Assembly (NCBI GenBank): GCA_903913865.1
Contig: CAIWMU010000175.1
Span: forward strand, 1-62,837
Length of the DNA stretch: 62,837 nucleotides
Source of the DNA: an uncultured Verrucomicrobia subdivision 3 bacterium
GTDB lineage: Bacteria > Verrucomicrobiota > Verrucomicrobiia > Limisphaerales > UBA8199
Direction of reading: 5' to 3'
Made by a program: the position numbers and the translations under genes. Shown here one piece after another: positions 1 to 62,837 of the stretch. Under the pieces are notes generated by a model. It was not told the DNA's origin and searched no databases. It saw nothing but the letters and a program-made list of their open reading frames with translations. Each line of letters starts with the position of its first letter. The stretch's first letter is position 1.

Positions 1-87
1 CCAAACGCTTACTTCGTGGAGAACGGGCTGTTCTCGCTGGCCACAGCCCGTGCCCAAGCGATCCAATCTCCGCTGAGGAGTCACTAA
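1..87 (+). CDS. ltrA: Group II intron reverse transcriptase/maturase, C-terminal end (partial)
   Basis: The frame is open from the first base of the window and ends at a TAA at 85-87, giving the last 28 residues of a protein whose start lies outside. They contain the pattern P-x-x-Y-F-x-x-x-G-L-F-S-L, which closes many bacterial group II intron maturases. No HNH endonuclease domain follows, as in class C introns. The stop lies five bases before intron domain V, the normal arrangement when the ORF sits in domain IV. Only the tail can be seen, so the identification rests on this motif together with the RNA structure that follows it. Confidence 0.7.
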   Translation, partial: PNAYFVENGLFSLATARAQAIQSPLRSH

Positions 88-91
88 CCGG

Positions 92-165
92 AGAGCCGGA
101 TGCGGGAAATCCGCCAGTCCGGTTCGGAGGGAGGGGTGGCGCTAACTCGCCATCCCTACCCCTAT
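92..165 (+). ncRNA. Group II intron domains V and VI
   Basis: Domain V (about 93-125) begins GAGCCGG and ends CCGGUUC, which pair, with an inner GCGG/CCGC helix closed by a GAAA-type loop. This matches the conserved 34-nt catalytic hairpin. Domain VI (about 126-165) is a long G-rich/C-rich stem, GGGGUGGCG with CGCCAUCCC. It has an unpaired A near 158, about seven bases before the inferred 3' splice site; a bulged branch-point A belongs there. The exact 3' boundary (165) is inferred from the repeat junction and the usual branch-to-splice distance. Confidence 0.7.
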
Positions 166-476
166 GATGGTGCCGGGCCGTTGGCCCTCGAACCAACCGG
201 ACCTGTGGCCCTTGGACAAACCGGAGGGTTGGCCCCTCCCCCAGCACCAAAGGTGCGAACCATCCCAGCCTGGGTCGAAGGCCCAGGAAATGGCCCGCAA
301 ATGACCAATCCGAGGGCTGAAGGCATGGTCTGAACCGACTCTCACGAATGTATCCCATGATGGCGGGCTTACGGCCCTCCGGCAATTCCAACACCCAGTT
401 CTCGGGACTATGGCCGAGGATGCGATGATTTCGGGCCTCTGGCCCTCGAACACAGCTGCTTCCCCAACCCCCAGGT
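166..476. repeat. Palindromic repeat array, no gene seen
   Basis: The stretch is made of short palindromic modules seen again at 4975-5480 and 62585-62837. They include gccgttggccc units, a GCACC-AAA-GGTGC hairpin at about 244-256, a unit around 260-290 matching about 4990-5020, and gggctgaaggc/gggctt pairs. Reading frames here run through the repeats in several phases and show no protein-like composition. Confidence 0.7.
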
Positions 477-899
477 GTGATCACTCAGAAACCTGGGCGC
501 TTCATCTTTATCCTGGCGCAACTGGGAAGAGTTCGACCATCCTGGCGCGCATGCCAAAACGGAAAAGGGTATTTGCCAGCTCAAGCCGGGACATCGGTCC
601 CTGTTGCTTCGGAGGTGGTTTCATGGGTTCCTGCCACGGCAAAACAACTGCACACACAGGTAGTTCCAACGAGCATTCTAGTCGCGTCAGTGGGCGAGCT
701 ACTACCCAATCGCCCCAGATTTATGGATACCGCTGAACTTTTTGGAATGACGGTGGTTTTTGGCGAACCAAAAACTGATGGTTGTCTTGAATGCGTTGGA
801 TGCCTGATTGATGAGCCCTCTTCGACCTTTAGATGGTGGGAAAATAATGTTCTAACTATGCGGGGAAATTGCTGTAAAAAACCGGGAGATACCAAGTGA
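477..899 (+). CDS. Small protein of unknown function coupled to the McrBC-like genes
   Basis: This is a 140-residue frame starting at GTG 477. Its TGA (897-899) overlaps the GTG start of the following AAA+ gene in a GTGA arrangement, which suggests translational coupling. I do not recognise a family. The N-terminal third is basic; the C-terminal half is acidic, with a Cys-x-x-Cys pair (LECVGC) and a further Cys-Cys near the end. Base composition after about 690 is AT-richer than the flanking repeats and resembles the two downstream genes. The true start is uncertain: ATG 727 would leave 57 residues. It could be an accessory or regulatory subunit of the cassette, or a chance frame made visible by the overlap. 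Confidence 0.4.
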   Translation: MITQKPGRFIFILAQLGRVRPSWRACQNGKGYLPAQAGTSVPVASEVVSWVPATAKQLHTQVVPTSILVASVGELLPNRPRFMDTAELFGMTVVFGEPKTDGCLECVGCLIDEPSSTFRWWENNVLTMRGNCCKKPGDTK

Positions 900-2446
900 G
901 TGAAGAAATAGTTGAAGCGTGTTTTAAGGACCTTACGAGTGCTAATTTGCGGTGCCAGCAAGAGTTCATCAGAAGATACCTTGCTGCGCTGCTGACCAAA
1001 CGCTTTGTCATATTTACAGGATTGGCGGGATCAGGGAAAACCAAGATTGCTCAGGCGTTTGCTCGATGGATTTCACCGACCTGTGCAGCTAGCGACCCCT
1101 TTACCCCGGGGTCAGCAATCCCTGCAAGCCGTATATCTTATGGGGTTTTGGATGCTGATCGACTGGCAGTTGAGTTGTGGAACGACCCAGATCCGCAACG
1201 AGCCACGAAGGTAGTGTTGCCACGTGCATTGATTCAAGAATGGGTGGATTACATCACAAAGAACCACATCGACGAAGGTACGCCCGCGCGCACAATTCGC
1301 GAGGCTGTCAGCGCAACAACAAAATATTCCACGCAGCTCAACTCCTTCGAGACGCACCTCAAGGCGGCAGCCTTCGCGATGATAGCAGCTCCCTCTACCA
1401 CGCAAGGGGTTCGTTGTTACGAGGTCATATCGGTTGGCGCAGATTGGACGAGTAATGAGCATGTTCTTGGATATCCGGATGGGCTGGATAAATCCCGATA
1501 TGTTAGAACAAAAGCCCTGGATTTAATTCTACGGGCTGCTGCTGAACCGGGTAGGCCATATTTTCTGATTTTGGACGAGATGAACCTCTCCCACGTTGAA
1601 CGGTATTTCTCCGACCTACTCTCCGCAATCGAGTCGGATGAGCCGATTCACTTACATGCAGACAAGAACAAGGATGGATCTCCCGGACTGAGGGATGGTG
1701 TTCCTGGAGAGGTTTGCTTGCCGCCGAACCTGTATATCATCGGGACGGTTAATGTGGATGAGACGACTTATATGTTTTCTCCCAAGGTCTTAGACCGCGC
1801 GAACGTGCTCGAATTTCGTGTGTCTGGCTCAGAACTCAAATTGTTTCTGGAAAATCCAGCACCTGTCGATATTCCAAAACTGGATGGGGCAGGATGCAAG
1901 TTTGTGGGGCAGTTCATGGGTTTGGCTAGGACCCGGAGCCGCTTAATGGAAGCGGATCGTAAACGCCTGGAGTCAGAAATGATGTTGTTTTTTAGCACGC
2001 TTCAAGCTGCAAACTCCGAATTCGGCTTCAGGGTAGCCAAGGAAGTAGCTACTTTTGTTGGTTTCCACAAGGAACTGAGCAGTAGTTCCTGGGACTTTAG
2101 GCTTGCGATGGATGCTCAGATTTTCCAAAAGCTCCTTCCAAAGTTGCATGGGTCTCGGAACTTCTTGGAGCCGATCCTTTGTGCCATTGCTTTGCTGTGC
2201 TTCGAAAAAAGAACCTGGGAGGAAGCGGACGGGCAAGACGGTTACACAGACTCACGAGCCCTACAATTGAGGGTCCAATCAGCCATGCGGATGGAGGACG
2301 ATGGCCTTGACCCACTCAGTGTCAAATCTGAGGGACAGCCAGCATACGCGGTGGCTGAGGCCTACTACCCTATGAGCTTCGAGAAAGTGATCCGGATGTT
2401 GGAACGTCTGAGAGCAAACGGATTCACAAGCTTTGCCGAAGCATGA
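896..2446 (+). CDS. McrB-like AAA+ ATPase of a type IV restriction cassette
   Basis: This 516-residue AAA+ protein has a Walker A, GLAGSGKT, at residues 42-49. Walker B, LILDEMN, lies near 222-228, and the sensor/second-region signature GTVNVDETTYMFSPKVLDRAN lies near 281-301. This layout is that of McrB-type motors, here without a long N-terminal DNA-reader domain. It overlaps the next gene by four bases (ATGA), and that gene encodes the DUF2357/PD-(D/E)XK partner. The pair would therefore form an NTP-driven, modification-dependent nuclease acting in the cytoplasm. McrB proper uses GTP; the nucleotide here cannot be told from sequence. GC content is visibly lower than in the rest of the window, consistent with horizontal acquisition. 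Confidence 0.85.
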   Translation: MSEEIVEACFKDLTSANLRCQQEFIRRYLAALLTKRFVIFTGLAGSGKTKIAQAFARWISPTCAASDPFTPGSAIPASRISYGVLDADRLAVELWNDPDPQRATKVVLPRALIQEWVDYITKNHIDEGTPARTIREAVSATTKYSTQLNSFETHLKAAAFAMIAAPSTTQGVRCYEVISVGADWTSNEHVLGYPDGLDKSRYVRTKALDLILRAAAEPGRPYFLILDEMNLSHVERYFSDLLSAIESDEPIHLHADKNKDGSPGLRDGVPGEVCLPPNLYIIGTVNVDETTYMFSPKVLDRANVLEFRVSGSELKLFLENPAPVDIPKLDGAGCKFVGQFMGLARTRSRLMEADRKRLESEMMLFFSTLQAANSEFGFRVAKEVATFVGFHKELSSSSWDFRLAMDAQIFQKLLPKLHGSRNFLEPILCAIALLCFEKRTWEEADGQDGYTDSRALQLRVQSAMRMEDDGLDPLSVKSEGQPAYAVAEAYYPMSFEKVIRMLERLRANGFTSFAEA

Positions 2447-4800
2447 ACGCGCTCGGGCTGGGACGGGAGGCGCTGGTTCCTTGTTTAAGTGCAGAGGGGA
2501 GGACCATTGGAATCTTGCGGATTGTTCAGGCTGACACGAAAGCCGACAGCATAAGGGTTTTATCCCGCGAAGATGCGAGGGAGCACGGCGAGGAAACAGT
2601 GCAGCTTCTTGAGGGGCACAGCTATGACTTCGAGTTGGCGCAAGCCTGCGACGCTGTTAGAGTGCAGGCGAACAAGACAGTGCGGCCAAATGCTATCCAG
2701 CCACGAATTGGCCGAGTGGAGACGGGAGTTGAAACCGGTCTCATGTATCTTACGTTGGAAGACTCGTTAACCCAGAGAACAGTCGCTCGGGGATCTGTTG
2801 AGGTGGTTTCGACAAAGATCAACTATAGGAAGGACTATCGTGGAATGTTGGAGTTCATTGCAGGCGAATGCAGGGAGATGTTGTTTGATGTGCGTGCATC
2901 GTCAAGGATGCGGGTCGCTCCGAAGTTCAAGACCGCGCCAACAAACCTTCAGGGTCAGCTGGAGTTCCTTGCAGCCGAGTTGACTTCCAGAACCTTCACC
3001 GCTGCTGTTCAGCGAGTCACGAGCATGCCGCATCGTAAATTGGAAACTCAATGGGATGAGCAGCCCATATCCAGGCTTCGTGGAGGTGGACGTGATCTTG
3101 CAAGGCAGATTTCATGTGCAAGAAAGCATGTTTCGGCCTCACATATTGGGGCGGTTGCTGAGACGATGCGGTCGATGGATGTGCTCGAGCCATCATTGCC
3201 GAGAAGCATTTTGATCAAGAGACAGGTTGACTCGTTAGACACGCCGGAGAATCGGTTTGTTAAATACGTCCTTGTGTATTTTCGTGACTTCCTGAGGCGG
3301 ACCCTGGACTCGTTGAAATTGGTGCCAACCGAGGATCGTCAGAGACTCGTCCGGAATATCAAGCATCTTGAACAGCAGTTGAATGTTGCCCTCGGGGCAG
3401 AAATGTTCATAACAGTAGGCAAAGCCAATCTCCTACCGTTGGGAAGTCCGGTGCTCCAGCGCAAGGGTGGCTACCGTGAAATTCTGCTGGCATGGTTGAA
3501 GTTCGACCTGGCGACCCAGCTCGTCTGGAAGGGTGGGGAGGAGGTATATGGTGCTGGGAAGCGGGACATGGCGACTCTATACGAGTATTGGCTGTTTTTC
3601 CAATTGTTGCGCTTGTTCCAGGACAAATTCGATTTAGCAACCCCTCCTGCACGTGCCCTGTTCGAGCATACTGAAGGAGGTCTTAACTTAAGGCTAAGAG
3701 TCAACGAGCCTCTCGGGTTTGAAGGGTGTTGTCTGCGGCATGGGCGAAAGTTGTGCGTTCGGCTGCACTACAATCTAACCCACGAACGAAGCGCTTCACG
3801 GGCCCAACCGGGGTCTTGGTCGCGGCGAATGAGACCGGACTTCACCCTCAGCTTTTGGCCTGATGGCTTCAGTCTTGTCGAGTCGGAGGAACAGGAGATT
3901 GCTGTCCATATTCACTTCGATGCGAAGTACCGTGTTGAGAATGTCACTGAGCTATTTGGAGAGATTGATGACGATCTAAGCGAAGAGAAGGCCCAGCAGA
4001 AGCGAGGGAACTATAAGAGGGTGGATCTTTTAAAGATGCATGCCTACCGCGACGCGATACGCCGCTCCGAGGGCGCTTACGTTCTATATCCGGGAGGATT
4101 GGCAACGCCCGCACGGTTTCAGGGATTTCACGAGATATTACCCGGGTTGGGTGCTTTTGCTGTGAGGCCCGGGTCCAATGGAGAGGGAATTGGACTGCAG
4201 CAACTGTCGGTATTCCTGGATGAAGTTATCGACCATGTTTGTAACCGTGCTTCAGCGCGGGAGAGGAGTAGCTACCATCTTTTCAACGTCTACCACACAG
4301 ATGAGGTCGACGGGGGATCCATAGTGCGGAGTGGTATTCCTGAGCGGGAGTCGAATGCAGGGGAGCGAACGGTTCCCCCTGTCGAGCATGCCGTGCTCGT
4401 TGGATGGTGCTCTGGTGAAGCACATTTTCAATGGATCGGACGATCCGGGCTCTACAATTTTCGTGCGGGGTCGCGGCGAGGTTCAATTCGTCTTGAGCCT
4501 GCCATCGCAGGAGCGAGGCATCTTTTTCTGCATGGACCTGGAGGCAAGTCTTGGCCTGGCCTTTGGCGGATCAAGAAGCGTGGACCACGGATTTTTACCT
4601 CTGAGGAGTTAACGCGTAATGGCTACCCTGGTGATCCAGATGCTGATGGAATCTACGCTGTGTTCGATGTCGAGGCTGATCATTTCTACGACGGTTGGAA
4701 TTGGGACTACGCGAAGTTGTCTGGGAAGAAAGTTGGCATACAATCAGCCGAGCCTTTTCCTGCAAGATTGATCGATGTTCTCGGAATCCACCGCTTGTGA
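2443..4800 (+). CDS. McrC-like DUF2357 / PD-(D/E)XK nuclease
   Basis: This 785-residue protein is coupled to the AAA+ gene by an ATGA overlap. The N-terminal 300 residues or so correspond to the DUF2357 region of McrC homologues. The nuclease core follows, with RPDF (Asp near 465) and HFDAKY (Asp 493, Lys 495) forming a D...D-x-K active site. The last 170-190 residues, after about residue 605, form an additional domain rich in aromatic residues (HFQWIGRSGLYNF, DHFYDGWNWDY). I cannot assign it; it may bind modified DNA, since the partner lacks a reader domain. Expected function is cleavage of modified or foreign DNA when driven by the McrB-like motor. Composition is similar to its partner. Confidence 0.82.
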   Translation: MNALGLGREALVPCLSAEGRTIGILRIVQADTKADSIRVLSREDAREHGEETVQLLEGHSYDFELAQACDAVRVQANKTVRPNAIQPRIGRVETGVETGLMYLTLEDSLTQRTVARGSVEVVSTKINYRKDYRGMLEFIAGECREMLFDVRASSRMRVAPKFKTAPTNLQGQLEFLAAELTSRTFTAAVQRVTSMPHRKLETQWDEQPISRLRGGGRDLARQISCARKHVSASHIGAVAETMRSMDVLEPSLPRSILIKRQVDSLDTPENRFVKYVLVYFRDFLRRTLDSLKLVPTEDRQRLVRNIKHLEQQLNVALGAEMFITVGKANLLPLGSPVLQRKGGYREILLAWLKFDLATQLVWKGGEEVYGAGKRDMATLYEYWLFFQLLRLFQDKFDLATPPARALFEHTEGGLNLRLRVNEPLGFEGCCLRHGRKLCVRLHYNLTHERSASRAQPGSWSRRMRPDFTLSFWPDGFSLVESEEQEIAVHIHFDAKYRVENVTELFGEIDDDLSEEKAQQKRGNYKRVDLLKMHAYRDAIRRSEGAYVLYPGGLATPARFQGFHEILPGLGAFAVRPGSNGEGIGLQQLSVFLDEVIDHVCNRASARERSSYHLFNVYHTDEVDGGSIVRSGIPERESNAGERTVPPVEHAVLVGWCSGEAHFQWIGRSGLYNFRAGSRRGSIRLEPAIAGARHLFLHGPGGKSWPGLWRIKKRGPRIFTSEELTRNGYPGDPDADGIYAVFDVEADHFYDGWNWDYAKLSGKKVGIQSAEPFPARLIDVLGIHRL

Positions 4801-5646
4801 CCGCCTTTCGGGAACTGTCTCGCGCGGAGAGGCGGAGGCGCGGAGGGGGGCGTAGTTTCGAATTAAAAATTATGAATTAAGAATTGAGGAGGGTGTGGGG
4901 CGTGGGGTTGTTGTGGGGGGTAGCGGCAGTGGTTGTGTGTCGAGTGTGGTGCGCGGAGATGCCTGGCCTGAGCACCAACGGTGCGGACCATACCAGCCTG
5001 GGTCGAAGGCCCAGGAAAAGGCCCGCAAATAACCAATCCGAGGGCTGAAGGCCCGATCCAACGGTTCCACCCACCCCATGAAACCGGGCTTTCAGCCCTC
5101 CAACCATATTGATGCCCAATTCCTATGGCGGTGCCATAGGCTGAGATGAGGCCGGGCCGTTGGCCCTCAAACAAGCCGGGCCGTTGGCCCTTCCTGAACC
5201 GAGCGCCAACGGCGCGGCCTGATACGAACCTTGGCCAGCGGCCAAGGTTTGCCGCGCCAAAGGAACAATCTGAGGGCTGAAGGCCCGATCTAAACGTTTT
5301 CCCATGGATCCAGGGCATGAAACCGGGCTTTCAGCCCTCAATGAAGTTCAATACCGAATGTCCTGGGGCTGTACCCCAGGCTGGGATGGTTCGCACCTTC
5401 GGTGCTGGGGAAGGCGGTTTTTCTGCGACCAGTCCCGGAGGGGAAGTCAGGCTGTTGTGGCTCGCACCTTCGGTGCCGGGGAGGGGGGAGAACCGCGAAT
5501 GGATGCGGATGGATGCCAATGGGAGGTTTTGTTTCTTGGCGCAGGGGGTGGTTGTGGGCAAGGTCGGTGATGGTGCCGGGGGTGGGGTCGGGTCCACAAA
5601 ATTGCCGATTGCGGGGGGGATCGGTGTTGGGGTAGCGTCCACGGCG
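4801..5646. repeat. Gene-free palindromic repeat array
   Basis: About 850 bases without a credible gene. Modules seen are an AT-rich motif at 4861-4889, an accaacggtgcgga unit near 4975-4990 and paired gggctgaaggcc / gggctttcagccc units (5041-5100 and 5274-5340). There is also an uninterrupted stem-loop CCTATGGC-GGT-GCCATAGG (about 5123-5141), two gccgggccgttggccct copies (5151-5190), an ACCTTGGCC/GGCCAAGGT dyad near 5228-5248 and GCACC-TTC-GGTGC hairpins near 5393-5406 and 5464-5476. A gaaccgcgaatgga motif at 5490-5503 recurs at 23054 and, inverted, at 62625-62638. Confidence 0.75.
4861..4889. repeat. AT-rich dispersed motif, copy 1
   Basis: An A+T-only block ending taagaattg stands out in GC-rich DNA. 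A near-identical block lies at 10511-10536. Both are intergenic and downstream of a plus-strand gene. Its role is unknown. Confidence 0.5.
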
Positions 5647-6291
5647 ATGCTGGCTAATGAACAGAAGGCGATAACCGTTGCGATGGTGGAGGATGATGCG
5701 CCGTTGCGGGCGAGTCTTCTGGGCATCCTGCAGCGGGCACCGGAGTGCCGGTGTGTGGGGGCGTTTGGCAGCGCGGAGGAGGCTCTGCGGGAGATACCGG
5801 GGCGCATGCCGGAGGTGGTGTTGATGGACATCAACCTGCCGGGAATGGATGGTGTGCAGTGTGTGCGGCGGCTTTCGGCCCTGCTGCCCAAGGCCCACAT
5901 TCTGATGCTGACGGTGCATCAGGACAGCGACACGATTTTTGACTCACTTGAGGCCGGGGCCTCGGGCTACCTGTTGAAACCGGTGCGGGCTGCGGAGCTT
6001 CTGGCGGCGGTGAAGGATGTGTTCGCCGGGGGGGCGCCGATGACGAGCAACATTGCGCGGAAGGTGGTGCAATCGTTCAAGCGGGCGGATCCCACGACGG
6101 ATGAACAGCGGCAGCTCACACCCCGGGAGCGGGATGTGCTGGAGCATCTGGCACGGGGTTGCAGCTACAAGGAAACGGCGGATGTGATGGGGATCAGTTA
6201 CAGCACGGTGCACACGCATGTGGAACATATTTACGAGAAACTGCATGTGCAGTCTCGGGCGCAGGCTGTGGCCAAGTATTTGAGGGTGTGA
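5647..6291 (+). CDS. NarL/FixJ-family response regulator
   Basis: This is a 214-residue two-domain regulator. The receiver (residues about 10-125) contains VEDD at its start, the phosphoacceptor in VLMDINLPGMDG (Asp about 60) and LLKP. A LuxR-type helix-turn-helix follows (about 150-210), beginning LTPRERDVLEHLARG and ending with a typical recognition helix (YSTVHTHVEHIYEKL). I start it at ATG 5647; the frame stays open upstream only because it runs through repeat DNA. No kinase gene is adjacent. It lies 26 bases before the DUF4838 gene and may share its transcript. Confidence 0.85.
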   Translation: MLANEQKAITVAMVEDDAPLRASLLGILQRAPECRCVGAFGSAEEALREIPGRMPEVVLMDINLPGMDGVQCVRRLSALLPKAHILMLTVHQDSDTIFDSLEAGASGYLLKPVRAAELLAAVKDVFAGGAPMTSNIARKVVQSFKRADPTTDEQRQLTPRERDVLEHLARGCSYKETADVMGISYSTVHTHVEHIYEKLHVQSRAQAVAKYLRV

Positions 6292-6317
6292 GGGGTTTGG
6301 AACTTGATAATAGGGAC

Positions 6318-6477
6318 ATGAAAACAAGGTTTATTCTGTGTGTTGTGGTGGTTGCGGCGTTGCTCCGTGTGGATGCCCGGGCTGAATGGCGGAATTCGCT
6401 GAGGCCTGCCGGGGTTGAGGGCGGGCCGGTGCGGATCGTGAAGGAGGGCAGGGCCGGGGGGGAATCGGCTGCCCGGA
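6318..6477 (+). pseudogene. 5' part of the frameshifted DUF4838 gene (signal peptide)
   Basis: An ATG at 6318 opens a frame that begins like a secretory signal peptide: MKTRF, then a hydrophobic ILCVVVVAALL core, then a DARA cleavage-type sequence. The frame leaves the body of the gene at a run of seven G at 6456-6462. Past the run, the +1-shifted frame continues with a sensible DUF4838 N-terminal sequence (DDATPQEKKAADLQQW) up to and into the frame annotated from 6590. A one-base change in the G run would restore a single gene of 6318-8101. The break may be a true lesion, a slippage-controlled switch or a sequencing error. Confidence 0.7.
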
Positions 6478-6589
6478 TGATGCAACGCCCCAGGAGAAGA
6501 AGGCGGCTGCGGATCTTCAACAGTGGATCCGGGAGATCACCGGGGCCACCCTGCCGGTTGAGCCGGGCAGGAAGGGGGCGGGGACGATC

Positions 6590-8101
6590 GTGCTGAGGAG
6601 GGATTCATCCCTTGGGACCGATGGATATGGCATCAGTGTGGAGGGGGGCGGGGTGGTGCTGTGGGGGGGCACGGGCAGGGGGGTGGTCAATGCCGTTTAC
6701 GCGCTGCTGGAGGAGGATCTGGGGTGCCGGTTTTATGCGAACGACTCGATTCTGCTGCCGCGAACGAACACGCTGGTGCTGCAGCCGGTTGTGCGGAGAT
6801 TTGTGCCGAGGTTGAGCATTCGCGATCCGTTTTATGCGTGTGCGTTTGATCCTGTGTGGTCGCTGCGGAACCGGACGGATGCGCCATCGGCGGCGGTTCC
6901 GGAGGAGCATGGGGGGCGGATTGATTACGGGGGGATGTTTGTGCACACGGCGGCGCAGATGGTGCCGGAGGGGCGCTATTTCAAGGAGCACCCGGAGTAT
7001 TTTTCCCGGAAGGCGGATGGGACACGCAGCACGGCCCAACTGTGCGCAACGGAGCCGGAGGTGGCCAACATCGCGATTGCCCATGTGCGGCAGATGTTGA
7101 AGGAGAATCCCCACACGGAGATTGTGAGTGTGTCGAAAAACGACAATCCGGAGGTGTGCCATTGTGAGCGGTGTGTGAAGCTGCGGGATGAGGAGGGCTC
7201 GGACATGGCGAACCAGCTGGTGCTGGTGAACCGGGTGGCGGAGGTGATCGGGCAGGAGTTCCCGCAGGTATCGATCGACACGCTGGCCTACCTGGAAACC
7301 ATCCAGGTGCCGAAGACGGCGCGGCCGCGCAAGAACGTGGTGATCCGGCTGTGCAACGACGCCGTGGGATCGTGGACGCACCCGTTCACCCCGGCGGCGG
7401 AGTGTGATGTGGCGAAACTGGTGACGGCGTGGAGCGAGGTGCACAACCGCATCCACATCTGGGATTACAACGTCAATTTCAGCCATTATCTGGCGCCGAT
7501 GCCGAACTTGGAGGTGATGGCGGACAACATCCGGTTCTGGGCTGCACACCATGCCGAGGGGGTGATGCTTCAAGGGGGTTACCAGGGGCCTGCGGAGCGG
7601 GATGAACTCAAGTGCTGGGTGACGGCCAAGCTGCTGTGGGATCCGAGCCGGGATGAGAAGGCGCTGACGCAGGACTTCATCCAGGGGCATTACGGGAAGG
7701 CGGCACCCGCGCTGGCGGAATATGAGGCGCTTCTCGAGGGGGTGAAGAGGGAGCATGCCAAAGAGATGAGGTCTCCCGCGGGGGGCATCCGCTACACGAT
7801 GGATGCGCCGTTTTTCACAAAGGAATTCGTAACGCGGGCCACCGGGATCTTTGCCCGGGCGCGGGAGCTTGCAGCGGGGCAGCCTGAGTTGACCCGGCGT
7901 GTTGAGCGGGCGGAACTGCCGCTGCTCTACATGCAATGTGTAAGGGGACCGGTGCTGACGGGGGACGGGTTTGGCCGGGTGGTGGGGGAGTTTGAACGGA
8001 TCGCCCGCCGGGAGAAGGTGCAGTTCCTGCAGGAGGGCGGGCCGGATTTCGAAGGGAAGCTGGCCGGATACAAGGGGGCCATCCCGAAGCCCACCCGTTA
8101 G
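6590..8101 (+). CDS. DUF4838 domain-containing secreted protein (main part, frameshifted 5' end)
   Basis: This is the long C-terminal part (503 residues from GTG 6590) of a DUF4838 protein, a family often found in Verrucomicrobiota and Bacteroidota near glycan-degrading enzymes. Family-like features include the stretch YALLEEDLGCRFYANDS near the start, the HPEYFSRK segment and a CHCERC cysteine cluster about 180 residues in. The VNRVAEVI and IHIWDYNVNF segments also fit. The signal peptide and first 50 or so residues lie in another frame at 6318-6477, so the intact gene would be 6318-8101. Biochemical function is not established; it may be an extracellular glycoside-hydrolase-like protein. 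Confidence 0.75.
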   Translation: MLRRDSSLGTDGYGISVEGGGVVLWGGTGRGVVNAVYALLEEDLGCRFYANDSILLPRTNTLVLQPVVRRFVPRLSIRDPFYACAFDPVWSLRNRTDAPSAAVPEEHGGRIDYGGMFVHTAAQMVPEGRYFKEHPEYFSRKADGTRSTAQLCATEPEVANIAIAHVRQMLKENPHTEIVSVSKNDNPEVCHCERCVKLRDEEGSDMANQLVLVNRVAEVIGQEFPQVSIDTLAYLETIQVPKTARPRKNVVIRLCNDAVGSWTHPFTPAAECDVAKLVTAWSEVHNRIHIWDYNVNFSHYLAPMPNLEVMADNIRFWAAHHAEGVMLQGGYQGPAERDELKCWVTAKLLWDPSRDEKALTQDFIQGHYGKAAPALAEYEALLEGVKREHAKEMRSPAGGIRYTMDAPFFTKEFVTRATGIFARARELAAGQPELTRRVERAELPLLYMQCVRGPVLTGDGFGRVVGEFERIARREKVQFLQEGGPDFEGKLAGYKGAIPKPTR

Positions 8102-8218
8102 GATGGAAGATCCCGGCCGCATCGGCAGTTTTGCCGATAAGCAGGACCCCGCGACTGTGCTATGATCCCTTCGCTGCCCATTATCAACCTTTGGGTCTGG
8201 TGCCATAGTGGTTATAAG

Positions 8219-8260
8219 TTCAGCCCCCCCTGCGGATGTGGCCATTCGCGGGGGGCTGAA
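8219..8260. terminator. Long perfect stem-loop after the DUF4838 gene
   Basis: Outer arms TTCAGCCCCCC (8219-8229) and its complement (8250-8260) enclose a second, almost contiguous helix GCGGATG/CATTCGC with a TGGC loop. That gives about 18 base pairs with a two-base bulge. The tract after it (CGATTCTT) is only weakly T-rich. It may be a terminator for the upstream gene, a transcript-stabilising hairpin or a protein-binding site ahead of the next promoter. Confidence 0.5.
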
Positions 8261-8275
8261 CGATTCTTATGGACG

Positions 8276-8294
8276 GAGGGCATTGGTGCTGCAA
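8276..8294 (+). promoter_or_regulatory. Candidate sigma-54 (-24/-12) promoter for the beta-strand repeat protein
   Basis: GG at 8279-8280 and GC at 8291-8292 are separated by exactly ten bases, with the context GGGCAT...CTGCA. This fits the -24/-12 consensus in its invariant positions but not fully elsewhere. Predicted transcription would start near 8304, 31 bases before ATG 8335. An NtrC-type activator is encoded two genes on. Confidence 0.35.
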
Positions 8295-8334
8295 TAGTTT
8301 GACATTAACCAACGACAGTGAATAACTCTGGATT

Positions 8335-10407
8335 ATGAAGAAACTGTATATTTCGACCCTGGTTGCGTGCGGATTCACCCTTTGCAGTCCGGCGAGTGAT
8401 CTGGTCTGGCGGCCCTCGAGTGCCGTGTGGGATGCGGTCCAGGTGAACTGGATCCACAACATCAGTGCCCTGGGAACAGCCTTCACCCCCGGGGACAACG
8501 TGATTTTTGACGACGGCGGGAATGCCTTCACACAGGTGAAGCTGGTGGCCGGGATTTCGGCTGGAACAGTGCTTGTGGATGCGATTGGCGACTACACGTT
8601 CACGACGAATGTGGTCGGGGGCGGGATTTCCAGCCTGACATCCCTGACGAAGCGGGGTTCGGGCAAGCTGATTATTGACACGGACAACGGTTTTAGCGGG
8701 CCGACCACTATTGAGGGTGGGGTGCTGCAGATCGGGAATGGCATTGCCCGGGGGACACTGGGGAGCAGTTCCATCACGAACAACGCGGGACTGGTGGTGA
8801 GCCGGACGGGGATCCTGAACCTGACAAACACTCTTGGCGGAGGCGGGTGGCTGACCAATGCCCTGGCAGGCACGTTGCAGATCTCCGGGGTGAACAACAT
8901 GGCCGGGATCATCTCGGTGAACGCCGGAACCTTGCTCCTCTCGAATGCCCCTGCGGCCGGGAGTCCCACCGAGGTGCTGATCAATGCGACAGTCGGCACG
9001 GCCGGCACGCGGTTGCTTCTGGCCGGGGGGGTGACTTATCCGGTTGGCACCACGATCCGGTGCCTGGGAACCTCTTCTGCGGCGAACATGCGCTGCAACC
9101 TGCTCGGGAATCCCGGCTTCAACTCACTGAACGGGCCGATTTTTTGCAGTGGCGATGGCCTGGTGCAAGTCAATGGGAGCGGGGTGGGCGAATTCACGGT
9201 GGCCAGTTCGATCAATGCGAACCCGGCGGATGCGGCCCAGTTCAACGGACAGTTGTTCCTGCGGGGAACGGGGGTTGGCAAGCTGACGGGGCAGGTGACC
9301 CTGCCGGGGGCGTTCGTCAACAAGACAGATGCGGGAAGCTGGACGATTTCCTCGACCGGAAACTCCTGGTCCTCCACTTCGCTGGCGGTGGGACTGCTGC
9401 GTGTGGGTGCGGACAATGCGTTGCCCACGACCGTTGCCCTCCAGATGGGGCAGAATGTGGTGAATTCAGCGCTGGATCTGGGCGGATTCAATCAGCAGAT
9501 TGCCACCCTGAACAGTGCGGCGGGGACTCCCAGCCCGACGAACAGCATTGTGATTGGGAACAGCAGCACCACGAGCGATTCTGTGCTGACCATCAGTTCC
9601 GGCGGAGTATTTGCGGGTGTCATTCAGGATTCCATCTCGAACGGCACCCGGAAGGTGGGCCTCACGATTACGGGCGGAGCCCAGCAGTTGACCACGAACT
9701 GCACCTACAGCGGAAAGACCACCATTCTCGGTGGTGGTCTTTCGCTGGTGGGTGCGGGGAGCATCCCGAACACGGCCACGATCGACATTGCGACCGGGGC
9801 GGCGGTGGATGTGCGCTCGAAGTCGGATGCGACGCTCGCGCTGCAGGCCGCACAGACTCTGAAAGGCAACGGGGCTTTCAATGTGGTCGGGAACCTGAGC
9901 AGCCAGGGGACGATCGAATTGAAGTTGGACAAGACGGCCGGCACTCTCGCCAATGACAGCATCCGGAGCATTGTAAAGCTCACCTTGGGCGGCGCGCTCA
10001 AGCTGGTGTTGAGTGGCGATGCCTTGAGCGCGGGGGATTCATTCAAGCTGTTTGATGCAACGGAATATGCGGGCGCATTCACGAGCATCGTTCCCGCCAA
10101 TCCCGGCCCGGGCCTGAAGTGGAATCTGGGGAGCCTGGCGGTGGATGGCACGATCTCGGTGGAGGCGGGGGTCTCGCTGGATCCGATGAATATCACCACC
10201 GCCCTGATCGGTGGGAAGACGCAGTTGCAGATTTCCTGGCCGCTGGATCATCTGGGTTGGACGTTGCAGGCGCAGACGAACGGTTTGGGCACCGGGTTGA
10301 ACTCGAACTGGTTCGATGTGCCGGGATCGGCCACGAGCAATGAAGCGGTTCTTCCGGTTGATCCCGCGAACGGGAGTGTGTTCTTCCGCCTCCGTTACCA
10401 GCCCTGA
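8335..10407 (+). CDS. Autotransporter-associated beta-strand repeat (PATR) surface protein
   Basis: This 690-residue protein has a signal peptide (MKKLYISTLVACGF..., about 20 residues). Its low-complexity Gly/Thr/Asn/Ser body is typical of secreted beta-helix proteins. PATR-type repeats are recognisable, for example GFSGPTTIEGGVLQIG (about 119-134) and YSGKTTILGGGLSLVG (about 457-473). The C-terminus (LQISWPLDHLGWTLQAQTN... ending FFRLRYQP) is a conserved tail domain of such proteins; there is no PEP-CTERM tail and no autotransporter barrel. It is probably exported and surface-associated, with unknown ligand. It is flanked by a candidate sigma-54 promoter and a good terminator, so it appears monocistronic. 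Confidence 0.8.
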   Translation: MKKLYISTLVACGFTLCSPASDLVWRPSSAVWDAVQVNWIHNISALGTAFTPGDNVIFDDGGNAFTQVKLVAGISAGTVLVDAIGDYTFTTNVVGGGISSLTSLTKRGSGKLIIDTDNGFSGPTTIEGGVLQIGNGIARGTLGSSSITNNAGLVVSRTGILNLTNTLGGGGWLTNALAGTLQISGVNNMAGIISVNAGTLLLSNAPAAGSPTEVLINATVGTAGTRLLLAGGVTYPVGTTIRCLGTSSAANMRCNLLGNPGFNSLNGPIFCSGDGLVQVNGSGVGEFTVASSINANPADAAQFNGQLFLRGTGVGKLTGQVTLPGAFVNKTDAGSWTISSTGNSWSSTSLAVGLLRVGADNALPTTVALQMGQNVVNSALDLGGFNQQIATLNSAAGTPSPTNSIVIGNSSTTSDSVLTISSGGVFAGVIQDSISNGTRKVGLTITGGAQQLTTNCTYSGKTTILGGGLSLVGAGSIPNTATIDIATGAAVDVRSKSDATLALQAAQTLKGNGAFNVVGNLSSQGTIELKLDKTAGTLANDSIRSIVKLTLGGALKLVLSGDALSAGDSFKLFDATEYAGAFTSIVPANPGPGLKWNLGSLAVDGTISVEAGVSLDPMNITTALIGGKTQLQISWPLDHLGWTLQAQTNGLGTGLNSNWFDVPGSATSNEAVLPVDPANGSVFFRLRYQP

Positions 10408-10455
10408 TCCGTTCTTAGGATTTTAGCTGCCAGCAGACCCTGGAGGTGTCTTGGC

Positions 10456-10491
10456 GCTGTCGGGATGTGTCCCGGCAGCGTCATTTTCTTT
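10456..10491 (+). terminator. Rho-independent terminator of the beta-strand repeat gene
   Basis: GCTGTCGGGA (10456-10465) pairs with TCCCGGCAGC (10470-10479) through ten base pairs including one G-U, with a four-base loop, followed by tcattttcttt. Confidence 0.75.
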
Positions 10492-10510
10492 GTGGGGAGG
10501 GGGGATGGGA

Positions 10511-10536
10511 GAATTACGAATTAAAAATTAAGAATT
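10511..10536. repeat. AT-rich dispersed motif, copy 2
   Basis: Near-identical to the block at 4861-4889, sharing aattaaaaatta and taagaattg. Intergenic; no function can be assigned. Confidence 0.5.
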
Positions 10537-10570
10537 GGGGCGGAGGAGGGCGTTGACCGATATGCCGCGA

Positions 10571-10626
10571 AGGGGACAGTGCGGTTACTTTTTTTACACG
10601 ACAAAAAAAGTGAGAGCTGACCCCAT
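10571..10626. repeat. REP-like imperfect palindrome
   Basis: ACTTTTTTT (10587-10595) and AAAAAAAGT (10603-10611) are perfect arms around a seven-base loop. The symmetry extends outward to GGGGACAG at the left and CTGACCCC at the right. The GGGGTCAGnTCTCA word formed by the right arm recurs in the elements at 62392-62443. The layout resembles REP palindromes mobilised by REP-associated tyrosine transposases, although none is present here. Confidence 0.5.
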
Positions 10627-10706
10627 TCGCCCGGGTGTCAATTGACTGTTGTTTTGAGGCTGTTCCAAGGATAACCTGAGCGTGCTAAAGATTTGTTCCG
10701 GGCAAG

Positions 10707-12086
10707 ATGACGACACCGACATTATTGATAGTGGATGACGAGAAGACGACGCGCGACGGGTTGCGCGCGGCGTTGGAGGATCGTTATGACGTGTTTGTTG
10801 CCGAAGACCCGAAAATGGCGATAGAACTGCTGGAGAAGGACCATTTTGATGTCCTGCTGACCGATTTCCGGCTCCCGAACCAGGACGGGATGAACATCAT
10901 CAAACGGGCTAAATCGCTTTCACGGCCGCCGATTTGCATTTTGATGACGGCCTACGGGTCTGAGGAACTGGCGGTTGAGGCGATGAAGCATGGGGCGGAT
11001 GATTACATCGCGAAGGGGCGGATGCAGATTGAGGAGCTGGAGTTGCGGATATCGCGGCACCTGCGCCAGAGGGTTCTGGAGGTTGAGAATGTTTCCCTGC
11101 GGCAGCAGTTGGACTCCCGGTTTGGGATGGAGAACATCATAGGGGAGGCTCCTGCGATGCGGGAGGTTCTGGATGTGGTGCAGCAGGTGGCCCCCTCGCG
11201 AGCGACGGTGCTGCTGCTTGGGGAAAGCGGCACTGGCAAGGAGATGATTGCCAAGGTGATCCACCGGCTGAGCCCCCGGTCGCAGCAGCCGATGGTGAGC
11301 GTTCATTGTGCGGCTCTCTCGGCCACGCTGTTGGAGAGCGAGTTGTTCGGCCATGAGAAGGGGGCCTTCACGGGAGCCCACGAGCGGAGGATCGGGAGGT
11401 TTGAGCAGGCGCAGGGGGGGACGCTGTTTCTGGATGAAATCGGGGAGATTGATGCATCGATCCAGGTGAAGCTGTTGCGTTTTTTGGGGGAGCGGACCTT
11501 TGAGAGGGTGGGATCAAACAAGACCATCAGTGCGGATGTGCGGCTGGTTGCGGCGACGAACCGGAATCTGGACGAGATGGTGAAGGCCGGCACGTTCCGG
11601 GAGGATTTGTTTTTCCGGTTGCGGGTTGTGGAGATCCGGTTGCCGGGGTTGCGGGAGCGGCGGGAGGATGTGCCGTTGCTGGCGCAGAGTTTTCTGCAGG
11701 AATTTGCGGCGGAAAACGGGAAGAGTGTAAACAGCTTCACATCCGAGGCGGTGGATCTGCTGACTAGGCATGACTGGCCGGGGAACGTCCGGGAGCTGCG
11801 GACCGCGATCGAGCATGCGGTGGTGTTGTGCCGTGGCGAGCGTATTTCGGCCCGGGATCTGCCCCCATCGGTCCGCACGCGGCCGGAGGAGGCGGCCGCG
11901 CTGCCTGTGGCGGCGCCGGTGGCCGTGGTTGAGAACACACTTTCAGTTCTGGAAAACGAGAAGCAACTCATCATTCGAGCCTTGAAGGAGTCGGATGGGA
12001 ACCGCACACTGGCGGCGGAGAAACTCGGGATGAGCCGGAGAAGTCTGCACCGCAAGTTGCACCGGTTTCAGTTGGACGATTTTTAA
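10707..12086 (+). CDS. NtrC-family sigma-54-dependent response regulator
   Basis: This is a 459-residue three-domain activator. The receiver (1-120) has VDDE and the phosphoacceptor in LLTDFRLPNQDG (Asp 53). The usual KP after beta-5 is replaced by AKGRMQ. The AAA+ domain (about 140-375) has Walker A GESGTGKE, the GAFTGA loop near 218-223 that contacts sigma-54, and Walker B LFLDEIGE. A Fis-type HTH closes the protein (NRTLAAEKLGMSRRSLHRKL). It resembles regulators found next to exosortase/EPS loci. The next gene, a membrane glycosyltransferase, starts four bases after its stop, so the two are co-transcribed. Its cognate kinase is not adjacent. Confidence 0.87.
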   Translation: MTTPTLLIVDDEKTTRDGLRAALEDRYDVFVAEDPKMAIELLEKDHFDVLLTDFRLPNQDGMNIIKRAKSLSRPPICILMTAYGSEELAVEAMKHGADDYIAKGRMQIEELELRISRHLRQRVLEVENVSLRQQLDSRFGMENIIGEAPAMREVLDVVQQVAPSRATVLLLGESGTGKEMIAKVIHRLSPRSQQPMVSVHCAALSATLLESELFGHEKGAFTGAHERRIGRFEQAQGGTLFLDEIGEIDASIQVKLLRFLGERTFERVGSNKTISADVRLVAATNRNLDEMVKAGTFREDLFFRLRVVEIRLPGLRERREDVPLLAQSFLQEFAAENGKSVNSFTSEAVDLLTRHDWPGNVRELRTAIEHAVVLCRGERISARDLPPSVRTRPEEAAALPVAAPVAVVENTLSVLENEKQLIIRALKESDGNRTLAAEKLGMSRRSLHRKLHRFQLDDF

Positions 12087-12090
12087 TACT

Positions 12091-13947
12091 ATGATCACAA
12101 CGCAGGATGTCGTACATAAGTTTGAGGTGGGCGGCAGCGGCAAAGTCCGGCTGGCGATGATTCTGCTGGCGCTGGCGTTGACGAGCGTGGGCTACAACTG
12201 GTTCAGCTACAGGAACATGGCCACGCAGGAGGCGATGGATTCCGCCCAGCTGGCCCGGAACATCTCCGAGGGGAAGGGTTTTTCGACCCAGTTTATCCGA
12301 CCCTACTCCATAGCCCTGGTGAAGAAGCAGCGGTTTTCCAAGGCGGGGACTGCGGATGATCTTGCGCTTCTAAAGGGGGATCATCCGGATATCAGCAACC
12401 CGCCCCTTTATCCCCTGATGCTTGCGGGGTTCATGAAGGTGCTGCCTTTCAGGTATGACATTCCGCGAACACCCAGCGGGATTTGGGGTGGGGATGGGGT
12501 GAAGTTGCGCGACCAGCCGGACTTTCTGATATCACTGATCAACCAGGTGATCTTCCTAGTTTGCATTTTCATCGTTTACCGGCTGGGGAAGAGATTATTC
12601 GATGAACTTGCCGCCTACTTCTGTGCATTGATCATGCTGGGCACCGAGGTGTTCTGGAAGTTTTCGGTCACGGGGCTATCGACGATGCTGTTGATGCTGC
12701 TGTTTCTCGGGGTGGTCTGGATGATTGTGCTGGTGGAGGAGGAGGGTCGGGAGCCGAAGCATGGTCCTGGCAGGCTTTTGGTTTATGCGGCGCTGGCGGG
12801 GCTCTTCGTTGGGATGTGCGGGATGACACGCTATTCGTTCCTGTGGATGATCGTGCCGGTGACGGCGTTTCTGGCCGCCTGGGGAGGCAACCGCCGCTGG
12901 ATCAGTTGCTGCGTTGCGATTGCGGTCTTTCTCGGGGTCAGCACCCCCTGGATGGCGCGGAATTTCATGGTGTCGGGATTGCCCTTCGGGACAGCGACCT
13001 ACACGGTGGTCGACAACGCGCAGGCGAGTTCCAAATACATTGAATACCGTCTGCAGCGGTCTCTGGAGCCGAATCCGGAATTTTCCCCGGGTGTGATTCT
13101 TGCGAAGCTGGTGCGTCACCTGAGGGGTGTTGTGTCGAACGATGTGCCGAAGTTCGCGGGGAGCTGGGTGGCGGGGCTTTTCCTGCTGGCCTTGATGATG
13201 AACTTCCGGAGTCCTGCCATCAGCCGATTAAGGATTTTCATGGCCGGGGCACTGGCCTTTATGATGCTCATCCAAGCCTTGGGCAAGACGCAGCTTTCCG
13301 AGGACATGCCGGAGTTTAATTCCGAAAATCTCCTGGTGGTGCTGGCGCCCCTGGTGATCCTGTTCGGTGTGGCGATGTTCTTCACGCTTCTGGATGCGAT
13401 TGAACTGCCGATTCCAGAGCTGCGAAACGTCATTCTGGTGTGCTTCGGCCTGCTGCTCTGCCTGCCGATGCTGCTGACGCTTCTGCCGCCCCGGGCCACC
13501 TATCCGCTGGTCTATCCGCCCTACTATCCGCCCCAGTTCCAGGCCGCATCCACCTACACCAAGCCGAACGAACTGACAATGTGCGACGTGCCTTGGGCGA
13601 TGGCCTGGTATGGCCATCGGCAGTGTGTGTGGACGCCCGCCTACGGGCATTCCGATTTCTTCACCATCCATGACAACATGAAGCCTGTGGATCTTTTGCT
13701 CCTGACGAGGCAGGCGGTGGATGCGAAGATCTGGTCACAGATGCTGGAAGGCACTGAAAGGACGTTCGGAACGCTCATGATGAACCAGCTGGCCGCCCCT
13801 CCCGATCCTGCGGATCAGAAGTGGCCCAAGAAAATCGAACTGCCGATTGCGCGGGTGGATGGAAAGAGGAGCTTCCTCCCGTTTGGATGGTGGCAGGAGG
13901 GTTGGCATGAATTCTTCATGCTGACGACCCGCAAAGTCCCGCTGTGA
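12091..13947 (+). CDS. Polytopic membrane protein, glycosyltransferase family 39-like
   Basis: This 618-residue protein has an N-terminal membrane segment (about 20-38) followed by a periplasmic loop. The loop carries EAMDSAQLARNISEGKGF, an acidic loop-1 motif resembling that of dolichyl/undecaprenyl-phosphate sugar transferases (GT39/ArnT/PMT fold). About ten further hydrophobic segments follow, then a soluble C-terminal domain from about residue 470. Such proteins move a sugar from a lipid carrier to a periplasmic acceptor; the acceptor here is unknown. It follows the NtrC-type regulator by four bases and is followed by a hairpin at 13980-14004. Confidence 0.65.
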   Translation: MITTQDVVHKFEVGGSGKVRLAMILLALALTSVGYNWFSYRNMATQEAMDSAQLARNISEGKGFSTQFIRPYSIALVKKQRFSKAGTADDLALLKGDHPDISNPPLYPLMLAGFMKVLPFRYDIPRTPSGIWGGDGVKLRDQPDFLISLINQVIFLVCIFIVYRLGKRLFDELAAYFCALIMLGTEVFWKFSVTGLSTMLLMLLFLGVVWMIVLVEEEGREPKHGPGRLLVYAALAGLFVGMCGMTRYSFLWMIVPVTAFLAAWGGNRRWISCCVAIAVFLGVSTPWMARNFMVSGLPFGTATYTVVDNAQASSKYIEYRLQRSLEPNPEFSPGVILAKLVRHLRGVVSNDVPKFAGSWVAGLFLLALMMNFRSPAISRLRIFMAGALAFMMLIQALGKTQLSEDMPEFNSENLLVVLAPLVILFGVAMFFTLLDAIELPIPELRNVILVCFGLLLCLPMLLTLLPPRATYPLVYPPYYPPQFQAASTYTKPNELTMCDVPWAMAWYGHRQCVWTPAYGHSDFFTIHDNMKPVDLLLLTRQAVDAKIWSQMLEGTERTFGTLMMNQLAAPPDPADQKWPKKIELPIARVDGKRSFLPFGWWQEGWHEFFMLTTRKVPL

Positions 13948-13979
13948 TGGATGGGGCGGGTGGGGAGAGCGGAGTTTGA

Positions 13980-14004
13980 CCCCGGCACGGTTTTCCGGCC
14001 GGGG
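13980..14004. terminator. Hairpin between convergent genes
   Basis: CCCCGGC (13980-13986) and GCCGGGG (13998-14004) form seven G-C-rich pairs, with TTTT in the loop. It lies between the stops of the GT39-like gene and the ROK kinase and could serve both directions. No clear U tract follows. Confidence 0.4.
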
Positions 14005-14015
14005 GGAATGGGGGT

Positions 14016-15002
14016 TCAGGGCTTGGCGTTGCGCCGTGCCAGCACGGCACCGCCGGTGATTCCGGCGTTATCCCCCAGATCAGAGGCGACGATTTCGACG
14101 CCCCGCATGCTGCCGGCCATGGCGTAATCCCTCGCGGTTTCGACGATCACACTCATCATCTCATCCTGCAACGCCTCCATGACGCCTCCCCCAAGGACGA
14201 CGACCTCCGGATTGAGGATATTGATGATGTTGGCAGTGGCGATGCCGATGTATTCAGCGGCCTCCTCAACCACTTTGTCCACGAACTTGTCCCCCTTGCG
14301 GATGGCTTTGCGGAGGTCCCCGCTGCGGAGGTCGGTGAGGTCCGGCCCGAGCATCTCGGTGAGGATGGTTTTCTGGCCCGCTTTGACGGCGTTCTTGATC
14401 TGCTGGAACATGGCTGTGCGGCTGGCGAGGGCTTCGAAGCAGCCCTTGTTGCCGCAGCCGCATTTGGGACCGTTGATGTCGAGGACCATGTGGCCGATCT
14501 CTCCCGCCGTATGGCCTGCGCCGCCGTAGAGTTCGCCATTGATGATGATCCCGCCGCCGATGCCGGTGCCGACGAAGATGCCGACCATGCTACTGGGCTT
14601 TGACTTCAACTCCGCCGCATAGACTCCGAGAGCACCGATATTGCAGTCATTTTCGACAAAGACCGGGATGCCAAGAAGCTTTTCGAGTTCCTTTTTGAGG
14701 GGGATGTCCTTCCACCCCTCCATGTTGGGTGCGAAGATAACGGTGCCCTCGGCAGAGTTGACGGAACCGGGCGCGCCGATGCCGATGGCTGAAACCTGTT
14801 TCAGGCTGAGATCTGCCTCATCCACGGCATCCTGAACGCAGCGGGCGATCCGCTCAATGACCTTTGCCACGCCGCGCTGGGGTTTTGTGCTCAGCTTTGC
14901 CGCAGTGACACACTCGAGTGAGTTGTTGAAAATGCCGGCCAGGATTTTGGTGCCACCAAGATCCACTCCAACGACGTAATCTTTGATGTTCGCTTCAGCC
15001 AT
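14016..15002 (-). CDS. glcK: ROK-family glucokinase
   Basis: This 328-residue sugar kinase starts at MAEANIKDY; the frame extends 15 codons further but without a conserved sequence. The phosphate-binding motif is VGVDLGGTKILAG near the N-terminus. The ROK signature follows (GTGIGGGIIINGELYGGAGHTAGEIGHM, cited here in outline), with the zinc-binding CGCGNKGCFEA. The catalytic Asp is in VENDCNIGA. It most likely phosphorylates glucose in the cytoplasm with ATP; a different hexose or N-acetylated sugar is possible, as ROK specificity is hard to read from sequence. It is monocistronic and convergent with the upstream plus-strand gene. Confidence 0.85.
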   Translation of the reverse strand: MAEANIKDYVVGVDLGGTKILAGIFNNSLECVTAAKLSTKPQRGVAKVIERIARCVQDAVDEADLSLKQVSAIGIGAPGSVNSAEGTVIFAPNMEGWKDIPLKKELEKLLGIPVFVENDCNIGALGVYAAELKSKPSSMVGIFVGTGIGGGIIINGELYGGAGHTAGEIGHMVLDINGPKCGCGNKGCFEALASRTAMFQQIKNAVKAGQKTILTEMLGPDLTDLRSGDLRKAIRKGDKFVDKVVEEAAEYIGIATANIINILNPEVVVLGGGVMEALQDEMMSVIVETARDYAMAGSMRGVEIVASDLGDNAGITGGAVLARRNAKP

Positions 15003-15111
15003 AAAAATTGCTCCAGCATCCACCCGCGCGTCCGCGCATTCAATCAACAGGCGTGAACCTCGGGGGCGGGCTTATCTGATCAGAAACCGATGTCGTGCGC
15101 AACGATCTTTC

Positions 15112-15861
15112 TTATGAGGAGTGGGTGGCGACCAGTTTTCCGGCCAGCACGGCCTCAATCCGCTTCTGGAGATCGGAGTTGATGGCATCTGCGGAGCGGC
15201 TTCCATCAATGATGGTGAACCCGTAGGTGGCCTGCATCTGGCGAAAGACTTTTTGGACGGCGGTCTGGTATTTCATGAAGCTGTCGAACATGTCGCGGGA
15301 GAGGCCCAGATCCATGCCGCTCTCCCAATAGTCGAGGGCGGTGTTTTTCTCGAAGCAGCGCTGGACGAGTTCCTCGGGGGGGACGTTGAGGTAAAAGACT
15401 GCATCCGGCTCGATGGCGATGCCGTAGAGATTCCGCAGCCAGGCGGGATCCATGCCCCGGACCATGTCGCGGGCCATGAGGGTGTAGATGTAGCGGTCGG
15501 CCAGGACGATGAACCCGGCCTTCAAGGCGGGGAGGATCATGTTTTCGACCTGGTCGGCAAAGTCGGTGGCGTAGAAGAGGCTGAGGGTGGTGCGGCTGAG
15601 GATGTTGCCCTGCTGGGCCCGTTCCAGCTCCTCGCTGACGAGGGTGGACCGTTTGAGACCGACCTGCACGGTGGCGTGGCCGCAGCCCTCGAGCCATTCC
15701 GTGAGGCGGACAATCTGGGTGGACCGGCCCGAGCCATCGGCACCCTCGACCACGATCAGCCGTCCGGCGACGTTTTCAAGTTCGGCACCCGGGATGCCGT
15801 GGCCGTAGAAGCGGCGTTTGGTAGGGGACGGGACGACGATCTGCTCCTTGTTGCGTTTCAT
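15112..15861 (-). CDS. Thymidylate kinase-like protein, paralogue B
   Basis: This 249-residue P-loop kinase begins at ATG 15861, which overlaps the stop of paralogue A (ATGA). The P-loop is GADGSGRSTQ, with Arg where Lys normally binds the beta-phosphate region (GxDGSGKST). It keeps DRYIYTLMARDMVRGMDPAW, the lid/TMP-binding region of thymidylate kinase homologues. It is longer than standard Tmk (about 205 residues), with a charged N-terminal lead of 30 residues. The coupled pair suggests a hetero-oligomer or divergent specificity. Whether B is catalytically active is uncertain because of the P-loop Lys-to-Arg change. Confidence 0.75.
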   Translation of the reverse strand: MKRNKEQIVVPSPTKRRFYGHGIPGAELENVAGRLIVVEGADGSGRSTQIVRLTEWLEGCGHATVQVGLKRSTLVSEELERAQQGNILSRTTLSLFYATDFADQVENMILPALKAGFIVLADRYIYTLMARDMVRGMDPAWLRNLYGIAIEPDAVFYLNVPPEELVQRCFEKNTALDYWESGMDLGLSRDMFDSFMKYQTAVQKVFRQMQATYGFTIIDGSRSADAINSDLQKRIEAVLAGKLVATHSS

Positions 15862-16607
15862 GATTCCGATTCGGCAGAGATGGTTTTTGGGGAGGGCCTG
15901 CGCGGGGCGGGCGGCGAGGGGCGGCGTCCATCGGCGCGTTTGAAGCTGTCCAGATCCAGCTTGTTGCTCAACAACTGACGGACCAGCACCTGTTGTTTCT
16001 CGACGAGTTGATTGGCATCCACCACGTGGAAGCCGAATTCGGTGCTCATGGCGAGGTATTGTTCCAGAATCCGACCCTGGAAGATCCGGAAGCTCTCGTA
16101 GGGATCGGTGGAAAGGTGAAGGTCCATTCCCGCCTCGAAGTATTTGAGCTGGGGCCGGCCTTCCAAAATGCGGTTGAGGGAGACCTCGAGATCGGCCTTG
16201 AAAAAGAAGGTCAGGTCGGGAAGGGCTGCGAAGTTGTAGAGGCCGCGCACCCATTCCGGGGGGCAGCCGCGCACGACATCCCGGGCGAAGGCGGTGTAGA
16301 TGTAGCGGTCGCACAGGACGAGGAATCCGGCGCGCAGCAGGGGGACGAGGTGGCGCTCGTAGCGATCGGCGAAATCGGTGGCGTGGATGAGGCTGAAGGT
16401 GGTGGGGGTGAGGAGTTCACGCTTCTTGCCCTTGCTGGTGGCGGATTTGACCAGTTCGGAGGAATTCCACTCGCTGAAGTAAACTTTCAAGCCCTGCAAC
16501 TCAAGCCAGCGCTTGAGCAGGTAGATCTGGGTCGATTTCCCGGAGCCATCCAGACCCTCCACAGCCACGAGGCGACCCGGAAATTTCTGTTCGGCAAACG
16601 TCTTCAT
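15858..16607 (-). CDS. tmk: Thymidylate kinase-like protein, paralogue A
   Basis: This 249-residue kinase has a canonical P-loop GLDGSGKSTQ (about 14-23), LIHATDFADRYE, the DRYIYTAFARDVVRG motif and a C-terminal Pro/Arg-rich tail. The family phosphorylates dTMP to dTDP. Start MKTFAEQ (16607) is chosen because the P-loop then sits at the usual distance from the N-terminus; MGKQ at 16637 is an alternative and neither has a clear ribosome-binding site. It is the first gene of a two-gene unit with paralogue B. The tail and the length exceed those of housekeeping Tmk, so a separate specialised role is possible. Confidence 0.78.
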   Translation of the reverse strand: MKTFAEQKFPGRLVAVEGLDGSGKSTQIYLLKRWLELQGLKVYFSEWNSSELVKSATSKGKKRELLTPTTFSLIHATDFADRYERHLVPLLRAGFLVLCDRYIYTAFARDVVRGCPPEWVRGLYNFAALPDLTFFFKADLEVSLNRILEGRPQLKYFEAGMDLHLSTDPYESFRIFQGRILEQYLAMSTEFGFHVVDANQLVEKQQVLVRQLLSNKLDLDSFKRADGRRPSPPAPRRPSPKTISAESES

Positions 16608-16753
16608 TCTCGGGGCAGAGGGTATTTGCTTCCCCATGGAAAACAACTGCCTTTTGTGTGGATGCGGGGTGCTTCTGCGGGATGACCAGCGGGGTGTGTG
16701 GCGCGGTTCACTTTTGCTTCCCAAACGGGCGGTGGCGCATTAGGCTGCGACAC

Positions 16754-17545
16754 ATGCAACACGAGAATCATCCAAACCAGACAACCAATTCCCGAAGGGG
16801 ATTTTTGAAGATTTCAGGCGCTGCCCTGGGCGGTGCCGCAATGGCCACGCTTTCCGGCATGTCCGCACAGGCGGCCGACTGGCCGGGGAAGGGGCGTGAG
16901 CTTGTTTCCAAGGGCAACGTGATCCTTTTCCAGGGGGATTCCATCACCGATGCCGGGCGGAGCCGGGAGCATGCCATGACTCCGAACGAGCACGCGCCGA
17001 TGGGTGATGGCTATGCATGGCTTGCGGCGGCCCAGCTGCTGACGTCGCGCCCGGCGGACGGGTTGAAGATCTGGAACCGGGGCATCAGCGGCCACAAGGT
17101 CTATCAGCTCGCCGAGCGTTGGGATGCCGATTGCATCGACCTCAAGCCCGATGTGCTGAGCATTTTGATCGGTGTGAATGACATCTGGCACATGCTCGCG
17201 GGGAACTACGCCGGAACGGTTGAGATCTACGAGAAGGATTACAACGCGCTGCTGGTCCGGACCCGCAAGGCCCTGCCGAAGGTGCGGCTGGTGGTGTGCG
17301 AGCCGTTTGTGCTCCGGTGCGGGGCGGTGGGGGACAAATGGTTCCCCGAGTTTGATGGCTACCGGGCGGCAGCCCGTCGGGTTGCGATGGCGCACAAGGC
17401 GCTTTTCATCCCGTTCCAGACGATGTTCGACGAGGCGGTGAAGTATGCCCCGGCAGAGCATTGGGCCAAGGACGGGGTGCATCCCAGCGCGGCAGGTGCG
17501 GCCCTGATGGCCCACACCTGGGTGCGGATGGCGGCAGAGGATTAG
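16754..17545 (+). CDS. Tat-exported SGNH/GDSL hydrolase
   Basis: This 263-residue protein has a twin-arginine signal (NSRRGFLKISGAALGG) ending near AQAAD. SGNH block I is FQGDSITDAGR with the nucleophile Ser, block III is GVNDIWHM and block V is DGVHPSAAG with the Asp/His pair. This family comprises esterases and acetyl-xylan-type deacetylases acting outside the cytoplasm. ATG 16754 is chosen because it places the Tat motif at the N-terminus. It is convergent with, and six bases from, an alpha-L-fucosidase gene, consistent with removal of acyl groups from glycans before hydrolysis. Confidence 0.85.
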   Translation: MQHENHPNQTTNSRRGFLKISGAALGGAAMATLSGMSAQAADWPGKGRELVSKGNVILFQGDSITDAGRSREHAMTPNEHAPMGDGYAWLAAAQLLTSRPADGLKIWNRGISGHKVYQLAERWDADCIDLKPDVLSILIGVNDIWHMLAGNYAGTVEIYEKDYNALLVRTRKALPKVRLVVCEPFVLRCGAVGDKWFPEFDGYRAAARRVAMAHKALFIPFQTMFDEAVKYAPAEHWAKDGVHPSAAGAALMAHTWVRMAAED

Positions 17546-17551
17546 TCGCGG

Positions 17552-18955
17552 CTATTCCAGACGGATGACCGAGGCGATCGGGTCCGGTGCGGTGGGCGGG
17601 AGCAGGATGGTGGTTTGGTCGCCATCCTTCTCCAGCTTCAGGCGGACGCCGGAGGCAATGAGACGGGCCCCGGTCGGCTTGAACGGTGCCTTGATGGTGA
17701 TCTTCCCATCCTTCGGCCAGTCAAACACGTGCAGGTAGAGGCGGGTGGCGCCGCCCGCCACTTTCTTCTGTGTGCAGCGGCCCCAGGCTGGTTTGTCGAA
17801 CGGGGAGGCGGTGGAGCCGTAGATGGATTCGCCATTCAGGTGCATCCAGGTGCCGATCGCCTTCATGGATTTGACGGTTTCCGGCGGAACGGAGCCATCC
17901 CCCTTGGGACCGATGTTCAGCAGGTAATTGCCGCCCTTGCTGGCGATGTCGATGAGGTTGCGGATGAGGGTTTCATCCGATTTCCAGGCATGATCGTGGT
18001 CGCTGTATCCCCAGGTGGTGTTGAGGGTCATGCAGGTTTCCCAATCGACTCCCGGCATGCCGGTGTCCGGGATGTGCTGCTCGGGGGTGATGAAATCGCC
18101 GTAGGCAGGGTCGATGTGGGGCAGGTAACCCTCGGTGGCCATGCTGGCCCAGCCGGCTTCGGGGCTGCGATAGAGCCGGTTGTTCATGATAATGGAGGGG
18201 CGGGCCTTGCGGACGAGCTTCATCAGATCCGTGGCGCGCCATGCGGCATCTCCCTGGAAATCCAGCGCACTGTAATCCCACCAGAGGACATCGACGGGGT
18301 AGGCGGTTGCGAGTTCCTTCACTTCGGCATGGAGGTAGTCGAGATAGAGGGAGTGGTCGCGGGTGCCGTTGGGGTAGGGCTTTCCGATGAGCGGGTGGGG
18401 GAGTTGCTTGGACTTCTGGTATTCGTATTGGTCGTGGTGCCAGTCGATCACTGAATGGTAGAAGCCGACGCGCAGACCCTCCTTCTTGAGGGCGGTGACG
18501 ATCTCTTTGACCAGATCCCGGTGGAGAACCGACCCGGCATCGTATTCACTCACCTTGGAATCGTGCAGGGCAAATCCTTCATGGTGCTTGGTGGTGAAGA
18601 CGACATATTTGCATCCGGCTTCCCGGGCGAGGGCTGCCCATTCGGTGGCGAAGCCCGGCTTGGGTTTGAAGAGGGGTATGGCGGCCTTGGCGTAGGTGTC
18701 CGTATCGGCCTTCACGCGCTGCTGGATCCATTCCATTCCCCCCTGGGTGCCGACGGGCTTGCCTTCCCAGGTGCCGGCCAGACCGGAATAGAGCCCCCAA
18801 TGGACGAACATTCCGAAGCGGGCCTCGCGCCACCACTGCATCCGGGTGTCCCGCTCCGGAGTGGATTCGGCGCGGAGGGTGGCGGGTGAGAGTGTGGAGA
18901 GAATGGAGATTCCCGCTGCGAGGAGCAGGCTGAGCTTGTTTTGAATGTTTGGCAT
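17552..18955 (-). CDS. Alpha-L-fucosidase, GH29 family
   Basis: This 467-residue secreted enzyme has a signal peptide (MPNIQNKLSLLLAAGISIL..., cleavage near LRAES). The GH29 hallmark RFGMFVHWGLYSGL is followed by VFTTKHHEGFALHDSK, with the catalytic-site His residues, and DVLWWDYSALDF, whose Asp is the probable nucleophile in place of the usual WFDG context. NYLLNIGPKGDGSV comes later. It releases fucose from polysaccharide or glycoprotein glycans. Start ATG 18955 is chosen because it begins the signal peptide. The next gene upstream is the Tat-exported TIM-barrel protein, 26 bases away on the same strand, suggesting one transcript. Confidence 0.9.
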   Translation of the reverse strand: MPNIQNKLSLLLAAGISILSTLSPATLRAESTPERDTRMQWWREARFGMFVHWGLYSGLAGTWEGKPVGTQGGMEWIQQRVKADTDTYAKAAIPLFKPKPGFATEWAALAREAGCKYVVFTTKHHEGFALHDSKVSEYDAGSVLHRDLVKEIVTALKKEGLRVGFYHSVIDWHHDQYEYQKSKQLPHPLIGKPYPNGTRDHSLYLDYLHAEVKELATAYPVDVLWWDYSALDFQGDAAWRATDLMKLVRKARPSIIMNNRLYRSPEAGWASMATEGYLPHIDPAYGDFITPEQHIPDTGMPGVDWETCMTLNTTWGYSDHDHAWKSDETLIRNLIDIASKGGNYLLNIGPKGDGSVPPETVKSMKAIGTWMHLNGESIYGSTASPFDKPAWGRCTQKKVAGGATRLYLHVFDWPKDGKITIKAPFKPTGARLIASGVRLKLEKDGDQTTILLPPTAPDPIASVIRLE

Positions 18956-18981
18956 AGGGCTGCTTTGTGTGCTGTTCCGGC

Positions 18982-19893
18982 TCAGCTTAGAATGCCGCGC
19001 AGGAAAGTGCAATTCGTCCGGTAGGATTCCACCATTCCGGCACCGGGCGGAACCGCGCCCTCGATCTGAACCCAGCCGCTGTAATGGATGGCATCGAGCG
19101 ATTCCCGGACTTTGGCGAAATCGACCTTGCCCTTGCCGAGAAGGGATCCGTTTTCCTTGGCGTGCACCTCGCAGATGCGCTTGCCGAGGAGGCGGATCTC
19201 AGAGTGGATGTCATAACCGCGATCGGTTGAGTTGCAGACATCGTAATAGACCTTTACAGCGGGGGAACCCACCCGGTCCAGGATTTCAATGTTCTCGGCA
19301 GCGCTGAGCCAGCTCTCGATACCCAGTGCGACTCCGGCTTTTTTGGCCTTCGGCGCGACCGCCTTCAAACGCCGGACCACCTCATCGGTGCCGGGCTTGT
19401 CGCCGCGCAGGTCGCCATTGCCGAAGAAGGCGAGCAGGATCACCTTCAACCCGAGGGCGGCGCACACGTCGATGGCCCCGCTCACCCAATCCACGGTGCG
19501 GGGGTCGCTCTTGTAGGGGAACTGGTTCAACTCCCCGATGGCGAGCGAGGCGATGGCCACCTTTTCAGCGGCAGCGGCCTCGCGGAAGGTCTTTTGCACC
19601 TCCGTCTGGCGCAGGCGCATATCGTCCGCAGCCGTGCCGAGGCTGATCTGCACACCATCCAGACCGATCTCCCGTGCCACTTTGAAGGCGCCGGGGTCGC
19701 CCATGCGGCCGATGGACCAGTCGCAGGCCCCGATCTTGAAGCGGCGTTTGGCCGGGGCGGCAAACAACGGGGCGAGGGGATGCGTTGCGAGAAGGGCCGT
19801 GGTGGCTGTGGCGAGGCGGAGCATGGCCCGGCGGGAGATGGGAAGGTTCCCGGCCCGTGCGGCCGGCCGGTTTGTGGTGGCTGGAGAGTGCAT
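18982..19893 (-). CDS. Tat-exported sugar phosphate isomerase/epimerase family (TIM barrel)
   Basis: This 303-residue protein carries a twin-arginine signal (ISRRAMLRLATATTALLA) ending near LFAAPA. An AP_endonuc_2/xylose-isomerase-like TIM barrel follows: KIGACDWSIGR, GLDGVQISLG, ALGLKVILLAF, LGIESWLSAAENIEIL (metal-ligand Glu), VYYDVCNSTDRG (Asp), ICEVHAKENG (His) and VQIEGAV. The metal ligands are recognisable. Export of such proteins is common in Verrucomicrobiota and Planctomycetota, but few have a known substrate. It is the first gene before the fucosidase on the same strand. Its start is at ATG 19893, where the Tat signal begins. Confidence 0.8.
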   Translation of the reverse strand: MHSPATTNRPAARAGNLPISRRAMLRLATATTALLATHPLAPLFAAPAKRRFKIGACDWSIGRMGDPGAFKVAREIGLDGVQISLGTAADDMRLRQTEVQKTFREAAAAEKVAIASLAIGELNQFPYKSDPRTVDWVSGAIDVCAALGLKVILLAFFGNGDLRGDKPGTDEVVRRLKAVAPKAKKAGVALGIESWLSAAENIEILDRVGSPAVKVYYDVCNSTDRGYDIHSEIRLLGKRICEVHAKENGSLLGKGKVDFAKVRESLDAIHYSGWVQIEGAVPPGAGMVESYRTNCTFLRGILS

Positions 19894-20044
19894 GGATCCA
19901 CCATAAGCCCCCGGCGAAAGGGAGGCAATATTCTTGAGGCGGGGCATCCCGGGAGGGGAGGGGTTTGGGGGATCAAGTTTTTCATGAAACGGGAGCATTT
20001 TTTGTTTCATTTTCCCCGGTCGATGGTTAGGGTTCGTTGACTTT

Positions 20045-21085
20045 ATGGCAAAACAACAACAATACAAATTCTGTTTTGGCCCCTGGAACCTGAGCGAAGG
20101 CCAGGATCCTTACGGCCCCACCACACGCCCCGCACAATCGTTCGACTGGAAGCTCGAACAGATGAAGGCGATGGGTTATGACGCGATGATGTTCCACGAC
20201 GATGACGCCGTGCCGGACATTGACGGGAAGACCGATGCGCAGCTGCGCAAGGAGACCAGGGAGCTGAAGAAAAAGTTGAGCGATGCCGGGATTGCCCCGG
20301 AGATGGTCGCCCCCCGGCTCTGGTTCAGCCCGAACACCATTGATGGTGCCTACACGAGCAACGATCCGAAGTGCCGGAAGTATGCCATCGAACGGTCGCT
20401 GCGCTGCATCGACATCGCGAATTATCTCGGAACCGATTTGATCGTGCTGTGGCTGGCCCGGGAAGGGACCTACATGCGCGAGGCGAAGAACGGCCGCCGC
20501 TCAGTGGATCTGCTGGTTGAGGCCATGGACAAGATGCTGGGTCACGACAAGAAGATCCGGCTCTCGATCGAGCCCAAGCCGAACGAGCCGATGGACCACG
20601 CCTACATTCCCACCATCGGGCATGCGCTGGCGATCGCCCAGCTGACACGAGACCCGAAGCGGGTCGGCTGCCTGATTGAATCGGCCCATGCGATTCTTGC
20701 GGGGCTGGATCCGGCGGATGAGATCGATTTTGCGATGGCCTTTGGCAAGCTCTGGTCCCTGCACCTGAACGACCAGAACGGGCTGAAGTTCGACCAGGAC
20801 AAGCCGTTCGGCAGCGCCAATCTCCGCGTGGCCTTCAACCAGATCCGCGCCCTGGAGCGCAACGGTTACGGCAAGAACGGGGAGTTTGTCTGCTTTGATG
20901 TGCATCCTTTCCGCCCGACGAAGGTCGAGCACTGGCTCGCCCACCTGGACAACAGCAGGCGCACCTTCCAGCTGCTTCTGGAGAAAGTGCGGAGCTTCGA
21001 TGAGAAACAGGCCCAGAGCCTGATCGATGACCGCAACTATGCGGCTCTGGACCAGATGGTCCTCGAGCATTTGATGGGCAAGTGA
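20045..21085 (+). CDS. Xylose isomerase-type TIM-barrel protein
   Basis: This 346-residue cytoplasmic protein resembles short xylose isomerases. It has IEPKPNEP (metal-binding Glu), TIGHALAIAQL, the segment CLIESAHAILAGLD, LHLNDQNGLKFDQDKPFG and VCFDVHPFRPTK. The canonical GHEQMAGL motif reads SAHAILAGL and HIDLNGQ reads HLNDQNG, so the substrate may not be xylose. It is transcribed divergently from the Tat-exported TIM barrel; the starts are 151 bases apart. A terminator-like hairpin (21100-21128) follows. The isomerase fold assignment is secure, the sugar is not. Confidence 0.78.
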   Translation: MAKQQQYKFCFGPWNLSEGQDPYGPTTRPAQSFDWKLEQMKAMGYDAMMFHDDDAVPDIDGKTDAQLRKETRELKKKLSDAGIAPEMVAPRLWFSPNTIDGAYTSNDPKCRKYAIERSLRCIDIANYLGTDLIVLWLAREGTYMREAKNGRRSVDLLVEAMDKMLGHDKKIRLSIEPKPNEPMDHAYIPTIGHALAIAQLTRDPKRVGCLIESAHAILAGLDPADEIDFAMAFGKLWSLHLNDQNGLKFDQDKPFGSANLRVAFNQIRALERNGYGKNGEFVCFDVHPFRPTKVEHWLAHLDNSRRTFQLLLEKVRSFDEKQAQSLIDDRNYAALDQMVLEHLMGK

Positions 21086-21099
21086 TCCTTCACCGCTGT

Positions 21100-21128
21100 G
21101 GCAGGGGTGCGCGACGCGCGCCCCTGCC
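21100..21128. terminator. Bidirectional hairpin between isomerase and MFS genes
   Basis: GGCAGGGG (21100-21107) pairs with CCCCTGCC (21121-21128), with further GCG/CGC pairing inside. It lies between two convergent stops (21085 and 21143). Confidence 0.5.
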
Positions 21129-21142
21129 CGGCGCCGGTCTTC

Positions 21143-22570
21143 TCAGTAGCTGGTCTTCACCCCTGCCATTGCCCAGCGCCGCGCCATCCACAGGCCGATG
21201 GGCGAGAGCATGGCCACGCACCCGTAAATAAACCACATCGTGCCGGTGTGCATGTCCGCCGGGGCGGTCCCTTGCGGGCAGTATTTCGAGAGCATCCAGC
21301 CGGAGTAAAAGCCTGTGGTCCCCTTCGCCAGCAGCCACGGGACATTTGCGAGGCCCATGTATTGGGCGATCCGTCCCGGGGGGGCCAATTCGGAGGCGTA
21401 TTCGAGGAACCTTGCCGACCAGAGGGCTTCGCCGATCGAGAAAATCACGAAGTAGGTGATGAGCAGGGTCAGGTTCGGCCCGGAGCAGAGCAGGAAGGTG
21501 GGCACTGCGGAGACGAGCGATCCTATGATCATCATGGTGTAAACATTCACATGCCGGGTGAGGGCGGTGGCCACCGGCACACCAATGAAGATGATGCCGG
21601 GGTTGATCCAGTTCACGAGCAACTCCATCCGGTCGGCCACATCCTTGTCGTAGGCTCGCATAATGTATTGGGGCATCGTCAGCCACTGGTGCGCAAACAG
21701 GGTGCGGATCGGGAGGAGCATGAAGATGAAGAAGATGAAGCGGGGGTTGGAAAAGGGGCCACCGGTGAAGAACTCGCGCAGGCGCCGGGCGAGGGGAAGC
21801 TTGGGACCCTTGTGCTGCGCCTCCGCATCATCGGGCCGGAGCTTGTTGGCGGCAACCTTCCTGGTCATGGACAAGGCAAACCACACAAGGGTCAAGCCGG
21901 TGAGGATGGCGCAGGCCCAGTTGACGGCCTGGACGCCGGTCGCAGAGAAGCTGGAGAAGAATTCGACTGTGTGACCGGCCCCGGGTGCCACTGTCTTGCC
22001 GCTCTTGAAGTCCTCCACAGCCGGTCTCAGCCAGGATGAGAGTGCTCCCACCCCGACGATCCCGAGGTTCATGAATGCGTAGATCAGCCCGTAACCCATC
22101 GAACTGGTTTTTGCATCCGTGTATTGTTTGATCCCGGAGTAGCAAACCGGCTGCAGGATGGCCTCCCCTGTGGCGACAACAAGGATCGCGGCCAGAACAA
22201 CCATGGCCACCAGAATGCCTCCCCCCATTTGTGGCGCCCAACTGTAAAAGATGCGGCCCAGAAATGCGAGCGCGAGGGCTGCTGAGATAGCCTTCCGCAG
22301 GCCGAAGCCCTCCGCATAGCTCCCCACTCCCAGCATGAGGAGGGTAACGATCATGGTGAAGATCGAGACAGTGATCCCGGCCTTGGTATCCCCCCATCCC
22401 AGATCGCTGGAGAGGTAGGTGGTCATCAGGGTCAGCACCCCAAAGTAGGCCATCGCATCGATCACGAATGCCCCGATCACCAGCCAGAACGCACGCGGGA
22501 GTCTCATCAGGTCGGAAAAGGAGGAGACAAATTTTGCGAAGGCGGATTCGGAGGATGCTGTGGTGCTCAT
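21143..22570 (-). CDS. MFS transporter
   Basis: This 475-residue membrane protein has about 12 hydrophobic segments. The first begins FWLVIGAFVIDAMAYFGVLTL, and the MFS loop 2-3 region is degenerate (GSYAEGFGLRKA). The order of features (YFG in helix 1, GEAILQP in helix 4) resembles proton-coupled oligopeptide-type or sugar-type MFS carriers; the substrate is not determinable. Start ATG 22570 is used; the frame upstream of it codes for no recognisable sequence. It is convergent with the isomerase gene and may import its substrate. Confidence 0.8.
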   Translation of the reverse strand: MSTTASSESAFAKFVSSFSDLMRLPRAFWLVIGAFVIDAMAYFGVLTLMTTYLSSDLGWGDTKAGITVSIFTMIVTLLMLGVGSYAEGFGLRKAISAALALAFLGRIFYSWAPQMGGGILVAMVVLAAILVVATGEAILQPVCYSGIKQYTDAKTSSMGYGLIYAFMNLGIVGVGALSSWLRPAVEDFKSGKTVAPGAGHTVEFFSSFSATGVQAVNWACAILTGLTLVWFALSMTRKVAANKLRPDDAEAQHKGPKLPLARRLREFFTGGPFSNPRFIFFIFMLLPIRTLFAHQWLTMPQYIMRAYDKDVADRMELLVNWINPGIIFIGVPVATALTRHVNVYTMMIIGSLVSAVPTFLLCSGPNLTLLITYFVIFSIGEALWSARFLEYASELAPPGRIAQYMGLANVPWLLAKGTTGFYSGWMLSKYCPQGTAPADMHTGTMWFIYGCVAMLSPIGLWMARRWAMAGVKTSY

Positions 22571-22679
22571 GTCTGCGGCGCAGGATAACGATGTCCCACA
22601 GGGGATGTCCACGATTTCCCGGGTTGGATGGGGTCGCGGGGTCGTGTGGAAATTGAACCGGGATGGGATTTGATCGACT

Positions 22680-22708
22680 CGACTTGCAGCGGGACATGCT
22701 GCAAGTTG
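22680..22708 (+). promoter_or_regulatory. Hairpin abutting the ribosome-binding site of the FlbD-like gene
   Basis: ACTTGCAGC (22682-22690) and GCTGCAAGT (22698-22706) are perfect arms. They are extended outward by a G-U and a C-G pair to 11 pairs, with a seven-base loop. The 3' arm ends on the first base of the Shine-Dalgarno sequence GAGGA (22708-22712), six bases before ATG 22719. It could be a translational control hairpin or a DNA operator. Confidence 0.5.
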
Positions 22709-22718
22709 AGGAAAATCT

Positions 22719-22955
22719 ATGCCTCTCATTAAACTGAATCGGATCAACAAAGCCGGAGAGATCATCCTGAACAGCGAGGAGATTCTCTATATGGAGATAG
22801 AGTCCCGGACGACAACGATCCACATGGTGGGCGGCGGGGTGTTTTCGGTGATGGAATCCCCGCAGGGCGTGATTGATGCGGCCGAATTGATGCATGTGGA
22901 GCGGTTCAAGAAGGCGATCGTTGATCCGGCCTCCCGTTTGCCCTCCGGTGAGTAG
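22719..22955 (+). CDS. FlbD-family protein (orphan)
   Basis: This 78-residue protein matches the FlbD pattern: LIKLNRINKAGEIILN, then EILYMEIESRTTTIHMVGGG, then VMESPQGVIDA. FlbD proteins are small and usually sit in flagellar operons, but no flagellar gene is in this window. It has a strong Shine-Dalgarno (GAGGA) immediately after a hairpin. It is monocistronic by position, divergent from the MFS gene. Its function outside flagellar loci is unknown. Confidence 0.7.
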   Translation: MPLIKLNRINKAGEIILNSEEILYMEIESRTTTIHMVGGGVFSVMESPQGVIDAAELMHVERFKKAIVDPASRLPSGE

Positions 22956-22989
22956 GGCGGGGCGAGGGCGATACAAGGCTCCATACTCA

Positions 22990-23247
22990 GGGTAGCGCGG
23001 GGATCCGCGCAACCCCGGGCTTTATGCACAATGCCTTTGGAGTTGCGGAGGGGGAACCGCGAATGGACGTGGATGGGATGGGCGTAGATGGGCGCGGACC
23101 AATTTCCCCATCCGGAAACGCCCAAGGTCGGGCGATCGCCGTTTTCCCTCCGGGAATCCGAAGGTCGCGCGTTGCCCGATCTCCCCTCCGGGAATCCTGA
23201 AGGGATTCTGCCATAAAGCCCGGGGTTGCGCCGCGGAGGCGCTACCC
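22990..23247. repeat. Inverted-repeat-bounded intergenic element
   Basis: A gggtagcgc...caaccccgggctttatg arm at 22990-23026 is repeated in inverse orientation at 23211-23247, enclosing about 185 bases without a gene. The interior contains two related cctccgggaatcc units (23153 and 23185) and a gaaccgcgaatgga motif (23054-23067) shared with 5490 and 62625. The structure is that of a non-autonomous, MITE-like repeat. The rest of 22956-23491 holds no gene. Confidence 0.6.
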
Positions 23248-23270
23248 CGGGTAAAGGCCAAAGACATAAA

Positions 23271-23287
23271 CAACCCCAACGGGGTTG
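23271..23287. repeat. Small perfect palindrome
   Basis: CAACCCC (23271-23277) and GGGGTTG (23281-23287) around AAC, directly beside the inverted-repeat element. It may be a terminator-like hairpin or part of the same repeat family. Confidence 0.4.
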
Positions 23288-23491
23288 TGCCGAAGGATCG
23301 AACTGGGTGTATGTGTTGTTTGGCTATTGTATGGATATTGGACATGCCTTACGGGCGGACTCCTCTTCCGCACCAGCGAACCTGATTCCATTCCGCCCTT
23401 TGATATCGCACCCCCGGTGGGCCGGACCAAACCCGGCAAAATGCCGCCGCTCAGGACGGCCCGACTCGCGCGCAATAGGTTCGAACCGCCG

Positions 23492-26400
23492 TCAAAGCCC
23501 GGCCAACCACTCACGGAGGGCGGCGATACCCTGCTCCATGATGGCCGGCAGCCGACGAACCACCTGTTCAGCCTCCGCTCCATCACCCGCAAGGGCCAGC
23601 CGTTCAAGCAACCGCAGTTCCACCGAGAACCCCACCAATCCCGATGTCATGCTAATGCCTTGGAGCGAGTGCGCCAGCAGGCCGAGTTCCTGCCAGCGAC
23701 CCGCCGCCGACATTGATTCGATTGCCACAGCCTGACGGGCCAGATCTTTCAGGAGGTCCTCAATGATCTCCCTCACGCTTTCCACCCCCAGGTCGGCGCA
23801 GAGTTGGGCGGGGTGCGTCGGGTCAAAACTGACGGGAACCGGCAGTGCGCGTCCGTGGACTGCTGGCAGGGTGCTGCCAGTCCGCTCGGCTGCACGGCGC
23901 CCCAGGACCACCCCAAGCTCCTGGGCCGTGTAGGGCTTGCTCAGGTAGCCATCCATCCCGGCCGCCAGACAACGTTCGACAGCCCCTTTCACTGCATCAG
24001 CCGTCAGCGCCACGATGCGGATGCGTTCCCCTTCACCCCCGGTCCGGGCCGCTTCACGCCGCCGGATTTCCCGGGTGGCTTCGAATCCATCCATCTCCGC
24101 CATCTGGCAGTCCATGAGGATGATGTCGTAACTCGACCGTTCCCACGCCTCGACTGCTTCACGGCCGGTGATGGCGAAATCGGCCCGCTGCCCCAGACTT
24201 TCCAACATGTATCCGGCCAGACGCCGGTTGAGTTGGTTGTCCTCAGCCACCAGAATGCGCAAAGGTCGGGTGGGGGCGGCTCCCGCAACACCCTCTGCCC
24301 CTTTGGCAACCGCCAACTCCTGAACCGGCGCCGACGCCACTTCGAGGGTGATCTCAAACCAGAACATCGAGCCGTGACCCGGAGTGCTCTCCAGCCCCAT
24401 GCTGCCTCCCATCAACTCCACGATCCGCTTCGAGATGGCCAACCCCAGACCGGTGCCACCCCGCTGCCGCGATGCGCTGCTATCGGCCTGGCTGAACGGC
24501 TGGAAAAGCCGCGCCACATCCTCTGCGCTAATGCCAATCCCTGTGTCCCGCACCTCGAACCGCAACCCCACGCACGACTCCTCAACCCCAAGCGATCGCA
24601 CACGGATTGTAACTCCCCCCCGGTCAGTAAACTTGAGCCCGTTCCCGGCCAGATTCATGAGCACCTGGCGCAGTCGGCCCGCATCCCCCTTGACCCAGTC
24701 CGGAATATCTTCAGCAAGATCGGTCCCCAGCGTCAGCCCGCGCTCTCCGGCCCGTGGCTGAAGCAGCCGCATCAGGTCCCCCGTCAGGTTGCGCAGGCTC
24801 AACGGTTGCTCCTCCAGCGGGAACTCACCGCCCGCCTCAATCTTCGAGATGTCCAGAATGTCGTTGATGATCTCCAGCAAAGCCTCGCCGCTCGTGGCCA
24901 CAGTCTGCGCAAAGTCCGCCTGCCGCGCATCAAGCCGGGTGTTGAGCAGCAGCCGGATCATCCCCAGCACAGCGTTCATCGGCGTGCGAATCTCATGGCT
25001 CATCACCGCCAGAAACTCGCTCTTGCTCCGGTTGGCTGCGATCGCCTCGTCCGTCAGGGCCTTGGCACGACTGTTGGCTGCTGCGAGCGACCGGTTCGTC
25101 TCCAGCAGTTCCTCCGTGATCCGTTTGCGCTCAGTGACATCCTCCTTGATGGAAAGAAAGTGGGTTATTTGCCCCGACGAATCCAGCACGGGCGAGATTC
25201 TGACATCCTCCCAATGAAGGTCTCCATTCTTTTTACGGTTGTGAAGTTCTCCACGCCAGACCTTCCCTGCCAGAATGGTTTGCCAGAGTTCCCGATATGT
25301 CTCCGGCTTGGTCTGGCCGGACTGGAACAAACGCGGGTTCTGCCCCAAAACCTCGCCCGGAGTGTAACCGGTCAACACAGTGACCCAGGGGTTCGAATAT
25401 TCAATGACCCCGGAAAGATTGGTGATCAGGGTCGATGATTCACTTTGCTCCACCGCCCGGGACAACTTCCGTAGCTTCTCGCTCGCCAGCTTTAGTTCAG
25501 AGATATCGCGGCAAGTGCTCATAATCGCAGGCCTGCCCTCCCAGAGGGTCCTACAGGCTTTCACGTCTGCGGGAAAGACTGATCCATCCTTCCGCTGCAT
25601 AACAGTCTCGAACCGTGAATCCCCCTCCATCCGCAACCCTGCCAACCCCACCTCCGTCTCCTCACGCCGCTCAAGTAACTGCAACTGGCCGGCTGTCATG
25701 GTCATCAATTCAGTCTGCGCATATCCCAGTTTTTCAACCGCCATGGAATTCACCGTCAGCAGGCTTCCATCCCCGTCATGGATAAAAATGGCGTCGCCGG
25801 CGTTGTCAAATAGCAGACGATACTTCTCTTCGCTCGCCTTCAACACGACCTCAGCTCGATTGCTCTCAGTGATGTCCTGTGCGACTCCCAGAAATCCGAT
25901 GACGGTTTCGTCGGCAATTTTGATCGGGGATACGGAGAGCAGAACGGGCAATCGGGATCCATCCTTTCGGATGTAGCTCCACTCATGTTCGTTGCGAAGG
26001 TTTCTCCGGGATTTCGCCACAATGCTTTCAAAGCCCGGCTCCAACTTTTCTGCCAGCTCGGAGGAGAATTTCAGGGCTCTCTCGGCGACCTCCCGGGGAT
26101 CATGCAGGAGGGCGGGAGTTTCCTTGCCCACCATATCACGTGCGGCGTAGCCCAGCATACGTTCCGCCGCCGGATTGAAGGTCTGTATGACGCCATCCAC
26201 GGAGGTGGCGATCACGGCATGGGGGGAGCAGTCTGTCATCGCCTTGTGCCAGGCAGCGAGAATGCCAACCTCCCGCTCCAACTCCTTTTGGTCGGTGATG
26301 TCGAGGCAACTACCGATGTAGCCCAGAAACTCTCCCCCCCCATCGAAGCGGGGAACCCCTGTGTCATGGATCCAGCGAAACACTCCATCCGCCCGCCGCA

Positions 26401-27556
26401 ATCGGTATTCAATCTTGAACTCCTGGCGGGCTTCAAAACACACTCCGTAAATATGAAGGCAGCGATCGAGATCCTCGGGATGAACACCCGCAGCCCAGCC
26501 ATTGCCCAACTCCTGTTTCAGTGCTCGTCCGGTGAAATTCAGCCAGGTCTCGTTGAAAAAGGTGCAGCCTTTGTCCACGCCAGCCAGCCAGATAAGGACC
26601 GGCGCACTGTTTGCCATGGTGCGAAACCGCGCTTCGATCTCATGCTGACGTGCCTCCGCCCGCTTCCTCTCCGTAATGTCACGATTGATCCCGATCATCC
26701 GCAACGGCTTCCCGTTCGCATCATGCTCGATCACACCCGCTGCGTGCAGGTGCCGCACGGAACCATCGCTCTGAACAACCCGAAACTCATCCGAATAAGG
26801 CGTGTCCCGCCAATGGGCCTCCAGCAGCACCACCTCGGAGCGTGCCAGGTCGTCCGGATGTATCCTCGAACGCCAATAGTCATAACGCACCCCACCCTGG
26901 CGGGCAGCTGCCGGAACGTCATACCAGTCCCACAGACGATCGTCCCACTCCAACGTGTCATCGCTGAAGTTCCAGGTCCAGATGCCGACACCCCCGGCAT
27001 CCGTCGCCAGCTTGAGCCGCTGCGATGTCTCCCGCAGCGCGACCTCCATCCGCCTGCGCTCCGTGATGTCAGTCAGCACCGCCCGGCAGTCCTCCCCGGA
27101 TGGGCTGCCGACGGCCTCGAAGCGAACGACCCGCGACGGTTCGGCAGAATCCTCCAGCAGCGTCACCTCACAAGCTTGCTTCTGTCCCATGAAAACACCG
27201 GTCAAACAGTCAGCGAAGACCAGTCGATCCTCCTCGACAAGGAACAGGCCGAAGCGCCGGTTCATCAGGCAGGAACGTTCCTGCCCTAAAAGGCCCGCAG
27301 CCATGTGATTGAGCCGTTTGATCTCCCCGTCCGTCTTCAAACTGAGGTAGCCCACTGGCGCATTTTCATAGTGGTCGGTGAAGAAGAGCAAGGAAGCCTC
27401 CAACTCCCCTTGCACCGAAACGAGATCCTCGTTCTGCGATTTCAACTCGATCTGATGCAGCGCCAACCCATCCCGAAGACACTTCAACTCGACCTCGCAC
27501 GGTGTTTGGTTCGCGGCACCTCTCAAATCAGCCGGATCATGGGGTGGGATGGACAT
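23492..27556 (-). CDS. Multi-PAS hybrid sensor histidine kinase with receiver and HPt
   Basis: This is a very large (1354-residue) phosphorelay kinase with no evident membrane segment. A short coiled region (LHQIELKSQNEDL) precedes a run of about six PAS/PAC domains (about 50-820). Repeated DITERKR/DITESNR-type ends mark the PAC borders. HisKA follows, with FLAVMSHEIRTPMNAVLGM (His about 852), then HATPase_c with NAGNGLKF-type N box (NLAGNGLKFTD) and GGTGLGLAIS. The receiver has ILVAEDNQLNRRLAG and ILMDCQMAEMDG (Asp about 1148), and an HPt domain ends the protein with LLAHSLQGISMTSG (His about 1296). It can therefore carry His-Asp-His transfer internally. It begins at ATG 27556. It lies downstream of the polysaccharide genes but has its own candidate promoter at 27766-27794. 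Confidence 0.9.
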   Translation of the reverse strand: MSIPPHDPADLRGAANQTPCEVELKCLRDGLALHQIELKSQNEDLVSVQGELEASLLFFTDHYENAPVGYLSLKTDGEIKRLNHMAAGLLGQERSCLMNRRFGLFLVEEDRLVFADCLTGVFMGQKQACEVTLLEDSAEPSRVVRFEAVGSPSGEDCRAVLTDITERRRMEVALRETSQRLKLATDAGGVGIWTWNFSDDTLEWDDRLWDWYDVPAAARQGGVRYDYWRSRIHPDDLARSEVVLLEAHWRDTPYSDEFRVVQSDGSVRHLHAAGVIEHDANGKPLRMIGINRDITERKRAEARQHEIEARFRTMANSAPVLIWLAGVDKGCTFFNETWLNFTGRALKQELGNGWAAGVHPEDLDRCLHIYGVCFEARQEFKIEYRLRRADGVFRWIHDTGVPRFDGGGEFLGYIGSCLDITDQKELEREVGILAAWHKAMTDCSPHAVIATSVDGVIQTFNPAAERMLGYAARDMVGKETPALLHDPREVAERALKFSSELAEKLEPGFESIVAKSRRNLRNEHEWSYIRKDGSRLPVLLSVSPIKIADETVIGFLGVAQDITESNRAEVVLKASEEKYRLLFDNAGDAIFIHDGDGSLLTVNSMAVEKLGYAQTELMTMTAGQLQLLERREETEVGLAGLRMEGDSRFETVMQRKDGSVFPADVKACRTLWEGRPAIMSTCRDISELKLASEKLRKLSRAVEQSESSTLITNLSGVIEYSNPWVTVLTGYTPGEVLGQNPRLFQSGQTKPETYRELWQTILAGKVWRGELHNRKKNGDLHWEDVRISPVLDSSGQITHFLSIKEDVTERKRITEELLETNRSLAAANSRAKALTDEAIAANRSKSEFLAVMSHEIRTPMNAVLGMIRLLLNTRLDARQADFAQTVATSGEALLEIINDILDISKIEAGGEFPLEEQPLSLRNLTGDLMRLLQPRAGERGLTLGTDLAEDIPDWVKGDAGRLRQVLMNLAGNGLKFTDRGGVTIRVRSLGVEESCVGLRFEVRDTGIGISAEDVARLFQPFSQADSSASRQRGGTGLGLAISKRIVELMGGSMGLESTPGHGSMFWFEITLEVASAPVQELAVAKGAEGVAGAAPTRPLRILVAEDNQLNRRLAGYMLESLGQRADFAITGREAVEAWERSSYDIILMDCQMAEMDGFEATREIRRREAARTGGEGERIRIVALTADAVKGAVERCLAAGMDGYLSKPYTAQELGVVLGRRAAERTGSTLPAVHGRALPVPVSFDPTHPAQLCADLGVESVREIIEDLLKDLARQAVAIESMSAAGRWQELGLLAHSLQGISMTSGLVGFSVELRLLERLALAGDGAEAEQVVRRLPAIMEQGIAALREWLAGL

Positions 27557-27682
27557 GTCATTGTTCGGTTGCCGTTGCCACAGCGCGGTGAAGCTGCAGC
27601 GGGAGGAAATATGGATAAACGCAGCAGGCACCGAACTGACCTGCTGTTTGCGACTGTTTGAAAGTAATCAGACTTTGAAACC

Positions 27683-27695
27683 GGGGGGGGGGGGG
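27683..27695. repeat. 13-base homopolymeric G tract in the hybrid kinase leader
   Basis: Thirteen consecutive G on the plus strand (C in the kinase transcript) lie about 130 bases upstream of the kinase start and downstream of its candidate promoter. Tracts of this length are prone to replication slippage. Confidence 0.6.
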
Positions 27696-27707
27696 CGTGC
27701 GCAGCCC

Positions 27708-27723
27708 AACTCTCGTGAGAGTT
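27708..27723. promoter_or_regulatory. Operator-like dyad in the hybrid kinase leader
   Basis: AACTCTC (27708-27714) and GAGAGTT (27717-27723) form a perfect dyad with a two-base centre, between the candidate promoter and the G tract. Confidence 0.35.
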
Positions 27724-27765
27724 TGATGCAGCCGGTTTGATCATATTTGACTAAAAACTTAATGT

Positions 27766-27794
27766 ATATTACACGGCTTATATTCACACCGCAA
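27766..27794 (-). promoter_or_regulatory. Candidate sigma-70-type promoter of the hybrid kinase
   Basis: On the minus strand TTGCGG (27794-27789) and TAATAT (27771-27766) are spaced by 17 bases in an AT-rich stretch. Predicted transcription starts near 27759, leaving a leader of about 200 bases. Confidence 0.45.
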
Positions 27795-27956
27795 CCACTA
27801 AATTCATATATTTCACTTGGTGTCCGGGGGGGCAAACACTCCGCGCTCAACAGCAGCGTTGCGCGGTATGTCTAAAGCCGGATGAGGCGGATGTCACAGG
27901 GGGCTTTATCCCCACGATGCGGCGTGCCTGGCCCCCATCAGCAGCCACCCCCTCCC

Positions 27957-29192
27957 TCACGACCTGGGCAGACTCCCCCGAAGATAGTCCTCGATCTGAT
28001 CGATGATGACCGGATCGGCGTAGTTCTTGCGCACCTCGGCATGGCCAGTTGCGGCAATCTGCACACGCCGTCCCGGGTTGTCCGCCAGGTCCAGGATGCA
28101 CCGCGCCAACTCCGGCGCACTCCCGGCCCGGTAAGTGAGGGAGTTGACCCCATCGCGGAACAGTTCCCGGCTTCCACCGGTCGTCGTTCCGATCACGGGA
28201 AGTCCACTGGACATCGCCTCCAGCGGGGTGAGGGCGAACGGTTCCTCCCATTCGGAGGTGAACAGCAGGGCATCATGCGCACGGTAGACCTCTGGCATCT
28301 CCGCAGCCGGGGCGTTCTTGAAAAACACCGGCAGCCCATGCTCCCTCACAAAGGACTCCAGCCTCGCCGTGTATTCGGGATCCCCCTTGCCGTAAATGTT
28401 CAGATGGCCCGCAAATCTGCCCTTCACCCCGGCCATGGCCTGGAGCGCTGTCATGACCCCCTTGTCCTCCGAAAGCCGCCCAACGTAGAGGAGTTTCTCA
28501 AGGGGGCGGGTGGCGGGTGCCGTCTCGCCATGAAACAGGGTCGTATCGACCGGGCAATAAATCACCGCCCCATGCTGCACCGCATACCCCTTTGCGGCAG
28601 TGATGTCCCTCAGGGCCTGGCTGCAGAAATAGACCCGTGGGAAGTGAATGTCGCCCACAGGGTTTGTCGGCGCGATGAGGTTCCAACGCCGCCGCGCCCC
28701 TGACAGGTTCCACCATGAACGCGCCAGCCGGGCCGGGACCGTTGGATTTGGACGGTTCCACCAGTCCAGCCACACGTCCGCGACAAGACTGCGCGCGATC
28801 CAGTGATCCGACACATCGTAAACCACCGGCACGCCGCTTGCCTGCAGCGTGAGGCACAGCGACTTTGAAAGCCCCCCCAGATTCCACACATGCACCAGGT
28901 CCGGTTTGCTGGCCGCAAGCGTGTCCCGCAGGATGCGGTTGTTGTGCAATTCCAACCCGCGCAAGTCTCCGATTCCGAGCCACGGATGGCCAAAGAAGCC
29001 ATGGATCCGGAGCGAGCGGTTCACAGAGTTGTCCTCCGCCGGCGGGCGATCGCCCCCCACGCCGTGGTTCGATGTCAGGACCTCGACAGAATGACCCCTC
29101 CTGCGCAGGGCTTCCACCACCTTGCCACAGCGCAGCTCGTAGCCGCCGACGTAGTGGGGAGGATACAGATTGGATAATGTCAGGATGCGCAT
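27957..29192 (-). CDS. Glycosyltransferase family 4
   Basis: This 411-residue GT-B enzyme opens with MRILTLSNLYPPHYVGGYE, which has the Gly-Gly acceptor-side loop. The donor domain has LLYVGRLSEDKGVMTAL and the E-x7-E-type motif in FTSEWEEPFALTPLEAMSSGLPVIG. Such enzymes add a nucleotide-activated sugar to a lipid-linked intermediate at the inner face of the membrane. It overlaps the end of the preceding GT2 gene by 13 bases, so it is the last gene of the unit phosphodiesterase-FkbM-GT4-flippase-GT2-GT4. Confidence 0.87.
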   Translation of the reverse strand: MRILTLSNLYPPHYVGGYELRCGKVVEALRRRGHSVEVLTSNHGVGGDRPPAEDNSVNRSLRIHGFFGHPWLGIGDLRGLELHNNRILRDTLAASKPDLVHVWNLGGLSKSLCLTLQASGVPVVYDVSDHWIARSLVADVWLDWWNRPNPTVPARLARSWWNLSGARRRWNLIAPTNPVGDIHFPRVYFCSQALRDITAAKGYAVQHGAVIYCPVDTTLFHGETAPATRPLEKLLYVGRLSEDKGVMTALQAMAGVKGRFAGHLNIYGKGDPEYTARLESFVREHGLPVFFKNAPAAEMPEVYRAHDALLFTSEWEEPFALTPLEAMSSGLPVIGTTTGGSRELFRDGVNSLTYRAGSAPELARCILDLADNPGRRVQIAATGHAEVRKNYADPVIIDQIEDYLRGSLPRS

Positions 29193-30085
29193 TTTGTTTT
29201 TTGAAGAGTGTCCGAACCCGCGGTCTGTCGCTCTGCAAGACCCGCACGAAAGCCGGCCAGCCGCCCCTGGCGCTGGCGCCAGCGGATGCCTGCAGCATGA
29301 ACGAACTCCCCCAGCCGCCCCGTGCGAAGGCAGAACTTGAAATCATGGCGCAGGTCGCTCAGGCAGCCGAGCATCACGGTCTTGACCCAGTTGAACTCCC
29401 CGTCCCGGCCGGTCCAGGTCTTGCCCAGCGCCCGGGCATCCCCGAAGCTCCGTTTCTGCGCCTGTCCGGCGGTGTAGTTGTGGGAATGCATCGCCACGGA
29501 GCCGGGCACATAGAGGACATCATAACCCTGTCCTTTGCACCAACGGGTGTATTCATCATCCTCGGCATACTGGAGATCCTCACGGAACCCCCGTTTCGAC
29601 CAGACATCCTTGCGCAACCCACTGCTCACCATGCTGAAGAAGTGGTCCCAGGCGGCCGATTCCCTGCGGGGGCCAAAACACCTGTCGTAGTCACACGCAA
29701 AAACCGCCGCACAATCGGGCCGGGGAATCTGGCGTCCAAAGCAGGCCGCCACTTTCGGATTCCGGAGGGCGTCAAAGAGTGGCAAGAGCCAACCCTCCCC
29801 CTGCGGAGTCGCATCCGCATTCAGGAACAGGCACGTTTCGGCACGCGCCAGGCGCATCCCGTGATTCATCACCCGGCTGGGATTGTATTCCGCAGGGGTG
29901 ATCTGGATGAACTGCGCCGGTTGGGCCGCCCGGATGAGTTCCTGTGAACCATCGGTTGAACCGGAGTCGATGACGATCAGTTCCCAATCCTGAAATGACT
30001 GGGCCTTCAAGGCAGGCAGAGTTTCCCTAAGGGCCCAGGCCTCGTTGAACGACCGCATGATGATGCTGGCTCCGGGATGACTCAT
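29180..30085 (-). CDS. Glycosyltransferase family 2
   Basis: This 301-residue GT-A enzyme begins MSHPGASIIMRSFNEAWAL and has the nucleotide-binding IVIDSGSTDGS, with the DXD-region LFLNADATP. The catalytic-base region DLQYAEDDEYTRWC follows. The C-terminal part (FVHAAGIRWRQRQGRLAG) is the basic tail seen in rhamnosyl- and mannosyl-type GT2 proteins. Start ATG 30085 overlaps the stop of the flippase gene by four bases. It probably adds a sugar during assembly of the extracellular polysaccharide repeat; donor unknown. Confidence 0.87.
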   Translation of the reverse strand: MSHPGASIIMRSFNEAWALRETLPALKAQSFQDWELIVIDSGSTDGSQELIRAAQPAQFIQITPAEYNPSRVMNHGMRLARAETCLFLNADATPQGEGWLLPLFDALRNPKVAACFGRQIPRPDCAAVFACDYDRCFGPRRESAAWDHFFSMVSSGLRKDVWSKRGFREDLQYAEDDEYTRWCKGQGYDVLYVPGSVAMHSHNYTAGQAQKRSFGDARALGKTWTGRDGEFNWVKTVMLGCLSDLRHDFKFCLRTGRLGEFVHAAGIRWRQRQGRLAGFRAGLAERQTAGSDTLQKTKCAS

Positions 30086-31641
30086 GCCGCCTGCCTCCTG
30101 ATAAATGGGATTCTGCCAAACCGTGTGAGGAGGTTTTTCCGCTCCTCCGGATGCAGTGCGCCACGCCAGATGCCGAAGATGGCGACCAGACCGGCAACAG
30201 CGCCCTCGATGAACATCGCCGCGAGCGGGGAGCCGCCCGGCGCAAGCACGACGAACTTCAGAAGCACCAAGACCACGACCATGGGTCCGCTTGCAATCCA
30301 GGCTGGCAAAGCAGTCCGCCGGAACAATGTGCCCCCGCTGAGTCCGGCCTCCCTCGCCATCCAGGGCCACAGCTTGAACCATCCAAAGTAAAGGGTTGGG
30401 ATGAATGAGCCGACGGCCACCGCCACCACACTCCGGAAGGTCAGCACCAGCGCAATACTCAACCCCAGATTCGCTCCCGCCTCCGCAAGTCCCAGCCACA
30501 TCAGCCTGCGCTCGTGCCCGCACATCATGAAAATCCGCTTCGACACGCTGTGGGTCAGGATGGTCGTGTAGAACCATGCCAGCAACACCTGCCCCACCCA
30601 GTAGGTCTCCGGGGCGACGACCCGGTCCCCGGTCAGCAGCCGGAGCAGCTCCCCGAGATAAAAGGCGCAGAGCAGATAGAGGGGCGTGGCAATGAGAACG
30701 CTCCATCGCATGCTGTTCAGCAGCAGGTCCGCCAGGGCTGCCCGGTCCCCTGTCGCGTGCAGGTGCGCTGCGGCCGGGGAAAGTGTGTCCTGGACCTGGC
30801 GGGTGAACTGGTTGAACACCTCCGCGATCTTGGCCCCCGCCTGATACACCGCCACCGCCCCCACGGTCAGCACAGCCCCCAGCACGAGCTGGTCGGTCTT
30901 TCCAAGCACGATATTCGTTGCGGTCGCCAGATAGGCGAACAGGGAGAAACTCAACGTCTCCCGCATCAGGCCCACCGAGAAAAGCTTCGGACTCAGCCGC
31001 ACCTCCGGCATCCCCCGCAGGGCCACCAGTCCGGACATGAAGTCGGGGGCGAGGGCAAAAAACAGCGTGATGAAGACGATCGTCGTGAAACTCCACCCGG
31101 CCTTGATCGCCCACGCTGTGAAGGCGAGCCGGAGCAGCAGAGTGATGGAGACAAGGTTATTGGCCAGCCTCAGTCGTTGCTGCCCGCGCAGAATCTCGGG
31201 AAAGATCCCCATCGGAAACGCCAGGCCAATGCCGACAAAGAACAACACCAGCACCTTCCGGAACTCTTCCGTCTTCGCCGGGGAAACACCAAAACAGCCA
31301 ATGATCTGCCCGGAGAAAAGAAGGACCACCACCGCAATCACTGCCGCCATGCCGGTGTAAAAAAAGAGGATCGTGCTCAACACACGGCTCAACTCATGCC
31401 ACTCCTTCCTCGCGGAAAGTTCCGCCACCCGCTTTTGCGCTGCAAACCCGAAACCAAAATCCAGCAGGATCCCATAGCCGAACACACTCCAGAGCAGGGC
31501 CCAGAATCCGAACTCCTCCTTGCCCAGGGCCTGGTAGAGCATCCGGAAAGAAAGCAGCCCGACAACCATCCCTACAACCGTCCGGGTGTAGTTGGAAACC
31601 GAGTTGCTCCACATGTTCCGCTTCACATCGGCGTAATTCAC
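30082..31641 (-). CDS. Polysaccharide flippase (Wzx/MOP family)
   Basis: This 519-residue membrane protein has about 12-14 hydrophobic segments and the MOP-family opening NSVSNYTRTVVGMVVGLLSFRMLYQALG. The start is GTG 31641. A GGGAGGA Shine-Dalgarno lies just upstream, and the GTG overlaps the preceding gene's TGA (GTGA). It would flip the lipid-linked repeat unit to the periplasmic side. Flanking glycosyltransferases support this, and an O-antigen ligase/polymerase-like protein is encoded at 40144-41562. Confidence 0.85.
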   Translation of the reverse strand: MNYADVKRNMWSNSVSNYTRTVVGMVVGLLSFRMLYQALGKEEFGFWALLWSVFGYGILLDFGFGFAAQKRVAELSARKEWHELSRVLSTILFFYTGMAAVIAVVVLLFSGQIIGCFGVSPAKTEEFRKVLVLFFVGIGLAFPMGIFPEILRGQQRLRLANNLVSITLLLRLAFTAWAIKAGWSFTTIVFITLFFALAPDFMSGLVALRGMPEVRLSPKLFSVGLMRETLSFSLFAYLATATNIVLGKTDQLVLGAVLTVGAVAVYQAGAKIAEVFNQFTRQVQDTLSPAAAHLHATGDRAALADLLLNSMRWSVLIATPLYLLCAFYLGELLRLLTGDRVVAPETYWVGQVLLAWFYTTILTHSVSKRIFMMCGHERRLMWLGLAEAGANLGLSIALVLTFRSVVAVAVGSFIPTLYFGWFKLWPWMAREAGLSGGTLFRRTALPAWIASGPMVVVLVLLKFVVLAPGGSPLAAMFIEGAVAGLVAIFGIWRGALHPEERKNLLTRFGRIPFIRRQAA

Positions 31642-32927
31642 GAAATCCTCCCGTAGCGAAAAATCGCATGATCCTCGGCAAGCTGATAGAGATGCTCCAG
31701 CTGGAGGGCGATCCGGCTCCAATCATAGTGGGAAAGGGCCTCCACCTGACCCGCCCTGCCAAGATGCGAGCGCAGCGCGGGGGCAGCCGCAAGACATCCC
31801 ATCTGCGCCGCCAGTTCCGCTGCCGTCAGTTCCCCCGATTTACCGACGCACCAACCGTTCTCGCCGTGCCTGACCAGGGCCTTCAGTCCGCCGACGTGGT
31901 TCACAATGACCGGACGCCCCGCACTCCAGGCCTCCAGCACGACTATCCCGAAAGGTTCGTGCCTTGAGGGGAGCGCAAAAAGGTCGCAGGCATGGTAGGC
32001 GTTGACCAGATCCGGATCATTGTTCCGCAGACCCGGCAGGATTTTTACATTTCCACCAAGGCCGTTCTCTGCGATGAACGACCTCAACTTCACCGCGTAA
32101 TCGGGCTGCGTCTCAGGTCCTACCAGAAGCAGAAACGCGTTCGGATCCATCTCCCGGAACCGGGCAAACGCTTCCAGAAGGAGCAGTTGGTTCTTTTGTC
32201 CATCGATCCGGCTCACGTTCAAAACCAGAAATGCCCCGGCCGGAACACCATGCTTCATGCGGAAAGCAGCGCCATCCCCAACCGCAAACCGCTCACAATC
32301 CACCCCGTTGGGGAGGTAGGCGATCCTGTCATGGCCCAGCTGGCCCCGGGCCTTTTCCAACTCAGCCTTCCCCACACAAATCACCTGGTCGGCATCCTCC
32401 AGAATTCTGCGCGATCCAAACAGTGCGCCGAACATCTTGCCCCACTCCGGCTTGTTCGCGATCGGTTTAAGCATCTCCTCCCGCTCCACTTCCGGCACAT
32501 CGAACACACCCCCATGGAGCGACACCACAAACGGCTTGCGACGCAGACGTGCGGCGGTCCGCACCTCCCCCCCGAGACGCTTCAATGCATGCGCGTGGAA
32601 CAGGCGGACGTTCGGCCTCATCAGCAGCGCCTTGAACAGGGAAAACGAGAGCAGGTTGCCACCTTTCTTGTCCATGGCCGCCCGGTCCGCAGCACTCAGC
32701 CCGATGAACGGATAGCAATAGGGAAAGCGATCCACCGGCACGCCGCTGATCTGCTCCTTCCTCGAGCTGGCCAGGGCCATGGAGGTCAGGATCTCAGGAC
32801 TCGCCCCCAACCGCTGCTGCTGTCTCGAGATTTCCAGGATCACCGTCTCTGTCCCGCCCCATTCCTCCGCCACAAAACGGCGCGGCACATGGACGATCCC
32901 CGTATGCCTCGATCTTCTCATGCTCAT
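31638..32927 (-). CDS. Glycosyltransferase family 4
   Basis: This 429-residue GT-B enzyme has an N-terminal acceptor domain including RFVAEEWGGTETVILEISRQ, HAHALKRLGGEVR and SLHGGVFDVP. The donor domain has LVLNVSRIDGQKNQLLLLEA and the retaining GT4 motif ALPSRHEPFGIVVLEAWSAGRP. It resembles mannosyl/glucosyl transferases of capsule loci. Its start overlaps the FkbM methyltransferase stop by four bases and its stop overlaps the flippase start, so the unit is tightly coupled. Confidence 0.88.
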   Translation of the reverse strand: MSMRRSRHTGIVHVPRRFVAEEWGGTETVILEISRQQQRLGASPEILTSMALASSRKEQISGVPVDRFPYCYPFIGLSAADRAAMDKKGGNLLSFSLFKALLMRPNVRLFHAHALKRLGGEVRTAARLRRKPFVVSLHGGVFDVPEVEREEMLKPIANKPEWGKMFGALFGSRRILEDADQVICVGKAELEKARGQLGHDRIAYLPNGVDCERFAVGDGAAFRMKHGVPAGAFLVLNVSRIDGQKNQLLLLEAFARFREMDPNAFLLLVGPETQPDYAVKLRSFIAENGLGGNVKILPGLRNNDPDLVNAYHACDLFALPSRHEPFGIVVLEAWSAGRPVIVNHVGGLKALVRHGENGWCVGKSGELTAAELAAQMGCLAAAPALRSHLGRAGQVEALSHYDWSRIALQLEHLYQLAEDHAIFRYGRIS

Positions 32928-33685
32928 GACCGCAAAAAGAGGAAGGTTCCGCCCGTCTCACGCTCCACGCGAAAGCCCATGTTCACCAAATCCGCCACGA
33001 TCTGATACGTTTTCGCATGGCCGATGAATGCCGGGTGCAGCTCAATCACAATCTTCTTCACTGCGGCGGGAACCTGTCGAAAATCGATGAACTGCTCCGC
33101 CCCCTCGATATCAATGATCAAGGCTGTCGGCGCGTAATCAAGGCGGCTGATCAGCCCTGCAAGGCTGGCACCCGGCACTGTGACCGTCCTGCTGCCACCC
33201 GCCCCTGCGACCAACGAGTTCTCCCAAAATTCGCTGCCGATGTTCAAGGTCACATCCCCATCCCCGGCCGCCAGGGCCACATTCCACACCACCGGCTTGA
33301 GCCCGTTCAATTCATAATTCCGCTTAAGCAAGCCCACCGTGCCCGGGTTCGCCTCCACAGTCGTGTATTGCTTGATCCCCAGTCGCTTCTGGCAGAACAA
33401 CCCGATGAACCCGATCGCCCCCCCGATCTCAAGCACGGAGTCTTCCCGTGTCAGATACTGCTGTGCCAGCATCCGCTCCTGCACCTCATACCGCCCCAGA
33501 AGCAGGTTGTTCTTCATGACGGATGAGAGGGCGGAGACGTCCAGCGACACTCCCTCCAAACTCACACTCTTCACCTGCGGGAGCGTGTATTTGAAACGCC
33601 ACCGGGTCCGGAACTCCGTCCAAAAATGATGAAGAAGCGTCCGTTCGATCATGCTGGGCTTTACATCTGATGCGGCTGTATTCAT
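32924..33685 (-). CDS. FkbM-family methyltransferase
   Basis: This 253-residue SAM-dependent methyltransferase has motif I in VLEIGGAIGFIGLF and a motif II acidic residue in TTVEANPGTVGLL. ALIIDIEGAEQFID is the FkbM hallmark IDIEGxE. It probably O-methylates a sugar of the polysaccharide repeat. It overlaps its neighbours on both sides by four bases. Confidence 0.85.
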   Translation of the reverse strand: MNTAASDVKPSMIERTLLHHFWTEFRTRWRFKYTLPQVKSVSLEGVSLDVSALSSVMKNNLLLGRYEVQERMLAQQYLTREDSVLEIGGAIGFIGLFCQKRLGIKQYTTVEANPGTVGLLKRNYELNGLKPVVWNVALAAGDGDVTLNIGSEFWENSLVAGAGGSRTVTVPGASLAGLISRLDYAPTALIIDIEGAEQFIDFRQVPAAVKKIVIELHPAFIGHAKTYQIVADLVNMGFRVERETGGTFLFLRS

Positions 33686-34905
33686 CGGTTAACCTCTTCC
33701 TTTCTGTTGCGCTTCTGCTCACTGGCCTCGCCCAGCGTGCGGATCATCAATTTGTGAATGTGGGGAATGGCGGTGATTTCATCCGGGATGCCCGGCTGGT
33801 TCGTCATCACCGTGGCGTAGCTGTGCTTGTCCTCCGGATGGTAGCCGTGCATGGCGCGGATCGGCCTCTCCCCCATGTGGCTCGGAACGATCAACGCCCC
33901 CTCCCGCATCAGAAAGATCAGTTCCCCGAAATACCGGTCCGGAAAATGGGTACGCAGCCGCTTCAACTCCTCATCACCCACAATACGCCCCTCCGGCACC
34001 CCGCCCAGGGCTGCAGTAATCGCCTTCCGCGCCTCCCCGTTCGTGAACCAGAACCGGGCCATCGTCGAATCATAAACCACGTGATAGTCCCGCCCCATTT
34101 CAAATGGCAGAGCCTCGATCTTCCGCATCAGATCAATATGCTCATCGCAGTTGGCCATGCCGTGATCGCTGAACACGTAGAGGCGCACCTCCGAATACTG
34201 GCTCCTCGCCGCCTCCAGCAACTGGCCGATCCACTGCTCATACACCCGCAACCGGGCCGGAATCTCGGGCGAATCATTCCCAACGCGATGCAACAGCCCG
34301 TCCAGACCAGGCCAATACATGAAGGCAAACTCCAGCCCCCCCTCGCGCAACTGACCCAGAAGCGCATCCCGGTTCTCCTCCTCGCTCCGGGCCGGATCGC
34401 TCACAAAATACGGGATTTTTTGATCCACCAGATGGTCAAAAATATTCCTCCCGCGGTTCATCCCGCCGGGCTGAAGCGGACTCCGCTTCTCGGTGAAATC
34501 ATAGGAGTGGATGTGTTTGAACGGGATGTTGTAGAGGTCGAAATACCCTTGGAAATCCAACCGCGACTTCACCAGCTTCGTCAGCAGGCGCCGCACAATC
34601 CGTCGGCTCGTCAGTGCCTTCGGCAGCCACTTCAGCAGGCGCAAACCCCGGAAGGGGGAGTTCTTCGGATCGTGCACGAAGTAACACCAGTTCCGGTGCT
34701 CATCCGGCCATCCGCCCGAGAGAATCGACGGAACACAGGTCGAACTATAACCAAAGACGCTGTCGAGCCGCTTGCGGTTCGGGGCGAAACCAGCGCCAAA
34801 TGGATCGTTGCGCACGATTTCCCAACCCATGGCATCGATCATGACAAAAAGAGGAAGAATCGGTTTCATGGCTATGAGCGATTTGCGGATGCGTCGTTTG
34901 AGCAT
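33682..34905 (-). CDS. Alkaline-phosphatase-superfamily phosphodiesterase-like protein
   Basis: This protein of about 400 residues belongs to the type I phosphodiesterase/nucleotide pyrophosphatase family. Features are LPLFVMIDAMGWE (first metal Asp), GYSSTCVPSILSG (nucleophile Thr/Ser region), FMYWPGLDGLLHRVG (Asp and His ligands), YVFSDHGMA (Asp-His pair) and MHGYHPEDK (His). It is the first gene of the polysaccharide transcript and overlaps FkbM by four bases. It may transfer or remove phospho-substituents (phosphoethanolamine or similar) on the polymer; this is inferred from context. ATG 34905 lies inside an 18-base palindrome; ATG 34869 (MKPILP) is an equally plausible start. Confidence 0.78.
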   Translation of the reverse strand: MLKRRIRKSLIAMKPILPLFVMIDAMGWEIVRNDPFGAGFAPNRKRLDSVFGYSSTCVPSILSGGWPDEHRNWCYFVHDPKNSPFRGLRLLKWLPKALTSRRIVRRLLTKLVKSRLDFQGYFDLYNIPFKHIHSYDFTEKRSPLQPGGMNRGRNIFDHLVDQKIPYFVSDPARSEEENRDALLGQLREGGLEFAFMYWPGLDGLLHRVGNDSPEIPARLRVYEQWIGQLLEAARSQYSEVRLYVFSDHGMANCDEHIDLMRKIEALPFEMGRDYHVVYDSTMARFWFTNGEARKAITAALGGVPEGRIVGDEELKRLRTHFPDRYFGELIFLMREGALIVPSHMGERPIRAMHGYHPEDKHSYATVMTNQPGIPDEITAIPHIHKLMIRTLGEASEQKRNRKEEVNR

Positions 34906-34919
34906 TGCATATGCAATGC
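34902..34919. promoter_or_regulatory. 18-bp perfect palindrome at the head of the polysaccharide operon
   Basis: GCATTGCAT followed directly by ATGCAATGC is fully symmetric. It covers the upstream of two possible start codons of the phosphodiesterase-like gene. Such a site suits a dimeric regulator, and would control the phosphodiesterase/FkbM/GT/flippase unit. The surrounding gap 34920-35262 holds no recognisable gene. Confidence 0.5.
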
Positions 34920-35262
34920 GAGTTGTGGATTCAAAAGCCCGGAAGCTTGCCTCTGATCTTCCACGGCATTGAATCGAACATTCAACCCAGCCTCCACAGG
35001 CGCGGGGCTTTCCCGCAGATCGGATTTGGCACGATATGTTTCATTTTCCATTTGCGAGTCGCCTTTAAGCTAGTCGCATGCCAAAGTCTGAACCGTCGGC
35101 AAGTCCGCCAGCGTGGACCCGCACTCATCCATCCCCACACCTTCCCCCGGGAAGGCCAGTTGATCGGTCCCTTCAGCATGCCACCCTGATCCTGACACCC
35201 GAACAATCCCCACACTGCATGTGGCGAAAGACCGAACCACAGCGTGCACCGGAGTGCGCTGA

Positions 35263-35343
35263 CTGAACAGGGGCGGCGGCCTGCGCGGTTCCGGAGTAGC
35301 CACTGATATCAGCCGCCAAACTGCCCTGTTCAGCCAGCAGGGC
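35263..35343 (-). promoter_or_regulatory. Overlapping, mutually exclusive hairpins after the receiver gene
   Basis: In the minus-strand transcript, GCCCTG/CAGGGC (35343-35338 with 35328-35323) forms one hairpin. A segment of it, CTGAACAGGG (35333-35324), can instead pair with CCCTGTTCAG (35272-35263), reinforced by GGCGGC/GCCGCC. The two structures share bases and cannot coexist. They lie 20 bases past the stop of the receiver gene. A terminator or attenuator is the simplest reading. Confidence 0.45.
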
Positions 35344-35362
35344 AATTCTCACCCGGACCCGC

Positions 35363-35734
35363 TCAAACCACTCCCATTGCCAGTTTCGCCTCGGCGAGGA
35401 GTTGTGAGGGGGAGAACGGCTTCGTCACATACTTGACGGCCCCGGCGCTCTCAGCCTCATCCCGGATCACGGATTGTCCTCGGGATGTCAGCATCATCAC
35501 CGGAATGTGGGCTGTCAGCGGGGATGCCTTCAATTCGCGCAGCGCCTCAAAGCCATCCATTTCAGGCATCACCACATCCATGACGATCAGGTCGGGCTTG
35601 TGGCTGGAAGCCATCTCCACCGCCTGCCGTCCATTACGGGCAAGAAGAATGTCGAACCCCCCTTTCTTCAGGCTCAACTCCGTCACGCGCAGCATGTGCG
35701 GTTCATCATCAGCGATTAGAATTCGTTTACTCAT
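35363..35734 (-). CDS. Single-domain (CheY-like) response regulator
   Basis: This 123-residue receiver has ILIADDEPHMLR (acidic pair), LIVMDVVMPEMDG (phosphoacceptor Asp), MMLTSRG (Thr) and KYVTKPFSP (Lys). There is no output domain. It overlaps the SpoIIE-type phosphatase gene by eight bases, so it is probably the input or readout of the partner-switching module upstream. A phosphodonor could be one of the large hybrid kinases in this window; that link is inference. Confidence 0.87.
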   Translation of the reverse strand: MSKRILIADDEPHMLRVTELSLKKGGFDILLARNGRQAVEMASSHKPDLIVMDVVMPEMDGFEALRELKASPLTAHIPVMMLTSRGQSVIRDEAESAGAVKYVTKPFSPSQLLAEAKLAMGVV

Positions 35735-37526
35735 GAGTTGTTACCATCACTATAAAAGCCGTGTCATCCGCAGGGGCTGTGCCCTTTTCAAACCGGACAA
35801 GCAATGAGGATAGGGCATCCCGGGTCTCTCCACCTGAGAGCCCGCCTCGTGCCGCAGCCGCAAGCTCCCCTTTGGCCGCTTCCAGACCGAGCAACCCCCC
35901 CACCGGATCGCGCGCCTCGATCAACCCGTCCGTGAACATCAGAAGCCGGCTGTTCTTCCAAACTACCACATCCTCCGGGAATGCCGATGCCTCGAGAATG
36001 CCTATGGGGGGGCCGCCCGATGCGGTTTCGCGGACGTCCCCCTGATCCCCTGCCAGCAGAAGTGGGGGATGCCCCGCTCCGGCAACCCGAATCTCCTTGC
36101 GGCCCACATCGCAAAAGGCGAGTTGCGCCGTGATGAACATTCCCGCCCGGTCCAGTTCCCGAAATAGATTTGTATTAAGCCAGGCGAGGAATTCGCCGGG
36201 TCGCGACGCGAGATCCGTGCGCGCCCGGACGAGGCTGCGGAACATCATGGCAAACAGGGCTGCAGGCAGCCCCTTCCCCATCACGTCCGCCACCAGAAGC
36301 AGCGCCCCACCCTCCACCGGGATGACGTCATAATAGTCGCCACCGATCACCCTCGCACTCCGGTAAAAACCAGCCAGATCAATCCCGGGAGCTGATGGAA
36401 GCTTCTCCGGGAGGAGGCTGCGTTGGATCGTCGCTGCAATCTCCAGATCCCGCAGGGTGAGCATGGACTGCACCCGCTCCTCCTGCATCTGCTGGCTGCG
36501 GGTCTGGATGGCAAAAAAGTCCGCGAAGGTCTGGATCACACTGGCATGTCCCGACTGAAAAGCACGCGTCCCGTCCCTGCGTCCAACGGTCAGAACGCCC
36601 ACCAGGGAATCGTTCACCACCATCGGATGGGCAAAACCGGTGCCTGCAACGCCGCAGGCTGCCAGCGGATCCTGAAAGCCAAGAGGTGCCCCCGGATCGA
36701 ATGGAACATCATTCCTGCCAATCGCAGCCTTGAGCTCGATCGGAAGGGATGAACGCCATGTGGGCGTCAGAAAAAGTGGTTCAAGCGGGGTTGGGGCGCC
36801 CGCCCCATCCGGAAACGAATGCATGACATCCCGCAACATGGAAGCCCGGGGATCAACCATGCGCAGGACAAACCAGTCAGACTCCGTGATCAATAGAAGT
36901 TCGTTGAGCCAGCGCCTCGTAAACTCCGGACTGTTCCCGCTTGCCGAAACCTCCGCGCTAAAGCGAAAAATTGCAGAGAGGCTCTCGAAGGAGGAAGCCA
37001 GTTCCTCCGTCATTAACTCAAGCGTGCGGGCCGGATCCTCCACATTCTGCGACCGGTCAACTTCGGAACCCTTTGGTTCCTCCCTTGCTGCAACGGCTCG
37101 GGAAAAATCCCAATTCTTCCGCAGCACCAGACAGTTCTCCCCTCTTCCCCTCAGATAGATGGCTTCGTCAGTCAGGCTCTGGATGAGAAACAGCCCGCGA
37201 CCTGACTCCGCTTCAGGATCGGGAAGCTCGGCCCGTTCGGGAAATTCAAATCCGGGCGTGTGATCGAAAAGGCGCACCTCCACATGGTGGCCCCGCACAT
37301 CCACATCATAGCGCACCGGCAACTTCCGCCCCTCCGGTTTGGCATACAACACCGCATTGTTCCCCGCCTCTGTCAGCGCCAGCTCCAACTCCCCCAACTC
37401 CTTCGCATCCATCCCGCACCCGGCCAGAAACTGCCGGATCCGGCCGCACACCTCACGCACAACCCCCAACTCACAAGGGGTCCCCAGCGAGAGGGGCCGG
37501 ATCGGAATGTCCTGCACAAGGCTCAT
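35727..37526 (-). CDS. Fused HATPase/GAF/SpoIIE-type serine phosphatase
   Basis: This 599-residue protein combines both arms of a partner switch. Residues 1-140 form an RsbW-type HATPase with the N box ELALTEAGNNAVLYA, DHTPGFEF and the G2 box ESGRGLFLIQ. A GAF-like region (about 180-350) follows. A PP2C/SpoIIE domain (about 370-595) has GGDYYDV, VADVMGKGLPAALFA, GAGHPPLLL and the metal Asp in LLMFTDGLIEA and TAPADDTAF. It would phosphorylate and dephosphorylate a STAS protein; one is encoded 63 bases upstream. Its stop overlaps the receiver gene. Confidence 0.88.
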   Translation of the reverse strand: MSLVQDIPIRPLSLGTPCELGVVREVCGRIRQFLAGCGMDAKELGELELALTEAGNNAVLYAKPEGRKLPVRYDVDVRGHHVEVRLFDHTPGFEFPERAELPDPEAESGRGLFLIQSLTDEAIYLRGRGENCLVLRKNWDFSRAVAAREEPKGSEVDRSQNVEDPARTLELMTEELASSFESLSAIFRFSAEVSASGNSPEFTRRWLNELLLITESDWFVLRMVDPRASMLRDVMHSFPDGAGAPTPLEPLFLTPTWRSSLPIELKAAIGRNDVPFDPGAPLGFQDPLAACGVAGTGFAHPMVVNDSLVGVLTVGRRDGTRAFQSGHASVIQTFADFFAIQTRSQQMQEERVQSMLTLRDLEIAATIQRSLLPEKLPSAPGIDLAGFYRSARVIGGDYYDVIPVEGGALLLVADVMGKGLPAALFAMMFRSLVRARTDLASRPGEFLAWLNTNLFRELDRAGMFITAQLAFCDVGRKEIRVAGAGHPPLLLAGDQGDVRETASGGPPIGILEASAFPEDVVVWKNSRLLMFTDGLIEARDPVGGLLGLEAAKGELAAAARGGLSGGETRDALSSLLVRFEKGTAPADDTAFIVMVTTHE

Positions 37527-37589
37527 GTCAAAATCTCAATGGACCCGGGATGCCGCATCCCGAATGCTGGGGTTGGGTTTGGGGGTTGA

Positions 37590-37889
37590 TCATGACACGA
37601 TCTCAAGAATCCGGTGGAGGCGGGTCAGCTCAAGAATTTGCACGACGGTCGGTGTCGGCTTGATGATCCGCAACGCGCCCCCACGACCCGCCATGGTCTT
37701 GTGAAGAGCAATCAGGGACCCAAGCCCGCTGCTGTCCACAAAGGTTGTAAGAGACAGATCTATGTCGAGGGTCGTGACCGCTGCGGTCAGGGCCGCCCGT
37801 GTTTCATCCCGGAAAGTGGTGCTGCTGGTGGCACTCAATTCCGCGATTCCGGCGACTGTAAGGGTGGTTCCTTGAATGTTTGTTTTCAT
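37590..37889 (-). CDS. STAS-domain anti-anti-sigma-like protein
   Basis: This 99-residue protein, starting MKTNIQGTTLTV, has the SpoIIAA phosphorylation motif VDSSGLGSL, in which the second Ser (about Ser54) corresponds to the phosphorylated residue. It sits between the nucleotidyltransferase-like gene and the HATPase/SpoIIE fusion. It is thus the likely substrate of that protein. Its downstream target (sigma factor, glycosyltransferase or polymerase) is not visible. An alternative start at 37910 adds seven residues without conserved character. Confidence 0.85.
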   Translation of the reverse strand: MKTNIQGTTLTVAGIAELSATSSTTFRDETRAALTAAVTTLDIDLSLTTFVDSSGLGSLIALHKTMAGRGGALRIIKPTPTVVQILELTRLHRILEIVS

Positions 37890-37914
37890 AATGTGACTCC
37901 GCTGTGTCACATGA

Positions 37915-38721
37915 TTACGTCATTCTGCCGGGGATGGAAAGATCGGGCTTCAAATCATGGAGCAGAAAACGGTCCGAAATCTCGATGCACGAACCGTTGA
38001 GCAGGTTGAGCAACTGGCGGCCCCAGGCAAACGAATTTCGCACCTCGGTCATCGCACCCACATAGGTGTCCGGCCCCACAACACTCCTCTCCACCAGTGC
38101 CTCCCCCTCAATGTAGGCTCCATCCCCCACCACCGTGTTCGGCCCCAAAGTAGCTTTGGGACCGACAAAGGCATTCGCTCCCACCCAGCACGGCCCGATC
38201 AACCGGGCAGTGGGTGAAATCCGGGATCGTAACCCAACTATCACCCCGGGGGACATTTCCCTGGATCCAACCCGGTCCAACCCGGCGACTGGAAGAAGTT
38301 CCAGCATGGCCCTCATCCATCCCTCATAATCATCCCAGAGCGGCGCTCCGGGCATCTGCGGCAACCGGTCCAGAACAAAGGCGTGGGGGGCTGCATCCAC
38401 GGGATTGCCGTGTTTGGCCAGGGCTTCAGCCACCGTGAGTTCACGTTTCTCCGCATGCACCTCCACCTTCACACCCCACTCCTCCCCGCCGCCCACCGCC
38501 GCACGGATCACATCCGGGCGGTCACTGCAGAGCAGCCGCACATCCCGCACCCCCTCAGACGCAAGAAATGTCAGCGCATGATCCAGCACCGTCTTTCCAA
38601 GAAACGGAGTTAGAACAAGCGGCAGACGCCGCGAAAGAGCGGGAACGTCCGGCTGCGGATCTGGACATATGACCAATGCCCGAAGGGCGTTGGCAGAGGA
38701 TTGTTGGGTTGTGTCAGACAT
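37915..38721 (-). CDS. Sugar nucleotidyltransferase-like protein with left-handed beta-helix end
   Basis: This 268-residue protein has a nucleotidyltransferase-like N-terminal half: LPLVLTPFLGKTVLDHALTF resembles the substrate-proximal part of NTases. The GXGTRM signature is missing, with SRRLPLVLTP in its place. The C-terminal half has hexapeptide repeats (SPTARLIGPCWVGANAFVGP, TVVGDGAYIEGEALVERSVVG). It may be a regulatory or acyl-type relative of NDP-sugar pyrophosphorylases rather than an active one. It overlaps the upstream GT4 by eight bases and shares the operon with the ligase. Confidence 0.72.
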   Translation of the reverse strand: MSDTTQQSSANALRALVICPDPQPDVPALSRRLPLVLTPFLGKTVLDHALTFLASEGVRDVRLLCSDRPDVIRAAVGGGEEWGVKVEVHAEKRELTVAEALAKHGNPVDAAPHAFVLDRLPQMPGAPLWDDYEGWMRAMLELLPVAGLDRVGSREMSPGVIVGLRSRISPTARLIGPCWVGANAFVGPKATLGPNTVVGDGAYIEGEALVERSVVGPDTYVGAMTEVRNSFAWGRQLLNLLNGSCIEISDRFLLHDLKPDLSIPGRMT

Positions 38722-40147
38722 TGTGAATAAATGAAAAGGAAGGTTTTTCGGCGCTGAGGTTCCGGACCCACCGGTAAACTTCAAGGATCTGCCCGGCCTT
38801 GGCATCCCACGTGAAATGGCTGTGCACGTGATCCTGCGCCCGGATGCCGAGACCGCGCAGCTGACCCGGCGATGCCACAAGGTCGGCCAGTGCTTTTCGC
38901 ATCGATTGGACCAGCTCCGGCCGGGAGGCCATGGGCAGTGCAAACCCGCACCCGGGCGGAACAAGCTCACCGGGACCTCCGTAATTGACGACAATGGGCA
39001 CCAATCCCATCGCCATGGCCTCGAGCACCACCCCGCCGCCAAATTCGCGAACACTTGGAAAGGCGAACACGTGGGATCTTCCAAGCCGCGCAGCCATGGA
39101 GCCATGATCCACCCACCCCGGAAATTCCACCCCATTGGTTACGGGGGTGAAGCCTCCCGCCGGAGCTGCAGTCTGCCCCCACTCGAGCGACGCTGAACCA
39201 CCGGCCAGCAGGGCCGAAGCAAACTGTTTCAGGCGGGGCAGTTCCGGCCCGTCCCCGATGATGTCCAACTCCACCCTGCGCTCGCGAATCAGCGGGGCGG
39301 CCGCCTCGATCAGAATGTCCACCGCCTTCAACGGGACAAGGCGGCCCACAAATGCCACGCGCAGGGGCGCCACGGCCTCAGCCGGTTCCCGGCGCGGGAA
39401 CCGCTCCAGATCAATGGCGTTCTCAGAAAGCAGCAGAGCTTTGTCCCGATACTTCGCGGGCACCTCTTCAAGCGCAAACCGGGCCCCGGCCAGAATCGCC
39501 GAGGAGTGGCGCCGGGTGGAATCAAATCCCGGCATCAACCTGGAAATCCGCCGCAAGGGACTCAGCCACTCACGCTCGGCCGTGCGCAGATGAGCAAACT
39601 CCTTTGGCCAGGGAACCCCTCCGTTGAGCGGCCCCAAAACGAACGGCACACCAATGCCGGCACAGCGTGCAGCCATGAGGCTCGGCACAGCTGGCGAATT
39701 GGGTGTGATCCGATGAACCACATCGAACTCGCCCGCCTTGAGCCGATCTCCAAACACCCGCCAGACCTCCCGCTCGAAGAACGGGTAGGCCAGGGATGCC
39801 AGGGCCGAATAAGTGCTCCAGCCCAGCGTGGTCCCCCCCCGCAACACTTTGGAGACATTCCATGCCAGCCCCTGCCAGCGGCGGTTGTCAATCGCGGTGA
39901 ACTCCATCCCTTCAATGCCTGCCGCCAGGATATCGTCGCGGTTCCGCAGCTCAGTCACGAGATGCACATCCGCAACCCTGGCGAGTGCTCTCGCAAGGCT
40001 CCAGCCAATAAGGGAGACGCTGAACAGCTTCGGGTTCGCCGCCTCCGCCAGTAACAGCACCCGGAGCCTGCGGGGTGGGGTGGATGCATCCGCACCCAGG
40101 GTCCGTTCAGTTCGCATGGGATTCATTTCGTGATGGGTGTCGCTCAT
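38714..40147 (-). CDS. Glycosyltransferase family 4
   Basis: This 477-residue GT-B enzyme has RLRVLLLAEAANPK at its start and SWSLAR-type residues (LIGWSLARALARV). The acceptor domain contains FDVVHRITPNSPAVPS. The donor domain has LRVAFVGRLVPLKAVDILIEA, IIGDGPELPRL and the GT4 motif AFPSVREFGGGVVLEAMAMGLVP. The family makes alpha-linked sugars from NDP-sugars. It overlaps the O-antigen ligase stop by four bases and the nucleotidyltransferase-like start by eight, so it is part of the same transcript. Confidence 0.87.
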   Translation of the reverse strand: MSDTHHEMNPMRTERTLGADASTPPRRLRVLLLAEAANPKLFSVSLIGWSLARALARVADVHLVTELRNRDDILAAGIEGMEFTAIDNRRWQGLAWNVSKVLRGGTTLGWSTYSALASLAYPFFEREVWRVFGDRLKAGEFDVVHRITPNSPAVPSLMAARCAGIGVPFVLGPLNGGVPWPKEFAHLRTAEREWLSPLRRISRLMPGFDSTRRHSSAILAGARFALEEVPAKYRDKALLLSENAIDLERFPRREPAEAVAPLRVAFVGRLVPLKAVDILIEAAAPLIRERRVELDIIGDGPELPRLKQFASALLAGGSASLEWGQTAAPAGGFTPVTNGVEFPGWVDHGSMAARLGRSHVFAFPSVREFGGGVVLEAMAMGLVPIVVNYGGPGELVPPGCGFALPMASRPELVQSMRKALADLVASPGQLRGLGIRAQDHVHSHFTWDAKAGQILEVYRWVRNLSAEKPSFSFIHNV

Positions 40148-41562
40148 GCCCGGGCGGGTAGCGGAACGTTAAGGGTCGCCCGGAACAGTCCCGGACCGGC
40201 CACGGTCACCGGGCGGGTGCGTCGATCATGCTCGATTCGAGCCACAAAACCGCAGAAGATCAGCCACATTGAAAGATTCTTCGTCTGGGTCAGGACCCGC
40301 TCCACCGTGCCGTGCATATAGGTGATCGCGAGTGCCACCAGGAGGGCACCGGTAAAGTAGCCCGACGGGGCGCGCCAAAACCCGGCCATTCCTCGAAGGG
40401 CCCACCAGAGGGTCAGGAGCATGAAGGCCACAAGACTGGCGAATCCGGCGTAACCATTCTCGGAGAGCAACAGCCAGTAAAGGCTCTCTGTCAATGGGTT
40501 GGCAAGGTAGTTTTCCTCAATCAACCGGAAGCCCCGGCTCTCATCCCAGTCCATCAAGATCGACGCGTAACGCTCCACGGGCAGGCTGTTGGCGATGCCG
40601 AAGTTGTTCCACCCCACCCCGAAGGGATGGTCCAGCATCATCGCCTTGGATTGCTGGTTGAGGATCGCACGCAGGTCATGCTCCTCCTCACGGGAGGATG
40701 CCTCATGCATCCTCATGAACAGCGAGTCCAGAGCCACAAGGGACACAACAACCGCCCCCAGCGCCCCCACAGCGGAAATCCCCGCAAGCTTCATCGTGAT
40801 GCCACGTGCGGCCGCCATCCCGACTACCGCGCATGAACCCACCGCAAAAGCCCCCAGGGCACCCCGGGAGACAGTCAGAATGATGAGCAGCCCGGCGGCC
40901 GCAAAACCCGCCAGATAAACAGCCGTGTCCCGACGGTTGGTCCGCGGTGCGAGGGCAACAGCAAGAAGCGGAAGTGCGCAAAGATAGGCCCACATCGCCA
41001 TCGGATTCTGGTGCTCAAACCAGCCATGCACCTGCCACCGCCCATCCAGATACCTCATCTTCAGACATACCAGAGCTTGTAGAACCAAGCTGAAGGTAAG
41101 TGAATAGCAGACAACCCGCAGATCATCATCGTCCCGCAGCGCGTGAAAGGCTCCCATGAATATCAGCACCACCATCGTGAATTTTACCGCCGCCATGAGC
41201 ACATAGGTCTTGTTGTAGGCCGAGACCAGCGATAGGCAGCAGAGAAAACACCATAGGAGATACAGCCATGTTCCCGGCGGAAACCAGCGAAAAGTTCCGT
41301 CCCGCCGAAAAAACGAGCTGGCGATCAGTGCCACAGCAACAATCTCAATGAGGGATGCCTCAAAACCCTTCGTGTGCCCCCGGTAAAACTCCACCGAGCC
41401 AAGCATCAGTGTCAATTTCCCGGGAAACCAGGATGGCATCGTAACAAGCAATCCAAGGGTTGCCCGTTCCAGCATCCGGTTTCTCGAAAGGAACCAACCC
41501 AGCATCGGTGCCACCACCAGATAAGCCGGAAAGATGATTGCAGCTTTGACGAAGTCGTTCAT
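40144..41562 (-). CDS. O-antigen ligase / polysaccharide polymerase family protein
   Basis: This 472-residue membrane protein has about 11-12 hydrophobic segments. It carries a large periplasmic loop (about 290-370) with HPFGVGWNNFG and RLIEENYLANPLTESLY, which matches the Wzy/WaaL family. Such proteins polymerise or ligate undecaprenyl-linked polysaccharide at the outer face of the inner membrane. It begins 15 bases after the EBP stop, and its stop overlaps the following GT4 by four bases. Confidence 0.83.
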   Translation of the reverse strand: MNDFVKAAIIFPAYLVVAPMLGWFLSRNRMLERATLGLLVTMPSWFPGKLTLMLGSVEFYRGHTKGFEASLIEIVAVALIASSFFRRDGTFRWFPPGTWLYLLWCFLCCLSLVSAYNKTYVLMAAVKFTMVVLIFMGAFHALRDDDDLRVVCYSLTFSLVLQALVCLKMRYLDGRWQVHGWFEHQNPMAMWAYLCALPLLAVALAPRTNRRDTAVYLAGFAAAGLLIILTVSRGALGAFAVGSCAVVGMAAARGITMKLAGISAVGALGAVVVSLVALDSLFMRMHEASSREEEHDLRAILNQQSKAMMLDHPFGVGWNNFGIANSLPVERYASILMDWDESRGFRLIEENYLANPLTESLYWLLLSENGYAGFASLVAFMLLTLWWALRGMAGFWRAPSGYFTGALLVALAITYMHGTVERVLTQTKNLSMWLIFCGFVARIEHDRRTRPVTVAGPGLFRATLNVPLPARA

Positions 41563-41577
41563 GCCATTGCCAACGCC

Positions 41578-43005
41578 TCAACCCAGCTTCCCCGCTTTGC
41601 GCCAGCGCCAGAGGGTCGATGTGTTGATCCCCAGCTGACCCGCCACCCAGCTGTAGTTGTCATCACTCTCCTGCAGCAGACGGCTTGCAAGCGCCAGCCT
41701 CTGCTTCTGGTTCAAAACCCCGGTGTTCTGCATGTAGCCCCCTTGAACAGGGGGTTCTGCGGCGGCAGGCGGCCTCGACACCCACTCCCCCATATCAGGG
41801 GAAATGTTTCGGGGGGCGGATGAGGCAGCCGCAGGAGCGGCCGGGGGCACGGGGGCGGACAGCCGGGGCTCCGGCAGGTCCCACCACGGTTCCCGCATCA
41901 CCGGCCCGTCAAACAGCAGGGCCAGGCGGTCCACCGTGCTCTTCAATTCCCGCACATTCCCGGGCCAGGTATGGAGCTGGAACTTTGCAATCAATGCCGG
42001 CTCAATCGTCAGAAACCCCTTCCCAAACCGCTCGTTGGCATTGTGAAGAAAGGCAATCGCCAGTTCAGGAATGTCCTCCGGCCGCGTCCTGAGCGGGGAT
42101 GCGTGCAGGATGATCTCCGCCAAACGATAGTAAAGATCCGCCCGGAAACGCTTCTCCTCAACCTCAAGCTCCAGATTCCGGTTCGTGGCCGAAATGACAC
42201 GGACCTTGACGCTATACTCCTGCTCCCCTCCCACACGCCTGGCCTTCCGGGTCTCGAGGAACCTCAACAACTTCGGCTGAACCCCCAACTCCATCTCTCC
42301 GATCTCGTCCAGAAACAGCGTCCCCCCGTGCGCCTGCTCCACAAGGCCCGGCCGGGCTTTCAATGCACCCGTAAACGCACCCTTTTCCACCCCAAACAGC
42401 TCCGCCTCGAGCAGATCCTTCGGGATCGCCGCGCAGTTCAATGCCACAAAAGTCTTCCCGCGCCCCGCCTTGTGCAGCGCTGCGGCCACCCGCTCCTTCC
42501 CCACGCCCGACTCCCCCTGAATCAACACGCACACATCCGTCGGTCCCAGACGATCAATCGTTTGTCTCAGGCGCAGAATCGATTCCGAACGCCCGATCAG
42601 GATGTCCTCGGCAGAAAGAGGCTTGCCCCCGTAAAGCTGAACCCAGACCCTTTGCCCTTCGGCAGCCTTCATGATGGCCCCCTTCCAGCGCTCATCGTCA
42701 TCTTCTGTTGATAAAACATCACTGGCACCATCACGCAAGGATCGTGCCACATCTGCAGTTCTCACCTTTTCGACGCAAACAATAAAAAGCCGGCTTGTAG
42801 TCGCAAGCTGCACTCTCAACCGCCCCCAGCAGGGCCGGTCCATTATCTCATATGGCACCACATAAACCACGTTTTGGCTCTGTTCCGTCAACTCGGCAAC
42901 GGAATCATTCCCAAAGGCCCGCCTCGGAGCTTTAATCCTGTCAATGATTGTGATGAAATGGTCCGGAAGATCGATCGAATGGAAAACGGATGGGGCGCTT
43001 GACAT
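41578..43005 (-). CDS. Sigma-54 enhancer-binding protein with degenerate receiver
   Basis: This 475-residue activator has a central AAA+ domain (about 135-365) with Walker A GESGVGKE, GAFTGA (about 210) and LFLDEIGE. A C-terminal HTH (ASRLLQESDDNYSWVAGQLG...) follows a Pro/Ala linker. The first 130 residues show a CheY-like order of strands (VVYVVPYEI, RLFIVCVEK, GASDVLSTEDD) but no acidic pair and no phosphoacceptor Asp, so it is probably not phosphorylated. Start ATG 43005 is used because the upstream frame enters the promoter region. It is divergent from the PEP-CTERM gene, whose -24/-12 promoter lies 138 bases from this start. The EBP heads the polysaccharide/partner-switch transcript. 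Confidence 0.87.
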   Translation of the reverse strand: MSSAPSVFHSIDLPDHFITIIDRIKAPRRAFGNDSVAELTEQSQNVVYVVPYEIMDRPCWGRLRVQLATTSRLFIVCVEKVRTADVARSLRDGASDVLSTEDDDERWKGAIMKAAEGQRVWVQLYGGKPLSAEDILIGRSESILRLRQTIDRLGPTDVCVLIQGESGVGKERVAAALHKAGRGKTFVALNCAAIPKDLLEAELFGVEKGAFTGALKARPGLVEQAHGGTLFLDEIGEMELGVQPKLLRFLETRKARRVGGEQEYSVKVRVISATNRNLELEVEEKRFRADLYYRLAEIILHASPLRTRPEDIPELAIAFLHNANERFGKGFLTIEPALIAKFQLHTWPGNVRELKSTVDRLALLFDGPVMREPWWDLPEPRLSAPVPPAAPAAASSAPRNISPDMGEWVSRPPAAAEPPVQGGYMQNTGVLNQKQRLALASRLLQESDDNYSWVAGQLGINTSTLWRWRKAGKLG

Positions 43006-43065
43006 AAATGTGCAATGCCAATGTAATGCGAAAGCCGAAGGCCCGCAACGTTCATTTCTGTCCCC

Positions 43066-43084
43066 TGCAACGTCTGACGTTGCA
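43066..43084. promoter_or_regulatory. Candidate enhancer site (UAS) for the EBP
   Basis: TGCAACGT (43066-43073) and ACGTTGCA (43077-43084) form a perfect inverted repeat with a CTG centre, 61 bases upstream of the -24 element and between the two divergent genes. A half-site GCAACGT lies at 43045-43051. This is the usual location and symmetry of a sigma-54 activator site. Confidence 0.6.
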
Positions 43085-43142
43085 TTTTGCGGAAATTCCT
43101 GAAAGTGAGGTCCATAACCCCTCATGATCCACTCCCACACCG

Positions 43143-43160
43143 TTGGCATGAATCCTGCAA
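43143..43160 (+). promoter_or_regulatory. Sigma-54 (-24/-12) promoter of the PEP-CTERM gene
   Basis: TTGGCATG-AATC-CTGCA matches the -24/-12 consensus TGGCACG-N4-TTGCA closely. The GG (43145-43146) and GC (43157-43158) are ten bases apart as required. Predicted start near 43170, leaving an unusually short leader of about ten bases before ATG 43180 and no clear Shine-Dalgarno. Confidence 0.75.
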
Positions 43161-43179
43161 GTATGTGTTGACTGTTAAC

Positions 43180-44037
43180 ATGAAAAATTCAATCATATTA
43201 GCTGTGGTGGCGATGGTTTCATCCGCAACCCTTCAAGCCCAGACGACGGGCACCGTGTCACCCATCCAAAGCACGGCCCGCCCTCTTGGACTGAGCATTG
43301 CCGGTCCCGTGATGCAAGGCGGTTCTGACGCCTCATCAACCACCTTTCAAGGGGTGCTTCCAGGGATGTTGAACTTCATCAAGACCTATCTCCCCGAATA
43401 CCGCAACAACCTGAACAGTCCTCTGGCTTTCACCATTGACCCATCGAAGCTAACCCTCTCTACACAGTCTGATGTGCGCGTCTACTTTGCCTATGAGGGG
43501 GCGGGTTACCACAACAGCATCGGTTTCAACAGCACTGGAACCGGTGTTGCGTCTGGCAATCCCCAGATCATCTTTCCGGATGCCTCAAGCAGTCTTGGCT
43601 ATGGGGGGAGCGGAACTGCAGTGCGCACCGCAACCGATCCCCTCATCGCTGGCGACTTCGTAAACCTTGGAACGTTTAACTCCGGCACACTGCTTGACTT
43701 CTTCCTGATCGCCAATGGCGCCAATGGTGGGAGCACCGTTTATTCAACATCCGAGGTGGGCAATCCCGATGGACTGAACCACGCCGCCACATTCAGCCCC
43801 ACATTTTGGGGTGTGGCCAACAGTCCCTACTTGTTCATTGCATGGGAAGATCTCCTTGGTGGTGGTGACAAGGACTTCAACGATGTCGTCATCGCCATCG
43901 ACATCGGCGCAGCAAACGTCGCGGCACTCCTTGCGACACCTGAACCTGCCACCTGGCTCACGCTCGGTTCTCTGCTACCCCTCAGCATTTATGCCCGACG
44001 GAGAAACCAACGGAATGCAGCCGTCATCCCCGTCTGA
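43180..44037 (+). CDS. PEP-CTERM sorting-signal protein with DUF4114 domain
   Basis: This 285-residue secreted protein has an N-terminal signal peptide (MKNSIILAVVAMVSSATLQAQ). A DUF4114-type region has FIAWEDLLGGGDKDFNDVVIAI, an acidic Ca2+-binding-like loop. The C-terminal PEP-CTERM tail has TPEPATWLTLGSLLPLSIYA followed by the basic YARRRNQR stop. Such tails are cleaved by an exosortase, and the gene lies next to one. It is transcribed from a sigma-54 promoter under probable control of the divergent EBP. Expected location is the outer membrane or extracellular matrix, where it may interact with the polysaccharide. Confidence 0.9.
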   Translation: MKNSIILAVVAMVSSATLQAQTTGTVSPIQSTARPLGLSIAGPVMQGGSDASSTTFQGVLPGMLNFIKTYLPEYRNNLNSPLAFTIDPSKLTLSTQSDVRVYFAYEGAGYHNSIGFNSTGTGVASGNPQIIFPDASSSLGYGGSGTAVRTATDPLIAGDFVNLGTFNSGTLLDFFLIANGANGGSTVYSTSEVGNPDGLNHAATFSPTFWGVANSPYLFIAWEDLLGGGDKDFNDVVIAIDIGAANVAALLATPEPATWLTLGSLLPLSIYARRRNQRNAAVIPV

Positions 44038-44115
44038 TAGAGGATCCGGTGTGTAGAACCGAGGTGCATCCGTCTCGACATTAAAAGGATCCAAACTGAG
44101 CTACGGAGGGGGGCA

Positions 44116-46128
44116 TTGGCCCGCCCGCGAGAAAATGCGGGAACGCGACGTTGCAAATTAATGACCAGAAGCCCGACAATCATCAGAGTTACCGCCATTG
44201 CCCTCGTGGCCCTTCTGGCCGCGGTTGGTGGTTTGCTGGGTGTGCGCGCCTGGCGGGCAAAGACCATCCTCCGGCAGGAACAGAAAGCGCTGGCAACCGC
44301 CGGGGAAATGGTTGCCAACGGGAAGTCCACCGAGGCACTGGCCCTTGTCCAGAGCTTCTCAAAAACCCAGACAGACCCCGGGGATGAATGGCGCCGGCTG
44401 GAGCTTTCGGCTCTTGTTTCCCTGCTGGATGTTCCCCGGCTCGCCCTCATCTATGAGCGCACCCCGCAACGCATTCTGGCAGACGAAAAGGCCTCCATTC
44501 TGGTGGCCCGCGGCTTTATCCATGCCCGCAAACAGGAGGATTTCAGCAGGATCCGGTCGGTCTGGCGGGGTAAAGAGCAGCAGGCCGACGGATGGCTGGC
44601 GCTCGATTCAGACGCCCTGATCCTCGCCGGAAAACCGGGCGATGCCGAGAAACTGCTCCGGTCCAAGCCGCTGCCAGGCGAGGAGGATGCCACACGCCTC
44701 CTCCGATTGGCGCTGGTGACGGCAAAAAAGGACATGCCCGGTGCATGGAAACTCCTGGCCCAGGCCACCTCGCTCCAGCCCCGCAACCCGGATCTTCGTT
44801 CGTTTCGCGCCCAGATACTGGAGGCCACCGGCCGCATCGAACTGGCCCGGGTGGAATATGTGGCCGCCCTCATGGCCAACCCCAAAAGCCCCCTGCTCCG
44901 GGATCAATTGGCTGACTTCTACATGCGGAACCACAATCCGGATCTTGCACTCGACACCTGGGTTGAAGCACTCCCACTGCAGGCCCTTGATTTCATCTGG
45001 CTCAAGGCCCGGTTTTGGAGCCGCGTGATCAGACCCGTCGAGTTCGCAGGGAAGGGAGAGCCACCTCCGGGTGATCTGGAACCGCTGGTCCGCCAGATTG
45101 CCGCGCTCGCTCCGGATCGCTTCTTTGATGCAACCGCCTTCGATCAACTGCCACGCGCCAAACGCTATTCGGCACAGCGTCAGGAGGTGTTCTGGTTGCG
45201 CCTTCTGGATCACCTTCAAACCCGTCAGGAGCCCCAGGCCCTTCAACTGCTCGAATTCGGCCCCGCGAACCTCCGCTCATGGGATCCGGATCTGGCGGCC
45301 GCGATTTATCGCATCCTCTACTTCCGGCAGCACCAGTCGCTGAATCCCCCCAGGCTGGTCTTCACCAGCGCCATTCCTGCCACCAACCGCCACCCGTTTT
45401 TTGTAACTCTGGAGGAGGCCGCCCTTCAGGAGCGCTCCACCCATTCGATCCGCGCCTCCCTCCCGCCGGATGTGGCCTCCCTGCTGAGAGGCCCAAACGC
45501 CTTCCCGGCCGCCCTGCTGGCAGCGGGCTGGCGCGAGGCGACCCTCCAGCTTCGACAGAATCAGGGCCCGGATTCCGACGGGCCTGAGTGGCTTCGCTAC
45601 GGTTTCGCCCAGATACTGCGCCTGAATCGCGCTCCCAAAACAGCCCTCTCATACCTGGGCAGTGGGCCGCTCCCGCCCGTGCTCGGATTGCTCCGGGCCG
45701 AGATCCACGCCGAACTGGGTCAACTCCCGGAATCCATCACGGAGATGACTCCCCTGGCTCCCCTGCCATCCAGTGTCGGATTTCGTGCCTCATACCTGCT
45801 GGCCCTCAACGCCGTGGAGCACCACGACCTTTCCGCAGCAACCCGGTTCGTCACCAGCCAGCCTCTTCTCGCAAACGATCTCACCGGCAAAGAACTCCTC
45901 GCGCGGCTCGCCCTCCTTGAAAACAACATTCCCGGGGCCGAACTGATTTATAGGGAGATCCTGCCCCGCTCCATTGAGGCCAAAACATGGTTCGCCCGGC
46001 AGGCCTTTTCCAAAAAACAATGGAAGGAGGCCCGCAGCCTCACCACTGAATTGCTGAAACTGATGCCCGATTCCCCCCAACTCCGCGAGAATATGCTGGC
46101 GATCGACAAGGCGGAGTCGATGCGATGA
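44116..46128 (+). CDS. TPR-like membrane-anchored protein of the exosortase operon
   Basis: This protein of about 670 residues has one N-terminal membrane anchor (IIRVTAIALVALLAAVGGLLGV). Most of its length is helical repeats with a TPR feel (for example AWKLLAQATSLQPRNPDLRSF, then ARVEYVAALMANPKSPLLR). TPR proteins regularly accompany exosortases in PEP-CTERM loci. TTG 44116 has a strong Shine-Dalgarno (GGAGG) six bases upstream and is used here; ATG 44161 would keep the anchor but lacks a site. The stop overlaps the exosortase start by four bases. A role in presenting cargo or polymer is inference. Confidence 0.68.
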   Translation: MARPRENAGTRRCKLMTRSPTIIRVTAIALVALLAAVGGLLGVRAWRAKTILRQEQKALATAGEMVANGKSTEALALVQSFSKTQTDPGDEWRRLELSALVSLLDVPRLALIYERTPQRILADEKASILVARGFIHARKQEDFSRIRSVWRGKEQQADGWLALDSDALILAGKPGDAEKLLRSKPLPGEEDATRLLRLALVTAKKDMPGAWKLLAQATSLQPRNPDLRSFRAQILEATGRIELARVEYVAALMANPKSPLLRDQLADFYMRNHNPDLALDTWVEALPLQALDFIWLKARFWSRVIRPVEFAGKGEPPPGDLEPLVRQIAALAPDRFFDATAFDQLPRAKRYSAQRQEVFWLRLLDHLQTRQEPQALQLLEFGPANLRSWDPDLAAAIYRILYFRQHQSLNPPRLVFTSAIPATNRHPFFVTLEEAALQERSTHSIRASLPPDVASLLRGPNAFPAALLAAGWREATLQLRQNQGPDSDGPEWLRYGFAQILRLNRAPKTALSYLGSGPLPPVLGLLRAEIHAELGQLPESITEMTPLAPLPSSVGFRASYLLALNAVEHHDLSAATRFVTSQPLLANDLTGKELLARLALLENNIPGAELIYREILPRSIEAKTWFARQAFSKKQWKEARSLTTELLKLMPDSPQLRENMLAIDKAESMR

Positions 46129-47573
46129 AAATCCGGGATCGTGCCTGGTTCACCCTGCTCGCCATGTTCGGCGCCTTTATCTGGCTCCGGGATCGCGCAT
46201 GGGTTGCATCGGCCTCAGAGACGCTGCCCATCCTCGCCGCCCTCCCGCTTTTCATCTGGTTCGGGTCTCCCTGGCGTCTCCCGGAAACACGGTTCCGGCT
46301 GGACCCCGCCGCCATAGCTGCCTCGGGACTTCTGCTCCTGGCCGGTCTGGCAGCTGATTCAACCTTCCTCCTCGCCGCCGCGTGGACCGTCGCCCTCTGG
46401 AGCTGGCTCCTTGGCCGGTCATCCGAACAACCGATCGTCTCCCCACGGCTCCTGCTCCTGCCCATGATGGCCTTCCCGTGGGTTTCCCTTGACCTTGAGC
46501 GGCTGGGTTGGTGGTTCAGACTCAGTGCCGCCTGGTCCACTGAGCATCTATTCGCCGCCACCGGCCTTGCTGTCACGCGGCACGGCACGAACCTCCTGGT
46601 TCAGGGCCAACCCATCGATGTGACCCCGGCCTGCTCCGGAATGCATTCCCTCCAGGCCTATCTCATCGCGGGGATTCTCATCGCCTTTATCGAGCAGAAA
46701 CCCGCCCCGGTCCGTGATGGGAAGGTTCCCACCCTCCCGTCATCAGACTCCTTCCTCCTTGAGAACGCCTTCTGGATCAGCATAGCCACCATACCGCCCC
46801 TGGCTTGGATCGCCAACGTCATCCGCGTCTCCACCCTCACTGCTGCAGCCCTCACCTGGGGGGATGATTTTGCCCGGGGCTGGTTCCACGGCATCGGCGG
46901 CTGGTTCGCTGTCGCCATCCCGTTCCTTTGCTGGTGGGGTATCCTCCGGGCAGTTAAAACGTTCCTGCCCCAGCCGGACGCCACAAATCCGGAACCTCAG
47001 CCCGACACGGCAGGGTCGCCCCCAACCACCACCCGGACCCCCATTGCCAGCCCGACCAGAATCCTCGCCTCCATCGACCCTCAATGGGCCATTCTCGCTT
47101 TTTGCATCTGGCAGGCGTCCGACCTCGTGATCGCCTGGAGCCATTCCCCGTTTGATTCCTTCGGCTGGCTGGCCCTCCTTCTTTGGCTCACCCCGCAAGC
47201 AGACCGGCTAATCCGTCGGTATTTGTCCGGTTCCAACCCTCTCTGGCCCTCACAAATGGAACAGCCGGACTCCCTCCCTCCCGTGCCATTGGCTCTCTGG
47301 GCGGCCCTGCTCGCCTGCTTTTTCGGAATCCTCACAGACCTGCATTTTCTAAAGCACTGTGCCCTGGCCCTGGCCTGTGCCGGTATCACCTCCCGGTTCC
47401 GGTTCTGGCTGCCATGGTTCCTCCTTTCCATTTCATGGATGCCTGCGCTGGGTTGGGTCCTCGCGGCGCTGCACCCGGTCGCGGTCACTTCCATCCGCCT
47501 CACCCTGGCTGCTCTCGCGGCCCTGCTCCCCCTGTATGGGGCATGGTCCGCCCCCCGGAGGTCAGCCCCTTGA
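46125..47573 (+). CDS. Exosortase (archaeosortase/exosortase family)
   Basis: This 482-residue polytopic membrane peptidase/transpeptidase has the catalytic triad regions TPACSGMHSL (Cys about 170), IANVIRVST (Arg about 234) and WFHGIGGWF (His about 255). It would cleave PEP-CTERM tails such as that of the neighbouring DUF4114 protein and attach the protein to a surface lipid or polysaccharide. After a soluble linker rich in Pro/Thr (about 285-330), a further 150 residues carry several hydrophobic segments without a triad. Standard exosortases are about 280-330 residues, so this C-terminal module is unusual. It is coupled to the TPR gene and to the EpsI-like gene (TTGA overlap). Confidence 0.88.
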   Translation: MKIRDRAWFTLLAMFGAFIWLRDRAWVASASETLPILAALPLFIWFGSPWRLPETRFRLDPAAIAASGLLLLAGLAADSTFLLAAAWTVALWSWLLGRSSEQPIVSPRLLLLPMMAFPWVSLDLERLGWWFRLSAAWSTEHLFAATGLAVTRHGTNLLVQGQPIDVTPACSGMHSLQAYLIAGILIAFIEQKPAPVRDGKVPTLPSSDSFLLENAFWISIATIPPLAWIANVIRVSTLTAAALTWGDDFARGWFHGIGGWFAVAIPFLCWWGILRAVKTFLPQPDATNPEPQPDTAGSPPTTTRTPIASPTRILASIDPQWAILAFCIWQASDLVIAWSHSPFDSFGWLALLLWLTPQADRLIRRYLSGSNPLWPSQMEQPDSLPPVPLALWAALLACFFGILTDLHFLKHCALALACAGITSRFRFWLPWFLLSISWMPALGWVLAALHPVAVTSIRLTLAALAALLPLYGAWSAPRRSAP

Positions 47574-48187
47574 AAATCTCCCCGCGCAACTGGCTCTGGG
47601 TTGGGTTTGCAGCACTGTTCCTGTTCAGCCTGCTCCATCAACTGCCCCCCGCGCCTCAAGTTCCCCAACCGGCAGGCTCAACCTCAACGGCAGCTGGCAG
47701 ATTCTCCAATATTCCCTGTTCAGGCCTCGGTTTCCAGGGTCGTGATATCCCTTTGAACACAACGGAAAACACCGTCTACAGGGAGGCTGCCGCCCTCAAG
47801 CGGAGCTACCAATCCGGTTCACACGGTTTCATCCTCACGGCTGTGGATGGAAGCCGGAACCGCCATGCGGTTCACGATCCCCTTTATTGCATCCGTGGGG
47901 ATGGCTGGCAGATCCTCCACGGGCAGACCATCACCGTGCCCGGCGGCAACGCCCGGCTGCTCAGCCTGACCCGCGCCGGGCGAGGGACGGAAGTCCTGTT
48001 CTGGTTCAGCAACGGTTCCACCCGCCACCAATCCGCCTGGCGTGCATGGTGGCTCAGCCTGACGCGCCGCATCTCCTTCGGAATGACCGGATCCGATCCC
48101 ACGCTGGTCTTCCTCCAGCCCGCCACCGATCAGGCGCCTGATTGGCAGAGCGTTTTCGCCAGGTGCCCCTTCCTTTTCGACATATGA
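47570..48187 (+). CDS. EpsI-like exosortase-associated protein (DUF3485)
   Basis: This 205-residue protein has an N-terminal membrane segment (NWLWVGFAALFLFSLLHQ). The EpsI/DUF3485-like region includes VYREAAALKRSY, HAVHDPLYCIRGDGWQIL and VLFWFSNGSTRHQSAWRAWW. EpsI proteins sit directly after exosortases, often as a fused domain. The TTG start (47570) overlaps the exosortase stop (TTGA) and has GGAGG eight bases upstream. The stop overlaps the next GT2 gene by four bases. Confidence 0.8.
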   Translation: MKISPRNWLWVGFAALFLFSLLHQLPPAPQVPQPAGSTSTAAGRFSNIPCSGLGFQGRDIPLNTTENTVYREAAALKRSYQSGSHGFILTAVDGSRNRHAVHDPLYCIRGDGWQILHGQTITVPGGNARLLSLTRAGRGTEVLFWFSNGSTRHQSAWRAWWLSLTRRISFGMTGSDPTLVFLQPATDQAPDWQSVFARCPFLFDI

Positions 48188-49011
48188 GCCAACCAGCCAC
48201 TCCCAGACCGACAGTCGGCGTTGTCATCCGCTTCAAGAACTCCGCCGCCACCCTGCCGGCGGTGGTGGAGGCCCTCAGCAAACAAACACGACAACCGGAC
48301 CTCATCATCGGCGTCAACAACGGCAGCACCGATGCCTCTGCCAGCATCCTGAGTTCAGCCGGCGCACGGATTATCGACTGGACGAAACCCTACGGCCATC
48401 CACAGGTGCTGAACTTCGCACTCAGCCACTGCCACACCGATCTCGTTCTGGTCCTCAGTTCACACACGGTGCTCAACTCCACCGATGCCGTGGAAAAGCT
48501 CGCGGGTGCCATGACCGACCCACGCACAGCCTGCGCCAGTGGCAAATGGGATTCCGACCCGTTCTACAGCGACACCATTGATTGGGATGAGTTGAAGACA
48601 AAAGGGCTGAAGTTCGGATCCATCTATACCAACAGCATGGGCATCCTCCGCCGCTCCCTCTGGGAGCAGTGCCCGTTCGATGAATCCATTTCCACCATGG
48701 AGGATTGCGTCTGGGCGCTCGAACAAGTCCACTGCGGTCATCTCTGCCGCCGTGTCCGGATTGATTTCAGCTACCAGCGCAGCACGACTGACCGCACCTT
48801 CGTCTTTGCCGCCCACACCTTCCAGCTGGCAGCCCGGCACGATCTCAGAGTCACTTGGCTTGGCCCGATTGCGACCATCAAGAGCCTGATTTCGGGAACC
48901 TTCGATCCACAGGTCCTCTCAAGCCCTGCCCGGAAACAGGAACGTCGCAACCACGTGGACCGGCTCAAAGCCTGGGCCTACGGACGGTGGATGAAGAACC
49001 TCTCCGAATAG
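48184..49011 (+). CDS. Glycosyltransferase family 2
   Basis: This 275-residue GT-A enzyme has VGVVIRFKNSAATLPAVVEAL at the start, IIGVNNGSTDASASIL (nucleotide site) and VLVLSSHTVLNS, in which the DXD aspartates are absent. EDCVWALEQV follows. It is the last of the coupled TPR-exosortase-EpsI-GT2 genes. The lack of an obvious DXD raises the possibility of a non-standard metal site. It may act on the polysaccharide or a carrier used by the exosortase system. Confidence 0.82.
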   Translation: MSQPATPRPTVGVVIRFKNSAATLPAVVEALSKQTRQPDLIIGVNNGSTDASASILSSAGARIIDWTKPYGHPQVLNFALSHCHTDLVLVLSSHTVLNSTDAVEKLAGAMTDPRTACASGKWDSDPFYSDTIDWDELKTKGLKFGSIYTNSMGILRRSLWEQCPFDESISTMEDCVWALEQVHCGHLCRRVRIDFSYQRSTTDRTFVFAAHTFQLAARHDLRVTWLGPIATIKSLISGTFDPQVLSSPARKQERRNHVDRLKAWAYGRWMKNLSE

Positions 49012-49454
49012 CCCCCTCCCCCCTCCGCAGCAGTCGCACCGGCACCATCTCATCCCATTGACAACCGTGCGTGTCCACCGGTTGACCAGGGTCTCAAAAG
49101 GGTTTTCGCCGGAATCTTCCCGCCAGGCGGTGTTTGATGTCCCCTCAAAAGAGCATGTTCCCTGTGAGCCTGCATTCCGAAAGAAGTCAGCCAAATCGGA
49201 AGGAGATCCCGCGCAAGCCACAAGGCACCAGGAGCGCTCCGGGAAGGACGATGGAGCGGGTGCCGTCACCGGGATGGTCCAATCGTTCGGGCATCAGCGG
49301 AAAGCCCGGACCCGGGAGTTGCGGTGACAGCCATCGGCGAGCGTGGATGCCTGGATGGCAATGAATCATCCCCGGGAATATGACCCGCAGGAACTGTGGC
49401 GGGTGATCAACCCCATCCTGCTGGCTGCCCCGCCATCCCGCCCTTTGGCGTGTG
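49012..49454. other. Intergenic region without a recognisable gene
   Basis: About 440 bases between convergent genes. Short frames exist on both strands, including one of 37 codons from 49361, but none has a ribosome-binding site or protein-like composition. No repeat from the other arrays is present. Confidence 0.5.
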
Positions 49455-49994
49455 TTAGCCGCCCCCGGCCCTGACCATGGTGGCGTTGGATATCTCCACG
49501 CCACGAAGGATGAAGGTATTCCCCGCTGTGATGATAAATCCGTGCTTCAGGAACAGGGGCTGGGCTGTAAGGCTTACTCTGGCGTGGATCGGGTCGATCC
49601 CGCCGGCCTTCGCCTCGGCCAAAAGATGCCCCATAAGGACCGACCCGAAGCCCTTGCGCCCCTGACTCCCCGCCACATAGAAGTGGTCTATGTAACCATT
49701 GGGCTGGAGGTCCCCATACGCCACAAGCCCATCGGCTGTCTCCACGACCCATGGACGGAGGGATCGCATAAGAATGACCCACGCCTCTGAATCAAACGTG
49801 GCCGGGGCCCAGGCCGAACGCTGCTCGGAACTGTAATGCGTCCTCCCGTGGTCGTGGACCGAGGAATGAAAAATCGATCGAAGCCCCAATTCCTCGCCAT
49901 CCCGGATCCTGCGTATGAGCATGCGATCAAGCGATGAACCTGCCACCACGGGGGCCGTGCCTCGCGGTTCCGGGCCAGTCACTTCAGGGATCAT
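49455..49994 (-). CDS. GNAT-family N-acetyltransferase
   Basis: This 179-residue protein has the GNAT fold. The conserved acetyl-CoA pyrophosphate loop is SQGRKGFGSVLMGHLL (Q/R-x-x-G-x-G), with flanking strands YIDHFYVAGS and ARVSLTAQPLFLKHGF. ATG 49994 overlaps the signal-peptidase-like stop (ATGA) and is preceded by a GAGG ribosome-binding site. The first conserved residues start at MLIRRIRDG (49922), so the N-terminal 24 residues may be non-essential. The substrate is unknown. Confidence 0.78.
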   Translation of the reverse strand: MIPEVTGPEPRGTAPVVAGSSLDRMLIRRIRDGEELGLRSIFHSSVHDHGRTHYSSEQRSAWAPATFDSEAWVILMRSLRPWVVETADGLVAYGDLQPNGYIDHFYVAGSQGRKGFGSVLMGHLLAEAKAGGIDPIHARVSLTAQPLFLKHGFIITAGNTFILRGVEISNATMVRAGGG

Positions 49995-50554
49995 TTGTTC
50001 CTCACGCGCCCCAGAATCCGCTGTCCCGACACGGGTCCCCAGAAGCGGCTGTCGAATGAGTTCGTCGTGTTATCCCCCAGCAGGAAGTAGCTCCCCTCCG
50101 GGATTTTGCAGGGGTAGCTCACGCCCCGCACCATTGCGCCTTGTATACCCGGAAAGTAGCGAATCCCATCGATCCGCCCCGGCTGCGCCTGCCGCCTGCC
50201 ATCGGCATAAATCCCATCCCCCCGGATATCAAGACTCTCCCCGGGCAGCCCCGCCACCCGCATCACCCATACCTCGCCCTGCTTTGTCCCGGTCTCCTCC
50301 GTGGGCGGGTAGAACACAACCACATCCCACCGTTGCGGTTTGCCGGATCTGTAGGCACCCATCTCCGCCACCACACTCTCATTCGGCTGGATCGTGGGGG
50401 CCATCGCCGAGGAGCCGTTCTGCCGGAACGCGCGGTCCGAGCAGCCGGTGGCAGCGATGACGGCCAGCGCCACCCCGAGAAATCCCCGCGCAAGCCTGCG
50501 CCAAACCGCCCCGCCCGGCATTGGCGCCGTTGCCCCATGTGCTGTCTTTGTCAT
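49991..50554 (-). CDS. Signal peptidase I-like lipoprotein, catalytic residues missing
   Basis: This 187-residue protein of the S26 fold has box order SSAMAPTIQPNE, VMRVAGLPGE and FLLGDNTTNSFDSRFWG. In active type I signal peptidases the residue before Met in box B is the nucleophile Ser; here it is Ala50. The Lys of box D (K-R-x-x-G-L-P-G) is replaced by Met98. An N-terminal hydrophobic segment ends in ATGC (Cys38), a possible lipobox, instead of the usual membrane anchor. It is coupled at both ends by four-base overlaps. Protease activity seems unlikely; peptide binding or a scaffold role is possible. Confidence 0.8.
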   Translation of the reverse strand: MTKTAHGATAPMPGGAVWRRLARGFLGVALAVIAATGCSDRAFRQNGSSAMAPTIQPNESVVAEMGAYRSGKPQRWDVVVFYPPTEETGTKQGEVWVMRVAGLPGESLDIRGDGIYADGRRQAQPGRIDGIRYFPGIQGAMVRGVSYPCKIPEGSYFLLGDNTTNSFDSRFWGPVSGQRILGRVRNK

Positions 50555-50931
50555 GATCCTGTTGATCCGTTTAGGATTTTCTCTCCCACAATACTCCAGG
50601 CTCTCGAGATCCGGCCTCCCTGCACTTCGTAAATCATCAGGAGTCTGATCCTGCCGGGTCCCTCCGGGAAGTTTCGGGTGACCTCCTCGTGGTCGGCAAC
50701 GGTGTGGCCGACCACCGTCCTGCCCAGCAGGGTCGCGTGCAAATTGGGCTCCTGGAACCGGGCCTCAAAACGCTTCCGCAACTCAGCTGCCCCGTTTGCC
50801 AACAGTTTGTCCGGATGCTCAAACATCTGTGCATCCTCCCCATAGGTGGCAAGCAACGCCTCCACATCACGGGCATTGTAGGCGTCGAGTTGCCTCTGCA
50901 CGACCGCCTCTGGATCATTTGCCGTCATCAT
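50551..50931 (-). CDS. SnoaL-like/NTF2-family protein
   Basis: This 126-residue alpha+beta-barrel protein opens VQRQLDAYNARDVEALLATYGEDAQMFE, the polyketide-cyclase/NTF2-like pattern. It continues with an RKRFEARF helix and strands (VTRNFPEG, IRLLMIYEVQGGRI). The substrate is unknown; many are small-molecule binders or enzymes. It is the first gene before the signal-peptidase-like gene, overlapping it by four bases. Confidence 0.82.
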   Translation of the reverse strand: MMTANDPEAVVQRQLDAYNARDVEALLATYGEDAQMFEHPDKLLANGAAELRKRFEARFQEPNLHATLLGRTVVGHTVADHEEVTRNFPEGPGRIRLLMIYEVQGGRISRAWSIVGEKILNGSTGS

Positions 50932-51043
50932 AATCTGTGAGCAACTTAACGTCCCGCCCGGGCGTCCGCCACAGTAAACGCAGGGCCGGCTGCAGGAGCT
51001 GCGACGATCCTCCCTGTTTTCCGAAATGCCTGGTGGGGCGAAG

Positions 51044-51457
51044 TCACTTCAATGGCTTCGTGGCGGGAATGATCCAGGCGGATGGATGGGGATCAAAACC
51101 GATAGCCGGGTAATACGCCGTGGCCTTGGGAGCGGCGAGCAGGATCAACTTCGCGTTCGGACCCAGCTGCGATTGTGTCCGCCGGATGAGTTCCTTGCCG
51201 ATCCCCTGCTTTTGGTATGCCTCATCCACCGCCAGATCCGACAGGTAACAACAATACTGGAAATCCGTCACCGAGCGTGCGACACCAATGAGCTTTGCCC
51301 CGTCCCACGCGGTGCACAGAAGATTCGCATGCTCGAGCATCGCCCGGATGCACTGCGCATCCTCCACAGGGCGGCGCTCCGCCAGGGTCGAGCGGTGCAG
51401 GAGATCAACAAACTCGGCATCAGAGATCGCGCGATCTGTTTCGTAGTGGACGTTCAT
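51044..51457 (-). CDS. GNAT-family N-acetyltransferase
   Basis: This 137-residue protein starts MNVHYETDRAI. It has the acetyl-CoA-binding motif YQKQGIGKELIRRTQ (Q-x-x-G-I-G) preceded by LSDLAVDE, and it ends with AYYPAIGFDPHPSAWII, the C-terminal strand pair. It is one of two GNATs in this stretch; no sequence clue shows the acceptor. Its start is placed at ATG 51457. Confidence 0.83.
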   Translation of the reverse strand: MNVHYETDRAISDAEFVDLLHRSTLAERRPVEDAQCIRAMLEHANLLCTAWDGAKLIGVARSVTDFQYCCYLSDLAVDEAYQKQGIGKELIRRTQSQLGPNAKLILLAAPKATAYYPAIGFDPHPSAWIIPATKPLK

Positions 51458-51573
51458 GCTTTGGAGATTTGTAACGCTCCCAGCCCTGCCCTGCAAGCGC
51501 CCTGTCGCGGAATTGTCCGAGCTGGGGTGGCTATCACGATTCTTCCCGCAGACGGATCAAGCGCGCTGCAGCC

Positions 51574-51942
51574 TTAGGGGACTACCCCCTTTACATGGGT
51601 CGCCTCCCAGTTTTTTCGCGCTCCCAGGCAATCCGGGCAAACATAAAGGACCGCCTGAGTCGGTGTGCCAAGGAAACACCCACCCAGGAAATAGGTGTCG
51701 GCATGTGGAAAATGATTTGTGCTGGCGACCTCGCGCGCCTGCTGCTCGCTGTTCAGCCGGATCAACCCGTAGATGATTGGAACATTCGTCTTCGCCATCC
51801 GAATGCTGTGCAACTCGCAAAAGCCCGCCGCCCCTATGGTCCAATCAGAGGTGTATTTGTCGCACCCGACCATCCCCGGCACAAGGCACACCAGCGTGAA
51901 CATCTCCAGCCAGGGCCGCCGCCGCAGATGGCCGGTCTTCAC
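51574..51942 (-). CDS. Putative lipoprotein of unknown function
   Basis: This 122-residue protein starts at GTG 51942, which overlaps the upstream stop in a GTGA arrangement with a purine-rich site before it. After a basic N-terminus comes a hydrophobic stretch ending MVGC, a possible lipobox. The mature part has four Cys (FCELHS, GGCF, YVCPDC), so it may bind a metal or form disulfides; CPDC resembles a thiol/zinc motif. I do not recognise a family. Confidence 0.55.
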   Translation of the reverse strand: MKTGHLRRRPWLEMFTLVCLVPGMVGCDKYTSDWTIGAAGFCELHSIRMAKTNVPIIYGLIRLNSEQQAREVASTNHFPHADTYFLGGCFLGTPTQAVLYVCPDCLGARKNWEATHVKGVVP

Positions 51943-52190
51943 GACCTCTTCCTCCACTCCAGAATGAACTGCAGGATCGCAGCGAAGCACCCCAACCCAC
52001 CGCCCAGCAACACACCCGTCGTGGCGCCGCAAAAGGTGGCGAAGCCCACCGGCTCCACATCCTGCCAGGGCACGATGTGCCGGAAGAAATCCGGCGTGAT
52101 GCGCCCCGCAGCAAAGCCGAACAAGCCGCCCATTGCCAGACCTGCCAGCGCGGCGAGTGTCACTGCGATAAATGTCTTCAAAAGAGTCAT
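51939..52190 (-). CDS. Small membrane protein of unknown function
   Basis: This 83-residue protein has two hydrophobic segments, TFIAVTLAALAGLAMGGLFGF and FATFCGATTGVLLGGGLGCFAA, and a basic end. Glycine-rich helices suggest packing in a small oligomer. It is coupled to the putative lipoprotein by a four-base overlap. The start at ATG 52190 is chosen because it begins the first membrane segment. Family unknown. Confidence 0.6.
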   Translation of the reverse strand: MTLLKTFIAVTLAALAGLAMGGLFGFAAGRITPDFFRHIVPWQDVEPVGFATFCGATTGVLLGGGLGCFAAILQFILEWRKRS

Positions 52191-52551
52191 GGCGCGAAAG
52201 GATTCACAAGGTTGCACATCACCGGCGGCGGACCCTCCGGAACGCGTGCACAATCCGTGCAATCAGTTGATGACTCAGGTTATTCCGTTTCACTTTCATA
52301 CCTGTGCCAGGCTGCTCCAACAGCCTCCCTCCCGGCGGCCCAACCCGGCGGCAGATCGGCAATCCCCCGCATGCATCGAGCTGGTTTCAAGTCCCGCACA
52401 CACTGCCGGTCATTGTGTGCCCATCCGGTGGTGGTGCAAATCAATAATTCCCAAACGGTTGGGCATGGCTGGATGGTCGCCCGTTCCGAAAGGAAGCCGT
52501 TGGTTGCCTCTCCACATGAAGATCCAACCGGGCGACTCCCTCCGCGTCCGG
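52191..52551. other. Intergenic region, possible small coupled frame
   Basis: A 91-codon minus-strand frame (52555-52280) begins by an ATGA overlap with the FMN-binding gene's stop. It has no recognisable composition, structure or family and is not counted as a gene. Nothing else is seen. Confidence 0.4.
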
Positions 52552-53004
52552 TCATATACGGGCCTTGCCCGTGATCGACTCCAGATGGATCCTGAACACT
52601 TTGGTCCTGCCGATACGCTGATCGATGTAATCCAACCCCTCTTTCAGGTAATCGGGGGAATACTTCCTCACCAACAGAAACAGGGCCTGTCTCCTCTCCT
52701 CGCCAGAGAGTTCCTCCACCGGGCCGGTGGCAATGACACTCTCATACCGGGTGCCGAACTGCTCGGGCAGCAACTGTGTGCGGCCAACCACGCAGAACGA
52801 GACTTTCGGGTTCACTGAGAGGATGTCGATCTTCCTGCCCTCCGGAGCGCAGTGGAAATAAATACTGTCACTCGTGAGTGCGAAATTCAGGGGAATGCCA
52901 TGAGGCACGCCGTCCGCGCTCGCCATGGAGAGGACACCATATTCAGCGGATTCGAGAAGTCTCCTGGCTTCCTCGATTCCCACGGCCCTGTCCTTGCGTC
53001 TCAT
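52552..53004 (-). CDS. Pyridoxamine 5'-phosphate oxidase-family FMN-binding protein
   Basis: This 150-residue split-barrel protein has YGVLSMASADGVPHGIPLNFA, IYFHCAPEGRKIDILSVNP and YESVIATGPVEEL, typical of the nitroimidazole-resistance-like (NimA-type) branch of the family. These bind FMN and reduce small molecules or serve as flavin sensors. No adjacent partner gene is obvious. The start at ATG 53004 gives the standard length. Confidence 0.85.
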   Translation of the reverse strand: MRRKDRAVGIEEARRLLESAEYGVLSMASADGVPHGIPLNFALTSDSIYFHCAPEGRKIDILSVNPKVSFCVVGRTQLLPEQFGTRYESVIATGPVEELSGEERRQALFLLVRKYSPDYLKEGLDYIDQRIGRTKVFRIHLESITGKARI

Positions 53005-53060
53005 GGGTTCTTTTCCGGCCCTCGCCCCGCCTCATGGTTGCACGGCACGGTCACAGCTTG

Positions 53061-53345
53061 TCAATCGAGCGAAGGCAGGTCGGTCACCGGGCGCCGAAGG
53101 CTGCCGGTCACAACCGTCGTAACGACAGCTGCCGCACCACAAGTGGATACGGCGAAGCAGGACGCAAGCCCGCGTGTGAAATCTGCCCCACTCAGCACGG
53201 CGAGCGAATACCAGCCAAGGAGGCTGGCTGCAACGAGAGCGACGACAAATATGCAGTAGCCGATGGCAACGCCCCCCCACTGAACGGTCGCGATCCCATT
53301 TCGAGTGCCGACAAATACAAGGTTTTTTGGGTGTGGTAGTTTCAT
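53061..53345 (-). CDS. Small two-segment membrane protein
   Basis: This 94-residue protein has two hydrophobic segments (AIGYCIFVVALVAASLLGW, FAVSTCGAAAVVTTVVTG) and a short charged C-terminus. The start at ATG 53345 has AGGA six bases upstream. No known family is recognised; it does not look like a toxin (no strong charge bias at the ends). Confidence 0.6.
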   Translation of the reverse strand: MKLPHPKNLVFVGTRNGIATVQWGGVAIGYCIFVVALVAASLLGWYSLAVLSGADFTRGLASCFAVSTCGAAAVVTTVVTGSLRRPVTDLPSLD

Positions 53346-53540
53346 GTTTTTTCCTGGCTGTGCGCGTAGCGGCAACTCTCAAATACGCTCTGCCCACATC
53401 TTAAGGGACCCCTGCGGGGAAGCACAGCAATAGTTTTCGGGGCGTCGATTTCAGCCTTCCCGGCGCCCGGACTTTTGGATCGGGAACCGGCTCCGGCAGC
53501 TCGGCGGCACCCGAAACATGCCGGCATCCCTCCCGTGCTT

Positions 53541-54695
53541 CTATCCGGCGTCAACCGCTTCAGCCAGCGGAACAGCCTCAATGTTCTTCCCCAGCGGGTA
53601 GCGCTTGTCGCCGGGATACACTACCCTGAGTTCATCCAGCTTCAGGTCCTCCATCGCGATCCGCATGGACCGTGTGAGGGTGGGGGCGTCCGTGCGCTTG
53701 CATTCAACGCCGATCCTCCGCCCGCGACAGAACAGGAGCAGGTCAAGCTCCGCCCCGTTGTGGGTGGCCCAGAAATAAGCCTCGTCCGGCCGCGCCGCCT
53801 TGAGGATTTCCTCAACGGCATAGCCCTCCCATGAGGCCCCCACCTTCGGATGATGCTCCAGGTCGCGCTGGCTGGTGATCCCCAGCAGGGCATGGAGAAG
53901 TCCGCTGTCGCGCACATAAATCTTCGGCGCCTTCACCTGCCTTTTCCCCAGATTCTCAAACCACGGCTGGAGTTGGCGGATCATGAACACCCCCGTCATC
54001 AGGTCCAGATAACGGCGGACGGTGGACTCATTGACGGCGAGCGCACGCGCGAGTTCAGCGGCGTTCCAGATCTGGCCGTGATAGTGGGCGATCATGTTCC
54101 AAAAGCGCTGGAGTGCGGCGGCGGGAATGGTCGTGCCCAGCTGCGGCATGTCCCGCTCCAGGAAGGTATTGAGGAACTGCCGCCGCCAGACCAGTGAGTC
54201 CGCCTCCGTGCGCGCAGTGTAGGAGAGGGGGAATCCCCCACGCAGCCAGTGCCGTGTTTGGGCCGACATCCCGAGATCCCCCAGCCGGAAGCCTTCCAGC
54301 GGTATCGTTTCGAGCCGGCCGGCAAGTGTTTCCGAGGATTGCCGGAGCAGTTCGGGAGCCGCACTGCCCAGAATGAGGAATCGGGCGGGAAGCGGTTTGC
54401 GATCCGCCAGCACCCTCAACAGCGGGAAGATGTCCGGCCTGCGCTGGACCTCATCTATGACCACCAATCCCCTCAACGGGCGCAGGGCCAGATCCGGTTC
54501 ATCAAGGCGCGCCAGGCTGGCCCGGTCCTCAAGATCAAAATAGTTGAGCGATCCCGGCGGCACAAACGTTCTGGCCAGCGTGGTCTTGCCCGATTGGCGC
54601 GCACCAAGCAGGGCAACCACCCGGCTCCGCTTCAGGGCGGCACGAATCCACCCTTCTTCAGTTTTCCGTGCGATCATGCGCCATATTCTATCCAT
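53541..54695 (-). CDS. ATP-binding protein with DUF4143 (AAA/DUF4143 family)
   Basis: This 384-residue P-loop ATPase has Walker A GARQSGKTT (about 31-39), LNYFDLED and Walker B LVVIDEVQRRPDIFPLL. LILGSAAPELLRQSSETLAGR follows, then a DUF4143 region with winged-helix part ELARALAVNESTVRRYLDLM. The C-terminal restriction-endonuclease-like fold has ELDLLLFCRGRRIGVECK. This family is widespread and poorly characterised; some members resemble nucleases or ATP-dependent DNA-associated proteins. It is divergent from the PocR hybrid kinase, with 237 bases between them. Confidence 0.88.
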   Translation of the reverse strand: MDRIWRMIARKTEEGWIRAALKRSRVVALLGARQSGKTTLARTFVPPGSLNYFDLEDRASLARLDEPDLALRPLRGLVVIDEVQRRPDIFPLLRVLADRKPLPARFLILGSAAPELLRQSSETLAGRLETIPLEGFRLGDLGMSAQTRHWLRGGFPLSYTARTEADSLVWRRQFLNTFLERDMPQLGTTIPAAALQRFWNMIAHYHGQIWNAAELARALAVNESTVRRYLDLMTGVFMIRQLQPWFENLGKRQVKAPKIYVRDSGLLHALLGITSQRDLEHHPKVGASWEGYAVEEILKAARPDEAYFWATHNGAELDLLLFCRGRRIGVECKRTDAPTLTRSMRIAMEDLKLDELRVVYPGDKRYPLGKNIEAVPLAEAVDAG

Positions 54696-54932
54696 GAAAT
54701 TCCCGCAGTCAATGCCGGATTTTCATGGATGCAAAAACCCTCGCACGGCCTGCCGGCCGGCACGGGCGGGAACACCCGCAAGGCGTTGCCACGTGCCGCC
54801 ACTCCGGATGCCCCACCCCGGGTTGTGCGGCCCGTGCTGTGCCACCGGAAAAACGGTATCAGCAGGCTTGTGCGGCGGACGCGGCTATGGCATCTTCAAC
54901 CACATGGGAGCTTTGGAAACGACGGATCTGTT

Positions 54933-57344
54933 ATGAATTACAAGTTGCAGGACCTGATTGATCTGGATCATTTCCAAGATCTGCAGAACCGGCTCAACCA
55001 GATCTATTCGTTTCCCTCGGCGATCATCGACAATGAAGGGAACATCCTCACATCCACTTCCTGGCAGGAGGTCTGCAGAAAGTTTCACAACCGGCAGCCG
55101 GGCTGTGAGTTGGAATGTCGGCTGAGCCACAATTACATCCTGAACCATCTGCACGAGGCCACTCCCGCCATCACCTACCGCTGCCCCCACGGTCTTGTCG
55201 ACAACGCAACACCCATCATCATTGGCGGGATCCACTACGGGAATTTTTTCACTGGCCAGTTCTTTTTGGAGAAGCCGGACATGGAGGCTTACCGGTCGCA
55301 GGCAGCCCACTTCAATCTTGATCCGCAGGAGTATCTGCAGGCGGTTGCGATGGTCCCCGTTTGGACCCAGGCCCAGCTGGACAGCTACGTCTACGTGATC
55401 AAGGGTCTGATAGGGATCATCTCGGAAAGCGGCCTGAAACGGCTGAGGGAGATCGAAGCCCGGAAGGAAATCGAGGCAAGCGAGAGCCGTTACAGAACGC
55501 TTTTCGACCGTGCAAGCGATGGCATTCTCATCGTCTCAGAAGAGGGAAGACTCATCTCGGTGAACGAATCCTTCGCCAGGATGCACGGTTATGCCCCCAA
55601 CGAGATGCAGAGCCTGAGCCTGCGGGATCTGGACACACCCGCCACGCTGCGGCTGCTCCCTGAACGGATGGCCCGCTTGTTAAGCGGTGAACCGCTGACA
55701 TTCGAGGTGGACCATTACCACCGCGATGGCCACGTGATCTCACTGGAGGTTTCCGCGAGCGTGATCTCCATGGGAGGAAAGTTCGTCGTCCAAAGTTTCC
55801 ACCGGGACATCACCAGCCGAAAGCAGGAGGAGGAGGCACGGCGGGAGGGCGAACGCTTGCACCAGACGATTCTGCAAACGGCGATGGATGGCTTCTGGCT
55901 TTCTGATCTCGAAGGGCAGCTGCTGGAGGTAAACGATGCCTACTGCCGCATGAGCGGCTACAGCCAGCAGGAGTTGCTCGGCATGACAATCACCTCCCTC
56001 GAGGTGGGCGAATCGGAGCAGCTCACCAAAGCCCACCTGAGCCGGATCATCACGCAGGGGGAGGACCGGTTTGAATCCCGGCACCGGCGAAAGGATGGTG
56101 CGATTTTTGAGGTTGAGGTGAGTGCCCAATACCGCTCCGTCGCCGGCGGCAGGGTGGTGGCGTTTCTCCGGGATATCACGAAGCAGAAGGCCCTTGAGGA
56201 GCATCTCCGCCAGTCGCAGAAGCTGGAGTCCATCGGCCGGCTGGCCGGTGGTGTGGCCCATGATTTCAACAACATCCTGGCCGTGATCATGATGCATCTC
56301 AGCCTGCTCAGGGAGCAGCAGGGTATCGATGCAGATGCCCAGGATGCGCTGAAGGAGTTGATGGCCGAGACCGACCGGGCCACAAATCTGACCCGCCAGT
56401 TGCTCATGTTCAGCCGGCGCTCCGTTCTGGAGGTCCGCGTTCTTGACGTGAACGAGTTGATGCAAGACCTGTTGCGGATGCTGGGCTGCCTGATCGGTGA
56501 ACACATCACCATCCAGTTCGACCGCAGCCATGCCGCCATGCTCGTGGAGGCGGATCCGGGAATGCTTGAGCAGGTGTTCATGAACCTGTTGATGAATGCC
56601 CGGGATGCCATGGCCAAGGGCGGAAGGATCAGCATCAGGACCGAACTGTTCGAGGCTGACGCCACTTGTGTAAAGGGGAACAGCGAGGTGCAGCCGGGAT
56701 TGTTCGTCTGCGTGACAGTCACAGATACGGGCCTGGGAATGGATGCAGCCACAATCAAACGCATCTTTGACCCCTTCTTCACAACAAAAGGCCCGGGCAA
56801 GGGCACGGGATTGGGCCTGGCAACGGTTTACGGGATTGTTGCCCAGCACAAGGGCTGGGTGGACGTGGAAAGCGCTCCCGACCGGGGGGCATCATTCAGG
56901 GTCTTTCTGCCCACCACAGCCAAACCGGTGGCGGTCCGCCCGGGTGCGGAGAAATTATCCGTGATTCGTGGAAATGAAACGGTTTTGCTGGTTGAGGATG
57001 CGGTGAACGTTCGACAGATCGTCTCACGGGGCCTGCAGTTGCTCGGTTATCGTGTGCTGGAGGCGGGCAACGGGCATGAGGCGATGAGGCTGTGGCAGGA
57101 TCACGGCGCGCACGTGGACCTGCTCCTCGCTGACATGGTGATGCCGGAGGGGATGACCGGACTGGACCTCGCAGAAAAGCTCAAGGAAAGAAAACCCGCA
57201 TTGAAAGTCATCATCTCCAGCGGGTTCAATGCGGAATCATTTTCGCCCGACCGCCCCACTGCTGCGGGGATTTTCTACCTCCAGAAGCCATACAAGGTGG
57301 AAGATCTGTCCAAATCGATCCGGGCCTGTCTGGATCGGCCTTGA
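54933..57344 (+). CDS. PocR-domain hybrid sensor histidine kinase
   Basis: This 803-residue kinase opens with a PocR ligand-binding domain (about 5-175): LQDLIDLDHFQDLQNRLN..., the Cys-containing segment CELECRLS and YRCPHGLVDNATPIIIGG. Two PAS/PAC domains follow (about 185-420). The HisKA region has LAGGVAHDFNNILAVIMMHL (His about 442), then an ATPase with NLLMNARDAM and GKGTGLGLATVYGIV, and a C-terminal receiver (VLLVEDAVNVRQIV, LLLADMVMP). PocR domains bind small ligands or metals, often with Cys. Start ATG 54933 is chosen because it begins the PocR domain. There is no downstream regulator; the next gene is convergent. Confidence 0.9.
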   Translation: MNYKLQDLIDLDHFQDLQNRLNQIYSFPSAIIDNEGNILTSTSWQEVCRKFHNRQPGCELECRLSHNYILNHLHEATPAITYRCPHGLVDNATPIIIGGIHYGNFFTGQFFLEKPDMEAYRSQAAHFNLDPQEYLQAVAMVPVWTQAQLDSYVYVIKGLIGIISESGLKRLREIEARKEIEASESRYRTLFDRASDGILIVSEEGRLISVNESFARMHGYAPNEMQSLSLRDLDTPATLRLLPERMARLLSGEPLTFEVDHYHRDGHVISLEVSASVISMGGKFVVQSFHRDITSRKQEEEARREGERLHQTILQTAMDGFWLSDLEGQLLEVNDAYCRMSGYSQQELLGMTITSLEVGESEQLTKAHLSRIITQGEDRFESRHRRKDGAIFEVEVSAQYRSVAGGRVVAFLRDITKQKALEEHLRQSQKLESIGRLAGGVAHDFNNILAVIMMHLSLLREQQGIDADAQDALKELMAETDRATNLTRQLLMFSRRSVLEVRVLDVNELMQDLLRMLGCLIGEHITIQFDRSHAAMLVEADPGMLEQVFMNLLMNARDAMAKGGRISIRTELFEADATCVKGNSEVQPGLFVCVTVTDTGLGMDAATIKRIFDPFFTTKGPGKGTGLGLATVYGIVAQHKGWVDVESAPDRGASFRVFLPTTAKPVAVRPGAEKLSVIRGNETVLLVEDAVNVRQIVSRGLQLLGYRVLEAGNGHEAMRLWQDHGAHVDLLLADMVMPEGMTGLDLAEKLKERKPALKVIISSGFNAESFSPDRPTAAGIFYLQKPYKVEDLSKSIRACLDRP

Positions 57345-57355
57345 GGTCGAAAACC

Positions 57356-57385
57356 CCGACCGTCCGGAGTCGGCTCGCATTTTGT
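57356..57385 (+). terminator. Weak hairpin after the PocR kinase
   Basis: CCGAC (57356-57360) and GTCGG (57369-57373) form a short stem followed within ten bases by ATTTTGTTTG. It lies between convergent genes. The stem is short, so this is a weak call. Confidence 0.35.
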
Positions 57386-57447
57386 TTGTCGTTTACAAGA
57401 GGTGACCGCACCGTCTCCTGACGGGGGAGATCGTAGAACGCCCCCTC

Positions 57448-58650
57448 CTAATAGAGCAGGTAGCCCTGGATGGTTTCCTTCCACTGCCGCTCATCCGGGG
57501 TCAGTCGTGCATCAAGTTCCCCGGGCGTGGAATCGGGATCATCCACCCACTCCCGCAGGAAAGTGCCGCCACTCAGAAGGTCGATGGCCAGGCGGTCGGT
57601 CTCGTATTCGTATTCCAGAGTGTGCCAGATCTTGTAGTCGGGATACTCCATCCGTAACGCCTTCAGCAGCAGCGCCCCAAGCCTGTAGGGACGGAATACT
57701 TCATGGCGGTAGCCGGAGAAATCGGTCTGGATTTGGACACCGGAACAGAGCCTGCCCTGGTGTTTCTGGAAGGTGGGGGAAAAGTTGCACAACCGCACCC
57801 GGCATCCCTCCAGCCATCCCGGGGCAACACTGCGGGCACAGCGCAGCACCCGGTTGAAATCCACATCCGGCGCCCCCACAATCTCCAGCGGGTTGGTTGT
57901 GCCCCTTCCCTCGGAAAGCGTTGTGCCCTCAAACAGCACCGTGCCCGGAAAGCACCGCGCCATGTTCAGGCTCGATGCATTCGGGCTGGGGTTGGTCCAC
58001 GGCAGTTCAAACAGCGGCCAGCCATGGCCCGGAGCAGCATCCAGATCGTAGTCCACCATGGGCACCACCGTCAGATCCACCTTCAGCCCGCGCAAATCCG
58101 CATACCACCGCGCAAACTCGCCCAGCGTCAGCCCATGCCGCATCGCGAGGGGGCCCACTCCGATGAAACTTTCCCACCCCGGCTCCAGGATGGTTCCCTC
58201 AATCGGCCGGCCCGCAGGATTTGGCCGGTCCAGCACCCAGACGCTTCGACCCGCATCCGCAGCCTCCTCCAGCATGTAGGCCAGCGTGGTGATGAAGGTG
58301 TAAATCCGCGTCCCAATGTCCTGCAGGTCCACCAGCAGAACATCGAAGCTCTCCATCTGTTCCGGTGTCGGCCTCCGCACCGTCCCATAAAGGCTGTAAA
58401 CAGGAATCCTCAGCGCCGGATCCACATAATCATCCGACTCGATCATGTTGTCCTGCTTGTCCCCCCGCATCCCGTGCTGGGGGCCGAAGGCGGCCGAGAG
58501 CCGGATATCCGGGCAGGCCGCGAGGGCATCCAAAGTGTGCTCCCCCTGCCGGGTGAGCGATGCCGGATGCCCGAGAAGGGCCACCCGCCGCCCCGCCAAT
58601 CCCGCCCGCACATCCGGCCGTTCAAGAAGTTGATCAACGCCAAGTTTCAT
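57448..58650 (-). CDS. namZ: DUF1343 / NamZ-type exo-beta-N-acetylmuramidase family protein
   Basis: This 400-residue protein has the family order RVALLGHPASLTRQGEHTLD, FGPQHGMRGDKQDNM, VYSLYGTVRRPT, LLVDLQDIGTRIYTFI, VLDRPNPAGR and LPWTNPSPNASSLNMARCFPG. Also present are LFEGTTLSEGRGTTNP and FSPTFQKHQGRLCSGVQIQ. NamZ enzymes remove N-acetylmuramic acid from the non-reducing end of peptidoglycan fragments. No signal peptide is visible, so it would be cytoplasmic here. It may serve cell-wall recycling. It is convergent with the PocR kinase. Confidence 0.88.
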   Translation of the reverse strand: MKLGVDQLLERPDVRAGLAGRRVALLGHPASLTRQGEHTLDALAACPDIRLSAAFGPQHGMRGDKQDNMIESDDYVDPALRIPVYSLYGTVRRPTPEQMESFDVLLVDLQDIGTRIYTFITTLAYMLEEAADAGRSVWVLDRPNPAGRPIEGTILEPGWESFIGVGPLAMRHGLTLGEFARWYADLRGLKVDLTVVPMVDYDLDAAPGHGWPLFELPWTNPSPNASSLNMARCFPGTVLFEGTTLSEGRGTTNPLEIVGAPDVDFNRVLRCARSVAPGWLEGCRVRLCNFSPTFQKHQGRLCSGVQIQTDFSGYRHEVFRPYRLGALLLKALRMEYPDYKIWHTLEYEYETDRLAIDLLSGGTFLREWVDDPDSTPGELDARLTPDERQWKETIQGYLLY

Positions 58651-58727
58651 GGTCGGGCCCAGTCTTCCAAAAGATCGCGCCTACTGCCAGAAAACATCGC
58701 TGCGGGTTGAACTCCGCATGCCCTGCC

Positions 58728-59105
58728 TCACTCCACCTTCCGAACTCCAGACACAATACTCTCCGCCCTTCCGTAGCCCCCGAGATTGTAAACCTGCGTG
58801 TAGCCGATGGACTTCAGTGACTGTTTTCCAATCCCGCTCCGCCCGCCGCTCAGGCAGTGCACCAACAGCGGCTTCTCACGGTCCGGGGCCACCCTCGCAA
58901 TCTCCTCCTTCAAACGATCCAGAGGTACGTTGATCGCTCCTGTGATATGGTTCTCCCGGAACTCCGCCTCCGTCCGCACGTCAATCACCTTCGCCCCGGC
59001 CAGCAGCAACTCACGCGCCATGGCGGGGCTGACGAAACTCACGCGCTTTAACAACAGGAAGGCGATAATCACACCGCCCACGATCAGGATCATTTTAATG
59101 CTCAT
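58728..59105 (-). CDS. Membrane-anchored rhodanese-like protein
   Basis: This 125-residue protein has an N-terminal hydrophobic anchor (MILIVGGVIIAFLLL). The rhodanese domain contains KVIDVRTEAEFRENHITGAINVPLD and the catalytic loop LVHCLSGGRSG with its Cys. It ends GYTQVYNLGGYG. Rhodaneses transfer sulfane sulfur; the anchor suggests the membrane surface. ATG 59105 is chosen because it begins the anchor. Confidence 0.87.
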   Translation of the reverse strand: MSIKMILIVGGVIIAFLLLKRVSFVSPAMARELLLAGAKVIDVRTEAEFRENHITGAINVPLDRLKEEIARVAPDREKPLLVHCLSGGRSGIGKQSLKSIGYTQVYNLGGYGRAESIVSGVRKVE

Positions 59106-59376
59106 GTATAATTCAAGGTTGGCCGGCAGCCGCACAAACCGGCACAGCCAATCATCCCCTTTCAAGAGCCACCGGCCCGGAAAAAGTTACAGGCAATGCC
59201 CGGGGCAGCCCTGTTCGCGCACCGCACCTTGCTTTCAGGCCATTCTTCCCATTTACTTGCTGCATGAATAAGACCGGACAACTCACCCTGCAGGTCGGGC
59301 ATCACCGTGTGCATGCCTCGGAATCCGTGCCGGAGTTGGCTCTGGAAATCCACCTCCCCCGTCCCCTTGTAATCCC

Positions 59377-62265
59377 ATGAGAACGCTCATTGTGGCCAAA
59401 ACACGCCGCGGGCACGGTTTCTGCCTGGGTGCCATCTCCGAAACAGGCCAAAGCCTCCGCCTCCTCTTTCCGGATTCCACCACCGGCAAGTGGACCAGCG
59501 TTGATTATGATGTGGGCGAGATCTGGGATGTCGAGACCACCCCGACCCCGAATCCCCTTCCACCGCACATTGAGGACTGCCTGGTGGTGGGCGCCAAACG
59601 GCTGGGCCGCTCGGAGCGCCTCCTCCAGACGATCCTTCGCCGGATGCCCCCGGCAACCGGCGGTCTCGATTCGCTGTTCACAGGGATGCTACGTTCCACC
59701 CCGGCAGGTGCGCTCTACATCCCGGAGGGCACCAGGCAGCCACCTCTGAGCGCCCACTTCTGGCGCCCAGACAGGCCCCTCAAACTGGCCACCTCTGGAA
59801 AACGGATCCGTTACCTCTACCCCGCCCCGGATGGCGAGAAAACGTTTGCATTCGTCGGCTTTCAGGAGCCCCTCCCGGAGATCCCCGCCGGTGCCCTGCT
59901 CCGCGTTTCCCTCGCCCCCTGGTGGCGACCCAGGGAAAGTCCTGACGAGGAACTGCGATGCTACGCGCAAATCTGCGGCTGGATCCCCGCTGAACCTGTT
60001 GAGTCGCAAACTGCTTCAACACCCGCACCAGTCCCTGAGACCCCGCCATCGGGAGCACCGGACGCAACCTCTCCACTCATGGCTCAGGCCCTGGCCCATC
60101 TCAAGCAGACTTTCGGGTTCTCCCGCTTTCTCCCCACCCAGGAGGCGGTGGTTGACCGGATTTTGCATCGCAAGGACACGCTTGTTGTCATGCCCACAGG
60201 CGGCGGCAAATCCCTTTGCTACCAGCTCCCGGCACTGGTCTTTCCGGGGCTGACCGTGGTGATCTCCCCGCTGGTGGCCCTCATGCAGGATCAGGTCCGC
60301 CAATTGGAGGATCTCGAGGTGCCCGCCGCCTGCCTGAACCACATGGTGGAGTCGGATGTGTATGGCCAGATCATGCACAAGGTGAGGATCGGCTCCATCA
60401 AACTGCTCTATGTGGCCCCGGAAACCCTCCTCCGCCCTGAGATCCTTCACCTGCTCAGCCATTGCGAGGTCTCCTGCGTGGCGATAGATGAGGCCCACTG
60501 CATCTCCGCGTGGGGACATGATTTCAGGCCGGACTACCGCCAGATCCAGTCGCTCAAATTGCGCTTCCCCGATTCCCTCTGGATCGCCCTGACGGCCACC
60601 GCCACAACCCGTGTCCGGAAGGACATCCGGGATCTGTTCAACATCCCGCCGGAGGGGGAGTTCGTGGCCAGCTTCAACCGGACGAACCTCTTCCTTGCCG
60701 TCGAGCACAGGGATGATTGCATACCCCAGATTCTCGAATTTCTGGAGCCCCGCCGGGGCGAGTGCGGCATCATCTACTGCGGCATGCGAAAGCAGGCGGA
60801 TGAGATTGCCGCTGACCTGACCCGCCATGGCTGGCCCGCCATTCCCTACCACGCCGGGCTGGATCGGGAGGTCCGCCAGGCAAACCAGGAACGGTTCCAG
60901 CAGGAGGATGCCCCGCTCATGGTCGCCACTGTTGCCTTCGGTATGGGGATCAACAAGCCGAACGTCCGGTTCGTCATCCACGCCCACCTCCCCAAGGACA
61001 TCGAAAGCTATTACCAGGAAATCGGCCGGGCCGGGCGGGACGGCCTCCCGGCCCAGTGCCTGCTCCTCCACAACCGTAGTGACGCCATGCTGCACCGGCA
61101 CTTCATCCAATCCGGCGCGGAATCTGAACGTGCGGGCCGCGAATCCCGGCTGCAGTCCATCCTCCGCTACGCCGAATCGCGAGCCTGCCGCAGGGTCCCT
61201 CTCCTCGGCTATTTCGATGAATCAAGCACGCCCCCCTGCGGCCTGTGCGACCAGTGCGTCCCGCCCGAAACCTCCGGCACCGGAACCGGCGCGGATGTGA
61301 CTGCCAATGCCGTCAGGTTTCTCACAGCGGTCCGGCTCACCGGCCAGGTTTTCGGTGCAGCCCATATCATCGCGATCCTGCGCGGCTCCCGCTCCGCCAG
61401 AATCACTCAGCTGGGCCATGATGCGCTCCCCGTCTTCGACACGGGTCGAAGCGTGTCAGAACAGACCTGGAAAACGCTCTCGCGGGAATTCATCCAACTC
61501 GGCCTCCTCAACCAGGGCCTGGAGTATGGCGGGCTGAGCCTCACGGAAGCGGGCGAGGGCGTCCTCGCAGGGGGAACAAAGGTCGCCAGCCGTGCCCCAA
61601 CACGGTCCGCAAAGCGTGCTCCCCGGCAGACCTCCACCAGCACTTCAGGCAAGCCGCACGACCCGAGGCTGTTCGATATTCTCCGCCAGCTCCGCCGGCA
61701 GATTGCATCCGAAGCCGGCATTCCACCGTTTATCGTCTTCTCAGACCGCACACTCATCGAGATGGCCTCCATCCAGCCGCGCACCGAGGCAGACCTGCTA
61801 TCCATCAACGGCGTTGGAAAGGCCAAGTATGAAAAATATGGAAGGGCCTTTCTGGAGGCGGTGTGCAGCCACTGCGGGGCTCCCCCGCCCGCCAAATCGC
61901 GGCGCAAGCCCGCGCAGGTGGAGGACGCAAAAAAGAAAACACCCCGGGCGGAGCTGGCCGCCGCCCTGTTCAACGACGGTGAGAGCATCGAGCAGATCGC
62001 TGTGAAGCTGGGTATCAAAACCCAAACCCTCGTCGATCACCTCCACCGCCATGTGCAGGAGGGCGGCCATATCGACAAGGCCCACATGCTGCGGGAATCC
62101 CTTCTCCCGGAACCCCTGCGGGACCAGGTGCTCGCGGAATTCGAGCGGCTCGGCACAGATCGGCTGCAGCCGGTCCACGAAGCACTGGGAGGCATGGTTC
62201 CCCATTCTGAACTCCAGATTCTCCGGATCTATGTGCTCTGCGAGCAAGAGAGCGCCGCTTCCTGA
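59377..62265 (+). CDS. recQ: RecQ-family ATP-dependent DNA helicase with N-terminal extension
   Basis: This 962-residue protein has a RecQ helicase core with Walker A MPTGGGKSLC (about 273-282), IDEAHCISAWGHDFRP (about 370) and VATVAFGMGINKPNVRFVIH. The arginine-finger region GRAGRDGLP and the zinc-binding CGLCDQC region follow. An HRDC domain lies near 765-845 and a C-terminal HTH_40-type region near 860-910 (ELAAALFNDGESIEQIAVKLGIK). The first 220 or so residues are an extra module beginning MRTLIVAKTRRGHGFCLGAI, with a dual-OB-like sequence pattern; standard RecQ has no such domain. It probably unwinds recombination or replication intermediates. It starts at ATG 59377 and is followed by a hairpin. 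Confidence 0.88.
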   Translation: MRTLIVAKTRRGHGFCLGAISETGQSLRLLFPDSTTGKWTSVDYDVGEIWDVETTPTPNPLPPHIEDCLVVGAKRLGRSERLLQTILRRMPPATGGLDSLFTGMLRSTPAGALYIPEGTRQPPLSAHFWRPDRPLKLATSGKRIRYLYPAPDGEKTFAFVGFQEPLPEIPAGALLRVSLAPWWRPRESPDEELRCYAQICGWIPAEPVESQTASTPAPVPETPPSGAPDATSPLMAQALAHLKQTFGFSRFLPTQEAVVDRILHRKDTLVVMPTGGGKSLCYQLPALVFPGLTVVISPLVALMQDQVRQLEDLEVPAACLNHMVESDVYGQIMHKVRIGSIKLLYVAPETLLRPEILHLLSHCEVSCVAIDEAHCISAWGHDFRPDYRQIQSLKLRFPDSLWIALTATATTRVRKDIRDLFNIPPEGEFVASFNRTNLFLAVEHRDDCIPQILEFLEPRRGECGIIYCGMRKQADEIAADLTRHGWPAIPYHAGLDREVRQANQERFQQEDAPLMVATVAFGMGINKPNVRFVIHAHLPKDIESYYQEIGRAGRDGLPAQCLLLHNRSDAMLHRHFIQSGAESERAGRESRLQSILRYAESRACRRVPLLGYFDESSTPPCGLCDQCVPPETSGTGTGADVTANAVRFLTAVRLTGQVFGAAHIIAILRGSRSARITQLGHDALPVFDTGRSVSEQTWKTLSREFIQLGLLNQGLEYGGLSLTEAGEGVLAGGTKVASRAPTRSAKRAPRQTSTSTSGKPHDPRLFDILRQLRRQIASEAGIPPFIVFSDRTLIEMASIQPRTEADLLSINGVGKAKYEKYGRAFLEAVCSHCGAPPPAKSRRKPAQVEDAKKKTPRAELAAALFNDGESIEQIAVKLGIKTQTLVDHLHRHVQEGGHIDKAHMLRESLLPEPLRDQVLAEFERLGTDRLQPVHEALGGMVPHSELQILRIYVLCEQESAAS

Positions 62266-62341
62266 GCCCTGCCGGAAATACAAACGCGTTTTCTGCCCCA
62301 CAGCCCGGGGTTGTCTTGAAAGGGATGGCTCGCGCAGAGCC

Positions 62342-62371
62342 GCGCTGAGAACCTGAGTTTTTTCTCAGCGC
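62342..62371 (+). terminator. Stem-loop after the RecQ gene
   Basis: GCGCTGAGAA (62342-62351) and TTCTCAGCGC (62362-62371) are perfect ten-base arms with a ten-base loop that ends in TTTT. There is no U tract after the stem, so it may be a REP-like palindrome rather than a terminator. Confidence 0.45.
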
Positions 62372-62376
62372 CTCCG

Positions 62377-62498
62377 CCCCATCGAGCGCCATGGGGTCAG
62401 TTCTCACCTGTTGAGTCCGGCCCATCGAGCGCCATGGGGTCAGTTCTCATCTGTTGAGTCCGGCCCCAGCCGGACTCGACAGTGACCGGACTGACCCC
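62377..62498. repeat. Tandem 43-base repeat and REP-like long palindrome
   Basis: Two copies of a 43-base unit (62377-62419 and 62420-62462) contain atcgagcgccatggggtcag and gttctcanctgttgagtccg. The second copy is continued by an inverted repeat: GAGTCCGGC (62456-62464) with GCCGGACTC (62469-62477). Around it GGGGTCAG (62436-62443) pairs with CTGACCCC (62491-62498). The GGGGTCAGnTCTCA word also occurs, inverted, in the palindrome at 10571-10626. Confidence 0.65.
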
Positions 62499-62837
62499 TG
62501 GCGCGGGAAATCGGTCAACGCCCAACCGCCATGGGATCAGGTGCCGGAAATCGGTCATCGCCCGTGCGCCATCGCCTTCCCCTTCCCCAGAACCAACGGT
62601 GCGCACAATTCGCGTCCATCGGCGTCCATTCGCGGTTCTTCCCTTCCCCAGCACCAACGGTGCGAATCATCCCAGCCTGGGGTACAGCCCCAGGAATTCG
62701 CACATTGAAACGATTCAAGGGCTGAAGGCCCGACCCCTCCGTTCCCGCCACCCGCCCGGACATGACACCGGGCCTTCAGCCCTCCGTTCATCCCATGCCC
62801 AATTCCTATGGCGTTGCCATAGGCTGGGATGGTGCCG
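62499..62837. repeat. Palindromic repeat array at the window end, no gene seen
   Basis: Two accaacggtgcg units (62592-62603 and 62662-62673) recur from the first array. Also present are a cccagcctgggg dyad near 62680, gggctgaaggcccg / gggccttcagccc units and a CCTATGGC...GCCATAGG stem-loop (62808-62823). The array ends with gatggtgccg, the sequence found next to the group II intron at 166-175. A gaaccgcgaatgga motif appears inverted at 62625-62638. The tract 62499-62584 holds two ggaaatcggtca-type units and no gene. Confidence 0.75.

What the first reader, a model, noticed from the sequence alone, without database searches (positions are those of the whole stretch)
49991..50554. Signal-peptidase fold without Ser-Lys dyad, possibly a lipoprotein
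Both catalytic positions are changed (Ser to Ala50, Lys to Met98), while the structural box GDNTTNSFDSR is intact. The usual membrane anchor is replaced by a possible lipobox. Loss of both residues together with retained fold suggests a selected non-enzymatic role, for example binding a signal sequence, in an operon with NTF2-like and GNAT proteins.
Basis: partly seen in the sequence, partly recalled or inferred. Interest (0 to 1): 0.6.

Follow-up and report, generated by a model that had tools for sequence, protein, structure and literature searches.

The report
Dyadless signal-peptidase lipoprotein, cassette-borne family
This gene makes a lipid-anchored look-alike of the enzyme that trims exported proteins; its cutting residues are gone in every close relative yet the protein is strongly conserved, and its relatives hop between genomes as integron cassettes, which points to an unknown binding job rather than a broken gene.

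Summary
Window 49991-50554 (-) encodes a 187-aa S26 (signal peptidase I) homologue scoring above the Pfam and NCBIfam cut-offs. The general-base Lys is Met98, without any alignment gap. The nucleophile position reads Ala50, though an Ala inserted between Ser49 and Met51 fits equally well. Three other S26 proteins in the genome keep Ser and Lys. Three close orthologues (61-66% identity) have the same Ala, Met and lipobox Cys; dN/dS is 0.07-0.09, so this is not a pseudogene or sequencing error. The AlphaFold model's best structural match is SipA, the dyad-less S. pyogenes pilus factor. (1) The gene belongs to a patchy family of small S26 lipoproteins in Verrucomicrobiota whose dyad varies (SK, SL, SF, SS, SA, AF, GK, GR, AM). 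(2) Many relatives are integron gene cassettes: attC sites flank them, integron integrases are nearby, and boundaries lie exactly at the G|TT crossover. The window copy has no detectable attC and sits in an overlapping NTF2-like/S26/GNAT unit that relatives do not share, so the operon gives no functional clue. Most likely role (inferred): a lipid-anchored, non-catalytic peptide-binding protein of the cell envelope. Known precedent: SipA. New: the lipid anchor, cassette mobility and phylum.

The parts
49991..50554 (-). S26 (signal peptidase I-like) lipoprotein gene, 187 aa, dyad lost
   Evidence: model; fold matches
50441..50497 (-). signal sequence h-region and lipobox, ending at the codon of Cys38 (50441-50443)
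   Evidence: PS00013 pattern met; Cys conserved in the family. Lipidation itself is inferred
50405..50407 (-). codon of Ala50 (GCG) at the nucleophile position
   Evidence: GCG in the window and UBA6082, GCC in the Umea1 bin and G835: Ala kept through silent changes. An inserted Ala after Ser49 is an equally good alignment
50261..50263 (-). codon of Met98 (ATG) at the general-base (Lys) position
   Evidence: gap-free in every alignment; Met in the window protein and its three orthologues
50045..50077 (-). box E GDNTTNSFDSR, intact
50551..50931 (-). upstream SnoaL_2/NTF2-like gene, overlapping the S26 gene by 4 bp (ATGA); not shared by orthologue loci
   Evidence: PF12680, 48.3 bits
49455..49994 (-). 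downstream GNAT gene, overlapping the S26 gene by 4 bp (ATGA); not shared by orthologue loci
   Evidence: PF13673, 36.2 bits

Best explanation
The gene encodes a lipid-anchored, catalytically dead member of the signal peptidase I fold. Shown by computation: the profile match and predicted fold, the loss of the Lys and of the Ser-Met motif, the lipobox, conservation of all these in three orthologues under strong purifying selection, and that relatives are carried as integron gene cassettes. Inferred: it is exported by Sec, lipidated at Cys38 and tethered to a membrane with the domain in the periplasm (Ser at +2 would send it to the outer membrane by the E. coli rule, which may not hold here). 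There the old substrate cleft, whose frame is retained (M51, P53, VVVF, GLPGE, box E) with a changed edge strand, binds an extended peptide or exported protein without cutting it. It would act as a holder, adaptor or assembly factor, as SipA is proposed to do in pilus assembly. Its accessory status (patchy, relatives cassette-borne) suggests a dispensable, niche-dependent envelope function.
For: Above-threshold S26 matches. AlphaFold model pLDDT 82.7, pTM 0.74; best VIA-align match SipA 4n31, Z 16.1 over 132 residues, then SpsB and LepB at Z 13.7-14.8; Foldseek E 2e-9 to SpsB and 2e-8 to SipA. Same Ala, Met and lipobox in UBA6082, the Umea1 bin and G835, one clade with the window protein at 97/86. 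dN/dS 0.094, 0.094 and 0.066 among those orthologues. Three other S26 proteins with Ser and Lys in the genome. Cassette carriage of relatives. SipA precedent: Asp and Gly at the dyad, no peptidase activity, peptide cleft retained, essential for pilus polymerisation (PMC4049620).
Against: No binding partner is known and the gene neighbourhood is not conserved, so 'peptide binding' rests on the fold and on SipA alone. In the A/M branch the residues just before the nucleophile position (Ile-Pro in LepB) are changed, so the pockets may not be kept. The lipobox is a pattern match, not a measured modification, and at residue 38 it lies further from the start than in the orthologues (17). The model has its weakest stretch (pLDDT under 50) inside box E (166-168).
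Confidence: 0.6

Rival explanations
1. A modulator or decoy of protein export: by holding signal peptides or pre-proteins, or by pairing with an active signal peptidase, the dead copy slows or redirects processing by LepB or by the Ser/Lys-bearing paralogues.
For: Same fold and box E as the active enzymes; paralogues with intact dyads present in the genome; cassette relatives with an intact dyad exist (G288, G279, L141).
Against: No genetic link with lepB; the +2 Ser would place it in the outer membrane, away from the translocon, if the E. coli rule holds.
Confidence: 0.15
2. Still an enzyme by another route: Ser49 (if Ala50 is an insertion) or another residue acts as nucleophile with a different base.
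For: The alignment leaves room for an Ala inserted after Ser49; several relatives keep Ser while losing Lys (SF, SL, SS, SA).
Against: The Lys position is Met in the window protein and all three orthologues; S26 chemistry needs a general base; across relatives the Lys position holds A, F, L, S, M, Q or R with no consistent substitute.
Confidence: 0.1
3. A decaying pseudogene or sequencing error.
For: Both catalytic residues lost; the sequence comes from a fragmented assembly; no attC found at the window copy.
Against: Three orthologues from other genomes share the same states, dN/dS 0.07-0.09 among them, full-length ORF with ATGA-overlapping neighbours.
Confidence: 0.03
4. A protective cassette: a sponge for signal-peptidase inhibitors (arylomycin-like) or other cleft-binding lipopeptides.
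For: Integrons often carry protective genes (general knowledge); the fold matches LepB-arylomycin complexes (3s04, 3iiq).
Against: From general knowledge of those complexes, arylomycin contacts the Ser/Lys dyad, which is missing here; nothing in the locus points to antibiotics.
Confidence: 0.05

Closest known systems
SipA of Streptococcus pyogenes (PDB 4n31, 4k8w)
   Same: S26 fold with both dyad residues replaced; best structural match (Z 16.1); described as inactive with a retained peptide cleft (PMC4049620)
   Different: SipA has a transmembrane anchor, Asp/Gly at the dyad, and sits in a sortase pilus cluster of Gram-positives; about 20% identity; this one is a probable lipoprotein in Verrucomicrobiota with no pilin or sortase-pilus genes beside it
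Bacterial signal peptidase I (LepB, SpsB; PF10502, TIGR02227)
   Same: profile match, predicted fold, box E, GLPGE, VVVF
   Different: no Lys, no Ser-Met motif, RWD instead of RGD, lipobox instead of a plain membrane anchor, ends right after box E (GRVxxK)
Integron gene cassettes (mobile and chromosomal integrons)
   Same: relatives lie between attC sites, several next to integron integrases, with boundaries at G|TT and copies at different array positions
   Different: a signal-peptidase-fold cargo was not found in the literature searched; the window copy itself has no detectable attC

Membership tests
Signal peptidase I (peptidase S26) | profile match above the curated cut-off | tested here: met
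   PF10502 103.1 bits, TIGR02227 90.9 bits
Signal peptidase I (peptidase S26) | SPase I fold | tested here: met
   AlphaFold model matches SpsB, LepB and SipA, Z 13.7-16.1
Signal peptidase I (peptidase S26) | Ser nucleophile in the SxM motif | tested here: not met
   Ala50-Met51; no Ser-Met in the window protein or its three orthologues
Signal peptidase I (peptidase S26) | Lys general base before RVxGLPG | tested here: not met
   Met98, gap-free
Signal peptidase I (peptidase S26) | N-terminal transmembrane anchor | tested here: inconclusive
   one hydrophobic stretch (15-37 helical in the model) that ends in a lipobox
Signal peptidase I (peptidase S26) | cleaves pre-proteins | not testable with these tools
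   needs an assay
SipA-type inactive SPase homologue | both dyad residues replaced, fold retained | tested here: met
   dyad lost, fold match Z 16.1; the cleft was judged only by fold, not residue by residue
SipA-type inactive SPase homologue | located in a sortase pilus gene cluster | tested here: not met
   no pilin or sortase gene beside it in the window, UBA6082 or Umea1 loci; the exosortase at 46125 is on the other strand and its block occurs without the S26 gene in G009 and G011
Bacterial lipoprotein | lipobox with Cys conserved in orthologues | tested here: met
   PS00013 pattern, Cys38 invariant in alignment A2
Bacterial lipoprotein | lipid attached to the Cys | not testable with these tools
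   needs mass spectrometry or globomycin/palmitate labelling
Integron gene cassette (relatives) | gene flanked by attC, in an array with an integron integrase, boundaries at G|TT | tested here: met
   G288, G279 (two genes) and G275 (three copies) with IntI in the genome; attC flanks in G631 (two), Umea1 bin, UBA6082 and L141
Integron gene cassette (window copy) | attC after the gene or unit | tested here: not met
   no attC in 46-56 kb with filters off, none in the genome with this model, no IntI above cut-off; the model is built from distant attC sites, so a divergent site could be missed

The most novel reading that the evidence does not exclude
A previously undescribed family of mobile cell-envelope genes: signal-peptidase-fold lipoproteins carried as integron cassettes across Verrucomicrobiota, in which the catalytic dyad is repeatedly dispensed with because the selected function is ligand or peptide binding at the membrane surface, possibly modulating export or envelope assembly.
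Probability: 0.45. Interest if true: 0.7.

Novelty: new variant of a known kind. Interest (0 to 1): 0.6.

Why it matters
Signal peptidase I is essential, and its best-described dead relative (SipA) works in pilus assembly by an unknown mechanism. A natural series inside one family, from intact dyad (SK) through single losses (SF, SL, SS, SA, GK) to double loss (AM, AF, GR), gives a ready test of what the fold does when it does not cut. Its spread as integron cassettes shows that such proteins are useful enough to be traded between genomes, which is an unexpected cargo for integrons and a route to find the function. It also warns that profile hits well above cut-off would annotate these dead proteins as signal peptidases.

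Tried and rejected
Pseudogene or sequencing error: rejected by orthologues and dN/dS. Operon-based function from the NTF2-like and GNAT neighbours: not supported, because UBA6082, Umea1 and G835 have other neighbours, and tblastn of the window's small ORFs found none of them in the relatives' loci. Link to the nearby exosortase block (46.1-49.0 kb, opposite strand): that block is conserved in G009 and G011 without the S26 gene, so the S26 cluster is an independent neighbour. Window copy as a present cassette: my pairing scan and a covariance model found no attC there; a GTTAAG upstream of the NTF2 gene and ggcTAAC at the GNAT stop look like possible half-sites but pair with nothing, so I make no claim. 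Plasmid collection: only ordinary signal peptidases below 35% identity among the best rows. Literature searches for signal peptidase in integron cassettes or S26 pseudoproteases in Verrucomicrobia gave nothing relevant besides SipA. Weak points: the tree's lipoprotein group is 90/92 (not starred) and one member (G282) falls outside on a long branch; the numbers of dyad changes come from a chosen sample, not a survey; my hand-made attC pairing score is noisy at lower thresholds.

Full report
What was claimed and what is there. The ORF at 49991-50554 on the minus strand encodes 187 aa and is a clear S26 homologue: PF10502 103.1 bits (cut-off 22.9) and TIGR02227 signal peptidase I 90.9 bits (cut-off 47). 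By score alone an annotation pipeline would call it an active signal peptidase. In alignments with the other S26 proteins of the genome and of relatives, the Lys of the box-D motif (YVKRVxGLPGD) is Met98 without any gap, and the Ser of the SxM motif reads as Ala50. The second point needs a caveat. Compared with close dyad-bearing and single-loss relatives, the stretch from the upstream Phe is one residue longer (FRQNGSSAM against FVQKSSSM), so an Ala inserted between Ser49 and Met51 is as good an alignment as a Ser-to-Ala replacement. Either way there is no Ser-Met motif, and the general base is gone. Box E, GDNTTNSFDSR, is intact. Box C reads RWD where signal peptidases have RGD, and most of the family's closer members share this Trp.

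Genome control. The genome (6.27 Mb, 267 contigs, 95% complete) holds three further S26 proteins, all with Ser and Lys: a LepB-like protein of 412 aa on C88, one on C239 beside a prepilin-peptidase-like gene, and one on C61. So the cell need not depend on the window gene for signal peptide removal.

Orthologues. Close relatives at 61-66% identity occur in Verrucomicrobia subdivision 3 (Limisphaerales) genomes: UBA6082 (L036, which is genome G007), an Umea1 bin (L037, genome G826) and G835. All three have the same Ala, the same Met and the same lipobox Cys. They form one clade with the window protein at 97/86 in a tree built without the two dyad columns. Pairwise dN/dS among the three is 0.094, 0.094 and 0.066 (dS to the window protein is saturated); the Ala codon is GCG in the window and UBA6082 and GCC in the other two. 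The protein is therefore kept by strong purifying selection in its dyad-less state.

The anchor. The N-terminus ends in a lipobox (VIAATGC, Cys38) that fits the PS00013 pattern. In 15 of 18 family members a matching Cys lies 8-12 residues before box B, against 0 of 38 other S26 proteins of the same sample; the Cys is invariant in the family alignment. Two more members (G533) have a near-lipobox that misses the pattern, and one (G232) has extra hydrophobic segments instead. Lipidation is inferred.

The family and its dyad. With profiles from the orthologues I searched samples of the order (320 genomes), class (384) and phylum (387). The family is rare and patchy: about half a dozen genomes in each sample score above the bulk of other S26 proteins, and the window's genus-mate G001 lacks it. 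Dyad states read from the alignments: SK in G288, G279 copy a and a metagenomic contig (L141); SL in G279 copy b; SF in G533 (two), G631 and G232; SS in G275; SA in G342; GK in G724; AF in G653; GR in G667; AM in the window clade. G282 (SL) sits on a long branch outside. The group of 17 has support 90/92, just short of a firm clade. Dyad loss is thus recurrent, and Lys is often lost while Ser stays. Outside the lipoprotein group other Verrucomicrobiota S26 proteins also lack one or both residues, for example a TGAM group with Lys kept in G001, G052 and G713.

Cassettes. This was not in the finding. In G279 the two S26 lipoprotein genes lie in an array of small ORFs that starts at an integron integrase (TIGR02249, 418 bits), each gene followed by a repeat of attC type. 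G288 and G275 show the same (integrases 420 and 344 bits). Comparing G288 and G279 base by base: 200 bp upstream of the attI crossover are 99.0% identical. In G288 the S26 cassette begins right there (ATACTATACG|TTCGGAAATG), while in G279 the same cassette (97.4% over 500 bp) stands further down the array after an attC (CTCAAGCG|TTCGGAAATG). In G275 three copies of one S26 cassette have different neighbours, and the identity starts exactly at ACG|TTGGCCC and ends at CTCAAACG|TT. A covariance model built from 17 attC sites recovers the canonical R and L pairings. It finds sites not used to build it directly before and after the S26 genes of G631 (L164 3611-3691 and 4153-4216; L165 7109-7190 and, weakly, 7652-7769), and only weakly (E 0.3-0.7) after those of L141 and the Umea1 orthologue (L037 5464-5592). 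L036 and L037 show attC boundaries by eye and by pairing score. Background at 412 ORF ends reached a score of 13 in 1.2% and 14 in none; the L036 site scores 13.8, while the L037 site scores only 12 in that test and rests on its 104-nt, 96% repeat.

The window copy. No attC is found within 46-56 kb even with filters off, nor anywhere in the genome with this model, and no integron integrase passes the cut-off. The model comes from distant attC sites, so divergent sites could be missed. The gene overlaps an NTF2-like (SnoaL_2) gene upstream and a GNAT gene downstream by 4 bp each, which suggests one transcript. The neighbouring exosortase/DUF3485/glycosyltransferase block is conserved in G009 and G011 without these small ORFs. 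The orthologues in UBA6082, Umea1 and G835 have different neighbours. I read the window cluster as accessory genes; whether it is an old cassette that lost its attC is open.

Structure. AlphaFold2 with 13 sequences gives pLDDT 82.7, pTM 0.74. Foldseek puts SpsB, SipA and LepB on top. VIA-align 2 puts SipA (4n31) first at Z 16.1 over 132 residues, then SpsB and LepB at 13.7-14.8; the lead over LexA and UmuD (Z about 8) is clear, the order among the top rows less so. SipA has Asp and Gly at the dyad, shows no peptidase activity, keeps the cleft and is essential for pilus polymerisation (PMC4049620).

Mechanism. Shown: profile match and predicted fold, loss of the dyad, conservation, selection, lipobox, cassette carriage of relatives. 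Inferred: export, lipidation, periplasmic orientation (outer membrane if the E. coli +2 rule holds), and use of the cleft to hold an extended peptide or exported protein without cutting. I give 0.6 to this reading as a whole. Rivals are modulation of export, residual catalysis, an inhibitor sponge and decay, the last nearly excluded.

Filing. It works like a SipA-type non-peptidase S26 homologue; it is not a signal peptidase, since two tested catalytic features fail, and not a pilus SipA, since that context fails. Novelty: a new variant of a known kind, with the lipid anchor, the cassette mobility of the family and the graded dyad loss as the new parts.

Noticed in passing
L072 (G279), L071 (G288), L075 and L076 (G275), L164 and L165 (G631): Chromosomal integron arrays in Verrucomicrobiota, with attC sites of about 60 to 133 nt and many small uncharacterised ORFs; duplicated S26 cassettes within one genome.
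   Followed up: partly
L011 (G001), L009 (G052), L128 (G713): A second, membrane-anchored S26 group in the window's order with TGAM (Ser to Ala) but Lys kept; other such S26 proteins lack Lys (L047, L051) or both residues (L053 Thr/Gln, L054 Ala/Met, L059 Gly/His, L077 Gly/Gln).
   Followed up: partly
L141 4990-5842: A contig filed as viral (IMG/VR) carries attC-like repeats around an S26 lipoprotein gene with intact Ser/Lys at its end; this part may be integron rather than phage.
   Followed up: partly
window 46125-49011: Exosortase (EpsH), DUF3485 and glycosyltransferase 2 genes in a row on the plus strand, conserved in G009 and G011.
   Followed up: partly
window 51574-52032 (-): Small ORF without a Pfam match, possibly another lipoprotein (VPGMVGC), in the same strand-aligned run of small genes (GNAT, PPOX/Nim-like) as the S26 unit.
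   Followed up: no
G001:C2:20-805 (L178): Integron integrase (294 bits) at a contig end in the window's genus-mate, which lacks the S26 lipoprotein; integrons do exist in this genus.
   Followed up: no
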